Below are positions 1-64,000 of a stretch of 64,000 nucleotides of DNA, one piece after another (position 1 is the stretch's first letter; every line of letters begins with the position of its first letter). The translations under genes were made by a program, and so were the position numbers. A model generated the notes under the pieces. It ran no database searches, was not told the origin of the DNA, and saw nothing but the letters and a program-made list of their open reading frames with translations. This DNA is from a virus, in IMG/VR virus record IMGVR_UViG_3300012984_000014, positions 1-64,000 of that record; one strand, written 5' to 3'.

Positions 1-509
1 GTGCCACCCCGATGGGCGACACTGCTGCCGTCAGCCAAGGAGCTCCTCCCGGGCCCTTCGGCATCCCGATGGTCCAGGTTCCGCTCTGGCAGATGCTGCC
101 GCTGACCGTGGAACACATCGTGCTGACCGGTACAACCCCGACGGCCCTCAAGGGCGGCCCGATCCAGAACGTGGTGGTCACGGCCACTTCGCTCGGTGGC
201 ATCCCCACCACGCCGTTCATCGAGACCACGGACTATGTCGTGGACTACACCGCGGGCACCATCACCCGTAACGGCGCGGGCGCCATCGGCTCAGGCAACA
301 CCGTCAAGGTGACCTACCAGAGCAACCCGCAGCTGATCCTCACCCACATGAACAACTTCATCGTGGGCATCGGTCGCGACATCCGCATCGAGAAGGACCG
401 CGACATCTACAAGGGTGTGAACCAGTACGCCATCACCGCGAAGGTCGCGGTGCAGCTGGAAGAGCTGTCCGCGGTCGTCAAGGTCCGCAACATCGGCACT
501 GGCGTCTGA
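1..509 (+). CDS. Major capsid protein, C-terminal part (5' end outside window)
   Basis: The frame is open from base 3 through the left edge, so the gene is truncated and the ATG at base 12 is internal. The last 50 residues (IGRDIRIEKDRDIYKG, then a hydrophobic strand ending in AVVKVRNIG) look like the closing P-domain/E-loop strands of an HK97-fold coat protein. Residues about 30-110 (TTDYVVDYTAGTITR and VKVTYQ) look like an Ig-like insertion or appended domain of the type found in many virion proteins. The following genes are head and neck genes, which fits. Identity rests on this C-terminal pattern and position. Another head protein with an Ig domain is possible. Confidence 0.6.
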   Translation, partial: ATPMGDTAAVSQGAPPGPFGIPMVQVPLWQMLPLTVEHIVLTGTTPTALKGGPIQNVVVTATSLGGIPTTPFIETTDYVVDYTAGTITRNGAGAIGSGNTVKVTYQSNPQLILTHMNNFIVGIGRDIRIEKDRDIYKGVNQYAITAKVAVQLEELSAVVKVRNIGTGV

Positions 510-526
510 TAGAGACGCGGTAAGGT

Positions 527-578
527 TCGGGACGTCCTAAGTGTTGGGCGTCCCGGCCCCTGCGGCTATCGCTAGGGG
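527..578 (+). promoter_or_regulatory. Two tandem hairpins after the capsid gene
   Basis: The first hairpin pairs CGGGACG (528-534) with CGTCCCG (549-555). The second pairs CCCCTGCG (557-564) with CGCTAGGGG (570-578), with one bulged T. No T-run follows, so a Rho-independent terminator is not supported. An mRNA-stabilising or attenuating element between the highly expressed coat gene and the next gene is the likeliest role. Confidence 0.5.
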
Positions 579-627
579 TCGAGACACAAGAAGTCCGCCA
601 CTTAATTGGCTGAAGGAGGCACAAAAG

Positions 628-1107
628 ATGGCAAAAGCGAAGATTACTCTCAACGATGCAGGCCCGCTGACGTACACCGGAAACGGCTACACCTTGTCGC
701 GCGGCCAGTCCGTCGTCACCACGAAGGATGACGACATTCTGTATTTTTACAACCGCACTGGCTTCACGGTCGATTTGCTCGACGGCTCCGTGCTCCCTGG
801 TTCGGCCGTAGCTGCCGAAGAGGCCGAAGACGAAGCCCCCGCGAAGAAGCCCAAGACGGCAAAGCCCAAGAAGACGGCTCCGCCTCCTCCGCCCGCGGAC
901 GAGGATGAAGACGAGGGCGACGAAGACGAAGAAGAAGGCGACGAGGACGAAGAGGACGACGAGGAGCTGACCGGCGAACTGTCGGCGGAAGAGCTGTCCA
1001 AGCAGACCAAGGCGTCGCTCGCGCAACTGGCTGAAGAGAAGGGTCTGAAGGTCGAAGCGAACATGACCAAGGACAAGCTCATCGCCCTCATTCTCACTGC
1101 CAAGTAG
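628..1107 (+). CDS. Acidic-tailed capsid accessory protein with Rho-N/SAP-like C-terminus
   Basis: The start at 628 is chosen because AAGGAGG lies at 613-619, an excellent ribosome site; an upstream in-frame GTG at 541 has none. The 159-residue product has a small beta-rich N-terminal domain (about 1-65), an Ala/Lys/Pro linker, a run of about 35 mostly Asp/Glu residues, and a C-terminal helix pair (EELSKQTKASLAQLAEEKG, then MTKDKLIALIL) resembling the Rho N-terminal or SAP-like fold. Its place straight after the coat gene suggests a head decoration or assembly factor. No exact family is recognised. The acidic block recurs in several other proteins of this phage. Confidence 0.6.
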   Translation: MAKAKITLNDAGPLTYTGNGYTLSRGQSVVTTKDDDILYFYNRTGFTVDLLDGSVLPGSAVAAEEAEDEAPAKKPKTAKPKKTAPPPPPADEDEDEGDEDEEEGDEDEEDDEELTGELSAEELSKQTKASLAQLAEEKGLKVEANMTKDKLIALILTAK

Positions 1108-1129
1108 TCCCTGAACGGAGTTCAAAACC

Positions 1130-1465
1130 ATGCCGCTGGTTCAATACGTTGCCACCGCACTCGCTCTCCAGATCGAAGGCTTCCCTGCCGAATTGAAGGA
1201 GGGCGAGGTCGCGCGCCCGTTCGAGCGCTCGTGCGAAGGCTCGTTGCACCTGCGGCCTGGTTCGACTCTCGAACTGACGGCCGATGAGTACGCCCACATC
1301 AAGGCAAAGCGCCCCGATGTGTTTTCGTCGCTGCGCTGCATGATGACCGACGAGCAACTCACCGCGGCTTCTCAGCCGCCAGAGGCCGCTCCGAAGCCGG
1401 AAGGCGACGAGACGGCCGGCGGCGACGAAAGCCCACGGCCAGGGAAGTCGAAGCGCGGCGGCTGA
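1130..1465 (+). CDS. Hypothetical head-region protein
   Basis: A 111-residue soluble protein that I do not recognise. It has a compact N-terminal half containing LRPGSTLELTADEYAHIKAK, a segment often seen in short phage head accessory or connector proteins, and a disordered Pro/Glu/Lys-rich tail. A CGGAG ribosome site sits upstream of the ATG. It lies 22 bases after the acidic accessory protein, in the same direction, so it is probably a co-transcribed head gene. No catalytic or metal motif is visible. Confidence 0.5.
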   Translation: MPLVQYVATALALQIEGFPAELKEGEVARPFERSCEGSLHLRPGSTLELTADEYAHIKAKRPDVFSSLRCMMTDEQLTAASQPPEAAPKPEGDETAGGDESPRPGKSKRGG

Positions 1466-1491
1466 GGCGACTCGCGGCCTGAAAGGCCCGC

Positions 1492-1917
1492 GTGTTGAAG
1501 ATTCACACTTCGGACGGCCGCACTCAAGCGGTTGATCTGTCTGATGCCGTTCAAGCGCGTGAGTGGCTCGGGCGCCTTGCAAGGGAAGGCGCTCAGGGCT
1601 TTGTCACGGGCGTAACGCTGACAGAGAAGCACGCGGCATCAGGAAGGTGCCCCGCTTGCGGCGTACGGTGCTCTCACCCCCTCGGGGTGCAGTTCTCCAT
1701 TTCGCGTCCGCAAGACTTCGGTATTGTCAGCCTAGCAGCAGAGCGCGTGGAGCCTTCCGGGCGCGTGAAGGGCGGCGAGCGCGTTCTGCTCTTCGCTGAC
1801 GACGTGCGTCTGAGCGTGATGGCCCACGCCGAGCAACCGGCCGTGCGCGTCGTCTTGTCAAAGGTGGGCAAGCGTCGCTTCGACCCGAACACGAGGATCG
1901 GACATGAAGAAGGCTGA
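1492..1917 (+). CDS. Hypothetical protein with CPAC motif
   Basis: A 141-residue protein starting with GTG and overlapping the next gene by 14 bases. Residues 54-63 carry CPACGVRCSH, a possible zinc knuckle. The rest is beta-rich (VLLFADDVRLSVMAH) and ends in a basic segment. I do not recognise a family. It belongs to a group of small Cys-containing proteins dispersed among the head genes here (1904-2305 and 5376-5882), which suggests zinc-stabilised structural or assembly roles. That role is inference only. Confidence 0.5.
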   Translation: MLKIHTSDGRTQAVDLSDAVQAREWLGRLAREGAQGFVTGVTLTEKHAASGRCPACGVRCSHPLGVQFSISRPQDFGIVSLAAERVEPSGRVKGGERVLLFADDVRLSVMAHAEQPAVRVVLSKVGKRRFDPNTRIGHEEG

Positions 1918-2305
1918 ACTGATCTCGGTCCTAAAGTCGGCCTGTCGAGGTTGCGGAAAGCCATTGCTTCCGGCGAACGAGACGCTGGCAGATGGCTGCC
2001 CATGCAACTCTCCGCGCGGCATCAATCACGGAATCGTTCCGAGACACACGTGCACTTGCTCTGAATGCGACCCCGCAGGCACCGGCGGAGCTCGCGCGCC
2101 CGCGGGGAACTTCATTAGCGATCGGGCGCACCTCGAAGCGCTCGAAGGGGCCGGCGAAGCAGGATTCGCTCCGGTCGGCTGGTTGTACGAAAGCGTCATG
2201 AGCGGCCTGGTAGTCAAGGGCCTTGCAGAGAAACGCGGCGCTGCTTACGTCCTCAGCAAGGACGGCGCCGCGGAGCTGAGACTTCAGAGGAGCACAAAAC
2301 CATGA
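1904..2305 (+). CDS. Hypothetical Cys-rich protein
   Basis: A 133-residue protein. The N-terminal half has a dense set of cysteines (CRGCGKP, CPC, CTCSEC) consistent with one or two zinc sites. The C-terminal half (about 75-130) resembles a small winged helix (WLYESVMSGLVVKGLAEKRG, then YVLSKDG). Such a combination could bind nucleic acid or stabilise a virion part. It overlaps the upstream gene by 14 bases and the downstream peptidoglycan-hydrolase gene by four (ATGA), so it is translationally coupled. Function is unknown. Confidence 0.5.
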   Translation: MKKAELISVLKSACRGCGKPLLPANETLADGCPCNSPRGINHGIVPRHTCTCSECDPAGTGGARAPAGNFISDRAHLEALEGAGEAGFAPVGWLYESVMSGLVVKGLAEKRGAAYVLSKDGAAELRLQRSTKP

Positions 2306-3384
2306 TCGACATCAAGAACATCGGTTGGGCCTCATACGACGTGTATGAAGGCCCATTTTATTTGGGGCAATCCAAGTTCAAATTGCCCGACAATCCAGCG
2401 CTTCCGGACAAGATTCTGGCGACCATCACGGCGACCGAAGGCGGAAGCTGGAACGCGGTCAACATGTATGATCGCTGCATCGTCACAGTCGGCCTGATCC
2501 AGTGGTGCGAGGGCGGGCAGTATTCCGTCAGCGACATGCTGGGAGTGGCGGCTGAACGCTCGGAATCGTTGATTGCGCCGCTCAGCAACGTCATGCGTGA
2601 GGCAGGCGTGGAGTTCAAGAAGAACGCCAAGGGCCGCTATCGATTCTTTTTCAGAGACGCGCGCGGCGAAGTCGACCGAACCGACGAGCAACAGCAACTT
2701 TTCCTGCGCGGCTCCGGTCGCAAGAACACTTGGACTGATAGCAACAAGGCCTGGGCCAAGTCATGGGCGGCCGCCCTGGCAGATGTGTACGCGGAGCCGA
2801 ACGCTATCCAAACGCAACGAGACTACACGGTGCCACGGCTGTACGGCTTCGCGCTCCCGACCGCGCTGGAGCTGTTCAAAGAGCCTGAGGCGAAGGGATC
2901 GCCCATCGGCCAAGCGTTCATTTGCGCTTACCTGAGTTTCGCCGCGAACAACCCCGCGCGCGCGGACGCGAGCCTGAAGGACGCGATCAAGACGTGGAAC
3001 ACGCAGAACGGTCCAGTTTGGAGCCCTCGATGGTTCAATCACGTCTTGGAGCGGCTGACGTTCGCCTCCGGAGTCACCATCTATCCGCATCGCTACGATT
3101 CCATCAGGCCTGTGCTGGAGAAGCTTTTCGGCATTGACATCCCCGATCGGAGCGACCAGCTGAAAGGGCTTCTTTCACCGATCGAGATTCAAGACATTCT
3201 TGTTCACGTCCTCAAGTACGACCTCGGCAAGAGCGGCGCCAACGGCGATGGCGTGGACGGTCAATGGGGCAAGAAGAGCACGGCCGCTCTGGCGGACTTC
3301 GAGCGGCGAAACAACCTGGACGGCGACGGGCTCCCGGACGCGAACACCAACGCTGCGCTCCTCAAAGTGAGGGACACAAGGTAA
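2302..3384 (+). CDS. Putative peptidoglycan hydrolase (endolysin) with C-terminal PG-binding domain
   Basis: A 360-residue protein. The C-terminal 75 residues show the peptidoglycan_binding_1 pattern: GDGVDGQWGKKSTAALADF followed by a short helix and LPDANTNAALL. The N-terminal catalytic region has TATEGGSWNAVNMYDRC and GLIQWCEGGQYSVSDMLG, with a candidate catalytic Glu in TEGG, as in lysozyme or transglycosylase-like phage lysins. No signal peptide is visible. Its position among head genes, with no obvious holin beside it, is unusual. It could be a soluble endolysin or a virion-associated muralytic enzyme. The family assignment of the catalytic domain is tentative. Confidence 0.6.
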   Translation: MIDIKNIGWASYDVYEGPFYLGQSKFKLPDNPALPDKILATITATEGGSWNAVNMYDRCIVTVGLIQWCEGGQYSVSDMLGVAAERSESLIAPLSNVMREAGVEFKKNAKGRYRFFFRDARGEVDRTDEQQQLFLRGSGRKNTWTDSNKAWAKSWAAALADVYAEPNAIQTQRDYTVPRLYGFALPTALELFKEPEAKGSPIGQAFICAYLSFAANNPARADASLKDAIKTWNTQNGPVWSPRWFNHVLERLTFASGVTIYPHRYDSIRPVLEKLFGIDIPDRSDQLKGLLSPIEIQDILVHVLKYDLGKSGANGDGVDGQWGKKSTAALADFERRNNLDGDGLPDANTNAALLKVRDTR

Positions 3385-3394
3385 AAAGGGAGAC

Positions 3395-3889
3395 ATGGAT
3401 CAGCGCACCATCACCTATGACACCATTGTACACAAGGCGAACCTTGCGCTGGCCAAAGGCGAATCGCTCAGCCAGTTCACGCAGAAGCTTCGCGAGGCAG
3501 CCAACAAAGCCATCGCACTGAAGCTCAATCTGACCGCCAAAAATTGCTCGACGTACATGGTCGAAACGTTCGCGGATTCGGCCATTTTTGATGTGACCAA
3601 GCGTCCGTTGGTAGATGGCGGGCCATATTCCTATGCGTATTACGCAATCAAGTATTCGCGCAAAGATGATGGCTCTTTCGAATTCAGCGATGCCACGGAA
3701 GTGGAGCGCGTCACATCTTTCCAGCCAAAAGCGCCGATGAGCGTGACCAAAGCCAAGAAGGGCTTGCTGGACGACGAAGACGATCTGGAAGACGAAGAGG
3801 ACGAAGAACTGTCCAAGAAGCCGATGAAGAAGGACGCCCCTCCCGGCTGGACCTACACAACCAAGAGCCTTTGGGGCGGACTGCTCTGA
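3395..3889 (+). CDS. Hypothetical head-region protein with acidic linker
   Basis: A 164-residue protein with a GGGAG ribosome site (in AAAAAGGGAGACATG). The N-terminal 45 residues are mostly helical (ANLALAKGESLSQFTQKLRE). A beta-rich middle follows (SYAYYAIKYSR, FEFSDATEVERVTSF). A short acidic stretch (DDEDDLEDEEDEEL) precedes a basic and hydrophobic end. No family is recognised. The context between an endolysin-like gene and small structural genes suggests a minor virion or assembly protein. Confidence 0.5.
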   Translation: MDQRTITYDTIVHKANLALAKGESLSQFTQKLREAANKAIALKLNLTAKNCSTYMVETFADSAIFDVTKRPLVDGGPYSYAYYAIKYSRKDDGSFEFSDATEVERVTSFQPKAPMSVTKAKKGLLDDEDDLEDEEDEELSKKPMKKDAPPGWTYTTKSLWGGLL

Positions 3890-3910
3890 GCTCGAAAAAG
3901 AAGGATCGTC

Positions 3911-4606
3911 ATGTTCAAGTCGACCGCGCTGAAAAACGGCTACTCCAATCTGTACTTCCTCAACACCGGCCACGCCAACATCGGTGACGCCACGGGCTTG
4001 CGCCCGAGCACAGTGGCGGGCTCGATGTATCTCGGCCTTCACACGGCAGATCCGGGCGTGGGTGGAACCCAAGCCACCAACGAGATCACATACACCGGCT
4101 ATACGCGCGTGGCCGTCCCTCGTTCGGGCGCCGGCTTCAGCCAAGCTGGCGGCGTGGTTTCACTCGTTGGCAACGCGGACTTCCCGCAGGCGACAGCTGG
4201 CTCATTCCCGATCTTGGCCGCGTTCTGGTCGTTGGGTTCTGGATCTACCGGCGCCACAGAGTTGGAGTATAGCGGCCCGCTTTCTCCGAGCGGCGCGTTG
4301 TTCTTGCCGTTCACGGCCTTGGCAAGTGACACGCTCACCATGCCCGGTCACACGTTCGCTGTGAGCGACATGGCTACGTTCACGGCGCCTCCGGGGACGT
4401 CGCTGCCTGCCGGTATGGTCGATGGAACGGTGTACTTCATCAAGACCGTCACGGGCAATGACTTCACGCTCAGCGCGACGCTGGGCGGCGCAACGCTCGA
4501 CATCACGGCGGCCGGCGGTGGCCTCGGCATCGAGGTCTCTCCGATCACCATCAATTTGAACACCATCCCGCGCTTGGCGGCGGGAACGATTCTGCGCGAG
4601 GGTTGA
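3911..4606 (+). CDS. Fibre-like virion protein (YLGLHTADPG family)
   Basis: A 231-residue beta-rich protein. It contains MYLGLHTADPG, TNEITYTGYTRVAV and a late GTVYFIKT segment, features shared by a family of small phage fibre or decoration proteins. The gene at 26580-26984 encodes a shorter relative (VYIGLMTSSPNPDG, NNYARVGV). The first 150 residues form the shared domain, and the rest is a second beta domain. It probably decorates the virion surface. A head location is suggested by its neighbours but not shown by the sequence. Confidence 0.5.
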   Translation: MFKSTALKNGYSNLYFLNTGHANIGDATGLRPSTVAGSMYLGLHTADPGVGGTQATNEITYTGYTRVAVPRSGAGFSQAGGVVSLVGNADFPQATAGSFPILAAFWSLGSGSTGATELEYSGPLSPSGALFLPFTALASDTLTMPGHTFAVSDMATFTAPPGTSLPAGMVDGTVYFIKTVTGNDFTLSATLGGATLDITAAGGGLGIEVSPITINLNTIPRLAAGTILREG

Positions 4607-4608
4607 TC

Positions 4609-4926
4609 ATGATCCTGGAGCCTGACTTCCCGAAACGAACGCTTGCGACGGCGCGCGAAGTTCTGCGCGACATTCCAGAGTGCTTGGAAGCCGAGTACAA
4701 GTTTATCGTTTTCGCGGATAGGACTCCAGGAATCCTGCTGAAATTCTCCTTGCCGGAGACGCAGGCGAAACCGCTTCTGGCCATTTCACTTGCATCGCGC
4801 TCACGTTCCCGTCCGCTCGACGACGGGATCTTGATGGGCGGGGACAAACTCCGCCGACACATTCGCGAATCCACAGAGAACTATCTGCTAAAAAACGGGG
4901 TTAAACTCCCCGTTTTGTGCGATTGA
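4609..4926 (+). CDS. Hypothetical protein
   Basis: A 105-residue protein. ATG 4609 is preferred because GAGGG lies at 4598-4602. A TTG at 4603 overlapping the previous stop is the alternative. It has alpha/beta character (ATAREVLRDIPECLEAEYKF, IVFADRTPGILLKFSL) and a basic C-terminal helix. No family is recognised. The last codons double as the 5' arm and loop of a terminator-like hairpin, so its 3' end is constrained at both RNA and protein level. Confidence 0.45.
   Translation: MILEPDFPKRTLATAREVLRDIPECLEAEYKFIVFADRTPGILLKFSLPETQAKPLLAISLASRSRSRPLDDGILMGGDKLRRHIRESTENYLLKNGVKLPVLCD
4892..4916 (+). terminator. Intrinsic terminator inside the 3' end of the coding region
   Basis: AAAACGGGG (4892-4900) and CCCCGTTTT (4908-4916) pair perfectly over nine bases around a seven-base loop. 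The 3' arm ends in four T, and the symmetrical A-run would also terminate transcription from the other strand. It lies wholly within the preceding gene, whose stop codon is at 4924-4926. Confidence 0.6.
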
Positions 4927-4938
4927 AAGGACGAAAAG

Positions 4939-5373
4939 ATGGCTTTTGAAGTTGGCGGCACGACACCCGCTGCCGCCTCCGCCGCGGCGTACGCAACGCT
5001 CAACACGGGCGCCAACCGTCGCGGGAAGATCCGCGAACTTGGCTGGACGACTACCGCTGCAACTGCAAGTTCAGTTGGATTGGGAATTCCGGCTAACACG
5101 CCCGTCGCCACCACCACCATCACCCCGTTGGCCCAAGACAGCCAAGATGCAACTGGCACGGTTCTTCTCGGGACTGCGTGGTCCACAGCGCCCACAGCGC
5201 CCACCACGTTTTTCCGCAAGCTTACCGTTGGCGCGGCAATCGGCGCTGGAATTGCCTGGCCGTGGCCATCGGACGCGCGCCTCACCATGCAGAAGTCAAC
5301 TTGGCTGACTTTGTGGAATTACGGCGCAGGCGCCGGCTCTGCTCTGGACGTCTATGTTCAACTGGAGGAGTAG
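4939..5373 (+). CDS. Small structural protein, probable decoration
   Basis: A 144-residue Ala/Thr-rich beta protein. The N-terminus (VGGTTPAAASAAAYATLNTG) is low complexity. A regular series of short strands follows (LGWTTTAATASSVGLGIP, FFRKLTVG, LDVYVQLEE), a layout typical of jelly-roll decoration proteins of phage heads. AAAGGACG precedes the ATG. It follows the terminator at 4892-4916, so a promoter between 4917 and 4938 would be needed if that terminator is efficient. Family membership is not recognised. Confidence 0.45.
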   Translation: MAFEVGGTTPAAASAAAYATLNTGANRRGKIRELGWTTTAATASSVGLGIPANTPVATTTITPLAQDSQDATGTVLLGTAWSTAPTAPTTFFRKLTVGAAIGAGIAWPWPSDARLTMQKSTWLTLWNYGAGAGSALDVYVQLEE

Positions 5374-5375
5374 CC

Positions 5376-5882
5376 ATGGAATTCCATTTTCGCTACAATG
5401 GTCCGAAGTCCGAGACCAAGGTCAAGAACTGCCCGCTATGCCATACGGCTGAGCGGGGTGTCTGTGTATTGATCGAGCCTCCAAGCGACGGACACCCAGG
5501 CCACGCACATGACGGCGGCCCCGTCGTTGGTTGCGCTCATTGTGACGCTGCCAAATCCGGCATGTGCCCTTGCCATTGCGGAATCGAGAAGGCTCTGGCT
5601 GCTCACGCGCCACAAGATACGGACCCTGGAAACAGCGATTGGAAGGAGATCACCGCGGACGATCGCGGAATCATCCGTCAAAGGGTTCAGCAGGAAGATT
5701 CGCCTGAGCGCCAAGAACGAATTGGCAAGGCCAACGTCTTGTACAACAAGGCTGCCGCCGCGGCGCGCTCCTATTGCGAGGAACTACCAGAGTGCCTCGT
5801 CGATGTCCAATTGCGTGGAGACGACCTGGAAAAAATCGGAACATTCCATATCGACATCAACGCACTCCCTCTTCAAGAATGA
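5376..5882 (+). CDS. Cys/His-rich hypothetical protein
   Basis: A 168-residue protein starting at ATG 5376, just after the GGAGGAG of the previous gene's end. Residues about 18-68 hold clustered ligands (CPLCHTAERGVC, HPGHAHDGG, CAHC, CPCHCG), enough for two zinc sites. The C-terminal half is helical and charged, then ends in a short beta segment (FHIDINALPL). The family is unknown. It directly precedes the glycosidase-like gene, whose GTG start abuts its stop codon, so the two are probably co-translated. Confidence 0.5.
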   Translation: MEFHFRYNGPKSETKVKNCPLCHTAERGVCVLIEPPSDGHPGHAHDGGPVVGCAHCDAAKSGMCPCHCGIEKALAAHAPQDTDPGNSDWKEITADDRGIIRQRVQQEDSPERQERIGKANVLYNKAAAAARSYCEELPECLVDVQLRGDDLEKIGTFHIDINALPLQE

Positions 5883-7280
5883 GTGTTCATGGGGCGCCAG
5901 CCGAATAGTGGACGCGGGGTAGCTCCCGGATCGGTGCGCGCTAAATCTTCCAAATTTCCGCTCGCGCTAAGTTCCGATGCGCGCTACTTGAAGACTGCGG
6001 ATGGAGCTCCGCTTCTTCTAAACATTGCGGCCGCCGCGTGGGATTACATCCAAGCAATTAGCTATTCGGATTTCACGGCATTCGCTGACGCGCAGAAGGC
6101 GCGCGGGTTCAACGCCCTGCACGTCTCCCTGATCAGCAATGATCAGCTGAGGTTCCCGAGCACCTCCGGCAACCATTTTGCCGCGCCCAATTGGAACAAT
6201 GGCGCGACCGTGGCGCCGTTCACAAGCGCAGGCAATTTCTCAACGCCCAATCCGATCTATTTCGCGCATGCGAAGAGCTGTATACAGTATCTGCTGTCGA
6301 TCGGCATGCTCGCAATCGTCCAGGTTGCGTACCTCGGTTATGACGCAGTTTCTGGCATTACAAATGAGGGGTGGGGGCAGCTCATGTTGGCCGACAGCGA
6401 CGCCAATATGACAACCTATGGCCAATATGTGGGCGGACTACTGAACGACTGTCCAAACGTCATCTACGGCATGGGCGGCGATGCACGCCCCACGGTGGCG
6501 TCGACTCTCGAGAGTCGACTCAAGCACGTGGTCGATGGCGTTATTTTCATCGATCCCGGGAAGTTCTGGATTGCTCATTGGGACGGCGACACAGGCGGCG
6601 GAAACGGCGGTGATATGGCGTTTGACCAGACAACATTCGCCAGCTATTCGCAGTTGCTATGGAGCCACTATGGCTACAATCCAGGCGCGCTCGTATACAC
6701 CCGAATTCGAACGGCGTACGGCCATTCGCCGGTACGGCCGGCATTGCTAATTGACGAATCATACGAGGACGATCCGGCGCAAAGCACCACGCTTGAACTG
6801 CGCACCAAGCAACTCAGTGGCTTTTGCGAGGGCAGCGCATCACTCTGCTACGCACGCGGCGGAACGACGCCTGCGGGGTGGGTGTTCGCCGCTAACGTCG
6901 CCGGCACCACCGGAACCACCGAACACGGTTACATCTATGCATTGCTATCGTCGTTGCCATGGTCGACGATGGTGCCTGATACAAGCAACACCTTCGTTAC
7001 CGCTGGGCGTGGAACCTACTCGTCTTCAAATTACGTCACCGTTCGCGCTTCGAATTCTTGCCTCATCGCACATTTTCAGAGCGCTGCTGCGGCCACGATT
7101 ACCGTCGACATGACAAAATTTGTCAAGGCCATGCGCGCCCGTTGGTTTGACCCGACTGCACCGACTGCGAGCGCCTACACTCTGATCTCCTCTTCGCTTG
7201 CGAACACGGGAACGCAGAACTTCACACAACCTGCTGCACGAGGGGACGGCACTAGTGATGTCGTTTTGGTGTTGGACTAA
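5883..7280 (+). CDS. Glycoside-hydrolase-like protein (DUF4038 type)
   Basis: A 465-residue protein starting at GTG 5883. Residues 35-330 resemble DUF4038 (apiosidase-like TIM barrels): RYLKTADGAPLLLN, YSDFTAFADAQKARGFNAL, an internal YGMGGDARPT segment and LLIDESYEDD, whose acidic residues are candidate catalytic groups. The last 90 residues (KAMRARWFDPTA) match the small beta domain often called the putative collagen-binding domain that follows DUF4038. The probable job is binding or cutting a surface polysaccharide. Its place in the head module, not among tail fibres, is odd. No signal peptide is seen. Confidence 0.6.
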   Translation: MFMGRQPNSGRGVAPGSVRAKSSKFPLALSSDARYLKTADGAPLLLNIAAAAWDYIQAISYSDFTAFADAQKARGFNALHVSLISNDQLRFPSTSGNHFAAPNWNNGATVAPFTSAGNFSTPNPIYFAHAKSCIQYLLSIGMLAIVQVAYLGYDAVSGITNEGWGQLMLADSDANMTTYGQYVGGLLNDCPNVIYGMGGDARPTVASTLESRLKHVVDGVIFIDPGKFWIAHWDGDTGGGNGGDMAFDQTTFASYSQLLWSHYGYNPGALVYTRIRTAYGHSPVRPALLIDESYEDDPAQSTTLELRTKQLSGFCEGSASLCYARGGTTPAGWVFAANVAGTTGTTEHGYIYALLSSLPWSTMVPDTSNTFVTAGRGTYSSSNYVTVRASNSCLIAHFQSAAAATITVDMTKFVKAMRARWFDPTAPTASAYTLISSSLANTGTQNFTQPAARGDGTSDVVLVLD

Positions 7281-9373
7281 TGGCGATCTCCGTACTCCAA
7301 GCTAGAGGCGCAGATGACGGGTCAACCGGAGCGGGCACGAATGGAACGACGCAGGCCGTCACACTACTTTCGAGTGTAACAGCGGCGTCCATACTTTGGT
7401 TCGTCGCATCAGCGGATACATCGTCCGGCGCCATTACGAGTGCGGCCGATAACGTAAATGGTTCATACGGAGGGATCCTAGATGCTGTTGTCGCGGATGG
7501 AAACGGACAGGGTCTAGGCGCGTTTAGGAAAGAAAACGCAAGCTCTGGATCAACGACCGCGACTGTAACAATTGGCGCGCCGGGTGCGGTTTACAAAACG
7601 GTCGCCTTGTTTGAAATCGCAGGTGCTGCGACTTCCCCGGCACTCGATGTTCATGCGCCTGCGAATCCACAAACCAATCCAGGAACTGGGGTTGGCGCGA
7701 TTGTGTCGGGAACGCTGAACGTCACAGCGACTGGATTGATTGTTGCGGTTTCGATCAATAGCAACGGAGGTGCCGCCCCAACCGCGCCCGCTGGCTGGAC
7801 TGACCACGGAACCTTCTGGAACATCTCGGGCACGCTTTGCGGTCGGATGATCTCTAAGCGGGTGACTGCAACTGGGAATCAGACCGCTTCATTCACTGCA
7901 GACCCAACCCAAGGCGCAGCAACCTACAATACGATTGCTGCTGTATTCAAAGAGGCAGGTGGCGGAGGCGGCGGCGCCAGCGGCGGGACTCGCCGTCCGC
8001 GTTCACAGGAAGCAGCCCCTGAACAACGCAATTCCACAAGAATTGTTGGGTATACTAATGACCCTGGGCTGATCGAAGCATTCATCCTTTCGCCTGGGTA
8101 CTTCCCTGATGAAGCGGAGCAAAGACCACGTAGATCAAGAATCTTCTCTGGCGCAACTTCGATAACAACGATAGCAACCGGCTTTCCGGCCTCCATGGGA
8201 ATGGGCCTGCCCAGTACATTGGGGGCCGCATTCGAGCCCAGGGTTGCTATTTCATTGGGTCTGGGCGCGCCCTCGGACGTCGGCGGGGCCATTGCTCCAG
8301 GGAACGCTTCGTGCGCGGGCCTAGGCGCTCCGTCTGCAATCGGCGGCGCCGTCAACCCATCATTCCCGGCGAGCGCCGGCTTGGGCGCGCCAACCTCTCT
8401 TTCGGCGGCCATCGCGCCGGCATTCCCTGCCAGCATAGGCTTGTCTTGTTCAAGCGCTCTGGGCAACGGTGTTGCCGTCGGTTCGCCTGCTGCCCTTGGC
8501 ATGTCTGCGTGCAGCGCAGGAGCAGTCTGCATCGCTCCAGGTTCGCCTTCGACTCTGGGCTTGGGCTCGCCTTCTGAAATTGGCGGCGGAATCAATTCCG
8601 GATTCCCTGCCGCAGACGGGCTAGGGGCCGCCACGGCACTTGGGGCCGCGATCAACGGCTCGTTCATCGTTGGCCAGGGCGCAACTGTGGGACTTGGCGT
8701 GGCGGTCTCAAGCGGCTACGGGATTGCGCTGGGCACTCCGGCCGCTATCGGAATCGCTTCTGTTTCGGCGCCGGCCGTTACTTTCAACACGGGATTCCCT
8801 TCCGCGCTTGGCATCAGCGCGCCGTTGAATCTCGGGTCAGGAGTCAACCCCGGTAGCCCGGCAAGTTCGGGGTTGGGAGCCGCGGCCACCCTTGGCTCTG
8901 CGATCAACGGCGCTTTCACCAATGGCTATGCAGCGGGCCTGGGGCTAGGAGCTCCTGCCGCCCTTGGGTACGGGGTCGCCCAGGGCTTCCCTGCTTCGCT
9001 CGGAATCGCAACGGCGAGCGATTCTGCCGTTGCGTACGAGATTGGCCGGCCGGCCACATTGGGCTTGGACGCACCCACGGCCGTCGCAGGGACGGTTTCG
9101 ACCGGACTGGCCACCAGCGCTGGATTTGGAGCGCCTGCAGCAGTTGGAGCCGCAATCGCGCCCAGCTTCTCGACCGGCTACGGCTCGACGCTCGGCATTG
9201 GCATCGCGACCGGACGCGGCGGCGTGATCACGGTCGGCCGCGCGGCGGCAATAGGAACCAGCTCCGCATTCGCCACGGGGTTCATCGTGAACCCGGGCGG
9301 CCTGGTGACAAGCATCACAATAGACCCAAGCTCGCTGCCAGCGAGGGCTACTATTAGGATCATACTGCCATGA
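7280..9373 (+). CDS. Repeat-rich surface protein with N-terminal beta-sandwich
   Basis: A 697-residue protein. Residues 1-230 form a beta-sandwich-like domain of the kind seen in phage fibres, followed by a Gly-rich hinge and a charged segment. Residues about 300-673 are made of roughly 17 degenerate units of about 20 residues, with consensus near PASLGLGAPSALGGAINPGF. Gly, Ala and small hydrophobics keep fixed spacing, as in a solenoid or stacked-strand fibre. The start overlaps the glycosidase stop (TAATG) and the end overlaps the head-tail adaptor gene by four bases. It may be a head fibre partnering the glycosidase. No known family is recognised for the repeats. Confidence 0.6.
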   Translation: MAISVLQARGADDGSTGAGTNGTTQAVTLLSSVTAASILWFVASADTSSGAITSAADNVNGSYGGILDAVVADGNGQGLGAFRKENASSGSTTATVTIGAPGAVYKTVALFEIAGAATSPALDVHAPANPQTNPGTGVGAIVSGTLNVTATGLIVAVSINSNGGAAPTAPAGWTDHGTFWNISGTLCGRMISKRVTATGNQTASFTADPTQGAATYNTIAAVFKEAGGGGGGASGGTRRPRSQEAAPEQRNSTRIVGYTNDPGLIEAFILSPGYFPDEAEQRPRRSRIFSGATSITTIATGFPASMGMGLPSTLGAAFEPRVAISLGLGAPSDVGGAIAPGNASCAGLGAPSAIGGAVNPSFPASAGLGAPTSLSAAIAPAFPASIGLSCSSALGNGVAVGSPAALGMSACSAGAVCIAPGSPSTLGLGSPSEIGGGINSGFPAADGLGAATALGAAINGSFIVGQGATVGLGVAVSSGYGIALGTPAAIGIASVSAPAVTFNTGFPSALGISAPLNLGSGVNPGSPASSGLGAAATLGSAINGAFTNGYAAGLGLGAPAALGYGVAQGFPASLGIATASDSAVAYEIGRPATLGLDAPTAVAGTVSTGLATSAGFGAPAAVGAAIAPSFSTGYGSTLGIGIATGRGGVITVGRAAAIGTSSAFATGFIVNPGGLVTSITIDPSSLPARATIRIILP
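8178..9300 (+). repeat. Coding tandem repeat, about 17 units of about 60 bp
   Basis: The DNA encoding the 20-residue units of the surface protein. Units are diverged at the nucleotide level, with conserved GGCTTGGGCGCGCC-like blocks, and the period stays near 60 bp. The divergence suggests old duplication kept by selection on protein structure, not recent slippage. Confidence 0.6.
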
Positions 9374-10452
9374 GCCAGATGTATGTCATCAAGGGCCACA
9401 TCACCTCTTACCAAGTGGTTGTGGCTAGGAACGGCTTGGCCGTCGACTTGTCCAGCGCCACGTTGAAGTACGAGGCCAGGAAGGACTCGCCGACAGGCGA
9501 CGTGATCGTGATCACGAAGACGATCGGCAATGGCATCGTCATCACCGACGCAGTGAACGGCCGCGCCACCTTGTCTCTGACGGCGGACGACACAGCGGCG
9601 CTCTCTGTCGAGCAGGCTCTGCTGTACTACAACCTGATTTTGAACGCGGGCGGCCCGGGCGAAGAGATCGTTGACTCGGGAACGCTGAATGTCCGAGTGG
9701 ACACCACGCCAATCCTGTACATCAGCGTGGATGACGTCCGCGCGCTGGGGTTGACGGACACAGTGGCCTTTCCGGATGCGCTCGTGTTGGCCACCATCAA
9801 GGTCTGGCAAGCATTCATCGAGCGCGCGTGCCGACAGTGGTTTTATCCACTGGAACTAGAGATGTTCTTGGACGGGACGGATTCTGACGCCATCCACTTC
9901 GGCGTTCCTGTGATCTCCGTTTCGGAGGTTCGGTTGAACGGCGACGCCGTGCCGTTAAATCCAACATATTACAGAGTTTACAACTCGCTGACTTCGCCGG
10001 CGGATCGAAACAACCCAAGAATAAAGCTGATTGAGCAGCGCGCGAGCAACTACGACATTTTCACAGCGCCACTTCGCGATGGAAAGCTGCGTTTCCGTTT
10101 CGGTCGCCAGAACCAGTACATCAAGGGCGTCTTCGGCTACGTTGAACCGGACGGCTCTTGCCCGTATCTGATCCAACGCGCGCTGGCCAAGCTCGTCGTT
10201 GAAAAGCTCACCAAACCACTCTACGTCGCCCCCGGAGTGCTCCCGCCAACGGCCCCTCCGCTGATGGCAGGAATCATCTTGGAAGAGTGGACCGACGGCC
10301 ACAAGATCAAGTATGCGCACAGCGGTGGTGATTTGAAGCCCCGCGCGCCCGGGATGGCGGGCATCACTGACGATCCTGAAATCCTTGGTATTCTTAGGCT
10401 GTACAAGGCTCCGATCGGTGTTGCAACGCCGAATAACCCCAGCGGACGCTGA
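9370..10452 (+). CDS. Head-tail adaptor with N-terminal BppU-like domain
   Basis: A 360-residue fusion. Residues 1-115 resemble the N-terminal domain of baseplate upper proteins (BppU): YVIKGHITSYQVVVARNG, a DLSSATLKYEAR strand and VDSGTLNVRV. Residues 120-360 resemble gp6-like head-tail connectors: SVDDVRALGLTD, then LATIKVWQAFIERACRQWF, then beta strands that include ISVSEVRLNGD. Ordinary connector proteins of this type are about 100-200 residues, so this one is long. It overlaps both neighbours by only a few bases, as part of a coupled head-completion block. Confidence 0.6.
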   Translation: MSQMYVIKGHITSYQVVVARNGLAVDLSSATLKYEARKDSPTGDVIVITKTIGNGIVITDAVNGRATLSLTADDTAALSVEQALLYYNLILNAGGPGEEIVDSGTLNVRVDTTPILYISVDDVRALGLTDTVAFPDALVLATIKVWQAFIERACRQWFYPLELEMFLDGTDSDAIHFGVPVISVSEVRLNGDAVPLNPTYYRVYNSLTSPADRNNPRIKLIEQRASNYDIFTAPLRDGKLRFRFGRQNQYIKGVFGYVEPDGSCPYLIQRALAKLVVEKLTKPLYVAPGVLPPTAPPLMAGIILEEWTDGHKIKYAHSGGDLKPRAPGMAGITDDPEILGILRLYKAPIGVATPNNPSGR

Positions 10453-10877
10453 TGCAAGCGCGCCTCCTCCATCCTGTGCTCATCGAGGTCGAGAAGATCA
10501 AGCGGACAGTTGCGCCGATGGACCCAGACTACGCAGAGCCAGTCCAGCAAGCCGCGCGCGGGCCGCGCATTTCCGTTCCCGGACAAGTCCAGTGGGGCAT
10601 GGACGAGCGGCTCCGGGCGACACTCATCGGCGCCGAGCAAGAGTCAGAAGGCTATGTCTTGTTTCGGCGAGTAGACCTGCGCGCGGTCGGCCTGAACGAG
10701 ATTGCCCAAAATGATCGCTTTGTCGCGTTCGGAACGGGCCCCAACCGGGTTGAAGTCGACCTGTACGTGATCGGCCTCCGCTACAACATCCACTACCAAG
10801 ACATGGGCGGAGCGACGATGGTCAAAGCCTTCTTCAAGGATCGCTTCCCGTCTAAGCAAAGCCGAGGCGGAAAGTGA
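10452..10877 (+). CDS. Probable head-closure/neck protein
   Basis: A 141-residue beta-rich protein: RISVPGQVQWGMDERL, YVLFRRVDLRAVG, DLYVIGLRYNIHYQD. Its size, fold impression and position between the adaptor and a gp10-like tail-completion protein fit a head-closure (stopper) protein. ATG 10452 overlaps the last base of the upstream stop codon. No catalytic residues are expected. Assignment is mostly by gene order. Confidence 0.5.
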   Translation: MQARLLHPVLIEVEKIKRTVAPMDPDYAEPVQQAARGPRISVPGQVQWGMDERLRATLIGAEQESEGYVLFRRVDLRAVGLNEIAQNDRFVAFGTGPNRVEVDLYVIGLRYNIHYQDMGGATMVKAFFKDRFPSKQSRGGK

Positions 10878-11717
10878 GTGGTCAGCAAGACTGAATACGT
10901 CGTGACCGGGTTGGCCGAGTGGCAGAATGTCACCGATGCCAACGCTTTTTCGCGTCGTCTTCAGAAGAACATCCGCCGGGCCACGGGCTTGAACGCGCTC
11001 GCTGCCGCGAAGAAGATGCGGCAGGTAATACAGGCCGGCGGCTTGAAAGCGAACGCGCCGCTGACGGTGGCGTTGAAGGGCTCGTCGAAGCCGCTCGTTG
11101 AAGGCGGAGACCTGTTTCAATCGATCACGGTCCAGCAGATCAACGAGGACGAGATGTTTGTGGGCGTCCTCCGGACCGAGGGCGACTTCAACTTGGTCGA
11201 GATCCTTCACGAAGGTGCCACAATACCGGTGACGCCGGCCATGCGTTGGATGTTCCTGATGCTGGCCAAGGTGAGCGACGGCCTGATGGATCCTAGCAAG
11301 TTGGAGGGTCGCGCGGCGGAGCTGTACTCCAAATTCCAGGGTTGGAAGCCGTTGGCGGCTTCAACGACGGCCATCGTCATTCCAGAGCGACCTTTCGTCA
11401 GAATCACCTTCGAAGCGCCCGACCTCATTGCTTTGTGCAAGGCGAATTGGTCGGCGGCGTGCCAAGCAGCGCTCAATCCAAAGAAGCGCGGCGAGCCCGA
11501 AAGCAAGTTGGTAAAGTCCGCCAAAAAGAAGGCATCGCGCGCCAAAAAGCTTGGCTCCAAATACGGCAAGAAGGCTGTGAAAGTGGCCAAGCGCTACGGA
11601 AAGAAGGGCGCGAAACTCGGAAAGCGCGTTGGCAAGCGCGCCACGAAGCTGGGGAAGAGTCTCCGCAAACGCGCAGCCAAGGCGCTCCGAGGCAAGCCGA
11701 AGGGTAAAAAGAAGTAA
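10878..11717 (+). CDS. Tail-completion/neck protein with histone-like basic tail
   Basis: A 279-residue protein starting at GTG 10878, directly after the upstream stop. Residues 1-205 fit an HK97 gp10-like tail-completion protein: NAFSRRLQKNIRRATG, GGDLFQSITVQQI, FVGVLRTEGDFNLVEILHEG, and a segment ending IPERPFVRITFEAP, the usual order in that family. Residues about 206-279 are a long Lys/Arg/Ala/Gly tail with repeats such as KKGAKLGKRVGKRATKLGK, like histone H1 C-termini and unlike normal family members. The tail could contact the DNA end held in the neck. It ends at the ATG of the next gene. Confidence 0.6.
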   Translation: MVSKTEYVVTGLAEWQNVTDANAFSRRLQKNIRRATGLNALAAAKKMRQVIQAGGLKANAPLTVALKGSSKPLVEGGDLFQSITVQQINEDEMFVGVLRTEGDFNLVEILHEGATIPVTPAMRWMFLMLAKVSDGLMDPSKLEGRAAELYSKFQGWKPLAASTTAIVIPERPFVRITFEAPDLIALCKANWSAACQAALNPKKRGEPESKLVKSAKKKASRAKKLGSKYGKKAVKVAKRYGKKGAKLGKRVGKRATKLGKSLRKRAAKALRGKPKGKKK

Positions 11718-12946
11718 TGCGCCTCAAGAAGCTGGTAAAGCGTTTCGATTTCAGCAATGACGAGCGCCGCAACGTGACTCTCGGTCCGGGAGTCCGTCTC
11801 GCGTACGAACGTCAGCAGCTCGAATTGGTCGCCACCAACAACGTCTATTCGACGGCGCCGGACCTCTACGCAAAGACGCGCCTCACAACTCCCAAGACCT
11901 GCAAGGGGTGGATCCTCTTCGAGTGCGAAGCGAAGATGAAGAAGAACGGCGCGGGCGCCGTTGTCACATCGCTCGGATTCCGTCTGAGCAACGATGGGTC
12001 GAATCAACTTTGGTGGGACGGCTCGGCTTGGTCTCCGGCGTCTCCTGGGCAGTGGAATACGGAGTCTGAAGTTTGCGATCACATCGCCAGCTTCTCTGGG
12101 CAGTCGATTCAAGTCGTCATCAACCTGAAAACGACAGACGGCGCGTACACGCCCGAGGTCGGCGCGGTGAAGATTCTTTGGAATTCAGACATCGAATTCC
12201 AACAAGAGTACGTCGCGCGCTCGATGATTCCTGCGATGCGCGAAGAGATCCTGCCAATCTCCGAATACGCCGTGGACATCGCTGTCAACACGGCAGATCT
12301 CGACCTGGGAGCGATTGAGACTCCATACGACATCGTTTATGTGGATTCCGTCTACAACGTGACGGATGATCCATCGAAACAGACGGATCTGCTTTCCGGC
12401 TACAACGCGACGTCAAAAGTCGTTACGTTTTCTCCGGTGGCAGGCGGGAAGCGCGTCCTGGTTCGATTCGTCTACAAGCCCTCGATCGTCATCATCCAGA
12501 GCCAAGATTTCAAAGAGATCTCGAAAATACCAGCAATTTGCATAGAATCCATCTTTCTGGAGAAGTCGCGCCAAGTCGACCCCGGAGAGTCCGTTGTGAA
12601 TCGGGCAACTGGATTAGGTTGGCAGCTCAAAGAGGGCTTCCAAGAAGACATCAGTTTCACGATTCGATACGTGGCGGACAAGGTGGCGGACTTGGACGCG
12701 CTTGGCGACCAGGTGAAGAAGTTTTTCCAGGATCGCTTGCTCCATTGCCGTGGCCAGGACGAATATGCAAGGATGTACACCATTGAGGAGTACAGCCACC
12801 AACCGAGCGCGCTTCAGTCGGAGCTTCACTCCGCGCGGCTTAGGGCTAGGATCTTGGACGCAGTATTCTACCTCAGAGACGCGGTGCCCGTCCAGGCCAC
12901 TCAGAGGTTCTTGGTGACTGGCGGAAACGTGGAATTTAAGGTCTAA
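11717..12946 (+). CDS. Neck/tail-terminator-region structural protein
   Basis: A 409-residue protein between the gp10-like gene and the sheath gene. The middle shows Ig-like strands (VVTFSPVAGGKRVLVRFVYKP). The C-terminal 130 residues (LGDQVKKFFQDRLLH and QPSALQSELHSARLRARIL) have the alpha/beta look of tail-terminator proteins. Position supports a tail terminator or neck collar role. No clear family is recognised, and the 230-residue N-terminal part, with WWDGSAWSPASPGQW, is unassigned. Confidence 0.45.
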   Translation: MRLKKLVKRFDFSNDERRNVTLGPGVRLAYERQQLELVATNNVYSTAPDLYAKTRLTTPKTCKGWILFECEAKMKKNGAGAVVTSLGFRLSNDGSNQLWWDGSAWSPASPGQWNTESEVCDHIASFSGQSIQVVINLKTTDGAYTPEVGAVKILWNSDIEFQQEYVARSMIPAMREEILPISEYAVDIAVNTADLDLGAIETPYDIVYVDSVYNVTDDPSKQTDLLSGYNATSKVVTFSPVAGGKRVLVRFVYKPSIVIIQSQDFKEISKIPAICIESIFLEKSRQVDPGESVVNRATGLGWQLKEGFQEDISFTIRYVADKVADLDALGDQVKKFFQDRLLHCRGQDEYARMYTIEEYSHQPSALQSELHSARLRARILDAVFYLRDAVPVQATQRFLVTGGNVEFKV

Positions 12947-12963
12947 GCAGGAGATAAAACCCG

Positions 12964-15261
12964 ATGGTACGCAGATTTGGACCGACCCGCGCCGCTGGCG
13001 TTCGTATCGAAGAGCAAGACGGTGACAAAACCATCACCCCGGGCGCGCTCGGTTGGGCCGGAATGGCCGGTATCGCCGAAAAGGGGCCGCCCAACAAAAT
13101 GGTCCTCTGCTCGACCAAGACCGAATACATCAAGTGGTTCGGCAACATCACGACCGATGGTCTGATGACGGACTGCGCATATGACTTCTTCGACCTCGCG
13201 AACGGCGCTGGCGGGCTCGCCGTCGTGCGCGTGACCGATGGCAACGAGCTTCAGGCCTCGTACACCGTGTTCAATCGCCGGACCGGCTCCGCTCAGGGAC
13301 CCGTTGGCGTGATCAAGGCGCTCAACGGCGGCCGCTGGGGCGGCAAAGAGAAGCGCCACGCGGGCACGATGCTGAACATCGGTTCGCTGACCAACACCAC
13401 GCTCCAAGTGGAGGCGGCTTTCTCTTCGACGTTCAAGACGGACGAATTGAAGGGCGGCTACATCGCGCTGTCGAACGTCGCCAACAAGCTCTATCCGATC
13501 GTGGGCAACACGAGCGCGGGCTTGATCACGGTCGCCTCCGACCAGACGATGCTCACGGACTACAATGTCCTTGGCGGTTCCGTCTTCGGCTACCAAGTGA
13601 CGTTGGAGAACGACGGCAAGGCCATCTCCATCCAACTGGGCGACGGCGACGAGCAGCCGGACACCGAGTTCAGCTTGGAGGTCTTCCTGGACGGCGCTTC
13701 GGCGAAGCGTTGGGGCAACCTGTCGACGGACCCCGCGGCCGCGCGCTACTGGGTAAACGTCATCAACAACGACACGGACAACAGCTACATCTCCGTGACG
13801 GACCTCTGGACGGGCTCGCAAACGGCGAGCGTCCGCCCGGCCAACTACTACGGCTTGGTGGCGTCCGCAACGGCGCTCGTCCTGACGGCGACGATCCACA
13901 ACTTCCTGATCAACTCGCCGACCGGCGGCAACCCGACGTTCACGCTCGGGACCACGACGGACGTGATGGAAGACCAGACCATCACGGTCACGATGTCGAG
14001 CCCGACCGCGGGCACGGCCGTCTCCGATCGCTTCGGAACGCTCGGGGCCGTGACCCTTGGCACTCCGTTCGTGTCGCCGAACAAGTTCACCCCGGGCTTC
14101 ACCATTACGGCCGGCGCCACGCCGCTCGTGGCAGCGAACACCCTAGTGATCACGTACAAGCCGTTCAAGCCAAACAAGCTCGCGGGCGGTTTCCTGTACC
14201 CGGATCGCGTGAACTTCAAGCGCGACAAGTTCCGCATCGTGGCGAACGACCGGAGCACCATCACTGTCGCGGCGGGAACCGACCTGACCACGATGGCGAC
14301 GGGCGGCGACGAGTTCATGGTGACGGCGCCGATCGAGATGCGCGGAGGTCGCGGTGGTCACGCGTCGCTCGTGGACGCCAACTACCAGGCCGTGTGGGAG
14401 CCCAGCACCTCGCCCTTTAACGACACCGAAGGGCAGAACCTCGGGCTCATCAAGTTCGCCACGCCCGGCATCAACTCGACCGTCGTTCAGAAGGCCGGCG
14501 TTGCGTACGCGGAAGCGAAGAACCACCAGTACAGGTCCGAGTTCCCCGTCAACATCCTGACGGACAACGCGGCGCTGTCGTACGTGAATGACACGTTGGG
14601 TCGCTCCGACTACCAAACGCTGTTCTTCCCGAGCTATGGCGACGTGCCGCACCCGGACCCCGCGGCTGCCCGCGAAGGGAAGCGAAAGACCATCCCGACG
14701 ACGGGCATGCAGCTCGGTCGCGAGGCTCGGATCGTTTCCGACTTCGACGGCTATCACAAGGCGCAAGCCGGCGTGGACGCGGTTCTGCCGCGTCTGCTCA
14801 CGATTCCGACGCTGGACAAGAAGCTCAACGAGGAGCTGCTCAACCCGGTCGGCATCAACGTGATCAAGAAGTCCCGCGGCAACTACGTTCTGTGGGGTGA
14901 TCGCAACGTCCACATCGACCCGCAATGGAAGTTCAAGCACCAGCGCGAGCAGATGAGCTACTACGAACACGTGTTGCAGGAGAACTTCGATTTCATCATA
15001 TTCTCCATCAACGACAAGACCTCTGACCGCGAGGCAGAAACGTCTTTGAACGCATTCTTTCTCCCGGAATTCGCCAAGCGCGCGCTCCGCGGGACGGACT
15101 TCAAAGACGCTTGTGTCATCAAGGTTGACGAGGAAGTCAACACGGACGCAACGCGCGCGAACGGCGACAAGATCGCTGTGGTCTCCCTGCAACTCGCGGA
15201 CACCACGGAACGTTTCATCATCCGCATCGGCAAGCAGGGCATCTTCGAGTCCGTGGCGTAA
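12964..15261 (+). CDS. Contractile tail sheath protein
   Basis: A 765-residue protein. The N-terminus has the sheath hallmarks: GALGWAGMAGIAEKGPPNK, EYIKWFG, YDFFDLANGAGGLAVVRV. The last 300 residues carry the conserved core: IKFATPGINSTVVQKAG, AYAEAKNHQYRSEFPVN, then KSRGNYVLWGDRNVH and an inter-subunit-type C-terminal strand region. Residues about 290-470 look like inserted beta domains. It is longer than T4 gp18 or P2 FI because of these. A GGAG site precedes ATG 12964. It is the main evidence for a myovirus-type tail. Confidence 0.92.
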   Translation: MVRRFGPTRAAGVRIEEQDGDKTITPGALGWAGMAGIAEKGPPNKMVLCSTKTEYIKWFGNITTDGLMTDCAYDFFDLANGAGGLAVVRVTDGNELQASYTVFNRRTGSAQGPVGVIKALNGGRWGGKEKRHAGTMLNIGSLTNTTLQVEAAFSSTFKTDELKGGYIALSNVANKLYPIVGNTSAGLITVASDQTMLTDYNVLGGSVFGYQVTLENDGKAISIQLGDGDEQPDTEFSLEVFLDGASAKRWGNLSTDPAAARYWVNVINNDTDNSYISVTDLWTGSQTASVRPANYYGLVASATALVLTATIHNFLINSPTGGNPTFTLGTTTDVMEDQTITVTMSSPTAGTAVSDRFGTLGAVTLGTPFVSPNKFTPGFTITAGATPLVAANTLVITYKPFKPNKLAGGFLYPDRVNFKRDKFRIVANDRSTITVAAGTDLTTMATGGDEFMVTAPIEMRGGRGGHASLVDANYQAVWEPSTSPFNDTEGQNLGLIKFATPGINSTVVQKAGVAYAEAKNHQYRSEFPVNILTDNAALSYVNDTLGRSDYQTLFFPSYGDVPHPDPAAAREGKRKTIPTTGMQLGREARIVSDFDGYHKAQAGVDAVLPRLLTIPTLDKKLNEELLNPVGINVIKKSRGNYVLWGDRNVHIDPQWKFKHQREQMSYYEHVLQENFDFIIFSINDKTSDREAETSLNAFFLPEFAKRALRGTDFKDACVIKVDEEVNTDATRANGDKIAVVSLQLADTTERFIIRIGKQGIFESVA

Positions 15262-15303
15262 GCTACGGGGAACCTCGAACAGTTTTCCATTTAGGAGTCC
15301 ATC

Positions 15304-15789
15304 ATGGGTCAGACCATTCTGAAGAAATACTTGGGCGAAGCTGGCGCGGGCGCGGACGGCTCTCACGACCCAGGACCGGGCACGAAGAAAACCAAGCTGT
15401 ACGACGTCTTGGCGGCACTCTGCTTGGGCAAGCCGTTGATCAACGCGCACCTCCCGACCGTCGCCACCGGCATCCTCGCACGCGCCGTCATCACTGGCCC
15501 GGACACGCTGCGCGAGCTGGCGTTGCGCCTCGATGTCTGCGGCTCCGCGGGCAACACCATCGTCCAGGTGCGCGTCAACACGACCGTGATCGCGTCCATC
15601 ACCATCGACAACGCCGCGGCCGACCCCAGCCAGGTGAAGCTTTCGCTGCCCAGCACGGCCCTTGGAACGGACACCAAGGGTTTCGACGTCAAAGACGGCG
15701 ACATTGTCGACTTGAACGTGTCGGCGGCGCCGACCGGCGGCACTGGCTTGACCGCCACGCTCCGCTCGTCTCCCATCGACATCGAGTGA
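15304..15789 (+). CDS. Small tail-region structural protein
   Basis: A 161-residue beta-rich protein (VQVRVNTTVIASITIDN, VKDGDIVDLNVSAAPTGGTG) between the sheath and tube genes. An AGGAG site precedes the ATG. The sandwich-like strand pattern resembles small decorating or cap proteins. It has no homology I recognise. Because it lies between the two major tail proteins it is probably a virion component produced in quantity. Confidence 0.45.
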   Translation: MGQTILKKYLGEAGAGADGSHDPGPGTKKTKLYDVLAALCLGKPLINAHLPTVATGILARAVITGPDTLRELALRLDVCGSAGNTIVQVRVNTTVIASITIDNAAADPSQVKLSLPSTALGTDTKGFDVKDGDIVDLNVSAAPTGGTGLTATLRSSPIDIE

Positions 15790-15838
15790 TCGGCCGTTCG
15801 GACGCGCGGAAACCCAATCCCCAAAGAGAGAGACGTTC

Positions 15839-16276
15839 ATGAAGGGCATCATCAAGCCGGACCACATGCCGGTGAACAAGTTCAGCCTGAAGGTGGTTGG
15901 GTTACTCGACCTGACGACAATCACCGTCAGTGGCATCGAAGACGAGCTGCAGACCGTCGACCTTCCCGACCGGACCAAGGCGTCTGGCGGGAATCGGCTT
16001 GCCGGCGACTTCGAAGTGGCCATCCCAATGCACCACTCGTTGGAAATGGCAGCGATGGAGATCTGGTTCCGCGAGGGCCAGGACCCCATCACGCCCACGT
16101 ACAAGAAGCCGTGCACTCTGACGATGGATTCCTTGTCCGGCAATGCGTCCAAGAACTACAGCTTGCTCGGCGTGTTCGTGACCAAGCGCGCCTTGCCGGA
16201 TCTTGACAAAGAGAACGACGGCGAGATGGCGATGGCCACCTGGACGTTGTCTTACGACGACATTCTGCCGCTCTGA
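15839..16276 (+). CDS. Tail tube protein
   Basis: A 145-residue protein in the size range of gp19-like tube proteins. It shows the usual pattern: NKFSLKVVGLLDLTTITVSGIE, TKASGGNRLAGDFEVAIPMH with alternating strands, a surface loop, YSLLGVFVTKRALPDLD, and a last strand TWTLSYDDI. It follows the sheath and precedes the chaperone and tape-measure genes, the standard order in myoviruses. A GAGAGAG purine run precedes the ATG. Confidence 0.8.
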   Translation: MKGIIKPDHMPVNKFSLKVVGLLDLTTITVSGIEDELQTVDLPDRTKASGGNRLAGDFEVAIPMHHSLEMAAMEIWFREGQDPITPTYKKPCTLTMDSLSGNASKNYSLLGVFVTKRALPDLDKENDGEMAMATWTLSYDDILPL

Positions 16277-16420
16277 AACCGCTTTCGTCGCGGCCACTGT
16301 TCCCTCGGCTGGGGTTCAAGTGAGGTGGCCGGCCGGGCCCCTCGGACGCTGGCCGCGACGGATTACAAAACCACCTAGGTGGACCTAACAAGCCCTTTTT
16401 GGGCGATTGGAGGCGACCCG
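16277..16420 (+). promoter_or_regulatory. Structured intergenic leader before the tail-chaperone gene
   Basis: An 11-bp perfect inverted repeat, CGTCGCGGCCA (16286-16296) with TGGCCGCGACG (16350-16360), encloses a GC-rich loop that includes GGCCGGCCGGGCCC. A 12-bp palindrome CCACCTAGGTGG lies at 16371-16382, and a GCCC/GGGC hairpin with a T5 loop lies at 16393-16405. TTGGAGG, just before ATG 16421, is the ribosome site. The stretch can fold almost completely and may limit transcription or translation between abundant tube and scarce chaperone and tape-measure products. Confidence 0.5.
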
Positions 16421-17305
16421 ATGACGACGACAGGCAAGAAAGTTGCTGCTGGCAAACCAGCAGCCGTTCCCGAAACCGAAGTGGCCGCGGTCGAAGAGAC
16501 CCCGAAGCGCTTCTCTCTCACGATGGCCGAACGCGGCCCCGTTCTCCCGGTCGGCGTCAAGCTGCCCTCGGGAGACCTCGCGCGCGACATTGTCGCGCGC
16601 CCTTGGAAGACCAAGGACGAGCGCGCGCTGGGCAAGCTGAAGAAGCCGAACATGAGCATGGCCGGCTACGTCGGCACGCTCATCGGCTACATGTTCAGCC
16701 GACTCGGAACGAACGAGTGGCAACCCGACTCTCCGCCCATGCCCGAACGTCTGGTGATGATCAACCAGATGTACATGGCTGATGTCTTCTACGCCTACAT
16801 GTGGCTTCGCCGGGAAGTGATCGGCAACGAGCTTCACATGAACGTGGAGTGCCCAAGTTGCAAGAAGGGCTTCCGCTTCGAGGGCGACTTGGGCTCAACC
16901 ATGGTCCAGTGCGTCCACGATGTGAACGGGCTGGATCAGACGTACACGCTCAAGGATCCCATCAGCGTTCGCAAGAAGAACGTGACTGTGTTTCGTATGC
17001 GTCCGCCGCGCTGGGGCGCTCTCAACATCAAGGATGGCGAAGCGCTGAACGAGGCGACGGCGAAGATTGCCACCATTCGCAGCTCCATCGTCGGCTTGAA
17101 CGACGATCCGAACGAGGTGACGCTCACTGACGACGAGTTGGACGAGCTGTCCAAGAAGGATCTCGAAGGCATCTCGGCCCTCCTCAACAACGACTACCTG
17201 GGACCCCGGATGGTCGTGGAAGGCGACTGCCCGCGCTGTGAAGCTCCATTCAAGCAGATGATCGACTGGAGTTATGGAGGTTTTTTTACGAGTTCTTCCG
17301 TGTAA
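16421..17305 (+). CDS. Tail assembly chaperone, short form
   Basis: A 294-residue protein starting at ATG 16421 with TTGGAGG upstream. A disordered N-terminus is followed by helical segments and two Cys pairs, CPSCKKGF and CPRCEAPF, which probably make one zinc site. It sits between the tube and tape-measure genes, where tailed phages encode chaperones in two overlapping frames. The stop follows a run of seven T at 17281-17287, where ribosomes can slip to the -1 frame and continue into the 17287-17511 extension. The short form ends in a non-conserved Ser/Thr tail. Confidence 0.7.
   Translation: MTTTGKKVAAGKPAAVPETEVAAVEETPKRFSLTMAERGPVLPVGVKLPSGDLARDIVARPWKTKDERALGKLKKPNMSMAGYVGTLIGYMFSRLGTNEWQPDSPPMPERLVMINQMYMADVFYAYMWLRREVIGNELHMNVECPSCKKGFRFEGDLGSTMVQCVHDVNGLDQTYTLKDPISVRKKNVTVFRMRPPRWGALNIKDGEALNEATAKIATIRSSIVGLNDDPNEVTLTDDELDELSKKDLEGISALLNNDYLGPRMVVEGDCPRCEAPFKQMIDWSYGGFFTSSSV
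17281..17287 (+). other. Programmed -1 ribosomal frameshift site
   Basis: TTTTTTT followed by A. In the upstream frame the codons are TTT (17282-17284) and TTT (17285-17287), so the heptamer fits X XXY YYZ with X, Y and Z all T. Slipping back one base gives TTT TTT TAC and enters the downstream open frame. A perfect 7-bp hairpin, GACCTGC (17317-17323) with GCAGGTC (17328-17334) and loop GTGA, lies 29 bases downstream and may stimulate slippage. Confidence 0.75.
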
Positions 17306-17511
17306 TAAAGTTGGAGGACCTGCGTGAGCAGGTCTTCGCTCTGACTTATGGCATGGAAGGAATTGGCTATGACGCCATCAGCGAGATGGAGCCAGACGAG
17401 CGCGAGTGGTACGTCACTCGTCTGAACAAGCAGCTGAAGTACGAAAACGAGGAGATCAAGAAGGCTGGAGCGAAGAATAAGGGGCGTGGTCGGTCGCGCG
17501 GCAAAAGGTAA
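17287..17511 (+). CDS. Tail assembly chaperone, -1 frameshift extension
   Basis: An open frame read after the slip site, adding 74 residues to give a fusion of about 363. It begins YEFFRVIKLEDLREQVF and contains YDAISEMEPDEREWYV and a Lys-rich end. The segment resembles the second halves of tail chaperones that bind tape measure in lambda, P2 and T4-like phages. The only independent starts are a TTG at 17311 and a late ATG at 17353, without a strong ribosome site, which supports frameshifting over separate initiation. The tape-measure gene starts seven bases after its stop. Confidence 0.7.
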   Translation, partial: YEFFRVIKLEDLREQVFALTYGMEGIGYDAISEMEPDEREWYVTRLNKQLKYENEEIKKAGAKNKGRGRSRGKR

Positions 17512-17517
17512 ACCAAG

Positions 17518-19968
17518 ATGAGCCTGGAAAACATCGGAATCGGCGGCGTCCTCAGCTTCAACGGAAGCCAAGCCGTTGCCGGAATGGGCTCAGCAACGGC
17601 GGCTACCGCCAAACTCGCAGACAAACAGACCACGCTTTCCATCGCCGCATCAAAGGTCGGCGGTGCTTTCAGTGCGATCGGAGGCTTCGCCGCCAAGGCA
17701 AGCCTCGCGCTCGCTCCGATCACGGGTGCCTTCGCTTTCGCCGAGCACTACGCGATGAAGTTCGAGAAGGCCATGAGCGGTGTCAAGGCCGTGGCCGGCG
17801 CGACTTCCGGAGAGATGGCCCAGCTCACGTTGGCGGCCAAGAAGTTCGGCGCCAAGTCGACGTTCGACCCCGTTGAAGTGGCAGGCGGCATGGAAGAGCT
17901 CGCGCGCGCTGGCTTCGACGCAAAGGAAACGCTATCTGCCATTCCAGGCGTCCTCGCAGCGGCCGCTGCCGAAGGCATGCCGTTGGCACAGGCGACAGAG
18001 ATTGTCTCCCAAACACTCCGAGGTATGGGGCTGGCAGCGGACCAGTCAACGCGGGTGGCAGACGTGCTCGCGTTGGCGTCGGCGAAGACGAACGCCAGCA
18101 TCAGCTCGTTGGGCGAGGCAATGAAGTATGCCGCTGCCCAATCGAAGATCATGGGCGTTGACTTGGAGACCACGGTCGGCATGCTCGGCCTCGCGGCAGA
18201 TGCGGGCTTGAGCGGATCCATCGGCGGCTCCTCGTTTGCGGCGATGCTTACCAAGCTCGCCAAGCCGAGCAAAGAGGCGAACCGCTGGCTCAAGGCCAAC
18301 AACATCGAGATGACCAAGACGGCCACCGGCGGCCTGGACATCGTCGATGTGATCAAGCAGATCAACACCAAGATCGAAGCCCAAACCGATGTGATGAAGA
18401 AGGGCGCGATCATGGCCGAGGTCTTTGGCGACCGCGGCAAGAAGGCGTTCGGCGCCATCGCCTCCGGAATCCAATCCGGGAAGATCGACACAATCGTTGC
18501 CGACCTCCGGAACGCCGCGGGCGCGGCCCAGAAGATGGCCGACACGCGCTTGGAAGGCGTGTTGGGAACGATCAAGCAGATCACGAACGCCGGCAAGGCG
18601 CTGGCGATCGAATTCTTTGGCGGGTTGATCACGGCGGCCGGGCCGACTCTGAAGGCGGTCGGCGAGGCGTTCGGAAACATCGTCAATATCGTTCAAGACC
18701 TGCAGGCCGGCGTGAAGATGAATCGCGCCGAACTTGAAGACAAGTACGGCCCCGGCGTCGTGGCTGTCGCCTATGGAATCGTGGACGCCATCAAGGAGAT
18801 CTCCAACACTATCGGTGTGGTCCGCGCAGCTTTCATGGACTTCTTCGAAAGGATCGCAGGTGGCGCATCATCGGAGATGATTCAATCGCTCGTGAAGATC
18901 GGCGTGGAATTGCTGGCTGTTACCGCGCTCCTAAGTCCATTCTTGGTGGCTGTTGCCGCTATTGCCACTGCCATTGGAGCAATCCTTCCTGTGGCTGGCG
19001 CCGTTGTCGAAGGAGTCGGAGCGGCTTTCTCCGCGCTGGCGTCTGGTCCAGTTTTGGCATTCGGCGTAACGATCGGCCTTTTGTTCCTCGCCATGCGGAA
19101 CGAAGGCGAGTCGGTCGGCTCAGTCTTCGAACGTATGTGGACGATGGTGACCGACCTCGGACACTGGTTCATGGACGAGGCGTTGATGCCCATGGTGAAC
19201 ATCTTCCTGAGCGAAGTGAAGCCAGCGATCGTCAACATTCAGAAGACGTTCAGCGCGTTCATCGCCGAAGCCGGAGCCGAGTTCAAGTCTTGGTTCGGCG
19301 GCATCTACCGCGCGATGCAAGCGCTGGCTCCGCTCTTCAGCGCCATCTTCAAGATCTTGGGCGTAATCGTCGCGTCCTTCGTGGACGTCGCCGTGACGAT
19401 GTTCGGCTGGATTCTTCAGGCGGTCACCCCGGTGCTACATGTGGTCAAGGAGGTCGGGCTCTGGATCCTCAACGTCTTGCTCAAGGCGTTGCAGAAGGCC
19501 ATCAGCTTCGCCCTGCAGGCCAGCCACGCGCTGGGCATCGACACGAGCGGCCCGATCTGGCAGGACCTCGCGACGTTCGCGAGCAACAAGATTGACATCT
19601 CCTCGCCCGAGGGGCAGGCCCAGAACCAATCGGCGATCCAGAGCGCGGGAAAGAAGCCCACCGTGGCCGAGCGAGAACATGGCGACAGCGGAGCCGACGT
19701 ATTTGCCAAGGAGGCGGCGCAGAACGTCGCGATGCAGAAGGCGGCAGGCGCGTCCAAGCCAAACGTTGACGTCACGGTCGACGTCCAAGACAAGCGTTCG
19801 CTCGAAGTGAAGAACTGCATGACAGTCGATGGCCGGGAGCTCGCCGTGGCCCAGGGCCGTCACAAACAGGAGATCAACGAGCGCGCGGGCTTCCGGGCAA
19901 CGCCGTACCAGCGCCGACAAATCGCAGAGCAAGGCGCCGCTCCGGTCGGCGGAGTTGGAGGTTCCTGA
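17518..19968 (+). CDS. Tail tape measure protein
   Basis: An 816-residue protein. Residues 90-330 match the TP901-type tape-measure core: ATSGEMAQLTLAAKKFGAKS, EVAGGMEELARAGFDAKETL, PLAQATEIVSQTLRGMG, SISSLGEAMKYAAAQ and AADAGLSGSIGGSSFAAML. Residues 450-680 hold hydrophobic membrane-like stretches (LLAVTALLSPFLVAVAAIAT), as in proteins ejected into the host envelope. Long helices follow. It determines tail length and comes straight after its chaperones. For a contractile tail the length is moderate. The next gene overlaps the last bases of its stop. Confidence 0.9.
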   Translation: MSLENIGIGGVLSFNGSQAVAGMGSATAATAKLADKQTTLSIAASKVGGAFSAIGGFAAKASLALAPITGAFAFAEHYAMKFEKAMSGVKAVAGATSGEMAQLTLAAKKFGAKSTFDPVEVAGGMEELARAGFDAKETLSAIPGVLAAAAAEGMPLAQATEIVSQTLRGMGLAADQSTRVADVLALASAKTNASISSLGEAMKYAAAQSKIMGVDLETTVGMLGLAADAGLSGSIGGSSFAAMLTKLAKPSKEANRWLKANNIEMTKTATGGLDIVDVIKQINTKIEAQTDVMKKGAIMAEVFGDRGKKAFGAIASGIQSGKIDTIVADLRNAAGAAQKMADTRLEGVLGTIKQITNAGKALAIEFFGGLITAAGPTLKAVGEAFGNIVNIVQDLQAGVKMNRAELEDKYGPGVVAVAYGIVDAIKEISNTIGVVRAAFMDFFERIAGGASSEMIQSLVKIGVELLAVTALLSPFLVAVAAIATAIGAILPVAGAVVEGVGAAFSALASGPVLAFGVTIGLLFLAMRNEGESVGSVFERMWTMVTDLGHWFMDEALMPMVNIFLSEVKPAIVNIQKTFSAFIAEAGAEFKSWFGGIYRAMQALAPLFSAIFKILGVIVASFVDVAVTMFGWILQAVTPVLHVVKEVGLWILNVLLKALQKAISFALQASHALGIDTSGPIWQDLATFASNKIDISSPEGQAQNQSAIQSAGKKPTVAEREHGDSGADVFAKEAAQNVAMQKAAGASKPNVDVTVDVQDKRSLEVKNCMTVDGRELAVAQGRHKQEINERAGFRATPYQRRQIAEQGAAPVGGVGGS

Positions 19969-20795
19969 TGGGCATCGGAAATGCACTGATCGGCGTTGGC
20001 GGGACCCTGCTGAGCAAGATGCTCAGCCTGAAGTCTTGGACGCTGAAGAACACCGAGGATGGCACCACACTGAAGGGGCAGTTCCCGGCAGAGGACGTCA
20101 CCCGGAGCGTGGGCGGGAATTGGTCCGAGATCCAGGCCCTGAACCGCAGCAACGCCTTCCTCCAATTCCTGAACGGGAAGTCCCAGACGCTCTCTGTTCA
20201 ATCGCGCTTCTTCAAGCGCGACATGTTCGACGACTCGCCGGTGGACAAGGTGGAGAAGCTGATCGAGTGGACGCAATCCACCATCCGCTTCCGGCGCCCG
20301 CCGATGCTAACGTTCATCCTCGGGGACGGCCTCGGCCTCCAGATGGACTGCGTTTGCACAGGCGTTACGGGCATCAAATATGGGATGCCCAACTCGCTCG
20401 GCGGCATTCGAGAAGTCCAGTTCACAATGGAGTTTCTGCGCGTCAGCGGGCGCCAGACGGCGTTCTCCAGCGAGCAGGAAGTCACAGACACGCGGTACGC
20501 GCACGCCAAGGATGGCGACTACTACGAATTGCTGTGCCAAGAGGAGTACGGCGACCCGATGATCGGCGTGATCATCCGTCAGCGGAATCCAACCAAGCCG
20601 CTGCTGTCTGCCGGCGACATCATCGCGCTCCCCGCGCTCGAAGGCGTCCGCGGCTCAGTGCCATCGCAGCAATCCATCCCGCTCAAGGGCGCATACGGCC
20701 GAAAGGACACGATTCAGAAGCAACTTCGGTTGCAGTTCTTCAACAAGCGCTCCACGAACTACACGACGTTCAACTACAAGACCGCGGTGCGCTGA
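19968..20795 (+). CDS. Tube-initiator/LysM baseplate protein (CIS tube-P2 gpX like)
   Basis: A 275-residue protein. Residues 20-175 resemble the contractile-injection-system tube or gp53/gp48-type domain: LKNTEDGTTLKGQFPAED, FLQFLNGKSQTLSVQSRFF, and REVQFTMEFLRVSG. Residues 190-235 resemble a LysM or P2 gpX motif: DYYELLCQEEYGDP, then RNPTKPLLSAGDIIALP. Between tape measure and hub this combination usually encodes the protein joining tube to baseplate hub, with LysM contacting peptidoglycan or clamping. ATG overlaps the tape-measure stop. Confidence 0.7.
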   Translation: MGIGNALIGVGGTLLSKMLSLKSWTLKNTEDGTTLKGQFPAEDVTRSVGGNWSEIQALNRSNAFLQFLNGKSQTLSVQSRFFKRDMFDDSPVDKVEKLIEWTQSTIRFRRPPMLTFILGDGLGLQMDCVCTGVTGIKYGMPNSLGGIREVQFTMEFLRVSGRQTAFSSEQEVTDTRYAHAKDGDYYELLCQEEYGDPMIGVIIRQRNPTKPLLSAGDIIALPALEGVRGSVPSQQSIPLKGAYGRKDTIQKQLRLQFFNKRSTNYTTFNYKTAVR

Positions 20796-22186
20796 TGGTC
20801 CAAGTCCTCGACACCCGTTCCGGAGCCACGACCGACAAAGGGATCGCGCCCATCTCGCGCTTCCCGGACACGATGGCGCCCGACTTCTCCATCAAATTGG
20901 ACAACAATCGCTTGGACGAGAGCGTCCGTGAGATGATCCAATCTGTGGAATACGAGTCTTGCGACGGCATGGCGGACGTCATGAAGCTGACGATCGCCGA
21001 CACGATGGACAAGAGCGCGCGCCTGCCAATCCGCGACTCGAAGTTGTTCATGCCCGGGCGCGTGATCTCGCTCTTCATCGGCTACGGAACACAGCTTCGA
21101 CACATTGGCTCGGCGGAGATCCGCCGAATTCGGCCCATCTTCCCGAGCGGCGCGGCGCCGTCGATGGAAGTCATTGCCTACACGGCAGATGCAAAGATGG
21201 CGGACACCGGCCCCGAGCCGCTCAAAGAGACCAAGGTCCTGAAGAAGGGCGGAATCAGGAAGAAGAACAGCAAGGCGGGACGCCGTTGGAAGGACGCGCG
21301 GTACAGCGACGCGGTGGCCGATCGGGCCGACGCCTACGGCTTCAAGTTGGACATCGATGAGGCGCCGTATGGCGGCGACTTCATCCAAAAAGCCAACATG
21401 ACCGACTACGATTTCATCAAGGGCCTGTCCAATCTGACTGGCTTCGTATTCTGGGTGGACGGCGACTCGAACGGCGAGTGGACCCTGCATTTCAAGGATC
21501 CCGCGCGCCTCCGGCAAGCCGACCTCCAGGACAAGACGTACACATTCAAGTACGCGGACGACGACTTCAGCACGTTGCTTTCGTTCGAGCCCGAACTGGC
21601 GATCCAGTCGGCGATCACCAAGCTCCTCGTCCAGACCAAGGACCCCATCAGCGGGAAGATCCTGGAGGCGAAGATTGAGGAGGAGCCCGACCAGGGACCA
21701 GAAACCGGCATTGATCCCGGGAACCTGAAGCATGATGGCGACATCGTGGACAAGAGCCTGGATCAGCGCTCCGCGCTCGACCTAAAGGGCAATGGGATGA
21801 CCGGACAGCTGACGACGGCCAGCGACATCAAGCTGTTCGTCGATGACTTCAGCTTCGACATCCGAGCCAACCGACGTTTCCGAAACGAAGCCGAATTGGC
21901 TGGTTGGGCGGCGCAATGGTTCCGTCGCAATCGTGAGAACTTCCTTCTGGCGCGCGGCTCGATAATTGGCATCGAGTCGATGCGGGCACGACAGATTCAC
22001 AACATGTCCGGCCTGGGAATCGCTTGGGACGGACCCTATTATTTCACGCGCGTTCGCCACATTCTGAACGCCACGCAGGGCTATGTCATCGACTTCAACG
22101 GGCGGAAGCTCGTTCCGGACCTGCCGCCAGTCAGCTCCGATCAAGACCTCCAGATTGAAACCCTACTTCTAGGACAGACGTTTTGA
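20795..22186 (+). CDS. Baseplate hub protein (gp27/gpD-like)
   Basis: A 463-residue protein starting at ATG 20795, which overlaps the upstream stop (TGATG). It has the late-control gpD/gp27 layout: a beta-barrel beginning PDFSIKLDNNRLDESVREM, SVEYESCDGMADVMKLTIAD and a second barrel with TYTFKYADDDFSTLLSFEPE. A middle MTDYDFIKGLSNLTGFVFWV is the most typical motif, since hub proteins nearly always carry this D-F-I-x-x-L pattern. Three copies would sit above the spike. The C-terminal IQNMSGLG-type segment is replaced by IHNMSGLGIAWDGPYYFTR. Confidence 0.8.
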   Translation: MVQVLDTRSGATTDKGIAPISRFPDTMAPDFSIKLDNNRLDESVREMIQSVEYESCDGMADVMKLTIADTMDKSARLPIRDSKLFMPGRVISLFIGYGTQLRHIGSAEIRRIRPIFPSGAAPSMEVIAYTADAKMADTGPEPLKETKVLKKGGIRKKNSKAGRRWKDARYSDAVADRADAYGFKLDIDEAPYGGDFIQKANMTDYDFIKGLSNLTGFVFWVDGDSNGEWTLHFKDPARLRQADLQDKTYTFKYADDDFSTLLSFEPELAIQSAITKLLVQTKDPISGKILEAKIEEEPDQGPETGIDPGNLKHDGDIVDKSLDQRSALDLKGNGMTGQLTTASDIKLFVDDFSFDIRANRRFRNEAELAGWAAQWFRRNRENFLLARGSIIGIESMRARQIHNMSGLGIAWDGPYYFTRVRHILNATQGYVIDFNGRKLVPDLPPVSSDQDLQIETLLLGQTF

Positions 22187-23037
22187 TCATCAGCGGTACA
22201 TATCCGGCTACAGTCACCGCCATTGACGACCCCGAGCAACGCGGGCGAATTCGTGTTGCTTGCGCAGCACTCATGGGAGACGAAGAGACCGAGATGCCAC
22301 ACTGGGTTGATCCGGTGTACGAATGGGGGTGGTTCATTGTTCCCGACCCTGGCGAAATCGTGGATATCGAGGTGGCAGAGGGAGCGGAGGACGACGAACA
22401 CCGCGGACAAATCTCAATCCAGAATTTGAATCCTCGTTGGAAGGGCCGCTATTGGGGCGGCGAAAACACGGAGAACGCCAGGAAGGTTCCGGACGACTTC
22501 AAGACGAACTACGGCAAACGCCGGGGCTTCGCCACGCCCGGCGGCCACGTGATGATGTTCGACGACACGGAGGGCCAGAAGAAGTTCAGCATCACGAAGG
22601 CCGGGGCGGATGGTGAATTCACGTACATGGCTGCCGACGAAGACGGCAGCTGGATCATGGCGAACAAAAACGGCTCGCTGCTGTACATGAACGCCAAGGC
22701 CAAGGAGGTGTCTTGGATTGACGAGCACGGCAACACCATCTCATCCGCGTCGACTGGTATCAAGCTGATCGACAAGTCGGGCGGCATCATCGAGATGAAG
22801 GACAGCGCGATCCAGATTCTCAGCGCGGGCGCCGTGACCGTCTCGTGCAAGAACGCTGTTCTGGACGCGGGCAAGGTCGAGTTGGCTCAACCGGCCATCG
22901 ACGCGATCATCAAGGGCACGACGTTCATGCCCTACTTTCTCGCCCACATCCATCCGACCGGAATGGGCCCGAGCGGGCCGCCCGTTCCCACCGGCGCGGA
23001 GGCGACGCTGCTCAGCCTCAAGGTATTCGTCGGATGA
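22183..23037 (+). CDS. Baseplate spike protein (gpV/gp5 type)
   Basis: A 284-residue protein starting at TTG 22183, coupled to the hub stop. Residues 5-85 form an OB-fold like gpV/VgrG (GTYPATVTAIDDPEQRGRIR, WGWFIVPDPGEIVDIEV). Then TPGGHVMMFDDTEG and a series of short regular strands (SITKAGADGEFTYM and later ones) form a triple-stranded beta-helix needle. The tip region AHIHPTGMGPSGPP carries an H-x-H motif, which in P2 gpV-type spikes binds iron. It pierces the outer membrane at contraction. No lysozyme domain is present. Confidence 0.8.
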   Translation: MIISGTYPATVTAIDDPEQRGRIRVACAALMGDEETEMPHWVDPVYEWGWFIVPDPGEIVDIEVAEGAEDDEHRGQISIQNLNPRWKGRYWGGENTENARKVPDDFKTNYGKRRGFATPGGHVMMFDDTEGQKKFSITKAGADGEFTYMAADEDGSWIMANKNGSLLYMNAKAKEVSWIDEHGNTISSASTGIKLIDKSGGIIEMKDSAIQILSAGAVTVSCKNAVLDAGKVELAQPAIDAIIKGTTFMPYFLAHIHPTGMGPSGPPVPTGAEATLLSLKVFVG

Positions 23038-23147
23038 AGATCATGATCAAGGGCGCGGCCATCGTCGGCATCGGCTTTTGTCTTGCTGTGACGGTCGCTT
23101 GCGAGTTGGCCGGGGCATACGAGCGGCGCGCGCGGAGGCGTCGATGA
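23034..23147 (+). CDS. Small membrane peptide
   Basis: A 37-residue peptide beginning at ATG 23034, overlapping the spike stop (ATGA). It has one hydrophobic segment (GAAIVGIGFCLAVTVACELA) followed by an Arg-rich end, so it should insert with the C-terminus inside. It ends at the base before the ATG of the Leu-Pro repeat gene, and this tight coupling on both sides is the main sign that it is real. Function is unknown. A holin-like or tail-associated role is possible. Confidence 0.4.
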   Translation: MKIMIKGAAIVGIGFCLAVTVACELAGAYERRARRRR

Positions 23148-23489
23148 ATGTCCAAGTGCAAGTTCCCAACGCTGCCCACGCTCGCGCTCCCCATCCCATT
23201 CCCGCCCGCGCTTCCGCAGCTTCCGGCACTGCCCACGTTGCCGGCCCTGCCGAATCTGCCGGGCATACCTCTGCCAACGCTGCCCACGCTCGCGCTCCCC
23301 ATCCCATTCCCGCCCGCGCTTCCGCAGCTTCCGGCACTGCCCACGTTGCCGAGCCTCCCCAAGCTACCGATTGGAATCACGCTGCCAACGCTGCCCACGC
23401 TCGCGCTGCCGATCCCATTCCCGCCAGCTCTCCCCCAACTGCCGACGCTGCCCACGCTTCCCGGGCTGCCTCCGTGCGCTATTGACTGA
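23148..23489 (+). CDS. Leu-Pro repeat protein
   Basis: A 113-residue protein made almost entirely of Pro at every second or third position, with Leu, Thr, Ala and Phe between. It has three tandem units of 36-37 residues, each LPTLPTLALPIPFPPALPQL with a variable LPxLP linker. Cys occurs only near the two ends (residue 4 and the CAID terminus). Such a chain should be a polyproline-II rod. It sits between the spike and gp25 genes in the baseplate block. The protein matches nothing I recognise. Codons follow the genome's GC-rich style. Confidence 0.6.
   Translation: MSKCKFPTLPTLALPIPFPPALPQLPALPTLPALPNLPGIPLPTLPTLALPIPFPPALPQLPALPTLPSLPKLPIGITLPTLPTLALPIPFPPALPQLPTLPTLPGLPPCAID
23166..23480 (+). 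repeat. Three tandem copies of a 108-111 bp coding repeat
   Basis: Copies begin with CCAACGCTGCCCACGCTCGC at 23166, 23274 and 23385, giving periods of 108 and 111 bp. The first two are almost identical over about 75 bp. The third has diverged at many third positions. The period is a multiple of three, so copy number can change without breaking the frame. Confidence 0.85.
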
Positions 23490-23992
23490 TGGCCCTTGTA
23501 AGCTCCGTTTTGGCCTCGGGCCTGCTGGCAATGGTTCCGACGCCTGTGGAAGCGACGGCAATCACGAACTTCACCAACGCCTGGGCCACGTACTTCGCGG
23601 GCGCGAGCGTCACCGGCGTGCCCGTCGGGAGCTTGGCAGCGGCGAAGTCGGCGATGCAGGGCGCGCTCGTCGGTATGAGCTTGGCGAACGCGGGCGCGGC
23701 GAAGATTCAGGCGGGAATCACGGCCTTCTGGGGCGTCATCGTCACGAGCGGGCCGACCCTCTGGGTGCTCACCCCGAGCGTGATCACGGTGGTGACTCCG
23801 CCTCCGACGCTCGGAGGTATTGCGGCCGCACTTACAGCCGTCTTTGCGTCGAACGCTGCTGATCCAACCAAAACCCTCGCGCAAGCAACAAACGCCATCG
23901 CTATCGTCCTGCACAACAACGGCGGCCTCGGAGGCATAGCCACAGTCCAACCACCTCCCGTTGCCCCTTCCGTCCCCACACCTATTCTCTAA
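23489..23992 (+). CDS. Baseplate-region structural protein
   Basis: A 167-residue Ala/Val/Thr-rich protein, mainly helical and hydrophobic (SVLASGLLAMVPTP, AITNFTNAWATYFAGA, AAALTAVFASNAAD), with a Pro-rich end. Proteins of this size and composition (AAKSAMQGALVGMS, WGVIVTSGP) occur beside gp25 in many myovirus baseplate clusters, but without a known biochemical role. ATG overlaps the Leu-Pro gene stop (TGATG). Confidence 0.55.
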   Translation: MALVSSVLASGLLAMVPTPVEATAITNFTNAWATYFAGASVTGVPVGSLAAAKSAMQGALVGMSLANAGAAKIQAGITAFWGVIVTSGPTLWVLTPSVITVVTPPPTLGGIAAALTAVFASNAADPTKTLAQATNAIAIVLHNNGGLGGIATVQPPPVAPSVPTPIL

Positions 23993-23995
23993 TCC

Positions 23996-24412
23996 ATGGC
24001 AAGCGGCATTTCAACCCCCGTGGGAGCAAATCCAGGCGGGGGTATGCGGATAGCATCCGGGTCCGAGCAGGACACGAACGTGCTGATGCTCGCGCTCGCC
24101 TCGGACGACAACGAGAACGGTTTCCAGCAAGGCCAGGGGCTGGGAATTGAGATGATCTTCGACATCAACGACCCCGCGGCGCGCGCGGACATCCTAGCGA
24201 GCCTCCGGCGTGTCTTCGGGCGCTTCGAACGCCTAAAGCGCTTCAAGCTTCTGGAAAACACGATTCGTTGGCAGGACGGAGATCCTGGCGAGGCCATCTT
24301 GGTTTGTAAATACATCGCTTTGGAAACGGACAAGGTGGAAGAATTCGCCAAGTCCTACTACTCGTCTGAATCCGGCGCCAGCAACACCACGAACAAAAAC
24401 GGAACCAGGTAA
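23996..24412 (+). CDS. Baseplate wedge protein gp25-like
   Basis: A 138-residue protein immediately upstream of the gpJ gene. The order gp25 then gpJ is standard. It has the features of the gpW/gp25 fold: an N-terminal strand region, NDPAARADILASLRRVFGRF and a C-terminal strand pair (ILVCKYIALETDKV). The canonical glutamate-rich EPR core of T4 gp25 is not obvious, so the match is by size, order and pattern. It would nucleate sheath assembly on the baseplate. Confidence 0.5.
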   Translation: MASGISTPVGANPGGGMRIASGSEQDTNVLMLALASDDNENGFQQGQGLGIEMIFDINDPAARADILASLRRVFGRFERLKRFKLLENTIRWQDGDPGEAILVCKYIALETDKVEEFAKSYYSSESGASNTTNKNGTR

Positions 24413-24415
24413 GCA

Positions 24416-26569
24416 ATGGCCAGCGAAGTTACAGAGGTTCCCAGCTTCGAGTTCAGCGCATTCTACTACCCGCAATTGCTGGAGGCGCTGCTGATCTACA
24501 AGCGGATTAACGTCCCCGAGTTGACGGATGAATCCGACGAAGAAGTGAGCATCCAACTTCTGCGCGCCATCGCGCTCGTTGGCCATCTGAACAACGTCAC
24601 CATCGACATCATCGCCAACGAATCGACGTTGCCCACAGCCCAACTTCCGGAGACTGTCCGCAACATGCTTCGGCTAATCGACTACGAGTTGAAGCCGGCC
24701 ACGCCAGCATCCACGGACATTGTGTATCGCTTGGCGCGAACGTTCACGACTTCATTTCAACTCGTGCCGGCCGAAGGCCAGGTGGCGACGCGCCGCGATG
24801 GCGCAGAACCCATCATCTACTTCGAAGCACTTGAAGGCGTCCTGATCGATCGGACGGATCAACTTGGCGCGTGTTTCCTGGAGACGGTCCCCAACGTCAC
24901 ATACACAGACCGGACCGCGGCCGCGAACGCAGGAACTGCGTTAAGCTACAACATCCCCGTCGGGGGCGCCATCTACTTCGGCCACACGTCCGTGATGTGG
25001 GACAAGATCAATATCGCCATCACGGCTCCGGCGCCCTTCACAATTGGCGTTTGGGAGTTCTATGATGGCGACACAAGCGACACACGTCCAGATGGCGTTG
25101 TGCTCGGCTTGGGCGATTTGACGTTTGATCTGACGACACTCTTGGGCACGAGCAACCGTGCCGGGGCGACCGTCCGGATCCGCTTCAACACGTCCACCAC
25201 CTTCGAGGATGTCGTTAGCTACTGGGACGGATCCACGAACGTTGCAACGACGTCTCTGCTCGGCCAGTCCAGCCCGTCCGTGATTCCGTCCGACTACACC
25301 GTTGGAACGAACTGGCAGGAGCTAGACGGAATCACGGATGGAACGGCGCTCCTGGACCAGACGGGCGATCTGGCATTCCTGCTGCCGCAGACGCTCGAAC
25401 GCAACTGGCAGAAGACGACCGTCAACGGCTTCACCGGCTTCTTCATCCGGTTCCGCCTCATCGCCGGGGTCGGGAGCGGGCCGACCATCGGCCGCGTCCG
25501 CATCGACACGGGCAAGCAGTACGCCATCGCGCGCGCGACGCAAGGGCGGACCGTCTCGTCAGAGACGCTCGGAAGCTCGAACGGAACGCAGAACCAGCGC
25601 TTCAACACCGCTCAAAACGGCTTCATTCTCGGCAGCCAGGAGGTCCGCGTTGACGGCGTTGCCTGGACGCTCGTCACCGACTTCTTGAGCAGCGGCCCTG
25701 GTGACAAGCACTACCGAATCGAGCTGGGAGAGAAGGACGTGGCCACCATTGTCTTCGGCGACGGCGTGACGGGCTTCATCCCGAGCATCGGCCAGGGAAA
25801 CCTCGTCATCGACTACCGCTGGGGCGCGAGCGACAACGGGAATGTCGGCGCGCAGACGCTCGTTGTGGACAAGCAAGGCCTCACGTATGTGGAGGCGCTC
25901 TACAACCCACGGACGGCGACTGGTTGGACGGAGGCGGAGGCGAACAGCCCTGCCTCGCTCGCCAAGGCCAAGGTGGCGGGTCCGGCATCGCTCCGGATCA
26001 AGGAAGTAGCCCTGAGCCCGGATGACCTTGTGACGTTGACACAGAGCTTCGTCGACTCGAACGGCTCCGCCCCATTCGGCCGAGCGTTCACGATCGAGGA
26101 GTCATTTGGTCCCAAGACGGTCGAATTGGTATGCGTCGGGCGCGGCGGGGCGCTCGCGTCCAACACGCAGCTCACGGAGCTTTCCACCTACTTTAATGGG
26201 GACAAGTATGCGATCCCGCCTAAAGCCAAACATTTCGTGGCCAATCAGCAGGTGGTGGCGACGAATTTTACCCCGCACCCGATCGACATCGCAGCTACGG
26301 TCTTTGCCCCGGATTCCATCGTGGCCGCGCAGATCCAGAACCGGCTAGCCTCCGTGCTCCAACCCGAGGCACTGAACGAGGACGGCGTGACCTACACGTG
26401 GGAGTTTGGCGCGGACGTTCCTGTGTCGCGCATCATACATGAGATCTTCCGGACGGATCCCGGAATCACGAAGGTGAATTTGGTCTCTCCGGCGGTCGAT
26501 GTAGCAATGGGCGCGCGCGCGCTTCCGACTGCCGGAACGTTCTCCATAACTATGGTTTCTACCAACTAA
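24416..26569 (+). CDS. Baseplate wedge protein gpJ/gp6-like
   Basis: A 717-residue protein. Typical gpJ features are the N-terminal helical part with QLLRAIALVGHLNN and LPETVRNMLRLIDYELKPAT, a beta region with VFGDGVTGFIPSIGQGNLVI and VDYRWGASDNGNVGA-like strands, and PASLAKAKVAGPASLRIKE followed by PDDLVTLTQSF. The late segment IDIAATVFAPDSIVAAQIQN is the usual repeat-like end of baseplate J. It joins wedges into a ring around the hub. It is larger than P2 J because of an inserted jelly-roll-like domain (about 190-370). Confidence 0.85.
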   Translation: MASEVTEVPSFEFSAFYYPQLLEALLIYKRINVPELTDESDEEVSIQLLRAIALVGHLNNVTIDIIANESTLPTAQLPETVRNMLRLIDYELKPATPASTDIVYRLARTFTTSFQLVPAEGQVATRRDGAEPIIYFEALEGVLIDRTDQLGACFLETVPNVTYTDRTAAANAGTALSYNIPVGGAIYFGHTSVMWDKINIAITAPAPFTIGVWEFYDGDTSDTRPDGVVLGLGDLTFDLTTLLGTSNRAGATVRIRFNTSTTFEDVVSYWDGSTNVATTSLLGQSSPSVIPSDYTVGTNWQELDGITDGTALLDQTGDLAFLLPQTLERNWQKTTVNGFTGFFIRFRLIAGVGSGPTIGRVRIDTGKQYAIARATQGRTVSSETLGSSNGTQNQRFNTAQNGFILGSQEVRVDGVAWTLVTDFLSSGPGDKHYRIELGEKDVATIVFGDGVTGFIPSIGQGNLVIDYRWGASDNGNVGAQTLVVDKQGLTYVEALYNPRTATGWTEAEANSPASLAKAKVAGPASLRIKEVALSPDDLVTLTQSFVDSNGSAPFGRAFTIEESFGPKTVELVCVGRGGALASNTQLTELSTYFNGDKYAIPPKAKHFVANQQVVATNFTPHPIDIAATVFAPDSIVAAQIQNRLASVLQPEALNEDGVTYTWEFGADVPVSRIIHEIFRTDPGITKVNLVSPAVDVAMGARALPTAGTFSITMVSTN

Positions 26570-26579
26570 GGCCCCAAAA

Positions 26580-26984
26580 ATGCTTGTAGATGCAATTGCG
26601 AACGCGACTCTGAATGCCTACTTGGGCGCCACCACCATCCTGCCCGCCACAGTCTACATCGGCTTGATGACGTCCTCGCCGAATCCAGACGGCACAGGCG
26701 TGGTCGAGCCGGTCGGAAACAACTATGCGCGCGTGGGGGTGCCGAACAACCCAACCAACTGGCCCGCCGCGTCCGCTCGCATTAAGACTCACGCCTTTGA
26801 TATCACATTCAACGCGGCGACCGGAGTGGGCTGGGGGACCGTGACCCACGTGGGAATCTTCGATGCTCTAAGCGGCGGCAACGTCCGCTTGTACGATGCG
26901 CTGGCCACCCCGCGCTTGATCGCAAACACCGACATCTACAGATTCCTAGCAGGCGGCGCGAACGCACTCAAAGTCAGCTTCTAA
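26580..26984 (+). CDS. Small fibre-like virion protein
   Basis: A 134-residue beta protein with VYIGLMTSSPNPDG, NNYARVGVPN, and VTHVGIFDALSGGNVRLYDA, the pattern of a common phage family found near baseplate and fibre genes. It is a shorter paralogue of the product of 3911-4606. It lies between gpJ and gpI, so it is probably attached to the baseplate periphery. A start at ATG 26580 gives a compact single domain. Confidence 0.55.
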   Translation: MLVDAIANATLNAYLGATTILPATVYIGLMTSSPNPDGTGVVEPVGNNYARVGVPNNPTNWPAASARIKTHAFDITFNAATGVGWGTVTHVGIFDALSGGNVRLYDALATPRLIANTDIYRFLAGGANALKVSF

Positions 26985-26986
26985 AC

Positions 26987-29089
26987 ATGGCGATCTATAA
27001 CGACGGCGCGAACATCAGCAACGGAACCAATGCCATCACTGGCATCGGCTCCGAACGGATGAGCAGCCCTGCGAACATCACGCAGAATGCGACCCTCACG
27101 GCGAATCTGATTCGCACCGTCAACATCAAGAACGTCCGCGCCGTCAGCTCCACACGCATTCGCGTCGAGTTCACACAACCCATCAGCAACAACGCGGCAC
27201 TCGGCGACCCGAGCAGCTTCCTGCTGACTGCTCTGTCTGGCGCGGCCGTATCGATCATCAGCCGAGTCGACACCCCGGACGGCGCGACTGCGACCGCAGT
27301 CGTGGACTTGATCGTGTCCGAGATGACGCAGGGCGTCAGCAACTACCAATTGCAGGCGTTCGGCCTCTTCGCTCCGGACGACTCGCCTATTTCCAATGGG
27401 CCATTCACCTTCAACGGCCTAGGCGTTCCGCCGAAAGTGCTGGTGGCGTTCGCTCCCGACGCGAACAGCGTCACGGTTCAGTTCACAGAGAAGGTCCTGG
27501 ACATCGGTTCGCTCCGCGTCACCAGCGCCTACGTCTTCAACGATGGCCTCACCGTCACAGGCATCCTGAGCGTAGATGCCAGCAGCGTGACGCTCAAGAC
27601 CTCGAACCAGATACCGGGCCACCTGTACACGCTGACGATGAGCGGGGCATGGTTCGACAACTCTCTGAACCAGCTCGTCAACCCGGCCGTTTCGTCGATG
27701 CTCGGCTACACGCCGGCCGTGACCAAGAGCGCGCTCTTATCGCTCAAAATGTACAACTTCCTGATCGAAGGCCTGCGCGACAGCGATCAAAACGAGGGCA
27801 ACCAGTTCCTCGAACGCTTCCTGATGGGGCCGCAAGCCATATGGGCCGCGACCATGCAGACCATCTTCGACCTCCCGAACCTCTGGGACATCTCGACCAT
27901 CCCGGACGATCTGCTTCAGTACCTCAAGCGGATCGTTGGTTGGACACACGACCTCGACAACATCACGGACGGTCTGGACCCGGCGACGCTCCGCCGGCTA
28001 ATCGCTGCGTCGGCGCGCTTCTGGAAGGAGCGCGGGCCCGAAGAGACGATCAGCAACATCCTCGCGCTCACGACGGCCGCGCGCGTGTACGTATTGAACT
28101 GGTTCGACCTTCGCTTCATTCTCGATCAGACCATCCTCGGCGAGGAGCACCTCGGAACTGACCCGTGGGTGCTCTCGACGCCGGGCGAAGGCGACCCCGA
28201 CAGCCAGACCTACAACATCAGGATCGTGGACGACGGGAGCCTGAACCACGTGCTCGTCCGGAACCTCGCCAAGTTGACGCGCCCCTCCGGCGAGCGAATC
28301 CAGATCAATTATCTAGGATTCCTGGACCGTTTCGAGTCGGACGGCGACGAGACTCAATGGGCATTCCAAACAAATCCATTCTTTTTGCACTCCGTCGTCG
28401 ATGGGGCGTTGAAGTTCACGTCGCCCGCCAGCACCTCGCAACGCGCGCTCGTGAACGTCCCCAACAACCAAGACTGGACGCGCCAGGTAATATCTTGGAC
28501 TTTCCGCACGAGCATGTGCAACCCGCAGCTGCTATTCTACGTGGTGGGCGACACCTCGAATCCAGCGGCAGTACAAGATTACTATTACGTTTCCATCAAC
28601 ACCGAGAGTCACACCACAGACCCCAACAAAATACGCTTGATCAAGCGCGTCGCGGGTATCGACACGACGTTGGTGACCGTGAACACGTTGACGGCATACG
28701 GTGAGCCGTTCCGGATCAACGTCGTCTACACGATGCGCGTGGTGGTCACTCCGGTGCTCGAAGGTAGCACAGTCAACTCCATTTCTGTCCTCTGGGACGG
28801 CGAGCCGATCATCAACTACATTTCGGATTCGACTTTCACCCAGGGCTCGATTGGATTGAACCTCGTGACGGGCATCTTCGCCGCAACCGATTTCCAGCTA
28901 AACGAGCTGGAGATGTTCTTCCTCCCGCGCGCGATAGACATGATCGATCTCGGAAATGTAGTGACATCAATCGTCCCGCAGCCTGTCATACCCCCGACAG
29001 CGCCGATCGGTCTTCCACTCGGGGCGCTCGTGAATGGGGGCGGCATGCAATTAGTAAATAACTCTGGCCAAGGTTTGGTGCGCGGATGA
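26987..29089 (+). CDS. Baseplate protein gpI-like with N-terminal Ig and C-terminal LamG-like domains
   Basis: A 700-residue three-part protein. Residues 40-235 hold two SwmB/Ig-type domains (TRIRVEFTQPISNNAALGD, SVTVQFTEKVLDIGS). Residues 250-440 resemble P2 gpI/tail protein I: ERFLMGPQAIWAATMQTIFD, IPDDLLQYLKRIVGWTHDLD, LRRLIAASARFWKERGPEET. Residues 470-660 look like a concanavalin/LamG sandwich (FLDRFESDGDETQWAF). gpI connects baseplate wedge and fibre. The extra domains make it much longer than P2 gpI, and they may bind the host surface. Confidence 0.7.
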   Translation: MAIYNDGANISNGTNAITGIGSERMSSPANITQNATLTANLIRTVNIKNVRAVSSTRIRVEFTQPISNNAALGDPSSFLLTALSGAAVSIISRVDTPDGATATAVVDLIVSEMTQGVSNYQLQAFGLFAPDDSPISNGPFTFNGLGVPPKVLVAFAPDANSVTVQFTEKVLDIGSLRVTSAYVFNDGLTVTGILSVDASSVTLKTSNQIPGHLYTLTMSGAWFDNSLNQLVNPAVSSMLGYTPAVTKSALLSLKMYNFLIEGLRDSDQNEGNQFLERFLMGPQAIWAATMQTIFDLPNLWDISTIPDDLLQYLKRIVGWTHDLDNITDGLDPATLRRLIAASARFWKERGPEETISNILALTTAARVYVLNWFDLRFILDQTILGEEHLGTDPWVLSTPGEGDPDSQTYNIRIVDDGSLNHVLVRNLAKLTRPSGERIQINYLGFLDRFESDGDETQWAFQTNPFFLHSVVDGALKFTSPASTSQRALVNVPNNQDWTRQVISWTFRTSMCNPQLLFYVVGDTSNPAAVQDYYYVSINTESHTTDPNKIRLIKRVAGIDTTLVTVNTLTAYGEPFRINVVYTMRVVVTPVLEGSTVNSISVLWDGEPIINYISDSTFTQGSIGLNLVTGIFAATDFQLNELEMFFLPRAIDMIDLGNVVTSIVPQPVIPPTAPIGLPLGALVNGGGMQLVNNSGQGLVRG

Positions 29090-29922
29090 GCAACGTACAT
29101 TCGGAACAAGGGCAAGCGGACGGCATCCACATCGTTTCCGCTTTCACGTACGCCAACGACGCTGCGCGCTTGGCCGATGTTCGAATTGCTGCGGACGTGG
29201 GGAAGATCGCTGTCCAAACGGACCCGGATCAGCCTTCATATTGGGTATTGGACGCCGCGCCCAATTCGTGGCGTCGCATCATGATCTCGCCATATAATGA
29301 CACAGGATCTGCCATGGATCGTGGTTTGATTGCCTACCAGGCGAGCGCCGATGCCAATCCCGCTCGCTTGATGGGAAAGAAGTCGCGCGGAACATTCGCT
29401 CTTCCATCCGACATGAGCGCGGGCGACCTAATCGCAGAGTTCATCGCCAACGGCCGCTTGTCCGGAGCGTTCTCTGACCGGAGTTATCTTCGCACGTCGA
29501 ACTTTGATGTGAATGGAAATGCCAAGTTTTCTCTTGGGCTGTATGATTCCGTGGCGTTGCGCGAGATCACGAACACCTTGGCGACTCGGATTCAAACGGC
29601 AAACGCGAACCCCACCACAGGCCTGACGATTACGATGGCCAACAACAACAGCATCCTCTCGTATGCAGCGCGTTGGCGCGGAATCGACACCGCGAACAAA
29701 ATGGTATTTATGGAGCAGATCGGCGCTTATCGTCGTGTTGCCGCAGGCGCTCCTGTAGTTTTTGGAACGCCTAACGACGTCTTCCCGATCACCAAAGACG
29801 ACGCGGCAGTCGGCACACCAGGAATCGTTGTCTCTGGAAACAATCTCCTGATTCAAGTGACTGGAAAGGCCCTTACCAACTACACATGGGATCTGGAATT
29901 CACCTGGCGCGAGATGTTCTGA
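29086..29922 (+). CDS. Tail fibre protein
   Basis: A 278-residue protein directly after gpI, coupled by ATGA. The N-terminal 80 residues (HIVSAFTYANDAARLADVRI, GKIAVQTDPDQPSYWVL) match a short domain found at the start of many phage fibre subunits. The rest is beta-rich and ends TNYTWDLEFTWREMF, an aromatic end common in trimeric fibre proteins. Adjacent genes encode further adhesion proteins. Confidence 0.6.
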   Translation: MSNVHSEQGQADGIHIVSAFTYANDAARLADVRIAADVGKIAVQTDPDQPSYWVLDAAPNSWRRIMISPYNDTGSAMDRGLIAYQASADANPARLMGKKSRGTFALPSDMSAGDLIAEFIANGRLSGAFSDRSYLRTSNFDVNGNAKFSLGLYDSVALREITNTLATRIQTANANPTTGLTITMANNNSILSYAARWRGIDTANKMVFMEQIGAYRRVAAGAPVVFGTPNDVFPITKDDAAVGTPGIVVSGNNLLIQVTGKALTNYTWDLEFTWREMF

Positions 29923-31046
29923 TGCTTGAAGTTCAGCCCTATCATATCGGTCGCGCGCGCATCGTCTACTCCTTCGATCGGAAGTTGTATGACCGCGCAA
30001 CACGCGCGAGACGTTGCCAGCCATTGGGCCTAGGTGGATGTTTCGGTGGCGCGGCGCACGCCGCGCTAGTCTCGGGATTCAACGGACAGATTGCCAGCCT
30101 ATTCCCAGGCGCCGCGCAGGTGTTGCAGTCCGATCTTGGACTGACGTACGGCAGCCAGCCAAAAGCAACCGGAACGACGCCCCCGGTGACGACATTGAGC
30201 GGCTCGTTGAGCGCCACGCCCGTGCCGATTTGGTTCAAGTGCACGACGGCCGGCGCAATCGGCAGCGGCGCCCTATTCTCCGCGTACGTTGACGGCGTGG
30301 GAACAACGCCCTTCGCGACCGGGATATCCCCGCTCGCAGGCTCACCCGTGGCTCTTTCCGGTCCATGCAGCGGCCTTTCGATCGCCTGGGCCGCGGGTTC
30401 GGCGGCGCTGGATAACATTTGGAAGGCCACAGGCTCAGGCCTTGCAGACCAGACCGTCAACGGTAAGAACGCGGCACAAGCCACAGCCGCGAAGCAGCCG
30501 ATCGTGACGATAGGAATCAACGGCCGGGTCGGGCTCCTGTTCGACGGCGTGGACGACACGTTGGACGCGGCGAGCTTGACGCTGCCAGCGCCAGGCACGA
30601 CTCCGACGTTTCATTGGGCTGTTTGGCGCAAAGTATCGGAGCCGGGCGGTTCGTCTGTCCACTTTGGCGACATGGGACTGATCGCCCACGCGCTCTTTTG
30701 TCCGTCCGGTGGCACCAGCTTCCAGACTTGGAACGGTATCTACGGCCCCCTGTCCAGCCTCACGATGGGCCAGTGGATGCGCACCGAGGCGATTTTTACG
30801 AACAGCACGAGCGACTATCTAAAGTCTGGTTCACTATCGGCGGTAACCGGGGTGAACGCGCTGAACTCTGCGTCGCCTGGTGGCTATCAGATCGGCAACA
30901 GCAACAACAGCGTGGGGAGATACTCCAACATGGAGCTGCTCGCCCACGTGATCACGCCGTACCTGCCGAGCCCGACCCAGCTCAGCGCTGCATCTGCAAA
31001 GATCAACTTGTCTACGGGCTACGGGCCCGGAGCGATTGCCGTTTGA
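29922..31046 (+). CDS. Tail adhesin with LamG-like domain
   Basis: A 374-residue protein starting at ATG 29922 over the upstream stop. Residues 190-350 have a concanavalin-type sandwich: GRVGLLFDGVDDTLDAASLT, HWAVWRKVSEPG, QWMRTEAIFTNS and GYQIGNSNNSVGRYSNME. Residues 40-165 are a second beta domain. It probably helps receptor recognition as a fibre-tip or side protein. No catalytic motif is visible. Confidence 0.55.
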   Translation: MLEVQPYHIGRARIVYSFDRKLYDRATRARRCQPLGLGGCFGGAAHAALVSGFNGQIASLFPGAAQVLQSDLGLTYGSQPKATGTTPPVTTLSGSLSATPVPIWFKCTTAGAIGSGALFSAYVDGVGTTPFATGISPLAGSPVALSGPCSGLSIAWAAGSAALDNIWKATGSGLADQTVNGKNAAQATAAKQPIVTIGINGRVGLLFDGVDDTLDAASLTLPAPGTTPTFHWAVWRKVSEPGGSSVHFGDMGLIAHALFCPSGGTSFQTWNGIYGPLSSLTMGQWMRTEAIFTNSTSDYLKSGSLSAVTGVNALNSASPGGYQIGNSNNSVGRYSNMELLAHVITPYLPSPTQLSAASAKINLSTGYGPGAIAV

Positions 31047-31061
31047 AATTGGAGTTTCAAA

Positions 31062-34000
31062 ATGCCCACTGGATCTAAGACCCTTCTCATGAACGCCAAG
31101 CAGTTGCTTGGTTTCCAAGACCTCGGGCTGCGTGGCTTCACGGCGCTCCGCAACTCGCACATCGAAGCGACCCAAGCGCGCTGGGACGTCGATGGCGTGT
31201 TCAACACCAAGTTGTCGATGGCTGGGAGCGCCCCGAACGCGCTTCTGATCTTGGGTTCCTCGAAGGCGACAGACGGGCTCGGGCACGTTCTGAACATCCA
31301 GTCCGCGTACCTGCAATCAGCCCTCTTCGAAAACTCGGTGTCCATCAACTACTACGTTGGCCTGATGTATGCAGAGATTCCGGCGGGCATCCGGATCAAC
31401 CCGCTGACGGGCAAGCCGCAGTTCGATTCGTACGTGGAAGAGGTCGGTTTCCAAGCCGCGCCGAACAGCGTGGTGGACAACGGCAACGGCACGATGACGA
31501 TGGTCATCGACTCCGTGACCGAGGTCGGCGTGTCCAACGCCGGGCGTGTCGTCCGCGTTTGGAAGGTGGCGCCAGCGGACGGCGGAACCACGCTCAGCAT
31601 TGCACTCGAAGAGGTCACGAGTGTCTTCACCGGCGGCCAGAACAAGATCACGACCGCGGCAAAGTTTGGCCAGACGACCATCAGCACGGTCGCGGCGGAC
31701 TATCTCGTCACCGTCATGGGCCCGCGTATCTCGCGCAATACTGACCTTAGCGCCGTTCCGGGCGTTGTGTTCATCGGCACTGTCGTGGGCAACGGTGCAA
31801 CGCCTTCGACTTTTAGCAATGCCAATCAGACGCTGCTGAAAACGTTCCAGGATGCGACACAAGTCGCGTACGCGCCCACAGGTTGGCTCAGCCCGGGCGC
31901 CACTACGGTTCAGCTCGCGCTTGATACCATCGTGTCGGGATTGGGAGATACGGTCTCCACAGGGACCTCCGGCGCATCCAAAGTTGGTGTCTACTCGGCC
32001 GGGTATTCGACCGTTGCCACGGGTGGGATTGGGAACGCCGCTGATTCTACATACACCGCGGCGGCGACTATTGCCGACATACTTATTGGAATAAACACGA
32101 TGGCTCGCCGTCGCCAATCATTCCAGACCAAGAATGATACGAACGGCACGAGTCAGCCGGCCGACGACGCGGCGAGCGTTGATCTGGCAAATCAGATCGC
32201 GACATCCAGACCGCAATGGCTTCGCGCGCTCGCCAATTCGGGGACAACGCCTTACACAATCTCCAGCGACGTCCCTGCTGGCCCTGGACAGGGCAGCTAT
32301 TTCATGGGCGAGTTCAACGACCCGACCCAAGCAAATTCGCATCTTCGGAAGACGGCGATCAAAATAACAGGTTCCAACCGTGCCATCAGCCTTGGAAAGT
32401 GGCAACGAGTATGGATCGACGCAGCAGCCGGATTCGCGGCTAGGTTTGGAGGGACAGGAAACATCCAAGCAGGCATCTTGGAAGACTTTGGCGCAAATGG
32501 CGGCGCGATATGGATGGAGCCTACCATTTCTCCAACAGCGGTCGATGCGCCAACAAATTGGAGGAACGGTGTAATAAAGCCCAAGGCGAGCGAATCGAAG
32601 TGGGGCGGATCCTCGATCGTTTATGGCAACACCAACAGCGGTTGGGTTTGGCACGTCATGGAAAAGTTGCTGGTGTACGGCAACGACACGACGCAATCGG
32701 GAGGAGCTCGAAACGGAGCGATCCAATTCAGTTTCCGTATGGACGCGCCACTCGCCGCAGCATCTGTTTCCCTTCAAGGTAGACCTTTGGTTTACCGCGA
32801 TTGCGTCTTTGTTTGCCAAGACACTGGAAGCCAAGGGCTAATTCTGGTCGAAGGCACACAACAAGTAACATTTGATAATTGCAAATTCTTTGACATTGCC
32901 GGTCGAACTATCGACAACCCGTTGTTCTTCGTCAACGCTAGCGGCGCGCAAGTACGCCTGAAAAATTGCACGTTCTTCTCGCCGGAAGGACGTTGCCTGG
33001 CAACAAATCAGTCTTCCGGAATTCACATTGACGATTGCACATTTGTCGCTGGAATCGGCGGCTCTTCAACATTGACGGCGCCGCAAGTGCTGGCGATCAA
33101 CGGCGGAGATACTCCGCAACCGTCGACCATCCGTGACTCGCGAATATACCTCGGGACGGCAGTTTTCCGGGCAAATGCGACGGCTACAACCACGCCTCTA
33201 GTTGCCTTCTATGGGACCACGGTGACGGTGCAGAATCTCAGTGTAAAGGTAGATTCTTCGGCCACTGATCTGGGATGGGCAAAGATTCTGGACGTGTTGG
33301 TTAATTCCCAAACTGGGCAAGGATCCTTGGGAGTATTCGAGAACATCACGCTGGATTGCAACTCTGTAAAGGCGAACGCAACGAGCAGCAACAACGTCGT
33401 TTCATTGAGCGCCTCCGCCACTCCCGACTCCAGCAGGCTCGAAGTGAATCACTTGCTGATTCGAAACACACAGATCAACGTATCTGCTGGGAATTCCAAT
33501 GCTTGGGTGTCCGTCGGAAACGGCGTTGTCGGAACAGACTGGCTAGTCGTTGCGTCCACGACACTTCCGACGAACAAGATCGGGTCTCTGATCAAGATCT
33601 CAGGGAACGCCAATACTCTCAGAGACATCAAGATCGGGCGCGCCCGATACGCGATGTCCAACAACAACGGCGCGATCCTAGTAATCGGCGACAATAACAA
33701 GATTTCAGGCATTTCAGGCGACGAAACATTCAACGCTACGGCAGGAAGCGGAGGGGCAACTCAGTACCTCCTGTCCATCGTAGGTAATCACAATGCTCTG
33801 CTTGAGGTCGACGTGACGATGGGAGCTGATTCTAACGCAATCGCCAACTTCGTTGGCAGAGACAATTCGCTCTGCCTGTCAACGTTGTTGGCCACCGCGG
33901 CATCCGGGCTCGTTCCGGTCAGCTTTTCTTCCGGCCGTCGTTGCAGATTCGTCAACAACACGTTGCATTGGAACGGGACGACAAATGTTGGCGTAAACAT

Positions 34001-34127
34001 GACTACTCTCGACTCAATCATCGACGACGTTACCATTTATCGTTCGGCCGGTGCGTCCGCGGGTTGGAGCAATGCCGCTTCAGGCAGCGTCACTGGCACT
34101 TGCGCAATTTTGTCGACTACCCTCTGA
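31062..34127 (+). CDS. Large tailspike with parallel beta-helix
   Basis: A 1021-residue protein and the largest of the fibre genes. Residues 1-235 form a virion-attachment and beta domain. The middle has short strands. From about residue 570 on the chain shows beta-helix turns with repeated N and short hydrophobics: VTFDNCKFFDIAGRTIDN, VRLKNCTFFSPEGR, IHIDDCTFVAGIGG, MSNNNGAILVIGDNNKIS. This is typical of right-handed parallel beta-helix tailspikes. Host binding, and possibly polysaccharide depolymerase activity, is likely. A catalytic pair cannot be identified by eye. GGAG precedes the ATG. Confidence 0.7.
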   Translation: MPTGSKTLLMNAKQLLGFQDLGLRGFTALRNSHIEATQARWDVDGVFNTKLSMAGSAPNALLILGSSKATDGLGHVLNIQSAYLQSALFENSVSINYYVGLMYAEIPAGIRINPLTGKPQFDSYVEEVGFQAAPNSVVDNGNGTMTMVIDSVTEVGVSNAGRVVRVWKVAPADGGTTLSIALEEVTSVFTGGQNKITTAAKFGQTTISTVAADYLVTVMGPRISRNTDLSAVPGVVFIGTVVGNGATPSTFSNANQTLLKTFQDATQVAYAPTGWLSPGATTVQLALDTIVSGLGDTVSTGTSGASKVGVYSAGYSTVATGGIGNAADSTYTAAATIADILIGINTMARRRQSFQTKNDTNGTSQPADDAASVDLANQIATSRPQWLRALANSGTTPYTISSDVPAGPGQGSYFMGEFNDPTQANSHLRKTAIKITGSNRAISLGKWQRVWIDAAAGFAARFGGTGNIQAGILEDFGANGGAIWMEPTISPTAVDAPTNWRNGVIKPKASESKWGGSSIVYGNTNSGWVWHVMEKLLVYGNDTTQSGGARNGAIQFSFRMDAPLAAASVSLQGRPLVYRDCVFVCQDTGSQGLILVEGTQQVTFDNCKFFDIAGRTIDNPLFFVNASGAQVRLKNCTFFSPEGRCLATNQSSGIHIDDCTFVAGIGGSSTLTAPQVLAINGGDTPQPSTIRDSRIYLGTAVFRANATATTTPLVAFYGTTVTVQNLSVKVDSSATDLGWAKILDVLVNSQTGQGSLGVFENITLDCNSVKANATSSNNVVSLSASATPDSSRLEVNHLLIRNTQINVSAGNSNAWVSVGNGVVGTDWLVVASTTLPTNKIGSLIKISGNANTLRDIKIGRARYAMSNNNGAILVIGDNNKISGISGDETFNATAGSGGATQYLLSIVGNHNALLEVDVTMGADSNAIANFVGRDNSLCLSTLLATAASGLVPVSFSSGRRCRFVNNTLHWNGTTNVGVNMTTLDSIIDDVTIYRSAGASAGWSNAASGSVTGTCAILSTTL

Positions 34128-34132
34128 AAGGT

Positions 34133-34519
34133 ATGATTTTGAACATGGAAAAACTAGTAGCACTCATCGGCATTGGAGTAGGTGCAAGCATCTGCTTTCT
34201 GATCGCTAGTCTATCGGCGTGCAGCCTCTTCAAGACCAACGAACCGCTATATCCATCTGTGGTGAAGTGCCTCCCGCCGACGCAAGAAGCGGAAGACGTC
34301 GTGAAGGGCATCCTGCTTTCGGGGCTCGATGGCTACAAGCAAGCCTTGGACGACGCGGCGCTGAAGTACGGCCCAGGCGTCGTGCTGTGTATCGTCAACA
34401 GCCTCGTGTCCGAATGGGGCAACCCAGGATCGCCTGCACGCGAGAGCAAACGAGCGCAGGCTGCCAAGCTACGTGGCAGCGAGTTCCTGGCAGAGCACCC
34501 CGCGAAGGTCGAACATTGA
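34133..34519 (+). CDS. Small lipoprotein, possible outer-membrane spanin-like
   Basis: A 128-residue protein if read from ATG 34133; TTG 34139 and ATG 34145 in the same frame are alternatives with better spacing from GAAAGG (34126-34131). All starts give a signal peptide (VALIGIGVGASICFLIASLS) ending in LSAC, a lipobox, so mature Cys should be lipidated. The mature part is helical with LSGLDGYKQALDDAALKYG. Lipoproteins after the fibre genes can be o-spanins or superinfection-exclusion proteins. Neither can be proven here. It overlaps the next gene by TTGA. Confidence 0.5.
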   Translation: MILNMEKLVALIGIGVGASICFLIASLSACSLFKTNEPLYPSVVKCLPPTQEAEDVVKGILLSGLDGYKQALDDAALKYGPGVVLCIVNSLVSEWGNPGSPARESKRAQAAKLRGSEFLAEHPAKVEH

Positions 34520-34833
34520 TCAGGACGCTCGCTGTTCTGGTTCTGTCAGCGGCGACGATGTGCACCCCGGCTTCCACGAAGTCGGGGACGCCTCCGCCTC
34601 CTGACGTCTTCGTTCCGCCCGTCACAACCTCGGACGCAGGCCGCGCCGACGCCGGCCCGCCCGGGCTCTGCCCCGACGCGCGTCAGCATCTCGTCGAGAT
34701 GGGATGCCCGCCCGCGGAGAGCTACTTTGGTGAGTGGGAGACGACTTGCGCGGGGAAGTCGGACGGCCAAGAGATCGCCAAATGCATCTTGGCGAAGAAT
34801 GTTTGCAACGAAGCTCACGCTTGCGAGGAATGA
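34516..34833 (+). CDS. Small exported Cys-rich protein
   Basis: A 105-residue protein from TTG 34516. The N-terminus LAVLVLSAATMC is a short signal peptide. The Cys is in the right place for lipidation but the preceding residues are not a classic lipobox. A Pro/Asp/Ala linker (PPPPDVFVPP, DAGRADAGPPG) follows, then a small domain with five Cys (LCPDA, MGCPP, TTCAG, AKCIL, NVCNEAHACE), which would form disulfides outside the cytoplasm. The DAGxxDAG type of linker is common in myxobacterial exported proteins. Function is unknown. Confidence 0.45.
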   Translation: MIRTLAVLVLSAATMCTPASTKSGTPPPPDVFVPPVTTSDAGRADAGPPGLCPDARQHLVEMGCPPAESYFGEWETTCAGKSDGQEIAKCILAKNVCNEAHACEE

Positions 34834-35549
34834 AAATGGTCACCATCGTTGTCAAGAACCAGTCTACAGTCGTCACTGACGCTCAAGTCCGCGCCATCCT
34901 CCCGGCGCTGCAGGAGCAACTCGATCAACACCTCTGCCCTTCTTGGGACGTTGGGCCGTTCCACCTTCAATTCCGGGCGAAGGGCGATCTGATCAAGAAG
35001 GGCGAACGCCAGTTCATCTTCATGGATCACACCGGAGACGCGAGCGCGCTGGGCTATCATGACATCACCGTCAACGGCGATGCCATCAGCTACATCGGCG
35101 TCAAGGAGACGATGGACGACGGCGGCGAGTGGACCGTTACGGCTTCGCACGAGTTGTGCGAGATGTGCGTGAACGACCATTTGGACGACACGGAATATGA
35201 CGAACACGGCAACCGTATGTACATCAAGGAAGTCTGCGACGCCGTGGAGGCGGACAGCCTTGGATACAGGATTCACGGCGTTCTCGTTTCTGACTTCGTG
35301 CTTCCCGGCTGGTTCCAGCCCGAGGTCAAGCACACCGCCAAGCTGAGCTTCTGCGGCCACGTCTCGAAGCCGTACGAGCTGGCCGCGGGTGGCTACATCA
35401 GCTACATCGACCTGGCGCGCCCCGCGAAGGGCTGGCAGCAGATCTTCGCCAAGGAGAACGACCCCGTGAAACGCGCGGGTACGGCGCGCGGCAAGATGCG
35501 GGAGCGTGTCGCGCTGCATCACACGAAACGCAAGTCAGTATCTCACTGA
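34830..35549 (+). CDS. Putative zinc metallopeptidase-like protein
   Basis: A 239-residue protein starting at ATG 34830 (ATGA overlap). The segment TVTASHELCEMCVNDHLDD has the HExxE-M-x-x-D pattern of a phage zincin-like family (SHEVLEMLVDP). It contains His and Glu in zinc-site spacing, with further Asp/His ligands after it. Earlier strands GERQFIFMDHTGDASALGYH lead to the helix. It ends with YISYIDLARPAKGWQQIF and a basic tail. No signal peptide is seen. It may act in virion maturation or on host proteins, though no one has shown which for the family. Confidence 0.5.
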   Translation: MKMVTIVVKNQSTVVTDAQVRAILPALQEQLDQHLCPSWDVGPFHLQFRAKGDLIKKGERQFIFMDHTGDASALGYHDITVNGDAISYIGVKETMDDGGEWTVTASHELCEMCVNDHLDDTEYDEHGNRMYIKEVCDAVEADSLGYRIHGVLVSDFVLPGWFQPEVKHTAKLSFCGHVSKPYELAAGGYISYIDLARPAKGWQQIFAKENDPVKRAGTARGKMRERVALHHTKRKSVSH

Positions 35550-35572
35550 TTCAGCGCGTAAAGCCCTGGCGC

Positions 35573-35581
35573 TGGTAGAAT
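35573..35581 (+). promoter_or_regulatory. Candidate extended -10 promoter for a leaderless helicase mRNA
   Basis: TGGTAGAAT is an extended -10 element (TGn plus TAGAAT). Its end is seven bases before GTG 35589, so transcription would begin at or next to the start codon. No ribosome-binding sequence is present in 35550-35588, which fits a leaderless mRNA. It lies at the break between structural and DNA-metabolism modules. Confidence 0.35.
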
Positions 35582-35588
35582 AGCGCTC

Positions 35589-37109
35589 GTGCTGCAACTT
35601 ACGCTGACCAACCGCAAACTGTACGTGGCCGGGGCCGACTCGGCCACGATTCGCGCGTTGGAAGAAGCGACAAGTTACACGGTGGCTGGTCACTACTTCT
35701 CGCCTGCGTTCAAGAACAAGCGCTGGGACGGGAAGGAGCACCTGCTCACACTTTCGCGTCACGCCGGCTACTACGTTCCGGCCGGACTGTATTGCGACGT
35801 CATCGCTGTGTTGCTTGGGCGCGGCGTCAAGTACAAGCTCGTGGACGAGACAGAGGTGCGCCACATTCCAACTCCGCTGGAGTGGAATGAGGCCATAGTT
35901 CTCCGAGAATACCAAGAGCGCGCGGTCAAGACGATTTTGAACGCTCGCTTCCACCCCGGAGTCGGGCTCCTGAAGATGCCGATCCGCTCGGGGAAGACGA
36001 AGACAGCGGCGCGCCTAATTGCCACCGTAGGGCTCCCGACTCTGTTCCTGGTGCCGAGCCAGATGCTGCTGCGTCAGACGTTCGAGGCGCTCACCGAGGC
36101 ACTGCCGTCAACGCACATCGGCATGATTGGTGACGGCGAGAACGAAGTTGGCTTCATCACCATCGCCACACTCCAATCGCTCGACCGCCTCCGGAACGGT
36201 GTTGTGCCGCGCCGGAAGCCGCGGAGGGGCGAGACCAAGGAGGAGGCCAAAGAGGCGGAGGCGGAGCGCCGCGCGAAGTCGAAGGTGATGAAGCGCCGCT
36301 ACAAGGAGCTGTGCGAGGCGTTCGACCTCGTGATCTGTGACGAGGCCCACCACATCCGTGGCCAGGGCGACTGGTACAAGATCATGTACGAGATGGACGC
36401 GCGGTACAAGGTCGGCCTTTCGGCGACGGCCTACCCGGAGAATCAGGACGAGGCGGAGCGCGGGATCATCTGGATGAAAGCGACGTGCGGTCCAATACGC
36501 ATTGACATCCCAACGTCGGAGCTGGTGGAAGCCGGCTTCCTGATGCGCCAGAACGTCTACATGGTCCGGATCACGAAGCCGAACCTGATGGGCCAGAGGT
36601 GGAGCAATACGCTCCGAGAACGCGCGATCACTCAGAACACGAAGCGAAACAAGGTCATCGCGCGTCTGGCCAAGAAGTTCATCGGCGAGGGTTTGAAGGT
36701 ATTGATTGTGGCCAATCGGTTCGATCACATCGCGTGTCTGGAGGAGGCGCTGGATGCGGATGGCGTCGACTACCGGATCGTCACCGGTCGTGACAATGCC
36801 GATTCGCGCCAGGAGAAGGTCGAGGGCTTCGTCAAGGGCGAGTACGGTGCGCTCATCGGGACGGTCTTGGGCGAGGGGGTAGACATCCCATCGGTCGATG
36901 TCGTGATCAATGCCGAGGGCGGGAAGGACGACAAGGCAACCGTCCAGCGCCAGAGGAATCTCACCATCAGCGCTGGGAAGACCAGAGCGATTCTTGTGGA
37001 CTTCTTGGATGAAACGAACGAGTATTTCAAGAAGCATTCGCATGCTCGCCTCGAAGCCTACCGTGCTGAGTCGTCCTTCAAGGTACGGATCGCCGGCTCG
37101 GAGCGCTGA
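35589..37109 (+). CDS. uvsW: UvsW-like superfamily-2 DNA/RNA helicase
   Basis: A 506-residue protein starting at GTG 35589. Residues 1-90 resemble the N-terminal domain of T4 UvsW-type helicases. Helicase motifs follow: LREYQERAVKTIL (Q-type), MPIRSGKTKTAARL (Walker A), VICDEAHHIRG (DEAH box), VGLSATAYPE (motif III), and later LIVANRFDHI, VTGRDNADSRQEKVEGF, LGTVLGEGVDIPSVDVVIN (motif V) and TVQRQRNLTISAGKT (motif VI). It would branch-migrate recombination intermediates and unwind R-loops, working with the RecA/SSB/SbcCD genes near the right end. Confidence 0.8.
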   Translation: MLQLTLTNRKLYVAGADSATIRALEEATSYTVAGHYFSPAFKNKRWDGKEHLLTLSRHAGYYVPAGLYCDVIAVLLGRGVKYKLVDETEVRHIPTPLEWNEAIVLREYQERAVKTILNARFHPGVGLLKMPIRSGKTKTAARLIATVGLPTLFLVPSQMLLRQTFEALTEALPSTHIGMIGDGENEVGFITIATLQSLDRLRNGVVPRRKPRRGETKEEAKEAEAERRAKSKVMKRRYKELCEAFDLVICDEAHHIRGQGDWYKIMYEMDARYKVGLSATAYPENQDEAERGIIWMKATCGPIRIDIPTSELVEAGFLMRQNVYMVRITKPNLMGQRWSNTLRERAITQNTKRNKVIARLAKKFIGEGLKVLIVANRFDHIACLEEALDADGVDYRIVTGRDNADSRQEKVEGFVKGEYGALIGTVLGEGVDIPSVDVVINAEGGKDDKATVQRQRNLTISAGKTRAILVDFLDETNEYFKKHSHARLEAYRAESSFKVRIAGSER

Positions 37110-37159
37110 GCGGCCCACGGGCCTAATTTGAGGTGTGCGGGGGACGAGGTAGGGAAAGC

Positions 37160-37425
37160 GGGGCGGGAATCCCCTTTGGATGATTATCGGGTCGGCCGTT
37201 AGGCCTGAAGCGGAAAACCGCTTAGTATGTGGATGCAGAGACGAAAAGTCCCGAGGCGAAAATGCCCGACCGCGGCGAAAAGTCTCGCCGAGCGCGCGGA
37301 TAAGCGCTAGGTTTCGTCGTTTCGAAACCCGACCGCCTCGCAACCGACGAGGCCCAAGCAGCCCGCCGTCCCCAAAGGATCGCGGGCTGTCCTTTTTACA
37401 GAGGCATGGAAGCGGAAAACCGCCT
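37160..37425 (+). ncRNA. Non-coding region packed with hairpins
   Basis: The 336 bases from 37110 to 37445 contain no convincing gene. Hairpins in order: GGGG/CCCC 37160-37174; GGCC/GGCC 37194-37205; AAGCGG-AAAA-CCGCTT 37208-37223; GAC-GAAAA-GTC 37240-37250; GGC/GCC 37255-37266; CGGCGA/TCGCCG 37273-37290; AGCGC/GCGCT 37291-37308; GGTTTCG/CGAAACC 37310-37329; GCCTCG/CGAGGC 37335-37353; the terminator at 37359; and a second GCGG-AAAA-CCGC at 37412-37423. The identical 14-mer AAGCGGAAAACCGC occurs at 37208 and 37410. It fits a structured phage RNA or a mRNA leader. I recognise no known RNA class. Confidence 0.5.
37359..37397 (+). terminator. Intrinsic terminator
   Basis: CAGCCCGC (37359-37366) pairs with GCGGGCTG (37382-37389) over eight GC-rich base pairs and is followed by CCTTTTT, a T5 run. 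This is the strongest intrinsic terminator seen in the window. It would end transcripts from the helicase gene and the hairpin array, leaving the 37410 hairpin and the winged-helix gene to a new or read-through transcript. Confidence 0.7.
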
Positions 37426-37445
37426 GGGAAAGATGGAGAGACACG

Positions 37446-37796
37446 ATGAACCTCGGCATGGGCAAACGACGATTCACCAAAAGCAAGGCGCACCCCGACG
37501 AGTTCCCTGGTCATGGGAACGTGGACCTGAACACCGCCTTCGAGGAGCTGAGCGCCTCCGCCTTCGCACTCTGGCTGCGCATCTCCGGCGAGCGTGAGGC
37601 GTTGGTAGAAGGACGGCGCGCCCTCGCCAAGCTCACCGGCTACAGCCAGCGCCGGATCGGCGAGCTTTTGCAGGAGCTAGAGCGCAAGGGTTATGTCGGT
37701 TTCGTCCCGGAGACTGGTCCAAGGCCCGATGGGATCGTGATCCACCGCCGCTGTGTCATCAGCCACCGCGCGGGCGTCGTCCGTCTCAGCGCTTAG
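37446..37796 (+). CDS. Winged-helix DNA-binding protein
   Basis: A 116-residue protein with GGAGAG upstream of ATG 37446. Residues 30-90 form a winged helix: FALWLRISGEREALVEGRR, then ALAKLTGYSQRRIGELLQEL (helix-turn-helix), then RKGYVGFVP (wing). Both ends are basic. It may regulate the adjacent replication genes or take part in replication initiation. A GCGGAAAACCGC hairpin lies just upstream (37412-37423) and is a candidate operator or RNA control site. Confidence 0.6.
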   Translation: MNLGMGKRRFTKSKAHPDEFPGHGNVDLNTAFEELSASAFALWLRISGEREALVEGRRALAKLTGYSQRRIGELLQELERKGYVGFVPETGPRPDGIVIHRRCVISHRAGVVRLSA

Positions 37797-37902
37797 AGCA
37801 TGACCAACCCTACTTTCCTTTGCATCGAATACTGATCAAAATCAGCATTCCAACGCACTTACCCAACCCAATTACCTTCTAACGATAGGAAGTCCAACAA
37901 AT
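37797..37902 (+). promoter_or_regulatory. AT-rich spacer before the candidate initiator gene
   Basis: This 106-base spacer is visibly more AT-rich than its surroundings. It holds an inverted repeat CTGAT-CAAA-ATCAG (37832-37845) and CCAAC pentamers at 37804, 37850, 37863 and 37894, with another at 37930 inside the gene. TAGGAAG (37886-37892) is the ribosome site for ATG 37903. Initiator binding or DNA unwinding would suit this layout. Confidence 0.4.
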
Positions 37903-39030
37903 ATGGCATCATCATCCGCCGCTAAGCAACCAACTTTCTACATCAACCCCGACTTCCGACGGAAGTTCATAGATGAGGAAAACTACATAGGCGGATGGGA
38001 GGAGTGCCAGGACGACAAGCCCAATAATCGTTGGAAGAAGGGGGAAGGGGAGGGGAACCTTATAGGAGGGGAGGGGAAGGGGGATGGCTCTCCAAGTAGG
38101 GGATCTATGATTAGGGAATCGTCCGAGCGAAGCGAGGACCAGGATGCCGAGCCGTCAAGAATTCGACTCGCCAAACCGGACAATTCCACTCAGGATGCTG
38201 CGCATCCTGCGCCGACGCGGCGGGTTGATATGTCGGCTATGCGAGCCGGGCGAGAGCAGATCAAAAAGCGAACTGCCAAAACGAACGCTGAGCATCGCAA
38301 ATTCGCCAAGGATCGTGTAGCAAAGAAGCCGATTGATTGGAGTCGGTTGGATCAAGTCGGGCGCCCGGTGGTCAGCTTCGACCCATTCCACGAAGACAGA
38401 CCGCGCGCCTTGCGAATCCTGGGAAGGGACGCCAGAGACCGTACACGCCAAGAGATCGTTCGCAAGTACGGCGTGGAATTCAGCCGTATTTATGTCAGGT
38501 ATCGTCGCGACGCCGAACGCAGGAAGACAGGAATCACGGCCCCGGACTACATGGTGCGCCACGAACGCGAGCAGAAAGCTTGCGAAGAAGCCGCGATCCA
38601 GTGTGTTCTCCGGGGAGTTACGCCACGCCAAGTCCTCGAATACTGGGACGCCAACATCAAGAACTACACAAACAATAATTTGACCATTCCCCCTTTGAAC
38701 TTTTTGAAGAGCGCGTCCGCGATTGATCGTGTGGCCTGCAGCGCGCTCGGGACCGTTGGGCGCATCGAGCGGACCAAGGCGGCTCCGGAAACCGTCAAGA
38801 TTAAGCCTGAAAACAGGAACACATTCAGCGGCGTTGGCGGCTTGGACATTAGACTCCGGCCGACCCTCGAAGCCGCCGGATTTGCGACCCAAGCCTACAA
38901 TGATCGTTACCTTCTGTCCATACAACACAATGCCTTGGCTGTTGCCGCGGGGAAATCCATATTTATGGCTGAAGGCCGCGTGCGAAACATGGTCAAGCAC
39001 GCCGCGAAATCGCTTTATAGTGGTAATTAA
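37903..39030 (+). CDS. Candidate replication initiator
   Basis: A 375-residue protein with no family I can name with certainty. Residues 45-70 are Gly/Glu/Lys repeats encoded by the mirror-repeat DNA. A basic linker (EQIKKRTAKTNAEHRKFAK) and a probable helix-turn-helix (DRTRQEIVRKYGVEFSRIYV) follow. The C-terminal half has short helices and LRPTLEAAGF. It directly precedes a DnaC-like loader and DnaB helicase, the place of lambda O or comparable initiators. The initiator role is inferred from position and DNA-binding character. TAGGAAG precedes the ATG. Confidence 0.45.
   Translation: MASSSAAKQPTFYINPDFRRKFIDEENYIGGWEECQDDKPNNRWKKGEGEGNLIGGEGKGDGSPSRGSMIRESSERSEDQDAEPSRIRLAKPDNSTQDAAHPAPTRRVDMSAMRAGREQIKKRTAKTNAEHRKFAKDRVAKKPIDWSRLDQVGRPVVSFDPFHEDRPRALRILGRDARDRTRQEIVRKYGVEFSRIYVRYRRDAERRKTGITAPDYMVRHEREQKACEEAAIQCVLRGVTPRQVLEYWDANIKNYTNNNLTIPPLNFLKSASAIDRVACSALGTVGRIERTKAAPETVKIKPENRNTFSGVGGLDIRLRPTLEAAGFATQAYNDRYLLSIQHNALAVAAGKSIFMAEGRVRNMVKHAAKSLYSGN
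38039..38084 (+). repeat. Purine mirror repeat with G-tracts
   Basis: AGGGGGAAGGGGAGGGGA (38039-38056) is followed by ten bases and then its exact mirror AGGGGAGGGGAAGGGGGA (38067-38084). One strand is nearly all purine, with six runs of four or five G. Such DNA can form intramolecular triplex (H-DNA) or G-quadruplex. It lies inside the candidate initiator gene and encodes only Gly, Glu, Lys and Asp linker residues. Confidence 0.7.
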
Positions 39031-39051
39031 GCCAATCCACTTCAAGTTACC

Positions 39052-39726
39052 ATGAGAACATTGGACGAATTGGAGCGATTCCAGCTCCAGATCAGCACGG
39101 AGCCAAAGGCACAAGAGCTGTTGGACTACTACAGCTCGTGCTACGAGGCTTGCATACCCAAGCTTTTCTGGGACGTCCAACGAACGGACGTGAGCCACAA
39201 CAAGGGCGCGTTCGACAAAGTCGTGGCGAAGTATTGCGCGAAGCGCAAGAAGGCGATGCGTCACGGGTACGGGTTGTTGTTCACCGGCGACAACGGTGTT
39301 GGCAAAACGATGTTCATCAGCTACATACTGACGCAAATGATCAAGCGCGGATGCAGCGTCTACTACACAACGCTTCCGCAGTTGGACATCGACATCAAGC
39401 GTGGGTTCAACGACCGCGAGATGGACAAACGCCTCACGCAGTACCTCGGAAGCGACTTCATTGCCGTGGATGAGCTTGGCAAGGAGCACTACAAGTCCGA
39501 GAGTTACCTGAACACGCGCTTCGAGCTTCTGCTCAAGACGCGGCACGACGACGGCGACCCGACGTTGCTGGCTTCAAATGTGGATTACGCGGCGCTTTGT
39601 GGAATCTATGGCGCTTCAATCCAATCCATGTGGGACGGACGCTATGTGGCTGTCGCCATGGAATCTGGCGACTTTCGCAAGACTCTCCAAGCGCGAGCCA
39701 AAAAAGACTTGGGGATCAAGATCTGA
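39052..39726 (+). CDS. DnaC-like AAA+ helicase loader
   Basis: A 224-residue protein. Residues 70-200 carry AAA+ motifs: GLLFTGDNGVGKTMFISYIL (Walker A), DFIAVDELGKEHY (Walker B with E), a sensor-like LLASNVDY and a late SMWDGRYVAVAMES. The N-terminal 60 residues have the helical look of DnaC/DnaI partner-binding regions. It ends in TGATG, overlapping the DnaB start, which couples loader and helicase in a fixed ratio. It would load the phage helicase on the origin. Confidence 0.75.
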   Translation: MRTLDELERFQLQISTEPKAQELLDYYSSCYEACIPKLFWDVQRTDVSHNKGAFDKVVAKYCAKRKKAMRHGYGLLFTGDNGVGKTMFISYILTQMIKRGCSVYYTTLPQLDIDIKRGFNDREMDKRLTQYLGSDFIAVDELGKEHYKSESYLNTRFELLLKTRHDDGDPTLLASNVDYAALCGIYGASIQSMWDGRYVAVAMESGDFRKTLQARAKKDLGIKI

Positions 39727-41129
39727 TGTTCGACGTCGAATTTGAACACGACATCGTTTGCTGCTCGCTCAAGGATGACCAGTTCATCAAGCGCGCGATC
39801 CGAATCTGCGACGTCCACCACTTCGGTTCCAAGGAGCTCTCTTGGATTTGGAAGGTGATCAGCGAAACCTGGAACGCCTTCAATGAGCGCCCGACGCCTC
39901 GGCTCATCACTGCCCGCGCCAAGGATGACTTTCCGGACGATGAGAAACGCAAGCCGTATCTCCAGCTGGCCCTCAAGCTGTTCAAGTCCAAGCCGACCGC
40001 TCCGAAGTCCGCCCTGGAAGAGTTGGGCAAGTTCGTTCGCCAAGTCAATCTTCAGCTCGCGCTCGAAGAGTCCGCCAAGCACCTGGAAAAGGGCAAGTTG
40101 GACGAGGCCGAGGCCGCACTGTACAAGTCCTCACGCATCGTCGTGGAGCGCAACTACACCCACATCGATTGGTGGAAGGACTTCGAGACGCGCCAGGCGG
40201 CCCGCAAGCACGAGCGCGAGCACCCCGAGGAGCACACGGTCATCCCCACCGGCTTGAAGACGCTCGACCGCGCGTTGGGTGGCGGATCTCGCAAGGGCGA
40301 GGTCGGGCTGATCATGGGAACGACTGGACGCGGCAAGTCGGTCCTGCTCTCCGGGATGTGCCACGCATCGATCGCGCGCGGGTTCAACGCCGTGTACTTC
40401 GCGTTGGAAATGCCCGCCAATCAGGTCGCCACGCGCGCGGACGCTCGTTGGTCCGGCATGAAGTACGACCAGTTCAAGAGCTTCGACTTCAAGCCAACCG
40501 AATTGCGAGAGCTCGAAGCGCGGCGGAAGCGCGGCGAGAAGCGACTGGCTGGAAAGTATCACATCCTGTCGATGCCAGTGAAGTCGGCTGACATCCGAAC
40601 GGTCAAGGCCGCACTCTCGGACCTTCGAGAGGAATTCGGGTTTGTGCCGTCGCTGGTAGCGGTGGACTCCGGCGACCACATGAAGAGCGTTGACCGGACG
40701 CTCGATCAGTACCGCCTCCAGCAGGCGGAGGTGTACTGGAGCCTCAAGCAGCTCGCAGAAGAAGAAGGCTATGTGCTTTGGTCGACGGTCCACGCCGGTC
40801 GTGAATGGGCAACGCAGATCGCGACCTCGGAGGCCACATCTGAGAGCTACGACAAGGCCCGCATTGCCGACCTGATCCTGTCCATCAACGACCCCAACGC
40901 CAAGCCGGGACGCCGTAAAAAGGCGATCGTTGCTGCGGACGACGACGACGAGGACGAGCCCGAGGAGGTCAAGACGGCTGACGCGGCCGAATCAGCGGCG
41001 CGGAAGCTTGAGCTGTATCTGGCCAAGTACCGTGATGGCGTGTCCAAGCTCAAAATCGAGTTGGACGCAGACTTCTCCAGGATGTTGTTGAAAGAGGTCT
41101 CCGAGACCACCGATGAGGCCGCAGAATGA
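39726..41129 (+). CDS. dnaB: Replicative DNA helicase, DnaB type
   Basis: A 467-residue protein from ATG 39726. The N-terminal 140 residues form a reduced DnaB-N-like helical domain. The RecA-like motor has TGLKTLDRALGGGSRKGEVG, LIMGTTGRGKSVLLSGM (Walker A), VYFALEMPANQVATRADAR, and SLVAVDSGDH (Walker B), then WSTVHAGREW. An acidic DDDDEDEPEE insert comes near residue 400, and VSKLKIELDADFSRM is the usual C-terminal strand end. It drives fork movement with the primase and DnaE encoded downstream. Confidence 0.85.
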   Translation: MFDVEFEHDIVCCSLKDDQFIKRAIRICDVHHFGSKELSWIWKVISETWNAFNERPTPRLITARAKDDFPDDEKRKPYLQLALKLFKSKPTAPKSALEELGKFVRQVNLQLALEESAKHLEKGKLDEAEAALYKSSRIVVERNYTHIDWWKDFETRQAARKHEREHPEEHTVIPTGLKTLDRALGGGSRKGEVGLIMGTTGRGKSVLLSGMCHASIARGFNAVYFALEMPANQVATRADARWSGMKYDQFKSFDFKPTELRELEARRKRGEKRLAGKYHILSMPVKSADIRTVKAALSDLREEFGFVPSLVAVDSGDHMKSVDRTLDQYRLQQAEVYWSLKQLAEEEGYVLWSTVHAGREWATQIATSEATSESYDKARIADLILSINDPNAKPGRRKKAIVAADDDDEDEPEEVKTADAAESAARKLELYLAKYRDGVSKLKIELDADFSRMLLKEVSETTDEAAE

Positions 41130-41356
41130 AGCATGAATGGGTGCAAGATTCAAGGGTTCCGGAGCCGACTACAAAGCATGAAGGCTGGAAGCCTGCAGAG
41201 AAGTGCGCAAAATGTGGCGTTTCTCGCTCGTACGTGGCTTGTTTCTTTCCGAATAATCCAGACGAAGGATGCGAAGGCAATTCGTTTGGTTGCAACCCGT
41301 TCGTAATAATGTTGATTTTGTTGTCGATAGGCGCATTGATAAAGGTGTTCAAGTGA
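41126..41356 (+). CDS. Small Cys-containing membrane protein
   Basis: A 76-residue protein starting at ATG 41126 (ATGA overlap with the helicase). Residues 28-33 carry CAKCGV. The C-terminal 20 residues (NPFVIMLILLSIGALIKVFK) are one membrane segment with a Lys-rich end. It sits between helicase and methyltransferase and might attach replication proteins to the membrane. That idea rests only on position. Its stop overlaps the next start (GTGA). Confidence 0.45.
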   Translation: MKHEWVQDSRVPEPTTKHEGWKPAEKCAKCGVSRSYVACFFPNNPDEGCEGNSFGCNPFVIMLILLSIGALIKVFK

Positions 41357-42099
41357 GCACTGTGGCGTCCATCATCGAAGATCTGAAGCTGCACGACCGC
41401 CTCCGAATCGCCTTGGAGCGTCGGGAGCACGAGAACGTGATCGTCATGCAGGCGGACGCGCTGACAGCGCTCCGCGCGCTCCCGAGCGAGTCCATTGATC
41501 TGTTCAACTTTGACCTCCCGTACGAATCGCTGGAGAAGCATCGCGCGGTCGGCTCGACGACGCGCTTGAGCCACTCCACCAAGTCCAGCAACGATTGGTT
41601 CGGCGTGTTCCCCAACGCGCTGTTCCCCGAGATGCTGAAGGAGATGTTCCGCGCGCTCAAGCCGAATCGCCACCTATACGCCTGGTGCGATGACGAAACC
41701 AGCGACATTCTGAAGGCGGACCTAACGGCCGCGGGATTCAAGGTGTGGAAGCGACTCGTCTGGGACAAGCAGATGATCGGCATGGGGTACCACTACCGCG
41801 CGCGCTACGAGTTCATTTTGTTCGCAGAGAAGGGCAAGCGCCGCGTCGCTGACCTCGGCGTGCCTGATGTTCTGAGCTTCAAACGGATCAAGAACAAGGA
41901 TGCCTATCCAGCGGAGAAACCCGTGGAGATCAACGAGATCTTGACGCGCCAAAGCTCACTCTCCGGAGAGGTCGTGTGCGATCCATTCTGCGGAAGCGGC
42001 TCGGCCGGGAAGGCGGCGCAGAATCTCGGCCGTCGTTTCGTCGGCTTCGACGTCTCGCCCGAGGCTGTCCGCCGAACACGAGAGCGGCTTGGCCTCTGA
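41353..42099 (+). CDS. DNA methyltransferase, N6-adenine/N4-cytosine class
   Basis: A 248-residue protein from GTG 41353. It has the permuted order of D12/DAM-beta enzymes: VIVMQADALTALRALPSESI, then LFNFDLPYESLEKHR (catalytic motif IV as DLPY), later WCDDETSDI, VLSFKRIKNKDAYPAEKP and EVVCDPFCGSGSAGKAAQNL (AdoMet-binding motif I), ending VGFDVSPEAVRRTRERL. No restriction gene is nearby, so it is probably an orphan enzyme protecting phage DNA or marking it for the replication machinery. Target cannot be read from the sequence. Confidence 0.8.
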   Translation: MSTVASIIEDLKLHDRLRIALERREHENVIVMQADALTALRALPSESIDLFNFDLPYESLEKHRAVGSTTRLSHSTKSSNDWFGVFPNALFPEMLKEMFRALKPNRHLYAWCDDETSDILKADLTAAGFKVWKRLVWDKQMIGMGYHYRARYEFILFAEKGKRRVADLGVPDVLSFKRIKNKDAYPAEKPVEINEILTRQSSLSGEVVCDPFCGSGSAGKAAQNLGRRFVGFDVSPEAVRRTRERLGL

Positions 42100-43165
42100 G
42101 TTCGACATCTCGGACTACCTGGAAGGCGCGCTGAAAAGGCCGAAACCATCGGCCAACAACGAGCTGACCGCGGAGTGCCCTAGCTGCGAGAAGTGGGGCA
42201 AGTTCTACGTTAACCGCGAGTCGGGCCGCTACGTGTGCTTCAGCTGCGAGTTCCGTGGCAAGTCCATTGTCGGGCTCGTGGCGCAACTCGAAGGCCTGGA
42301 CTGGAGCGAGGCTCGGAGCTTCGTGTTCAAGCGCGCGGTCAAGTTCCGTCGGCGCGAGTCGCTTCTCAGCCTGAGCGATCGCATCCGCCTCATTCGGCCG
42401 GGTGCGGAGGTCGAAGAAGATGCGCCGACCGGACCGGTTGACTTCCCGGTGCCCAAGGGCGTCACGCCGGTTTGGAGCGAGAAGGGTGAATGGCGTCTGC
42501 CGCCCTACCTGAAGGACCGTGGCATCAAGAGTCGAACGGCCAAGGCTTGGGGCATGGGATACGTGATGGGGCGCCTCTGGCTGGACTTCCCGGGCCGTGA
42601 CAAGCCGTTCTGCTTGGCCCAACGCCTCGTGATTCCCATCAAGTGCCCGGCCGGACGCTCTTGGACGGCGCGCGACATGGACGCGGGCGGCATCCCGAAA
42701 TACCTGAATCCGCCATCCGCAGATCATCGCAGGCTGCTCATCGGCTGGAACGTGGCACGCCTGACAGGCGACCTGGTGATTTGCGAGGGTCCTCTGGACG
42801 CCGTTCGCCTCTGGCAGCACGACATCACCGCTGTGGCGCTAGGTGGCAAGGAATTGCACGACGAGCAGTTGGCCATGCTAACCGATTTGAGCCCGGAGAC
42901 GGCGGTCACGGTCATGCTGGACCCGGAGGAGCAGATTGCCCCGCTAAACGTGGCGCAACGGCTGTCTCTTCACTTCAAGTCCATTTATATGGCCAAACTT
43001 CCGTTAGGGGTTGACCCCGGATCGTCAACGCGCGAAGAGGCGCACGCCGCGGTTGACAGCGCCAAGAAGTGGTCTGGAGGACGGGCGCCGTTGCTCAGCG
43101 CTTTGCTAGAGCGCTCGCGGGCCTCCATAGATTCCAGGCATTCAAAAAAAGTTCATAAGAGCTGA
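42089..43165 (+). CDS. DNA primase, zinc-ribbon plus Toprim
   Basis: A 358-residue protein from TTG 42089, overlapping the methyltransferase by 11 bases. The N-terminal zinc finger has CPSCEKW and CFSCEFRGKSIVGLV. The core RNA-polymerase region is short. The Toprim domain has LVICEGPLDAVRLWQ (catalytic Glu), ITAVALGGKELHDEQL and TVMLDPEEQ (Asp pair with E). It is smaller than E. coli DnaG (581 residues) and similar to compact phage primases. It would act with DnaB 39726-41129. The 3' end contains an A7 run. Confidence 0.8.
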   Translation: MASEFDISDYLEGALKRPKPSANNELTAECPSCEKWGKFYVNRESGRYVCFSCEFRGKSIVGLVAQLEGLDWSEARSFVFKRAVKFRRRESLLSLSDRIRLIRPGAEVEEDAPTGPVDFPVPKGVTPVWSEKGEWRLPPYLKDRGIKSRTAKAWGMGYVMGRLWLDFPGRDKPFCLAQRLVIPIKCPAGRSWTARDMDAGGIPKYLNPPSADHRRLLIGWNVARLTGDLVICEGPLDAVRLWQHDITAVALGGKELHDEQLAMLTDLSPETAVTVMLDPEEQIAPLNVAQRLSLHFKSIYMAKLPLGVDPGSSTREEAHAAVDSAKKWSGGRAPLLSALLERSRASIDSRHSKKVHKS

Positions 43166-43177
43166 AAAAAAGTCTCG

Positions 43178-43191
43178 CCTTGTAAGCAAGG
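43178..43191 (+). promoter_or_regulatory. Hairpin in the primase-cobS spacer
   Basis: CCTTG (43178-43182) and CAAGG (43187-43191) enclose a TAAG loop, within the 74-base gap between the primase stop and ATG 43240. No T-run follows. It may slow ribosomes or RNase between the primase and AAA+ genes. Confidence 0.3.
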
Positions 43192-43239
43192 TCGCGCTAG
43201 TAATCCCTTCAAGTGAAGGCCGTGACCAAAGGAACCAAA

Positions 43240-44406
43240 ATGGGAAGCAGCACCGAAGAGTTCGACAGCAGCGGGCGCAAGAAGGTCAAGTGCGAGATCT
43301 GCGACAAGTTCTACCACCGCGTGGACGTGCACGCGAAAAAGATCCATAAGATTGAAGCTTCGGCGTATGCCAAGAAGTTCCCGCTTGCCGAGTTGATGAG
43401 CGAGTCGGCGCGCGAAAAGCAAGCAGAAGAGGAGGCGGCGGCGTTGGCTCCGCCTCTGCCCACGCCCGGAGTCGGCCCGGGGTCGTCTGCTGATATTTCC
43501 AAGCCGCTGCGCTTCGGCGCTGCTTCACTGTTCGAGCGCACGGGGCTCGAAGCCGAAGACATCATCAAGGTTCCGATGCACGATGAAAATTGGGTGATCG
43601 GCGCCAGTGAGCAAGCGAACCTCGAAGCGCTCGCCCTCGGCATCGAGATGAACGAGAACGTGTTGATCGTCGGCCCTCCCGGCGTAGGCAAGTCCACCCT
43701 CGCTCGCGAGCTGGCAAGCGTCTGCAATCAGCCGGTCACGCGTCTGAGCTTCACCGGCGAAGTCCGTGTGGGCGACTTGATGGGAGGCTCCCGGATCATC
43801 GTCGACCCGACGAGTGGCCAGGCCATCACCAAATACATTGACGGCCCGTTGCCAATCGCCGCTGAAAAAGGGCATTGGATCATCATGGAGGAGTTCGACA
43901 GCGCGCCGAGCCAAGTCACGTTCGCCATGCACTCGATGCTGGAACGCCCACGCCAACTCCGCTTGATGGAGTCGGATCGCGAGGTCGAATTCAACCAGCA
44001 CTTCCGCGTCCTCGCCACGGCGAACACCTTGGGCTATGGCGACGAGTCGGGCCTGTACGCGGGCACCGCGCCGATGAACGAGGCGCTCTTGGATCGCTTT
44101 GGGATTGTAATCCGTGTGGATTATCCCAAAAAGGAAGATGAAGTCAACATCCTGACGGAGAGGACTGGCATCAAGAAGGAGTGGGCAGAAATGTTGGTGG
44201 ACGTGGCCACGAAGGTCCGCGACGCGCAACGCCAAGAGTCGACGATGACTAGCCTCAGCCCGCGTCGCCTCATCATGTGGGCGGCGATGACGGTGAAGAT
44301 GAAGCACCCGCGCGCCGCTGCGCGCATCACAATTCTGAACAAGCTCCCGCCCCAAGATCATGTCTTTGTCGAAGGCATCATCCAACGTCTGTTTGGTGGA
44401 AAATGA
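43240..44406 (+). CDS. cobS: CobS/MoxR-like AAA+ ATPase with N-terminal zinc finger
   Basis: A 388-residue protein. ATG 43240 is preferred to GTG 43213 because AAAGGA precedes it. Residues 18-38 form a C2H2-type finger (CEICDKFYHRVDVHAKKIH), which ordinary CobS lacks in this form. The AAA+ core has LIVGPPGVGKSTLARELASV (Walker A, about residue 146), WIIMEEFDSAPSQVTFAMHS (Walker B), a LATANTLGYGDESGLYAG sensor region and ALLDRFGIVIRVDYP. It is followed at once by a CobT-like VWA partner, the usual MoxR-VWA pair. Magnesium or cobalt chelation is not implied by homology alone. Confidence 0.75.
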   Translation: MGSSTEEFDSSGRKKVKCEICDKFYHRVDVHAKKIHKIEASAYAKKFPLAELMSESAREKQAEEEAAALAPPLPTPGVGPGSSADISKPLRFGAASLFERTGLEAEDIIKVPMHDENWVIGASEQANLEALALGIEMNENVLIVGPPGVGKSTLARELASVCNQPVTRLSFTGEVRVGDLMGGSRIIVDPTSGQAITKYIDGPLPIAAEKGHWIIMEEFDSAPSQVTFAMHSMLERPRQLRLMESDREVEFNQHFRVLATANTLGYGDESGLYAGTAPMNEALLDRFGIVIRVDYPKKEDEVNILTERTGIKKEWAEMLVDVATKVRDAQRQESTMTSLSPRRLIMWAAMTVKMKHPRAAARITILNKLPPQDHVFVEGIIQRLFGGK

Positions 44407-46415
44407 GCAGCGCGGCCAAAACCAAGGTTGGAGGCGTTGACCCTTCCCTGCTGGGGTTGGTCGGGCCGTTCACCAAGATCGCCCGCGCGATGTCGTCGCA
44501 ATGGAACGTGACGATCATCCCGAGCGGATTCTCTTGCAAGACGGACGGGAAAACCATCTACATCCCGTTCACATCGGACTTCCTCCCGGAAAGCCAACGC
44601 CAGCAGTTGCACGGGATGCTGGATCACGAAGTCTGTCACGTGGTGGAAGAGCAGGAACACACATCCGCGGGCCGCGCCACCCCGATGGACATCCTGAAGG
44701 GCGAGAAGAACAAGACCATTCGGATGCTCACCAACTGCGTCGAAGACGTCCGGATTGAGATCAAGTGGAGCCGGGTCTATCCCGGGGTGGCCGAGAACTT
44801 GAATGCCATCAATCTGGAGTCTGCTCGCGCTTGGGAAAAGAAGCCGGAGGCGCGGCCGAACTTCTGGGATCGTTTAGGGTGTGCTTTCATTCTGAAGGCG
44901 CGCGGAATCGAACCGACTTGGGTTGGAAAAGAAACGTTGGAAGCTTTGGACAAAGTGTCCGAAGAATTGGAGGAATCACGCAATATTCGTTGGGCACAAG
45001 ATAGCTACGACATCGCGGAACGGATCTACAAGAAGCTGAAGGCGGACGCCGAAGAAACGCTGGAACGCGACAAGAAGGCCAAGGAAGAGAAGGGGAAGGG
45101 CAAGAAAAAGAAGAAGGTCAAGGTCAAGGTCGTTGAAGACGACGAGCCAGCCCCCGAGGGCGACGCGGAAGAAGGCGACGAAGCCGGAGAGCTCGAAGAC
45201 GGCGACACAGTTCGCAAGGGCAAGGCCGGATCGTCTGGCGACGATGGAACTGAGATCGAAACGGACGACGACACGGGCGGCCCGGAGTCGGACGAGGACG
45301 AAGAGGAGAAGAGCGCTGGCGGCGAAGCGGAAGCCGATGAAGAGGGCGAGGACGAAGAAAAGGCCGACAGCAAAGGCGGTTCTCCGGATGAAGATTCAGA
45401 GCCGACCGAGGAAGAAGTTGCGCGCGCCAAGGAGGTCGTCGAAGGCGAGTCGTCTACGGACGACCTGATGGACGAAGTGAAGTCGGACGTCGAGAAGGCC
45501 GCGCGCTCGGACGCGCGAACCCATCGCCGCTACGTGCCCGACTTCGATATGAAGAAGCTGGACAAGTGGATCAAGCCGTCGCCAACGTTCGACGCAGACG
45601 TCAACTACAAGAACGCGCGCGCGGAGGTCCAGTCGCAGATCGGCGCCATCCGTTCCAAGCAGCTCGCCTACATACAGACCATTACTCGAAAGCGCCTGGT
45701 GCCGAACCAAGACGCCGGCCGTTTGGACACCCAGCGCCTCGCGTCGGTTCGTACGGGCGCCACCGACGTCTTCAACTTCATCAAGAAGGGCCGAAACCTG
45801 GACACCTCGTTCGAGGTTCTTCTGGACCTCTCCGGCTCGATGGGTTCTGGAGACGCCCCGGGCCGCGCTGCCTATTACGCCAAGCGCACCGCCATTGCCC
45901 TGGCAGAGCCTTGGGAATCGCTTCGGATCCCGTTCGAGATCATCGGGTTCACCAACAATCACATGCGCGGTTCGTTCCGATCCGGAGACCCGGATGCCGT
46001 CCGAAGGTGTCCCTTTGACTTCTACATTTTCAAGGGCTGGAATGAGCGCATGGCAGCGTGTCGGACGCGCTTTTCAGCGATCCGAGGCTATGACGACAAC
46101 GCAGACGGCGAGGCTGTCCACGCCGCTGCTTGCCGCCTCGCGGTCCGCCCCGAGAAGCGACGGATCTTGGTGGTTGTCTCCGACGGCCTCCCGTGCCATT
46201 CTGGCATCAGCCGTTCCGCTCTCGATGATCACCTCAGGGAGACCGTCCGCCAGATCACCCGTGCTGGCATTGAGGTCATCGGCGTCGGCGCCGGAACGGA
46301 CGCACCCGCGCAATTCTACAACAAGTCAACCGGCGCCAGCAACATGATCATCAAGGATCTGAACAAACTCGCCACGACGCTTTTCAAAACTCTTCGAGAC
46401 AGGATGCTGAAATGA
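44403..46415 (+). CDS. cobT: CobT-like VWA protein with HExxH motif and acidic middle
   Basis: A 670-residue protein from ATG 44403 (ATGA overlap). Residues 70-85 carry LDHEVCHVVEEQEH, an HExxH zincin motif. A Lys-rich then Asp/Glu-rich disordered stretch runs from about 220 to 345. Residues 465-670 form a von Willebrand A domain: EVLLDLSGSMGSGDAP is the MIDAS, with IGFTNNHM and VSDGLP later. CobT of cobaltochelatase has the same order of acidic middle and VWA end. The motor partner is CobS just upstream. No CobN is seen in the window. Confidence 0.75.
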   Translation: MSSAAKTKVGGVDPSLLGLVGPFTKIARAMSSQWNVTIIPSGFSCKTDGKTIYIPFTSDFLPESQRQQLHGMLDHEVCHVVEEQEHTSAGRATPMDILKGEKNKTIRMLTNCVEDVRIEIKWSRVYPGVAENLNAINLESARAWEKKPEARPNFWDRLGCAFILKARGIEPTWVGKETLEALDKVSEELEESRNIRWAQDSYDIAERIYKKLKADAEETLERDKKAKEEKGKGKKKKKVKVKVVEDDEPAPEGDAEEGDEAGELEDGDTVRKGKAGSSGDDGTEIETDDDTGGPESDEDEEEKSAGGEAEADEEGEDEEKADSKGGSPDEDSEPTEEEVARAKEVVEGESSTDDLMDEVKSDVEKAARSDARTHRRYVPDFDMKKLDKWIKPSPTFDADVNYKNARAEVQSQIGAIRSKQLAYIQTITRKRLVPNQDAGRLDTQRLASVRTGATDVFNFIKKGRNLDTSFEVLLDLSGSMGSGDAPGRAAYYAKRTAIALAEPWESLRIPFEIIGFTNNHMRGSFRSGDPDAVRRCPFDFYIFKGWNERMAACRTRFSAIRGYDDNADGEAVHAAACRLAVRPEKRRILVVVSDGLPCHSGISRSALDDHLRETVRQITRAGIEVIGVGAGTDAPAQFYNKSTGASNMIIKDLNKLATTLFKTLRDRMLK

Positions 46416-47473
46416 TCCAGGGCCAGGTGGACCACGAATTGTACGAAGACATCGAGCGTGAGCTGATGCCCATCATCCGCTCCGCGGCGCGGCGCTTCGC
46501 GCCCGGCCTCGGAATCAGCACTGAGGATGCCGTCCAAGAGGGGCGCCTGGCGCTGATGCTCGCTCTGAAGGGATATGACTACAACGCCAGCAAGGGCGGG
46601 ATTTACAACTTTGCCCGCAAGACCATCCGGAACGCGATGTGCGGTCTGCTCTACTCGGCCACGACGCAGAGCCGATGCCCGCGCGTGGTGATGGAAGAGA
46701 ACGGCGAGCTGGTTGTTGTGAAGATGTGGCCGGCTCTGACGGACGTTCCCGAGGTCCATCCGGACAGGGATGCCAAGACGCCTGAAGAACTGGCGATCGA
46801 AAGCGAGTTCACGGACAAAATCCGTGTACTTCGTATGCGCTTGGTCAATCGCCTAAATCCTTTTCAGCTGAAAGTCTTGAGTTGCATTTCCAGAAACAAC
46901 GTTCTTTTTGAGACATTCTTGCGCAATCGAGACGAGCCCGAGGCGACGCACGCTCTCATCGGCGAGTGGCTTGGAATGGGAATGGACGAAGACGGCGAAG
47001 CCAAATTGGCCTCGGGCAATCGCCACACCAAAAAGAATGCCGTTGATTGGGCCGTCCACAGAATCAAGCAGCACTTCACGGTTCTGATGGAGGCCGAATT
47101 CAGCGACATCGTGGAGGAGGCCATACAAGCCGGGAAGTGGCCCATGTTTTACGTTTCGACGAAGCAAAACGACAAGTCCTTCATTCAGGGCATCATCGAG
47201 AAGCGCTCGCTGGACGCGCGCCCGATCTCCTCCCCTGAAATCAAGGCCCGTACCGGCAAGGACGGGACGCGAGCCGTCCGGCACATCGAAACGTATTCGT
47301 GGGGCTCGGTCATCATGCTAAGTTTTGGCGAAAATGCAGCAACCGTAGTTGCCGAAGGACGATTCAACGCCATCAGCGGCGAGGTCCTTCAGCCGTCGGG
47401 CTCCTGGAAGTCCATTCTGGACGTTGTTCCCTGGTACGTCAAAGCGTCGCACTTTATCAACGAAAAGGGCTGA
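46412..47473 (+). CDS. Sigma-factor-like transcription protein
   Basis: A 353-residue protein from ATG 46412 (ATGA). Residues 15-90 resemble sigma70 region 2: IIRSAARRFAPGLGISTEDA, VQEGRLALMLALKGYDYN and SKGGIYNFARKTIRNAM. Residues 125-160 contain a second helical region. The long C-terminal half (SSPEIKARTG, AVRHIETYSWGSVI) is not typical of sigma factors. It may direct host RNA polymerase to late structural genes. No consensus phage promoter set could be picked out by eye to prove that. Confidence 0.6.
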   Translation: MIQGQVDHELYEDIERELMPIIRSAARRFAPGLGISTEDAVQEGRLALMLALKGYDYNASKGGIYNFARKTIRNAMCGLLYSATTQSRCPRVVMEENGELVVVKMWPALTDVPEVHPDRDAKTPEELAIESEFTDKIRVLRMRLVNRLNPFQLKVLSCISRNNVLFETFLRNRDEPEATHALIGEWLGMGMDEDGEAKLASGNRHTKKNAVDWAVHRIKQHFTVLMEAEFSDIVEEAIQAGKWPMFYVSTKQNDKSFIQGIIEKRSLDARPISSPEIKARTGKDGTRAVRHIETYSWGSVIMLSFGENAATVVAEGRFNAISGEVLQPSGSWKSILDVVPWYVKASHFINEKG

Positions 47474-47474
47474 A

Positions 47475-48344
47475 ATGGCTGACAAGAGGATGCCGCGGTG
47501 CCTCGGCTCATTCGAGGAAGACGACCCGCAATGCGATGGCGATCCTGTAGGAAAGACAGAAGCCGAGCGCGCGCCATGCGCATATCGCGATAGGTGCGCC
47601 GGCTTCGTGAAGCTGATGCAGATCACCAAGCGGCCGCGGGATTACTTCATCAGGACGATGGAAGTGATCGGGCAAGGCAAGTCCAAGCCGGTCGCTTACA
47701 CATTCGCAAATCATGAAGGGTTCGAGGAGCAGGTGAACGAGCAGATTCTGCTGTATGGAATCCACGGCGGACGAGCGCGCAACGAAAAGCCGTTGAAGCC
47801 TCGAATGGTGGTGAAAAAGACGCCGAAGGTAACGGGGCTCAGGAAGCCACCTAGGCCCACCAAGGCGTTTGCTCGGGCCGGGGCCAAGGCTCGGGCCAAG
47901 CAAACTCGGGACGGCCGCGAGAAGTCAAAAGAGGTGGGACAGTGGTACATCAAGCGCGTGGCGACTCGTTTGGCACGGAAGGTGGCTGCGTTCGAGGAGT
48001 CCGCGCGCCCTGGCGAGTTGTTCCTTGTGGACCGGCTCGAATCCTCCAACTACTGTGCCTTGTACTGCAAGGGGAAGACGCGGCGGATCGCGATCACGAG
48101 TTACCTGTACAAGCCGAACAGGGGGCTGATCGAGGTCCGCCTGGCAGTGGCGTTTGCGGACTACATGACAGCGTGCTCACGCTCGGAGCGTGATGGGCTC
48201 GCCCCGGTCGACCACACAGGCAAAGACGGGGCTTTCAAGGTGCGAATCATGAACGTTGACTCGCACAACGCGAGCGTGATAGCAGAGACGCTTTCCAAGG
48301 TGGACAAGCGCGGCGGCTTCGCGTTCCCAGAGGCAAGAACATGA
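47475..48344 (+). CDS. Hypothetical protein with N-terminal Cys cluster
   Basis: A 289-residue protein starting at ATG 47475, one base after the sigma stop. The N-terminus has four spaced Cys (RCLGSF, PQCDG, PCAYRDRC), which could bind zinc or an iron-sulfur cluster. A basic linker (PRPTKAFARAGAKARAKQTR) follows, then a C-terminal alpha/beta region (ELFLVDRLESSNYCALYCKG, AFKVRIMNVDSHNASVIAET). No family is recognised. It ends in the ATGA coupling to the FAD gene, so it may belong to the nucleotide cassette. Confidence 0.5.
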   Translation: MADKRMPRCLGSFEEDDPQCDGDPVGKTEAERAPCAYRDRCAGFVKLMQITKRPRDYFIRTMEVIGQGKSKPVAYTFANHEGFEEQVNEQILLYGIHGGRARNEKPLKPRMVVKKTPKVTGLRKPPRPTKAFARAGAKARAKQTRDGREKSKEVGQWYIKRVATRLARKVAAFEESARPGELFLVDRLESSNYCALYCKGKTRRIAITSYLYKPNRGLIEVRLAVAFADYMTACSRSERDGLAPVDHTGKDGAFKVRIMNVDSHNASVIAETLSKVDKRGGFAFPEART

Positions 48345-49330
48345 AGAAGAAAATGGTGATCGTCGGCGGAGGTATCTCGGGCTTGATCGCGTCCTGGGTG
48401 TACACGCAGGTGCCCGGGCTCGACGTCGTGGTGCTGGAGCCGGGGAAGCCGGGCGGAGACTTCGCGGCCGGCGGGCTCAAGTACATCCACAAGACGGACC
48501 CGATGGAGGAGCTGCTTCAAGACCTCCGAATCACTTACACAGACTACAGCGTTCAGGGCGGCATCCTGCTCCACGGCGCCGTGGAGCCTTTCCCGGCAGT
48601 CCTCAAAGGGATGGACAAGGGGCGCGCGCTACGGATTCAGCACGATCACTACCGCAAGACACGCCAGATCGAGCCCGACGCCTTTGCCGCGCGCTCGATG
48701 AACGACCCTGAAAGCTCGGGCCCGCGGAAGGCGCTCCGCTGCGATATGGAAAGGATGCTCAAGGACTTGATCGGGCTCGCGCCGATCGCAAAGGATGGCT
48801 GCGCGCGCATCGATCCTCACCGTGTAATCGGGACGTCGGGCAATCAATACCTGTTCGACTACCTGCTGCTGACCATCCCGATCTGGGTGATCAAGACCAT
48901 GGTCTGGTTCCCGCTCCCGGACACGATGGCCATCAAGCTGAACCTCGTGATGGTCGACCCGCCGGAGAAGGTCGACGCCTTTGCCCAGTGGGATTACGTC
49001 TACACGCCATACACACCCGAGAACATGATCCATCGGATCAGCCCGCGCGACGGCGGCTACACGTGCGAGTTCAACGGCGCCTGGGAGGAGGGCGACGGAA
49101 CCGGGGACAAACTCACCTCTGAGCTCAACTTCCTGTTCCCGGGCGGCTGGGCGCTCGCGCGGACGCTGAAGGGCCTCAACGGACACCTGCTGCCGATGAC
49201 CACCAAGCCCGTCTGGCCCGACAACATCCGCCCGCTCGGGCGCTTTGCGCAGTGGGATCCGCGGATGACCTCCGACGTCGTGCTCAGTACGTGTCTGGAA
49301 CAGGCAAAAGCATGGAATCTGACTACCTAG
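48341..49330 (+). CDS. FAD-dependent amine-oxidase-like oxidoreductase
   Basis: A 329-residue protein from ATG 48341. The N-terminus MVIVGGGISGLIASW is a dinucleotide-binding Rossmann motif, followed by VVVLEPGKPGGDF with Glu to bind ribose and a second GG pair. Residues 90-200 carry HDHYRKTRQIEP and YLFDYLLLTIPIWVIKTM. The C-terminal LKGLNGHLLPMTTKPVWPDN and SDVVLSTCLEQAKAW fit the FAD-closing helix of amine-oxidase, protoporphyrinogen-oxidase or UDP-galactopyranose-mutase-like enzymes. It is shorter than most of these (about 400-500). Substrate is unknown. It is coupled to the MazG-HAD gene. Confidence 0.65.
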   Translation: MKKKMVIVGGGISGLIASWVYTQVPGLDVVVLEPGKPGGDFAAGGLKYIHKTDPMEELLQDLRITYTDYSVQGGILLHGAVEPFPAVLKGMDKGRALRIQHDHYRKTRQIEPDAFAARSMNDPESSGPRKALRCDMERMLKDLIGLAPIAKDGCARIDPHRVIGTSGNQYLFDYLLLTIPIWVIKTMVWFPLPDTMAIKLNLVMVDPPEKVDAFAQWDYVYTPYTPENMIHRISPRDGGYTCEFNGAWEEGDGTGDKLTSELNFLFPGGWALARTLKGLNGHLLPMTTKPVWPDNIRPLGRFAQWDPRMTSDVVLSTCLEQAKAWNLTT

Positions 49331-50217
49331 TCAGGATGTGGGCTGCCCAAGAGCAGCAGCAGCGTGAACTAGGGCTCGACCCCGCGGAACTGAGCGACGT
49401 CGAACGGCGACGCCTAGGTGATGATCTCGCGCTCCTCCTGCACGAGGAGGCGTCAGAGCTGGGGCGCCTTTCCGGAGGCTACAAGCGGCACATCCTGCGT
49501 GCGTCGAAGGTGGACCGTCACGCGGTCGCGTTCGAGTGCGCGGACGTGCTGAAGACGATGCTGGCCCAGGCGCAACTCCACGGCGTGACGCTAGGCGAGT
49601 TGGTCGACGCCTTCACGCAGAAGACCGAGGCCGTGCGCCAGAAGGCGCTCGCCGAACACCTGGAGCTGAGCGAGTCCTGCCGCGTCCTGTGCGTGGACGT
49701 GGACGACGTGATCTGCGACCTCGAACCTTGGCGCGACGAGTTGAAGAAGCTCGGGCCCGTCGAAGCAGCGGCCGCGCTCCGCCTCGAAGCGTCGGAGGAC
49801 ATGAAGAACGCCTTTTACTCGGGCGGACGCTTCCGCGAGATGGCGGCCGTTCCCGGAGCTGCCGAAGGACTCGCGCGCGTCTCCGCGGCCGGGGTCAAGA
49901 TCGTCCTCATCACGGCGCGCCCCCAGTGGCAGTACAAGCGCCTCCATTCTGACACGGTCTACTGGCTAAACCGCGAGGGAATGACGTACGACCTCCTGCT
50001 GTTCAGCCGGAACAAGGTGGAGGCCGTCTATGACCACGTGCGCCCGGCGTGGCCCATCGCTTTCGTGGAAGACCACCCGGTCAATGCCGATGCAATCGCT
50101 GAAGCTGGCATTCAAGTCCTTCTGTACGATCAACCACACAATCGTCACGTTTCAGCGAAGTCAGGGATCACCCGGGTAGCTAGCTGGACCGATATCACAA
50201 CGAAGTTGGGAGTGTAA
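49312..50217 (+). CDS. MazG-like NTP pyrophosphatase fused to HAD deoxynucleotidase
   Basis: A 301-residue protein from ATG 49312, inside the end of the FAD gene. Residues 25-120 match all-alpha NTP pyrophosphatases: LLHEEASELGRL and VAFECADVLKTMLAQA supply the ExxE and ExxD metal ligands. Residues 125-300 match 5'(3')-deoxyribonucleotidases of the HAD fold: VLCVDVDDVICDLEPW (motif I, nucleophile Asp), VKIVLITARPQW (motif II), RNKVEAVYD (motif III Lys) and IAFVEDHPVNADAI (motif IV). The two would convert an NTP to NMP and then to nucleoside. The fusion points to a single, coupled removal pathway. Confidence 0.75.
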   Translation: MESDYLVRMWAAQEQQQRELGLDPAELSDVERRRLGDDLALLLHEEASELGRLSGGYKRHILRASKVDRHAVAFECADVLKTMLAQAQLHGVTLGELVDAFTQKTEAVRQKALAEHLELSESCRVLCVDVDDVICDLEPWRDELKKLGPVEAAAALRLEASEDMKNAFYSGGRFREMAAVPGAAEGLARVSAAGVKIVLITARPQWQYKRLHSDTVYWLNREGMTYDLLLFSRNKVEAVYDHVRPAWPIAFVEDHPVNADAIAEAGIQVLLYDQPHNRHVSAKSGITRVASWTDITTKLGV

Positions 50218-50223
50218 TCTGAA

Positions 50224-51582
50224 ATGAACAACGCAGACAGCAGCTACGATTACGAGCAATACAACAAGCGCCTGATGGGCAACATCGTCCGGATGCCTCT
50301 GGTGGTCGGCAGTGCCAAGGGTTGCCATTTGGAGGTTCGTCTAGGAGGCGGTCCGGAAGTCGAACCCATCTTGGACTTCTGGGGCGATGAGGGCGTGGCC
50401 TCGCTCGGCTACAACTCGGACGAGTTCCGGATGGCCATGGCCGAATTCCTGAACGCTGAGATGCCGCAACGCCTCCCCGACGTCTACCCGCACGAACTGC
50501 GTTGGCAGGCGGCAGAGATCATCTGCTCGCGTACGGGCATGGATCGCCTGTTCTACTCCAACAGCGGCACGGAGGCGAACGAGGCCGCCATCAAGCTCGC
50601 GCGCAAATACTGGTGGGACAAGGAAGCTGCCGAGGGAACCCCGGGCTTTGGCGACGCCTTCCCTCAGTTCAAGAACTGCGCGCGCCGACACAAGATATAC
50701 ACCATTGAAGGCAACTTCCACGGCCGCACGGGCTACTCGCTCGCCGCGAGCGACTACCGCGTCAGCCCGTACCACCGCACCGGCTACGGCGTCAGCGCAC
50801 CGGGTTTCGGCGTGATCACGGAAGACCTCCGTGAAGTCGCCTTCGACGGCCAGGAAATGACGGGCATCGAGGAGCCCGACTGGACCAAGGTCGCTGCCGT
50901 GATGCTCGCACCCGTCCTCGGGAACAATCTGGTCAAGACCTATCCGCAGAGCTTCTGGGAACGGCTCGACCGTCTCCGGAAGCAGCACGGCGTCCTGCTC
51001 GTGTACGACGATGTACAGGCGGGCAACGGGCGAGCCGGCCACTACGCTACGTGGCAGAAGTGCGGCGTCAAGCCGGACATCATGTCACTCTCCAAGGGCA
51101 TTGCGATGGGGCTCCCGATGAGCGTCACGCTGGCCTCGGAGGAGGTCGCCAAAAGCTTCGCAACGCCAGGCGTCCACTTCAACACGTTCGGCGGGACGCT
51201 CTTGTGCTGCCACTTGGCGATCAAGCTCTACAAGTGGTTGGACGAGCACCTGCACGAAGTCCGCGAGCGCGGCGACTTCATCCGGGAGCAGTTCGGCGCG
51301 CGCTCCTGGATAAAGCACTTCGACGGCTCCGGGATGCTGAACGCCTTCCAGCCGGACTTCAAGGAGTTTGGCTATGACGGCTATCAATTCATCGCGCGCT
51401 CGCGGGAGAACGGGCTGGCTCTCGTGACTCACCGCCAGCATGGGATGATCCGCTTCACGCCTCCGCTGAACGTCACGCAGAGCGACCTACAGGAGGCGTT
51501 CAACATCCTCGACAGGACCCACAAACAGCTCGCGGCGGAAGCCGTCGCGGACGCCGAAAAACTCGGAATGGGGGCGGTTTGA
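50224..51582 (+). CDS. PLP-dependent class-III aminotransferase
   Basis: A 452-residue protein with the full class-III pattern: NSGTEANEAAIKLARKYWW, IEGNFHGRTGYSLAAS (pyridine-ring stacking region), LLVYDDVQAGNGRAGHYAT (DEVQTG motif with Glu changed to Asp), IMSLSKGIAMGLPMS (Lys291 as Schiff-base residue) and HFNTFGGTLLCCH. Length is normal for the family (about 430-460). Relatives act on glutamate semialdehyde, omega-amino acids, or sugar and nucleotide aldehydes. Substrate is unknown. Start ATG follows the MazG-HAD stop by six bases, and its stop overlaps the ThyX start. Confidence 0.8.
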   Translation: MNNADSSYDYEQYNKRLMGNIVRMPLVVGSAKGCHLEVRLGGGPEVEPILDFWGDEGVASLGYNSDEFRMAMAEFLNAEMPQRLPDVYPHELRWQAAEIICSRTGMDRLFYSNSGTEANEAAIKLARKYWWDKEAAEGTPGFGDAFPQFKNCARRHKIYTIEGNFHGRTGYSLAASDYRVSPYHRTGYGVSAPGFGVITEDLREVAFDGQEMTGIEEPDWTKVAAVMLAPVLGNNLVKTYPQSFWERLDRLRKQHGVLLVYDDVQAGNGRAGHYATWQKCGVKPDIMSLSKGIAMGLPMSVTLASEEVAKSFATPGVHFNTFGGTLLCCHLAIKLYKWLDEHLHEVRERGDFIREQFGARSWIKHFDGSGMLNAFQPDFKEFGYDGYQFIARSRENGLALVTHRQHGMIRFTPPLNVTQSDLQEAFNILDRTHKQLAAEAVADAEKLGMGAV

Positions 51583-52577
51583 ACACGCCCAAGGTCACGC
51601 TCCTTTCGCACACGGGGCTCCCGCTGGAAACGGTGATGAGCCTCTGGAACGCCTCGAAGGATGAGCTGCCGCTGCTCACCCCAGAGGAGATCAAGGCGAC
51701 GGTCGACCCGGATGACGTCCGCAAGCTGTTCCGCGAGGTCATCGCGCAACACATCCCCGTCGGCGAGTCGGTGGACTTCGTGTTCATGATCGAGGGCGTC
51801 AGCGTCTCGTGGCGCGAGCAGGCCGTGCGTCATCGCATCGGCGTCAAGCCCTCGCCCGAGCGCCTGGGGATCGACATCGGCATGATCGACGTGAAGGACT
51901 TACCGAACCTAGCCGACAGCGTTTATTGGTCTCAGTCGATGCGAATCCAGAACATGGGCAAGTTCGCCGATTTGGACAACTATCGGACGCCGGAGACGAT
52001 CGTGCAGCACGCCGATTCCGAAAAGTTGAAGGCCATATATGACGAGACGATGTGGCTTATCCAGGAAGGCTACAACAAGTTGGTCGCGGCCGGGATCCCG
52101 ATGGAGGACGCACGCGAGCTGATCCCGCTCGGGGCCACGCACCGCATCTCGTGGAAGCTGAACATCAGCTCGCTCCAACACATCGTGTCGAAGCGCGGCT
52201 GCTGGATCCTACAGCTCGGAATCTGGGGCCCGGTCATCGAGGGGATGATCCGAGAATTGACCGAAAAGGTGGATCCAATCTTCGGTGAGTTGGTCACACC
52301 TCCGTGCCTGAAGGGCGACGAGTTCAAGGGCTGCGTCTACATGGAGGAGAACCGTCGGCGCTACACCGGCGACGACAAGCTGCCTCCGTGCCCGCTCCAC
52401 GTCGTCCACCACCACATGGACCAGTCGACGCCGGCAGCGGACCGTCAGTTGGTCGCGTCTTGCGGCATCGACCTCGGGGTGCCGATGCAATCCGAGATGC
52501 GCAAGCGCGCTGAAGATTACCGCAGTTTTTGGGGTCGTGACCCGTACTCGGGCAAACGGCTGCGCGTGCTCCGATGA
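51579..52577 (+). CDS. thyX: Divergent ThyX-like flavin-dependent thymidylate synthase homologue
   Basis: A 332-residue protein from TTG 51579. Residues 64-86 (FVFMIEGVSVSWREQAVRHR) match ThyX up to RHR84-86. The usual RHRxxS continues here as RHRIGV, without the Ser and without the following NExSxRY string. The C-terminal ThyX motif is present as ARELIPLGATHRISWKLNIS and LQHIVSKRGC. A 70-residue Cys/His-containing extension follows, larger than in ordinary ThyX (220-250 residues). It may still methylate dUMP, or may use the flavin and folate chemistry to place another one-carbon group at C5. Confidence 0.7.
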   Translation: MNTPKVTLLSHTGLPLETVMSLWNASKDELPLLTPEEIKATVDPDDVRKLFREVIAQHIPVGESVDFVFMIEGVSVSWREQAVRHRIGVKPSPERLGIDIGMIDVKDLPNLADSVYWSQSMRIQNMGKFADLDNYRTPETIVQHADSEKLKAIYDETMWLIQEGYNKLVAAGIPMEDARELIPLGATHRISWKLNISSLQHIVSKRGCWILQLGIWGPVIEGMIRELTEKVDPIFGELVTPPCLKGDEFKGCVYMEENRRRYTGDDKLPPCPLHVVHHHMDQSTPAADRQLVASCGIDLGVPMQSEMRKRAEDYRSFWGRDPYSGKRLRVLR

Positions 52578-52795
52578 CGCCAGTGCTGCTTTGCGAGTAC
52601 ATCGTGGCCGGCGCGCTCGGGCTCGCCGGAGCCGTCTTCATTCTGGCTTGCCTCGCGGCGCTCATCAAGTGGCTCTTCATCAAGCCGGATCCTGACGACG
52701 ATGGCGACGAGGACGACGACGGCGAGGAGCGGCCCGCCGACTTCAAGGCGACGTCGAAGGCAGCGGCCATGGCAGCATCGAAGGACACCAATTGA
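52574..52795 (+). CDS. Small membrane protein with acidic tail
   Basis: A 73-residue protein from ATG 52574 (ATGA overlap). Residues 7-36 are hydrophobic (YIVAGALGLAGAVFILACLA, then LIKWLFI), one or two membrane passes. Then comes an acidic stretch (PDPDDDGDEDDDGEE) and an Ala/Lys-rich end. Its stop overlaps the kinase start by TTGA. It might bring kinase or ThyX near the membrane, or act as a small holin. Neither is shown. It is translated within the nucleotide cassette. Confidence 0.45.
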   Translation: MTPVLLCEYIVAGALGLAGAVFILACLAALIKWLFIKPDPDDDGDEDDDGEERPADFKATSKAAAMAASKDTN

Positions 52796-53373
52796 TCATC
52801 GTCCTCGAAGGCGTCAACGGAACGGGCAAGAGCACGTACGCGGAGAAGCTCTCCAAGGGCCTCAACGCGCCCGTGCTCCGCCCGTTCCGGCAGGGTCCCG
52901 ATCACCACTTCACCGGCACCACGAGCATCGAGCGCGAGCTGAAGGCGCTCGCCGTCCCGTACAACACGCACGTGGACGACATCTACACGGCGGACATCCT
53001 CGCGCGGCTGCTCAAGTTCAACAAGCACATCCCGGTCATCCTGGACCGCTCGGTGGGCAGCGCGATAGCGCACGGGGAACGCCCGCTAAGGGACGCCGGG
53101 CGCCTGCTTGGGCTCTGGCAACAGCTGCTAGGTCCGGACACGCACGTGGTGTACGTTTGGCTCACGGCGCCGTGGTCTGTAGCCAACCCTCGGTTGGCTC
53201 TCGATCGGCGCGGGCGCTTCACCGAGGAAGAGCACAAGCGGCTTCACGGGCTGTTTCGCTACGTGTTCGAGATGGTGCGATACACCAAGTTGGAGATCGA
53301 CACCGCGAACGTCGATGCGAACGATGGCGTGAAGCAGATCGTCGAGTTGATGGGAATTGTCCAAACTCGATGA
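52792..53373 (+). CDS. tmk: Thymidylate-kinase-like deoxynucleoside monophosphate kinase
   Basis: A 193-residue protein from TTG 52792. The P-loop is IIVLEGVNGTGKSTYAEKL (Gly-x4-GKS, about residues 6-15). VILDRSVGSAIAHGE is the DR motif used by dNMP kinases, and a LID-type region with RLALDRRGRFTEEEHKRL follows. Length is near the usual 200-215 of thymidylate kinases. Given ThyX upstream, its substrate should be dTMP or a 5-substituted analogue. Deoxynucleoside kinases are the alternative. Overlap with the next TTG start indicates coupling. Confidence 0.7.
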   Translation: MIIVLEGVNGTGKSTYAEKLSKGLNAPVLRPFRQGPDHHFTGTTSIERELKALAVPYNTHVDDIYTADILARLLKFNKHIPVILDRSVGSAIAHGERPLRDAGRLLGLWQQLLGPDTHVVYVWLTAPWSVANPRLALDRRGRFTEEEHKRLHGLFRYVFEMVRYTKLEIDTANVDANDGVKQIVELMGIVQTR

Positions 53374-53680
53374 ACTCAGAGCGAAACTCCGAACCGGCGA
53401 ATTGGAAGCCGAGTTGGAGGCAAGGCGCGAGCAGTCCAACAGGATTTACAAGATAAATCCATCGGGATCGGATGCGCTGATCAAGTTCGGGCGCCACCGC
53501 GGTCTTACCCTCCTCCAGATCAAGCAGAAAGAACCGGGCTATCTGGACTTCATTCGCAACTCGGACTTCCCCGAGGAGCTGAAGGACGTCGTGCGGTACA
53601 TACAGACGATCACCGCGGCCAAGGAGATCTCCCTGGCGGCCGACTCGTTGACCGACTGGCTCAAAGGCGACAAGAAATGA
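53357..53680 (+). CDS. DUF3820-like small protein
   Basis: A 107-residue protein from TTG 53357, overlapping the kinase by 17 bases. A coiled N-terminus (LDELRAKLRTGELEAELEAR) leads to a small domain IKFGRHRGLTLLQIKQKEPG, YLDFIRNSDFPEEL. The FGRHRG...YLxFI signature is typical of DUF3820 or exonuclease-associated proteins. Members often accompany phage DNA polymerases or nucleases. The stop overlaps the DnaE start (ATGA), so it may be a polymerase cofactor. Confidence 0.55.
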   Translation: MSKLDELRAKLRTGELEAELEARREQSNRIYKINPSGSDALIKFGRHRGLTLLQIKQKEPGYLDFIRNSDFPEELKDVVRYIQTITAAKEISLAADSLTDWLKGDKK

Positions 53681-56600
53681 CCGATACAACCGACGACTTC
53701 GTGCACCTCCACACGCACAGCGACATGAGCCAGCTGGACGGGTGCGGGAAGATCAGCGAGTACGTCAAGACAGCGAAACTCCGCGGGCATAAGGCGCTCG
53801 CCTTCACGGACCACGGCACGATGCGCGGCGTGATGACGCACTACGAGCAGTGCAAGGAGGTAGGCATCAAGCCCATCTTCGGCACCGAGTTCTACGTGTC
53901 GAAGAACATGTTCAGGAAGGGCCTGACGGCGGAGGAGAAAGCCGAGCTGACCAAAGGCGCGAAGAAGGCGGACCACAAGGAGATCCTCCGCGCGTATGAG
54001 GACCACGAGGGCATCCGCGACCGTTGGCACATCACGTGCTGGGCGCAGACGAACGAGGGCCTGAAGAACCTGTACAAGCTCTCCAGCATGAGCTTCATTG
54101 ATGGGTTCTACTACAAGCCGCGCATCGACCTCGCGACCCTGATCAAGCACGGTGCGGGCATCCACGTCGCCTCTGGTTGCCTGTCGAGTCCGATCAACGA
54201 CTCGTGGAACGAGGGTCGGAAGCGGGACGCGCTGAACTACGCCGATCAGCTTCAGGAGGCGTTCGGCGAGCGTTTCTGGTTGGAGGTTCAGCCACACGCC
54301 ATCGATATTCAGTGCGAAGCAAACCGCCTGATGATGAAGCTCCACGATCGCTACGGCGGCAAGTCGCGCTACCTCGCGACGCAGGACGCCCACTATGTGG
54401 ATCAGGCGGACGCGGAGCACCACGAAGTGCTGCTGTGCATCGGGACGGGCTCGAACCTGAGCGACCCGAAGCGCTTCAAGTTTGACGGCGATGAGTTCCA
54501 CTTCCGGACGCGAAAGGAGATGTGGAACGCCTTCAAGCGCCACCACGACTTCTTGCCCGGTCGCTGCGTTAAAGAGGCATTAAATTCCACCATAGAACTA
54601 GCTGAATCTTGCACAGCGAAGATGGAGGTGGACTATCACAAGGTGTTGCTTCCAGACCCCGGCATCCCGGCAAAATATGCCGGTGACCCCTTTGCCTATC
54701 TGAAGGACGAGTGCGTGATGGGATGGGCTTGGCGGGACATCCCGACGCGCGCCCGGGCGTACGCAAAGCGCGAAGGAATCACGCCTGTGGACGCCATCGA
54801 GCTGTACCGCGCGCGCCTGAAGATGGAGTTGAAGGCGCTGAAGGTGCAGCGGTTCGTCCCATACTTCTTGATCATCCGTGACATCTACCGCTTCGCCCGG
54901 GAAGCCTCCATCATGGTCGGCCCAGGTCGTGGCTCCGTCGGTGGATCACTGATCGCCTACTTGTTGGGAATCGCGGCGACGGACCCGATTGAGCACGGCC
55001 TGATCTTCGAGCGCTTCATCAGCCCAACTCGTATCGACATGCCCGACGTGGACATGGACTTCGAGGACCGGCGACGCGGCGAGATCATCCAGTACATCAG
55101 GACCAAGTATGGCGACGACAAGGTGTGCCAGATAGCCACCATCGGCAAACTCTCCGGCAAGGAGTGCATCCGGTCCGTCTCGCGCGTCCTGGAGATCCCC
55201 CTGAACGAGGTCAATCAGGTCACGAACAGCATCATTGAACGGTCGTCCGGCGACGAACGCGCCAGCCAGACGATCGCCGACAGCTTCCGTGACTTCGAGA
55301 TCTGCCGCGCCTTCAACAAGAAGTATCCCGAGGTGCTCCGTCACGCCCAAAAGCTCGAAGGCATGGCCAAGAACCTCGGAATCCACGCCGCTGGTGTCGT
55401 CGCCAGCCCTATCCCGCTCGTGGAGGCGATACCGCTGGAGGTCCGCAAGCACGCAGGCGGCGACATCGTCGTATCAGCATTCGACATGTATGGCGTGGCG
55501 GCCGCGGGGCTCGTAAAAATGGACGTGCTCGGCCTCCGAACGCTTTCTGTCGTCAAGGAGGCTTTGGAAGCCATCGAGGCTCGGCACGGCATACACATTG
55601 ACCCCGAGCGACTGGATCTGAACGACCCTAAGGTGCTCGCTGGCTTCACGGCGCACGACTACGGCGGCGTGTTTCAGTACGACACCCCGAGCGCGGACAA
55701 GGTTTGCATCGGCGTCAACTTCACGAGCTTTGAAGACGTCGCCGCGATGACGGCGCTCAACCGGCCGGGCACGAGCCGCTCCGGCCTCGCAACCAAGTAC
55801 GTGGAGCGCAAGAAGAACCCAAAATTGGTGGAAAAGATCGACTTCCACCCTGCCGTCTCCGCTATCACAAAGGACACACTGGGAATCATCGTCTACCAGG
55901 AGCACGTTCTGCGCATCTTCACCGACATCGCGGGTTTCGCTCCGGCGACTGCAGACAAGCTGCGCAAGACCATTGCCAAGAAGATCGGCGACGAGACGCT
56001 GGGAAAGGAGCGCGAGAACTTCGTGGAGGGCGCGATGAAGACCACGCCCGGGATGACGGAGGCGGTCGCCAACAAAATCATGGACGCGATCACGTTCTTC
56101 GGGTCGTACGGTTTCAATAAGAGCCACGCAACGGCCTACGGGATGATCGCCTATTGGTGCATGTGGATCAAGGTCTACTACCCTGTGGAGTTTTACTGGG
56201 CGCTTCTCAAGAACGAGCCCGAGCGAATCCGAATCCAACAGATTGCCAAGGACGCGAAGAAACACGGCATTGTGCTGTCTCCACCCCACGTTTCCTCGTC
56301 GTCTACCAACTTCAGCATCGACGGCGCGCTGGCCATTCGTGGCTCGCTCGTGGACATAAAGGGCGTGGGAGAGAAGGCCGCGCAAGCCATCATGGAGGCG
56401 CAGCCTTTCAAAGACATCATGGACTTCATCGCGCGCGTCGACCGTCGGCGCTGCAATCGCGGGGCTGTCGTGGCGCTCGCGAAAGCCGGCGCGCTCGACG
56501 GCCTGATGCCGAACATCAAGTGGTTCATCGAGAATGCAGACACGGTTTGGGACAAGCTCACATCGAAGCGGAAGCGGGACACAGGCGCGGCCGCGCTCGC

Positions 56601-57528
56601 GCTTCTGGAGGAGTCGAAGCTGACGGAGGACTACAACGAGGAGGACAAGCTGCTGGTAAGTTCGAAGGTTTCGCCGCTCGCATTCGGGCGTCACCCAATC
56701 GACGCCTATGCCTCTTTCATGGAGTCAGACATGAAGGTGGAGCTGGCGGAGATGGGCGCCGACGACTACTTCAAGGAGTACAACAACCGCGGCCACTTCA
56801 TCGCGGGCGTGATCGTGGAGGTCAAGTACAACCAGATCGGCGACTTCCACACCGGTCCCATGCCGACCGAGCTGGAGCGCAAGCAGCAGTTCTGGGGCGC
56901 GCGCTACGCGAACGTCAACATTGAGGAGCGCTCCGGTAAGCAGAACCGGGTGAAGTTCGATCACGACATCTTCGACGCGAACCGCCACATCATTGACAAG
57001 GGCGTCGGAACAGCAGTGATGGCCCATGTGACGGCGAGCGAATTCACGCAGACCCTCCGGGCCCAGTTCGCTATCGATGTGGATGACTTCCGGAAGCGTG
57101 CGCGCGCCTTCGAGCCGCTGACCATGTGGGAGACGATCGTCAAGGGTAAGCACCCCGCGAAGTTCTACCCGTGGCGTGACATCAAGCTCCGGAAGGCGCG
57201 CCTGCGCAATACTCTCTTCTGGGATCGGGACGCCGGCCCGTTCTGCGGTGTGGTCACGAATGTTCGCCTGAAGTACGACAAGAAGGGCAATTGCATGGCC
57301 TACTTCGGGTTGATCGGCGGTGACCTCCGATACACAGACGTGATGTGCTTCGCGTCGTTGTGGGACGAGATCAGGCGTGTCGTGAAGGTCGGCCGGCTGA
57401 TCAAGATCGATCTGGTGCGGAAAAAGGACGACTTCCGTGGCGGAAAAAGCGCCATGTTCGAAGGCGGCCGCGTGACGCATTTGAAGCGCGCACCATCATA
57501 TTCAGCCGCGCTCGGCACGTCTGAGTAA
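53677..57528 (+). CDS. dnaE: DNA polymerase III alpha subunit (DnaE family) with PHP domain
   Basis: A 1283-residue protein. The N-terminal PHP domain has FVHLHTHSDMSQLDGCG, KALAFTDHGTMRGV, IFGTEFYVS and YLATQDAHYVDQAD, with metal ligands kept, so a proofreading exonuclease is plausible. The palm has MVGPGRGSVGGSLIAYLLGI and RIDMPDVDMDFEDRR (catalytic Asp near 455). Later SFGSYGFNKSHATAY-type sequence (TFFGSYGFNKSHATAYGM) is the fingers or HhH-adjacent signature. It copies the phage genome with DnaB and primase. A DnaE replicase is less common in tailed phages than PolA or PolB types. Confidence 0.92.
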   Translation: MTDTTDDFVHLHTHSDMSQLDGCGKISEYVKTAKLRGHKALAFTDHGTMRGVMTHYEQCKEVGIKPIFGTEFYVSKNMFRKGLTAEEKAELTKGAKKADHKEILRAYEDHEGIRDRWHITCWAQTNEGLKNLYKLSSMSFIDGFYYKPRIDLATLIKHGAGIHVASGCLSSPINDSWNEGRKRDALNYADQLQEAFGERFWLEVQPHAIDIQCEANRLMMKLHDRYGGKSRYLATQDAHYVDQADAEHHEVLLCIGTGSNLSDPKRFKFDGDEFHFRTRKEMWNAFKRHHDFLPGRCVKEALNSTIELAESCTAKMEVDYHKVLLPDPGIPAKYAGDPFAYLKDECVMGWAWRDIPTRARAYAKREGITPVDAIELYRARLKMELKALKVQRFVPYFLIIRDIYRFAREASIMVGPGRGSVGGSLIAYLLGIAATDPIEHGLIFERFISPTRIDMPDVDMDFEDRRRGEIIQYIRTKYGDDKVCQIATIGKLSGKECIRSVSRVLEIPLNEVNQVTNSIIERSSGDERASQTIADSFRDFEICRAFNKKYPEVLRHAQKLEGMAKNLGIHAAGVVASPIPLVEAIPLEVRKHAGGDIVVSAFDMYGVAAAGLVKMDVLGLRTLSVVKEALEAIEARHGIHIDPERLDLNDPKVLAGFTAHDYGGVFQYDTPSADKVCIGVNFTSFEDVAAMTALNRPGTSRSGLATKYVERKKNPKLVEKIDFHPAVSAITKDTLGIIVYQEHVLRIFTDIAGFAPATADKLRKTIAKKIGDETLGKERENFVEGAMKTTPGMTEAVANKIMDAITFFGSYGFNKSHATAYGMIAYWCMWIKVYYPVEFYWALLKNEPERIRIQQIAKDAKKHGIVLSPPHVSSSSTNFSIDGALAIRGSLVDIKGVGEKAAQAIMEAQPFKDIMDFIARVDRRRCNRGAVVALAKAGALDGLMPNIKWFIENADTVWDKLTSKRKRDTGAAALALLEESKLTEDYNEEDKLLVSSKVSPLAFGRHPIDAYASFMESDMKVELAEMGADDYFKEYNNRGHFIAGVIVEVKYNQIGDFHTGPMPTELERKQQFWGARYANVNIEERSGKQNRVKFDHDIFDANRHIIDKGVGTAVMAHVTASEFTQTLRAQFAIDVDDFRKRARAFEPLTMWETIVKGKHPAKFYPWRDIKLRKARLRNTLFWDRDAGPFCGVVTNVRLKYDKKGNCMAYFGLIGGDLRYTDVMCFASLWDEIRRVVKVGRLIKIDLVRKKDDFRGGKSAMFEGGRVTHLKRAPSYSAALGTSE

Positions 57529-57561
57529 AGAGAAGTCACCCCAATCAGGAGTCAATAGAAC

Positions 57562-58002
57562 ATGAGCGGAATCCAAGATGTGGCACGCGAGGCCGGGCTG
57601 AAGTCCGAGATCGTGGCCAACCTATTTGAAGCCATCCTGGCAGCAGTCTCGCGCGGCGAGAAGGTCCGGATCAAGGGCATCGGAACCTTCGAGCGCAAGC
57701 TGTACAAGGGGCGAACGCTCGTGACTCCTGCCGTGAACGACGGCGACCCGATCAAGTACCCCGACAGCTACGTGTTGAAGTTCCACCAGAGCCAACTGGC
57801 CAAGCGTCGCATCAATATCGTGGCCAAGAAGCAGCAAGCGTCGGAGGAGCCGAAGCCTTCCAAGAAGGAGAAGAAGGCAGCTGCGACCGCCGAATCTTCA
57901 AAGCCGGCGAAGAAGAACAAGACCACTCCGCCACCCGCGGCGGAGACCCCGAAGAAGAAAAACAAGCCAAAGCGGGTGCCCGAGCCCGGCGAAGAGGAGT
58001 GA
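57562..58002 (+). CDS. HU/IHF-like DNA-binding protein with histone-H1-like tail
   Basis: A 146-residue protein. Residues 1-88 form the HU fold: VAREAGLKSEIVANLFEAIL, SRGEKVRIKGIGTFERKLYK, then a beta-arm and SYVLKFHQSQLAKRRIN. Residues 90-146 are Lys/Ala/Pro-rich (EPKPSKKEKKAAATAESSK, PAKKNKTTPPPAAETPKK), which adds a disordered DNA-binding tail as in actinobacterial and eukaryotic H1-like proteins. It is expressed next to replication and recombination genes and may compact or bend replicating DNA. AGGAG precedes the ATG. Confidence 0.75.
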   Translation: MSGIQDVAREAGLKSEIVANLFEAILAAVSRGEKVRIKGIGTFERKLYKGRTLVTPAVNDGDPIKYPDSYVLKFHQSQLAKRRINIVAKKQQASEEPKPSKKEKKAAATAESSKPAKKNKTTPPPAAETPKKKNKPKRVPEPGEEE

Positions 58003-58003
58003 A

Positions 58004-58606
58004 ATGCCTAAAGTGGACTTTTCAAAGAGGACGATCACGGTTCAAGGCACTGAGGTCGTTTTCGACACGCAGACGCACTTCCCGGTTCTGCCCGACCTGA
58101 GCGCGGAGATGGGCGGGATCGCGTCCGCGATGGCTTGGTGGGCGTCGGTATGGGCGGCCGCATCAGCGGAGCAAATCGACGCCGATAGCTTCTATCGCCA
58201 TTGGCGCGCGAAGAAGGCGGAAGAGTTCCGCGGCGCCGATCCGAAGCTCTCCGACGAGAAGCTGAAGGCCAAAATCGAGGCTCATCCGGAATTCCCCAAG
58301 ATGAAGAAGGCCCTGGCGCTCGCTGAAGAGAATGTGGTCTTGGCCAAGGGTTGTTTCGTTTCCCTGGAGAAAAAGGGGAACATGCTTCAATCTCTCGGGG
58401 CCAACATCCGTAGCGAGTTGAGCAAGACTGGTCTTAGCACGCCATCGGAGCCAAAATCAGCGCCGCGCCGCTCGGTTCGTGAAGAAGCCGAGGACGAAAC
58501 CGAACAACCGTGGGCGGAGCCCGACCCTAGCAAGGTCGCTGCCGGCGAAGAAAAGATGAAGAACACGTTCAAGGGTAAGGGCGGAGCTGCCCGTTTCAAG
58601 GAGTGA
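58004..58606 (+). CDS. Putative recombination mediator (UvsY-like)
   Basis: A 200-residue protein. Residues 50-135 are helical with YRHWRAKKAEEFRGADPKLS and LALAEENVVLAKGCFVSLEK, then GNMLQSLGANIRSEL. The layout of a helix with a WRA-type motif, then a long helix ending in Q-x-L-G-A is that of phage UvsY-like mediators. The C-terminal 60 residues are disordered with an acidic then Lys-rich end. It lies just before SSB and RecA, as UvsY partners would. The assignment is by pattern and position, and moderate only. Confidence 0.5.
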   Translation: MPKVDFSKRTITVQGTEVVFDTQTHFPVLPDLSAEMGGIASAMAWWASVWAAASAEQIDADSFYRHWRAKKAEEFRGADPKLSDEKLKAKIEAHPEFPKMKKALALAEENVVLAKGCFVSLEKKGNMLQSLGANIRSELSKTGLSTPSEPKSAPRRSVREEAEDETEQPWAEPDPSKVAAGEEKMKNTFKGKGGAARFKE

Positions 58607-58609
58607 ATC

Positions 58610-59941
<1,332 letters not shown>

Positions 59942-59945
59942 GAAG

Positions 59946-61049
59946 ATGGCGGCGGCAAAAAAGCCCGCCCCGAAGACTGCCGGACTCGCCAAGAAAGCGG
60001 CTCCGGCAGTTCCTTCTTCGGATGGGCGCATCGTGAAACCAAACATCCGTGAGCTGCTAGAGGGCATGCGGAAGTCCATCGGCGAGGAGAACGTGCTGCT
60101 GCTCGGCGGTGGCGCGGAGGCGCTCAAGATCAAGGGCGTGATCTCCACTCGTGCGCCCGAGGTGGACGAGGCCATTGGACGTGGCGGGATACCTCTTGGA
60201 AGGATCTCGATCATACACGGCGGCGAGGGCTCCGGGAAGACGACTCTGTGCTTGCAAACCGTTGCCGAGTGCCAATATCAGGGCGGAGCCGGCGCGTATT
60301 ACGACACAGAACACAAGTTGGATCCGGACTACGCCCAAGCGCTCGGAGTGGATAGCGACAACCTGATCATCGTGCGTCCGGAGACGTTGGAAGGGTTCTT
60401 TGACTCTTCGCATTCGTTCATGGATCTGGTGATTGCACAGCGAAAGGAGACGGGCATCTGGGCGCCATGCATCATGGTCCTGGATTCCATCAATTCAACG
60501 ATGGCCAAGTGCGTGGTCGAAGGCGACGCGGGCGATCAGCAATACGCGCCGGAGGCGCGCATCTGGTCCAAGCAACTCTCCGACCTGAACCGGCGGATCT
60601 CGCAAGAGTCCGTCGCGCTCGTCCTAATCAGTCAGGTCCGCAAGAAGATCGGCATTCAGTTCGGCGACCCGGACGAGATTGCCGGCGGACAAGGTCCGAG
60701 GTTCTACGCCTCCCTGATCATGAAGGTGACCAGGACGGGCTCGGAGGTAGTCGACGGCGAGAAGACGGCCAACAAGACGCAGGTGGAGTGCAAGAAGAAC
60801 CAGATCAGCCCTCCGTTCAAGAAGGCCCAAGTGCTGATCAAGTATGGAAAGGGCGTGGACTTCGCGCGCTCTCTTCTGAAAGTCGCCACCACGGCCGGCA
60901 TCGTCGTGAAGACTGGGAACACGTACACGCTCGACGGCGAGAACATTGGCGTTGGCGAGGGTGCAGCGACCAAGTGGTTGCGAAAAAACACAGAGGCGCG
61001 CGCGCGCCTCAACAAGCAATGGCGTGAGTCGAAGGGCTGGCCGGTATGA
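59946..61049 (+). CDS. RecA/UvsX-family recombinase
   Basis: A 367-residue protein. The N-terminal 25 residues are Lys/Ala/Pro-rich. The core has IHGGEGSGKTTLCLQTVAEC (Walker A), AYYDTEHKLDPDYAQALGV with the catalytic E, PCIMVLDSINSTMAK (Walker B), ALVLISQVRKKIG, and FGDPDEIAGGQGPRFYAS (L2-region/Asn). Length is typical of bacterial RecA rather than UvsX (about 390). It performs strand exchange with SSB, the putative mediator and the SbcCD-like nuclease next to it. The stop overlaps the next start (ATGA). Confidence 0.85.
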   Translation: MAAAKKPAPKTAGLAKKAAPAVPSSDGRIVKPNIRELLEGMRKSIGEENVLLLGGGAEALKIKGVISTRAPEVDEAIGRGGIPLGRISIIHGGEGSGKTTLCLQTVAECQYQGGAGAYYDTEHKLDPDYAQALGVDSDNLIIVRPETLEGFFDSSHSFMDLVIAQRKETGIWAPCIMVLDSINSTMAKCVVEGDAGDQQYAPEARIWSKQLSDLNRRISQESVALVLISQVRKKIGIQFGDPDEIAGGQGPRFYASLIMKVTRTGSEVVDGEKTANKTQVECKKNQISPPFKKAQVLIKYGKGVDFARSLLKVATTAGIVVKTGNTYTLDGENIGVGEGAATKWLRKNTEARARLNKQWRESKGWPV

Positions 61050-61246
61050 AGGCCAAGCATTGGTACGCGCCTGCTGGCGATGCTTGGCGTAATGATGCAG
61101 GTGTCCTCGTGAGTGATCACGGAGGCAATCAGTGGCTAAGAGTACACAGTTTCCAGTTGGAAAGGGAGGCCACGCTTGGTGATGTAAGGAAGGCTGCGGC
61201 TGCTCTTGGATTCGAGTTGGTAAAAGTAGGGAAGAAACAGGCATGA
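61046..61246 (+). CDS. Hypothetical small protein
   Basis: A 66-residue protein between recA and the sbcD-like gene, coupled at both ends by ATGA overlaps. It shows strands WYAPAGDAWRNDAGVLVSDH and a final helix ATLGDVRKAAAALGFELVK. I do not recognise a family. Its fixed place in the recombination block suggests it modulates RecA or the nuclease, but no direct evidence shows that. Confidence 0.45.
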   Translation: MKAKHWYAPAGDAWRNDAGVLVSDHGGNQWLRVHSFQLEREATLGDVRKAAAALGFELVKVGKKQA

Positions 61247-62376
61247 AGACGTTTCGCGGGACGATGATCAGTGATATTCATATGAGTAATCGGCTCATGG
61301 GCGCGCGCCCCGGACCGAACGGCGTGACGGACCGACTCCAGGACCAAATCGGCCTCTGGAAGAGGGTCCAAGAGTCGGCCCGCGAACACGGCTCCAAGGA
61401 CATCTTCATCCTTGGGGACCTATTTGACAAGTCGCTCGTGGACGCTATCACGCTGACGGCGACCGTCCGCGCGTTAGCAGAAGCGAGCGACATCACGCAC
61501 TGGATCCTCCCCGGGAATCACGACGCTGTGAACACCCGGGGAGGGCGCTTCACGGTCGAAGCCTTCGGCGAGATGGGCAACGACCGGATCCGCTACATGA
61601 AGACCGGCGAGCGCTACGGCTTCGGCGCGGGAGACTGGTGTGGATTCTGGCCATTGGAGTATGGCGACCAGGATCGATCGCGGGAGGCGTTGGAAGAGAT
61701 AAAGTTCAAGGCCAAATCCAAGAAGGAGCCTTGGGGGCAAGAGAACCTGCTGCTTCACCACAGTATCGTCGGTTGCAAGTTCGCCGATTGGGTTTGTGAC
61801 GACGGATTGGAAGCTGCCGAGGTATGCGATGGATTCGATTGGGTATACAGCGGCCACTTTCATGACACCCAGGAATTCGGCCACCGTGGAATGTATCTCG
61901 GAGCTCCGATGCACCATCGCTTCGAGGATGCGGGGCGTCCGGCAGGTTTCTGGAACATGACTTGGGACAGCAAGGGCGGCTGCTTGAAGGACTTCATGGA
62001 CGGTGCTTGCCCGCGGTTCCACGAAACAGAAGGCATTCTGGAAGATGTTCCGACCGGAGCCAATCTGGGCGACTACATCCGGCTCAACGTGACAGCGACG
62101 ACGGCCGGTTGGGAGGACGTCAAGGCGGACGTTCGGGCGCGTGTCGAGGCTTGGAATAAGGCCGGCTACCGCGCGAGCTTCAAGCACAAGCCGGTCTACC
62201 ACCATTCACGTCGCATCTCGGCGACGGAAGCGAAGAAGACAGGCGGGATGAGCGTGGAAGCGATGATGTCGGCATACGTGGAGTCGCCAGACGTCGACAC
62301 GACCGGGCTGGACCTCGCGCGGCTCCGTCGGATCGGGCGCGAAGCGCTCGAAGCCGCGAAAGCGAAGGTGCTGTGA
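61243..62376 (+). CDS. sbcD: SbcD/gp47-like nuclease subunit
   Basis: A 377-residue protein from ATG 61243. Metallophosphoesterase motifs are in order: MISDIHMSN (D-x-H), IFILGDLFDKS (GD-x-x-D), HWILPGNHDAVN (GNHD), LLLHHSIVG (H) and VYSGHFHDTQEF (GH-x-H). These coordinate two Mn ions. Residues 280-377 fit the C-terminal capping helices that bind SbcC. Mre11-type nucleases process DNA ends for RecA. The next gene, SbcC-like, starts at the last base of its stop (TGATG). Confidence 0.85.
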   Translation: MKTFRGTMISDIHMSNRLMGARPGPNGVTDRLQDQIGLWKRVQESAREHGSKDIFILGDLFDKSLVDAITLTATVRALAEASDITHWILPGNHDAVNTRGGRFTVEAFGEMGNDRIRYMKTGERYGFGAGDWCGFWPLEYGDQDRSREALEEIKFKAKSKKEPWGQENLLLHHSIVGCKFADWVCDDGLEAAEVCDGFDWVYSGHFHDTQEFGHRGMYLGAPMHHRFEDAGRPAGFWNMTWDSKGGCLKDFMDGACPRFHETEGILEDVPTGANLGDYIRLNVTATTAGWEDVKADVRARVEAWNKAGYRASFKHKPVYHHSRRISATEAKKTGGMSVEAMMSAYVESPDVDTTGLDLARLRRIGREALEAAKAKVL

Positions 62377-64000
62377 TGGGGCTCATCAGCATTGAGGCCG
62401 AGGACTTCTGCAGCTATCAGACGCTGAAGCTCAAGCTTCGAAAACGTGGCCTCGTTTGGATCGGCGGCGAGAACGAAGACACAGCGGCCGCCGCGTCGAA
62501 CGGTTCCGGGAAGACCACGCTGTTCAAGGCTGTAAGTTGGGGAACGTACGGCAAGACCGTGGACGAGCGCGACGGCGATCAAGTGATCCGCTTCGGCCAG
62601 AAGTGCGCCAAAGTGACCTGTCGCTACACGGACGGTTACGTGTCTCTTCGCGAGCGTCGCAAGGGCAGCCCGAAGCTGTTTCTATGGAAGGGCGAGGAGG
62701 AGATCAAGGGCTCGAAGGAGGAGCTTCAGGCTCGCATCGACGCGCTGATGGGACAGGACTGGCAGACGTTCAGGAACGTCTCGCTGTATGGCCAGCGGGA
62801 CAACAAGCGCTTCATCCACCCCGAGACGAGCGACAAGGAGCGCAAGGACGTCCTCCACCGCATACTCCGGACGGGCATCTATTCGGTGGCGCACAAATGG
62901 GTCCAGGAGGAGGCGCTGAAGCTCAAGCGGGCCGCGGACGCGCTGCAGGTCGAAGTCGACAAGGCGATGGCGCGCCTGGAAGAGTACGACCTGGAAGACC
63001 TGGAGCGTCAGCGCGACGAATGGGAAGAGTCACGGAAGCGCCGCGTCAACGCGCAGAAGACGACCGCGCGCGGCTTCGTCGATGCTGCCAAGGAAACGCT
63101 CAAGGAGGCAGGCGACCTCCCGGCGTTGGAGACTCGGCTGGCAGGATTGCTCGCCAAGCAGCCTGCTGTCAAAGCGTTGCAGGGCGAGCTGGAGGCGCTA
63201 GAGACGGCCGATGAGGAGATCGGCGACCGCCTCGCGGCCGCTCACACCAAGTCCGTAGCAGCGGCGGCGAGCCTCCAAGCCCTGGAGAAGCAGCGCGCCA
63301 AGCTCGAAACCGAGGACGGCACCTGCCCGCTCTGCTCGGGCGACATGACGGCGGGCTCCGCGGCGGAGCACGTGGCCGAGCTGGACGCACAGCTTGAAAA
63401 GGACCGGAAGGCCCTGAAGAAGCTTCAGGCCGCGGAGTCGATGATCGCGACCGAATCGAGGGCGCACGGCGACGCGATGACCACCAAGCGCGCCGCGCTG
63501 AAGCGCCTCCGCGCGGATTTGGAAGACCTCTCCGATGCCCAGGCGGCCGTCAACGACGCCAAGCGCGCGTCCGAGCGCGCTGCCGAACAGAAGGCCCAGG
63601 CGCGCGCCGCGCTCGACCTGGCAAAGGAGATCGCGGCCGAAGTCAATCCGCTCACGGAGCAGATGGAGCGCGCGCGGGAGCGCTCCAAGAAGGCGATCGA
63701 GGCGCGCGACGCGGCCAAGCTGTCGCTCGGAGTCACGGCGGAGGAGCGGGCGCACTACGAGTTCTGGACCAAGGGCTTCAGCCCCTCGGGCTGCCCGTCG
63801 TTCTCGCTTGACGCCGTGATGCCGTCGCTCACCGAGCGCACCAACTACTACCTCGAAACGCTCGCCGACGGGGACATCACGATGAACTTCAGCACCCAGC
63901 GCGAGCTGAAGAGCGCCAAGGGCGAATTCCGCGACGAGATTGGAATGGAATGGGAGATAGAGGGCGTTCCCGGACACGAGCCGAGCGGAGGCCAGTGGAA
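62376..64000 (+). CDS. sbcC: SbcC/gp46/Rad50-like ATPase, C-terminal part outside window
   Basis: From ATG 62376 the frame is open to the right edge, giving at least 541 residues. The N-terminus has LISIEAEDFCSYQTLKLK and, near residue 45, NGSGKTTLFKAVSWGTYGK (Walker A). A coiled-coil of Glu/Arg/Ala repeats runs from about 170 to 450, with CPLC near residue 319, the CxxC zinc hook of Rad50. The final residues visible include HEPSGGQW, the ABC signature, so Walker B lies just beyond the window. It is short compared with bacterial SbcC, like T4 gp46. Its partner is 61243-62376. Confidence 0.85.
   Translation, partial: MGLISIEAEDFCSYQTLKLKLRKRGLVWIGGENEDTAAAASNGSGKTTLFKAVSWGTYGKTVDERDGDQVIRFGQKCAKVTCRYTDGYVSLRERRKGSPKLFLWKGEEEIKGSKEELQARIDALMGQDWQTFRNVSLYGQRDNKRFIHPETSDKERKDVLHRILRTGIYSVAHKWVQEEALKLKRAADALQVEVDKAMARLEEYDLEDLERQRDEWEESRKRRVNAQKTTARGFVDAAKETLKEAGDLPALETRLAGLLAKQPAVKALQGELEALETADEEIGDRLAAAHTKSVAAAASLQALEKQRAKLETEDGTCPLCSGDMTAGSAAEHVAELDAQLEKDRKALKKLQAAESMIATESRAHGDAMTTKRAALKRLRADLEDLSDAQAAVNDAKRASERAAEQKAQARAALDLAKEIAAEVNPLTEQMERARERSKKAIEARDAAKLSLGVTAEERAHYEFWTKGFSPSGCPSFSLDAVMPSLTERTNYYLETLADGDITMNFSTQRELKSAKGEFRDEIGMEWEIEGVPGHEPSGGQW

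Follow-up and report, generated by a model that had tools for sequence, protein, structure and literature searches.

What does the gap between the helicase gene and the replication genes of this phage contain, and does it act as RNA or as DNA? The window analyzed here covers bases 1 to 64,000 of a virus record of 116,461 bases. The first-pass annotation had singled out about 336 bases without a gene, standing between a helicase and the winged-helix/replication genes. Both points held up: the helicase gene ends at 37109, the winged-helix gene starts at 37446, and the interval from 37110 to 37445 is non-coding by codon score. The sole long frame in the gap (37180-37449, 89 amino acids) scored −0.306 per codon, like wrong frames (tested genes, +0.048 to +0.374), and a protein-coding gap was ruled out on this basis. 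The accompanying description of a genome almost without gaps was wrong, as many gaps of 100 to 460 bases are present. No tRNA genes were found in the 64-kb window.

With pairing limited to a span of at most 45 bases, the plus strand folds into ten to eleven consecutive local hairpins between 37159 and 37390, plus another at 37412-37423 (Table 1). Most of the array stems have mean pair probabilities of 0.7 to 0.98, and four of the hairpins carry loops of the A4 or GAAAA type, much as the first-pass annotation had described in its dense series of hairpins with A-rich GAAAA loops. Fold stability was compared with that of 200 dinucleotide shuffles. At the same span limit, positions 37156-37400 gave a z score of −3.4, with 0 of 200 shuffles as good, and the full fold gave −4.2; the array without its terminator (37188-37356) gave −3.7, again with 0 of 200 shuffles as good. 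The core thus beats shuffled sequence, a check on which the original proposal had been made to depend. The entire 336-base gap folds less impressively (z about −2.1 to −2.4), and the folding signal therefore sits in the core. Among the 969 windows of 240 bases on the plus strand of the whole 116,461-bp record, 37201-37440 ranked second for local hairpins (z −4.92); the first-ranked window falls inside a coding gene, and single-sequence energy comparisons of this kind do not prove function.

The unpaired bases of the array are A-rich on the plus strand (43 A and 20 T unpaired; 13 A and 21 T paired), which fits an RNA made from that strand and not plain double-stranded DNA sites. Three of the 13 perfect hairpins with A4 or GA4 loops in the record fall within 215 bases here. 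Rfam 15 returned no family at the gathering threshold for the array or for the corresponding gaps of relatives (best match 18.1 bits, threshold 70), consistent with an RNA that has not been described. The region had no DNA similarity to phages, plasmids or four relatives, and no published description of such a phage leader was found in the literature searched. Given the fold energy, the A-rich loops, the lack of an Rfam match and the structured gaps of about ten relatives, we conclude that the array is probably an undescribed structured RNA, and likely a regulatory one. This much of the first-pass proposal is supported; another of its suggestions, a part of the origin, is disfavored for reasons given below.

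Table 1. Features of the helicase–initiator gap and of the neighboring genes, in positions of the window.
Feature	Position	Strand	Basis or remark
UvsW-like/ResIII superfamily 2 DNA helicase gene	35589..37109	+	phrog_16 6.8e-67, PF04851 1.9e-21; syntenic in relatives
Non-coding gap, helicase to initiator, 336 bases	37110..37445	+	Codon score; relatives' gaps 0-248 bases
Promoter-like position of relatives (here TTTGAG-N17-TAGGGA)	37127..37155	+	Not significant here, p=0.87
Possible closing-helix 5′ strand GCGGGGCGG, partner CCGCCTCGC at 37333-37341	37158..37166	+	Minimum-energy fold of 37156-37400
Hairpin GGCC-GTTA-GGCC	37194..37205	+	Fold
Hairpin AAGCGG-AAAA-CCGCTT, 14-mer copy 1	37208..37223	+	Fold, repeat search
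Hairpin GTAT-GTGG-ATGC	37225..37236	+	Fold
Hairpin GAC-GAAAA-GTC, in tandem unit 1 (37238-37252)	37240..37250	+	Fold, repeats
Hairpin CGAGGCGAAAATGCCCG, tandem unit 2 (37253-37267)	37252..37268	+	Fold, repeats
Hairpin CGGCGA-AAAGTC-TCGCCG, tandem unit 3 (37272-37286)	37273..37290	+	Fold, repeats
Hairpin AGCGC-GCGGATAA-GCGCT	37291..37308	+	Fold
Hairpin GGTTTCG-TCGTTT-CGAAACC	37310..37329	+	Fold
Hairpin GCCTCG...CGAGGC	37335..37353	+	Fold
Intrinsic terminator CAGCCCGC/GCGGGCTG, loop CGTCCCCAAAGGATC, then TCCTTTTT	37359..37397	+	−20.7 kcal/mol
Hairpin GCGG-AAAA-CCGC, 14-mer copy 2, initiator 5′ untranslated region	37412..37423	+	Fold, repeat
Shine-Dalgarno GGAGAG, 5 bases 5′ of ATG	37435..37440	+	Sequence
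Winged-helix N-terminal half of putative replication initiator	37446..37796	+	PF13730 3.6e-5; AlphaFold winged-helix model
AT-rich stretch with GGGGAGGGGAA repeats, candidate origin	37800..38090	+	GC 0.42 at 37800-37899; relatives' iteron site; weak here
Putative initiator C-terminal half, separate gene, 375 residues	37903..39030	+	Alignment with relatives
DnaC-like helicase loader	39052..39726	+	phrog_50 2.2e-17
DnaB-like helicase, frame as listed; true start probably downstream	39597..41129	+	phrog_19 3.3e-57

The 14-mer that had been noted at both 37208 and 37410 is indeed identical at the two sites and lies within an exact 15-mer at 37207 and 37409, whose core (GCGGAAAACCGC) has no further copy in the whole record; the hairpin GAAGCGGAAAACCGCYTRG had no exact match in a scan of viral contigs. 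The 15-nt unit GAGACGAAAAGnCCC occupies 37238-37269 as a tandem repeat and recurs a third time at 37272. Because the three units stand in tandem or nearly so and keep an invariant core, CGAAAA, duplication probably produced part of the array. Elsewhere in the record, 84460-84960 (L003 460-960) is a stretch of about 500 bases, probably non-coding, with degenerate repeats of 11 to 24 bases rich in CGAAAAG and GGAATT. We considered it as a similar structured element and rejected it: the CGAAAAG motifs are alike, but there is no excess RNA structure.

The claim of a strong terminator closing the array was also confirmed. The hairpin at 37359-37389 has 8+4 bp and a predicted energy of −20.7 kcal/mol, is followed by the U-tract tail TCCTTTTTA, and the terminator ends 48 bases before the initiator ATG; our terminator scan of the window missed it, presumably from limits on loop and tail. 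Within the roughly 50 bases between terminator and start codon there is no recognizable promoter, so the initiator operon probably depends on read-through. Our preferred explanation, to which we assign a probability of about one half, is that the array is the structured 5′ leader, bearing a conditional terminator (attenuator), of the operon for the winged-helix initiator, the loader and DnaB. The case for a leader is built on the non-coding status of the gap, a fold beyond chance, the terminator-like end and the syntenic structured leaders of relatives. RNA polymerase would come in from the helicase gene, or start at a promoter immediately behind it; the resulting RNA would fold into the row of hairpins, and the polymerase would meet the intrinsic terminator about 50 bases 5′ of the initiator start codon. 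The frequency of read-through would set the amount of initiator and hence the timing and strength of phage replication, the array being the part of the leader that decides whether transcription terminates or continues, on the model of pT181 and pIP501. Transcription as one leader, conditional termination and the input to the switch are inferred; this input could be an antisense RNA, a protein on the repeated A-loop hairpins, or translation.

The plasmid initiators repC of pT181 and repR of pIP501 are controlled by leader attenuators, and their leaders, of about 320 bases, have a terminator-like repeat and a T-run just before the initiator start (PMC5703833). The phage resembles them in having a structured leader directly 5′ of a putative initiator gene and a terminator-like hairpin with a T-run just 5′ of the translation start (37359-37397). 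It differs in being a phage and not a plasmid, in its much denser row of small A-loop hairpins, and in the signals that would operate the switch: pre-emptor pairing with the 5′ arm of the terminator was not significant in this phage (p 0.37), nor was a promoter upstream of the leader (p 0.87) or a minus-strand, antisense promoter against it (p about 0.56), two tests that presuppose a promoter type from which that of the host may differ. In pSK41, the rep leader is likewise RNA-controlled, but no counterpart of the pSK41 antisense RNA was found here. The large ornate phage RNAs GOLLD and ROOL share with the array their non-coding nature, many hairpins, A-rich loops and occurrence in phage genomes, whereas the array has only about 240 bases, has no Rfam match, and lies near replication rather than tRNA genes. 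A test for crossing helices, or pseudoknots, found 9 of 40 shuffles as good as this leader, and the candidates CCTTTGG/CCAAAGG and GGGGACG/CGTCCCC were within chance (best p 0.08). The closing helix 37158-37166/37333-37341 is an alternative to the local hairpin 37335-37353 and alone is not significant.

Close relatives were found neither in viral contigs nor in genome contigs, the best DnaE identity being about 70%. Searches with the DnaE polymerase, loader and helicase returned about twenty distant relatives in viral contigs, and those covering the region keep the order UvsW-like helicase, gap, winged-helix initiator, DnaC-like loader and DnaB. In about ten of them, from a tested set that was small and internally related, the gap has significant RNA structure in sequences that cannot be aligned between phages (z −6.5 in L085, −4.65 in G001, −4.0 in L067, −3.8 in G002, −3.3 in G003 and −2.7 in both L070 and L071); the L064 gap is structured beyond shuffles to a lesser degree. 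A helicase tree grouped this phage with G002, G003, L085 and L064 (support 100/99), together with four phages that have no gap. The gaps of these four named relatives end in terminators, that of L064 being weak, and a terminator hairpin stands at the matching position in G002, G003 and L085, of the same clade, and also in L067 and L072. Alternative pairing between a pre-emptor and the terminator was supported in L064 (p 0.010) and G003 (p 0.025) among seven sequences tested, and a number of relatives have promoter-like sites directly 3′ of their helicase gene (combined p about 1e-5). In several relatives the gap is missing or unstructured, and the element is therefore dispensable in the group. 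In G002, the DECHH (Walker B) motif of the helicase gene (L020 428-2959) is the site of an intein-like insertion; the L070 helicase gene (7-2313) is broken at a similar point by about 1 kb. Several DnaE loci, L028-L033, have about 900 extra bases.

Crossing helices, scored by stacking energies only, beat shuffles in L066, L067, L070, L071 and L076 (0 to 2 of 100 shuffles), each with its own sequence; the geometry was also seen in L072 and G001, where it was not significant. L069 was left out of this count despite passing, because one of its helices involves copies of a 20-mer repeat. GTGTACCAAAAATGAGCCAC occurs three times between the helicase and initiator genes of L069 (4403-4500), once with a mismatch. 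The last arm of the crossing-helix leader of L066 covers the ribosome site. The structures of L066, L070, L071 and L076 are complex and have no T-run, and those of L066 and L070 end adjoining the ribosome site. With helices of 8 to 14 bp, the crossing-helix leaders of L067 (4108-4206), L070 (2381-2492), L071 (3458-3548) and L076 (3635-3730) may be better candidates than the array for a new class of RNA.

The protein encoded at 37446 was modeled by AlphaFold as a winged helix (pLDDT 76). Among the PDB fold matches of this model, all weak (E 0.007 to 0.09), are MarR-type regulators and the N-terminal domains of plasmid Rep proteins; the protein's domain, its neighbors and the iterons point to a replication initiator. 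Most relatives have the winged-helix and 375-residue parts in one protein of about 500 residues. The split at the end of the winged-helix domain is seen here (37446-37796 and 37903-39030) and in L066 (4607-4900). The relatives G002, G003, L060, L064, L070, L071 and L072 have iteron arrays within the initiator gene, between the two domains, with 9-mer repeat counts of 29 in G003, 21 in G002 and 36 in L072 against 0.3, 1.3 and 1.3 in shuffles. The arrays of G003 (CAGTCGGACTTTCCCAGG and variants, four times, L021 about 2910-2810, minus strand) and of G002 (CCAAAGTTTACACAGAC and variants, L020 about 3484-3570) are, judged from sequence, likely replication origins. In this phage, the GGGGAGGGGAA repeats at 37800-38090 are only marginally beyond shuffles. 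Iterons are absent from the relatives' gaps, and the only repeat of this sort in the gap studied here is the 15-mer, present twice. Since the iterons of several relatives are located within the initiator gene, the array is unlikely to be the origin, and the existence of gap-less relatives likewise disfavors that suggestion. In lambda O, too, the iterons are inside the initiator gene. RepA_N plasmids have the same arrangement (PMC5703833). Both RepA_N (pSK41) and lambda O resemble the present system in a winged-helix-type N-terminal domain as well as in the iterons of the relatives' initiator gene; the differences are that the initiator is followed here by a DnaC-like loader and DnaB, and that the iterons of this phage are weak.

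The main rival, a serious one although we hold it to be rather unlikely, explains the terminator and the fold by an independent small RNA (about 240 bases) that acts in trans, with the initiator expressed by read-through from the helicase gene. Such an RNA would be transcribed within or just before the gap, would be multi-branched, would end at 37397, and would target host or phage mRNA or serve as a protein decoy through its repeated A-loop hairpins. The terminator closing the array fits this picture, as do the full fold, which joins 37158-37166 with 37333-37341 into a closed multi-branch, the promoter-like site in front in relatives, and the resemblance of the tandem GAAAA units to repeated protein sites. 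However, no promoter was found in this phage, the second 14-mer copy is placed past the terminator, within the initiator leader, the L066 and L070 structures end near the ribosome site without a T-run, and the sequence is not conserved, whereas fixed targets in trans would predict conservation. We regard as unlikely that 37359-37389 is an ordinary terminator, closing the helicase operon and shielding the initiator operon from it, with the remaining hairpins incidental or only protecting the 3′ end of the RNA. Terminator hairpins do recur at this place in relatives, some of which manage without a gap; yet the array minus its terminator still exceeds 200 of 200 shuffles, the roughly 50 bases after the terminator leave no room for a recognizable promoter, and L066, L070, L071 and L076 have complex structure with no T-run.

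That the array acts as DNA, as part of an origin or as operators for the winged-helix 37446 protein, seems very unlikely. It adjoins the initiator genes, and its 15-mer is, as DNA, an inverted repeat in two copies that a winged helix might bind, but several relatives have iteron arrays inside the initiator gene, some lack the gap, the loops are A-biased on one strand, and no relative of the 15-mer turned up in viral contigs. The least credible account is lambda-like antitermination, with the tandem GAAAA 15-mers (37238-37286) as boxB-like sites for an N-like protein that would carry polymerase past the terminator and on to the replication genes, as in nutR. The lambda nutR boxB is 15 nt long, with a 5+5+5 layout and a GAAAA loop, forming a 5-bp stem with a GNRA-like pentaloop. 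The unit GAGAC-GAAAA-GTCCC has the same length and layout, occurs three times, and stands upstream of a terminator and then of initiator and loader genes, like the lambda right operon. Unlike in lambda, the units are tandem and imperfect, unit 1 keeping four of five boxB pairs and units 2 and 3 fewer. No boxA-like sequence with up to three mismatches was found on the plus strand of the gap, the overall count equaling chance expectation, and no N-like protein was identified, such proteins being too short and variable for profile search.

Returning to the attenuator leader, a wider proposal, which we consider unlikely, is that it belongs to a class of regulatory leader RNAs that evolve fast and are confined to this group of phages encoding DnaE. 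Members would consist of a hairpin array with a terminator or of a pseudoknot near the initiator ribosome site. Either the winged-helix protein of the phage itself or the state of infection would read the RNA, which would time the onset of replication. The timing of phage initiator expression is understood mainly for lambda and a few others. The array is a short, testable element, and if such a leader is kept in place but rewritten across distant phages, plasmid-style RNA control of initiators would operate in large phages as well.
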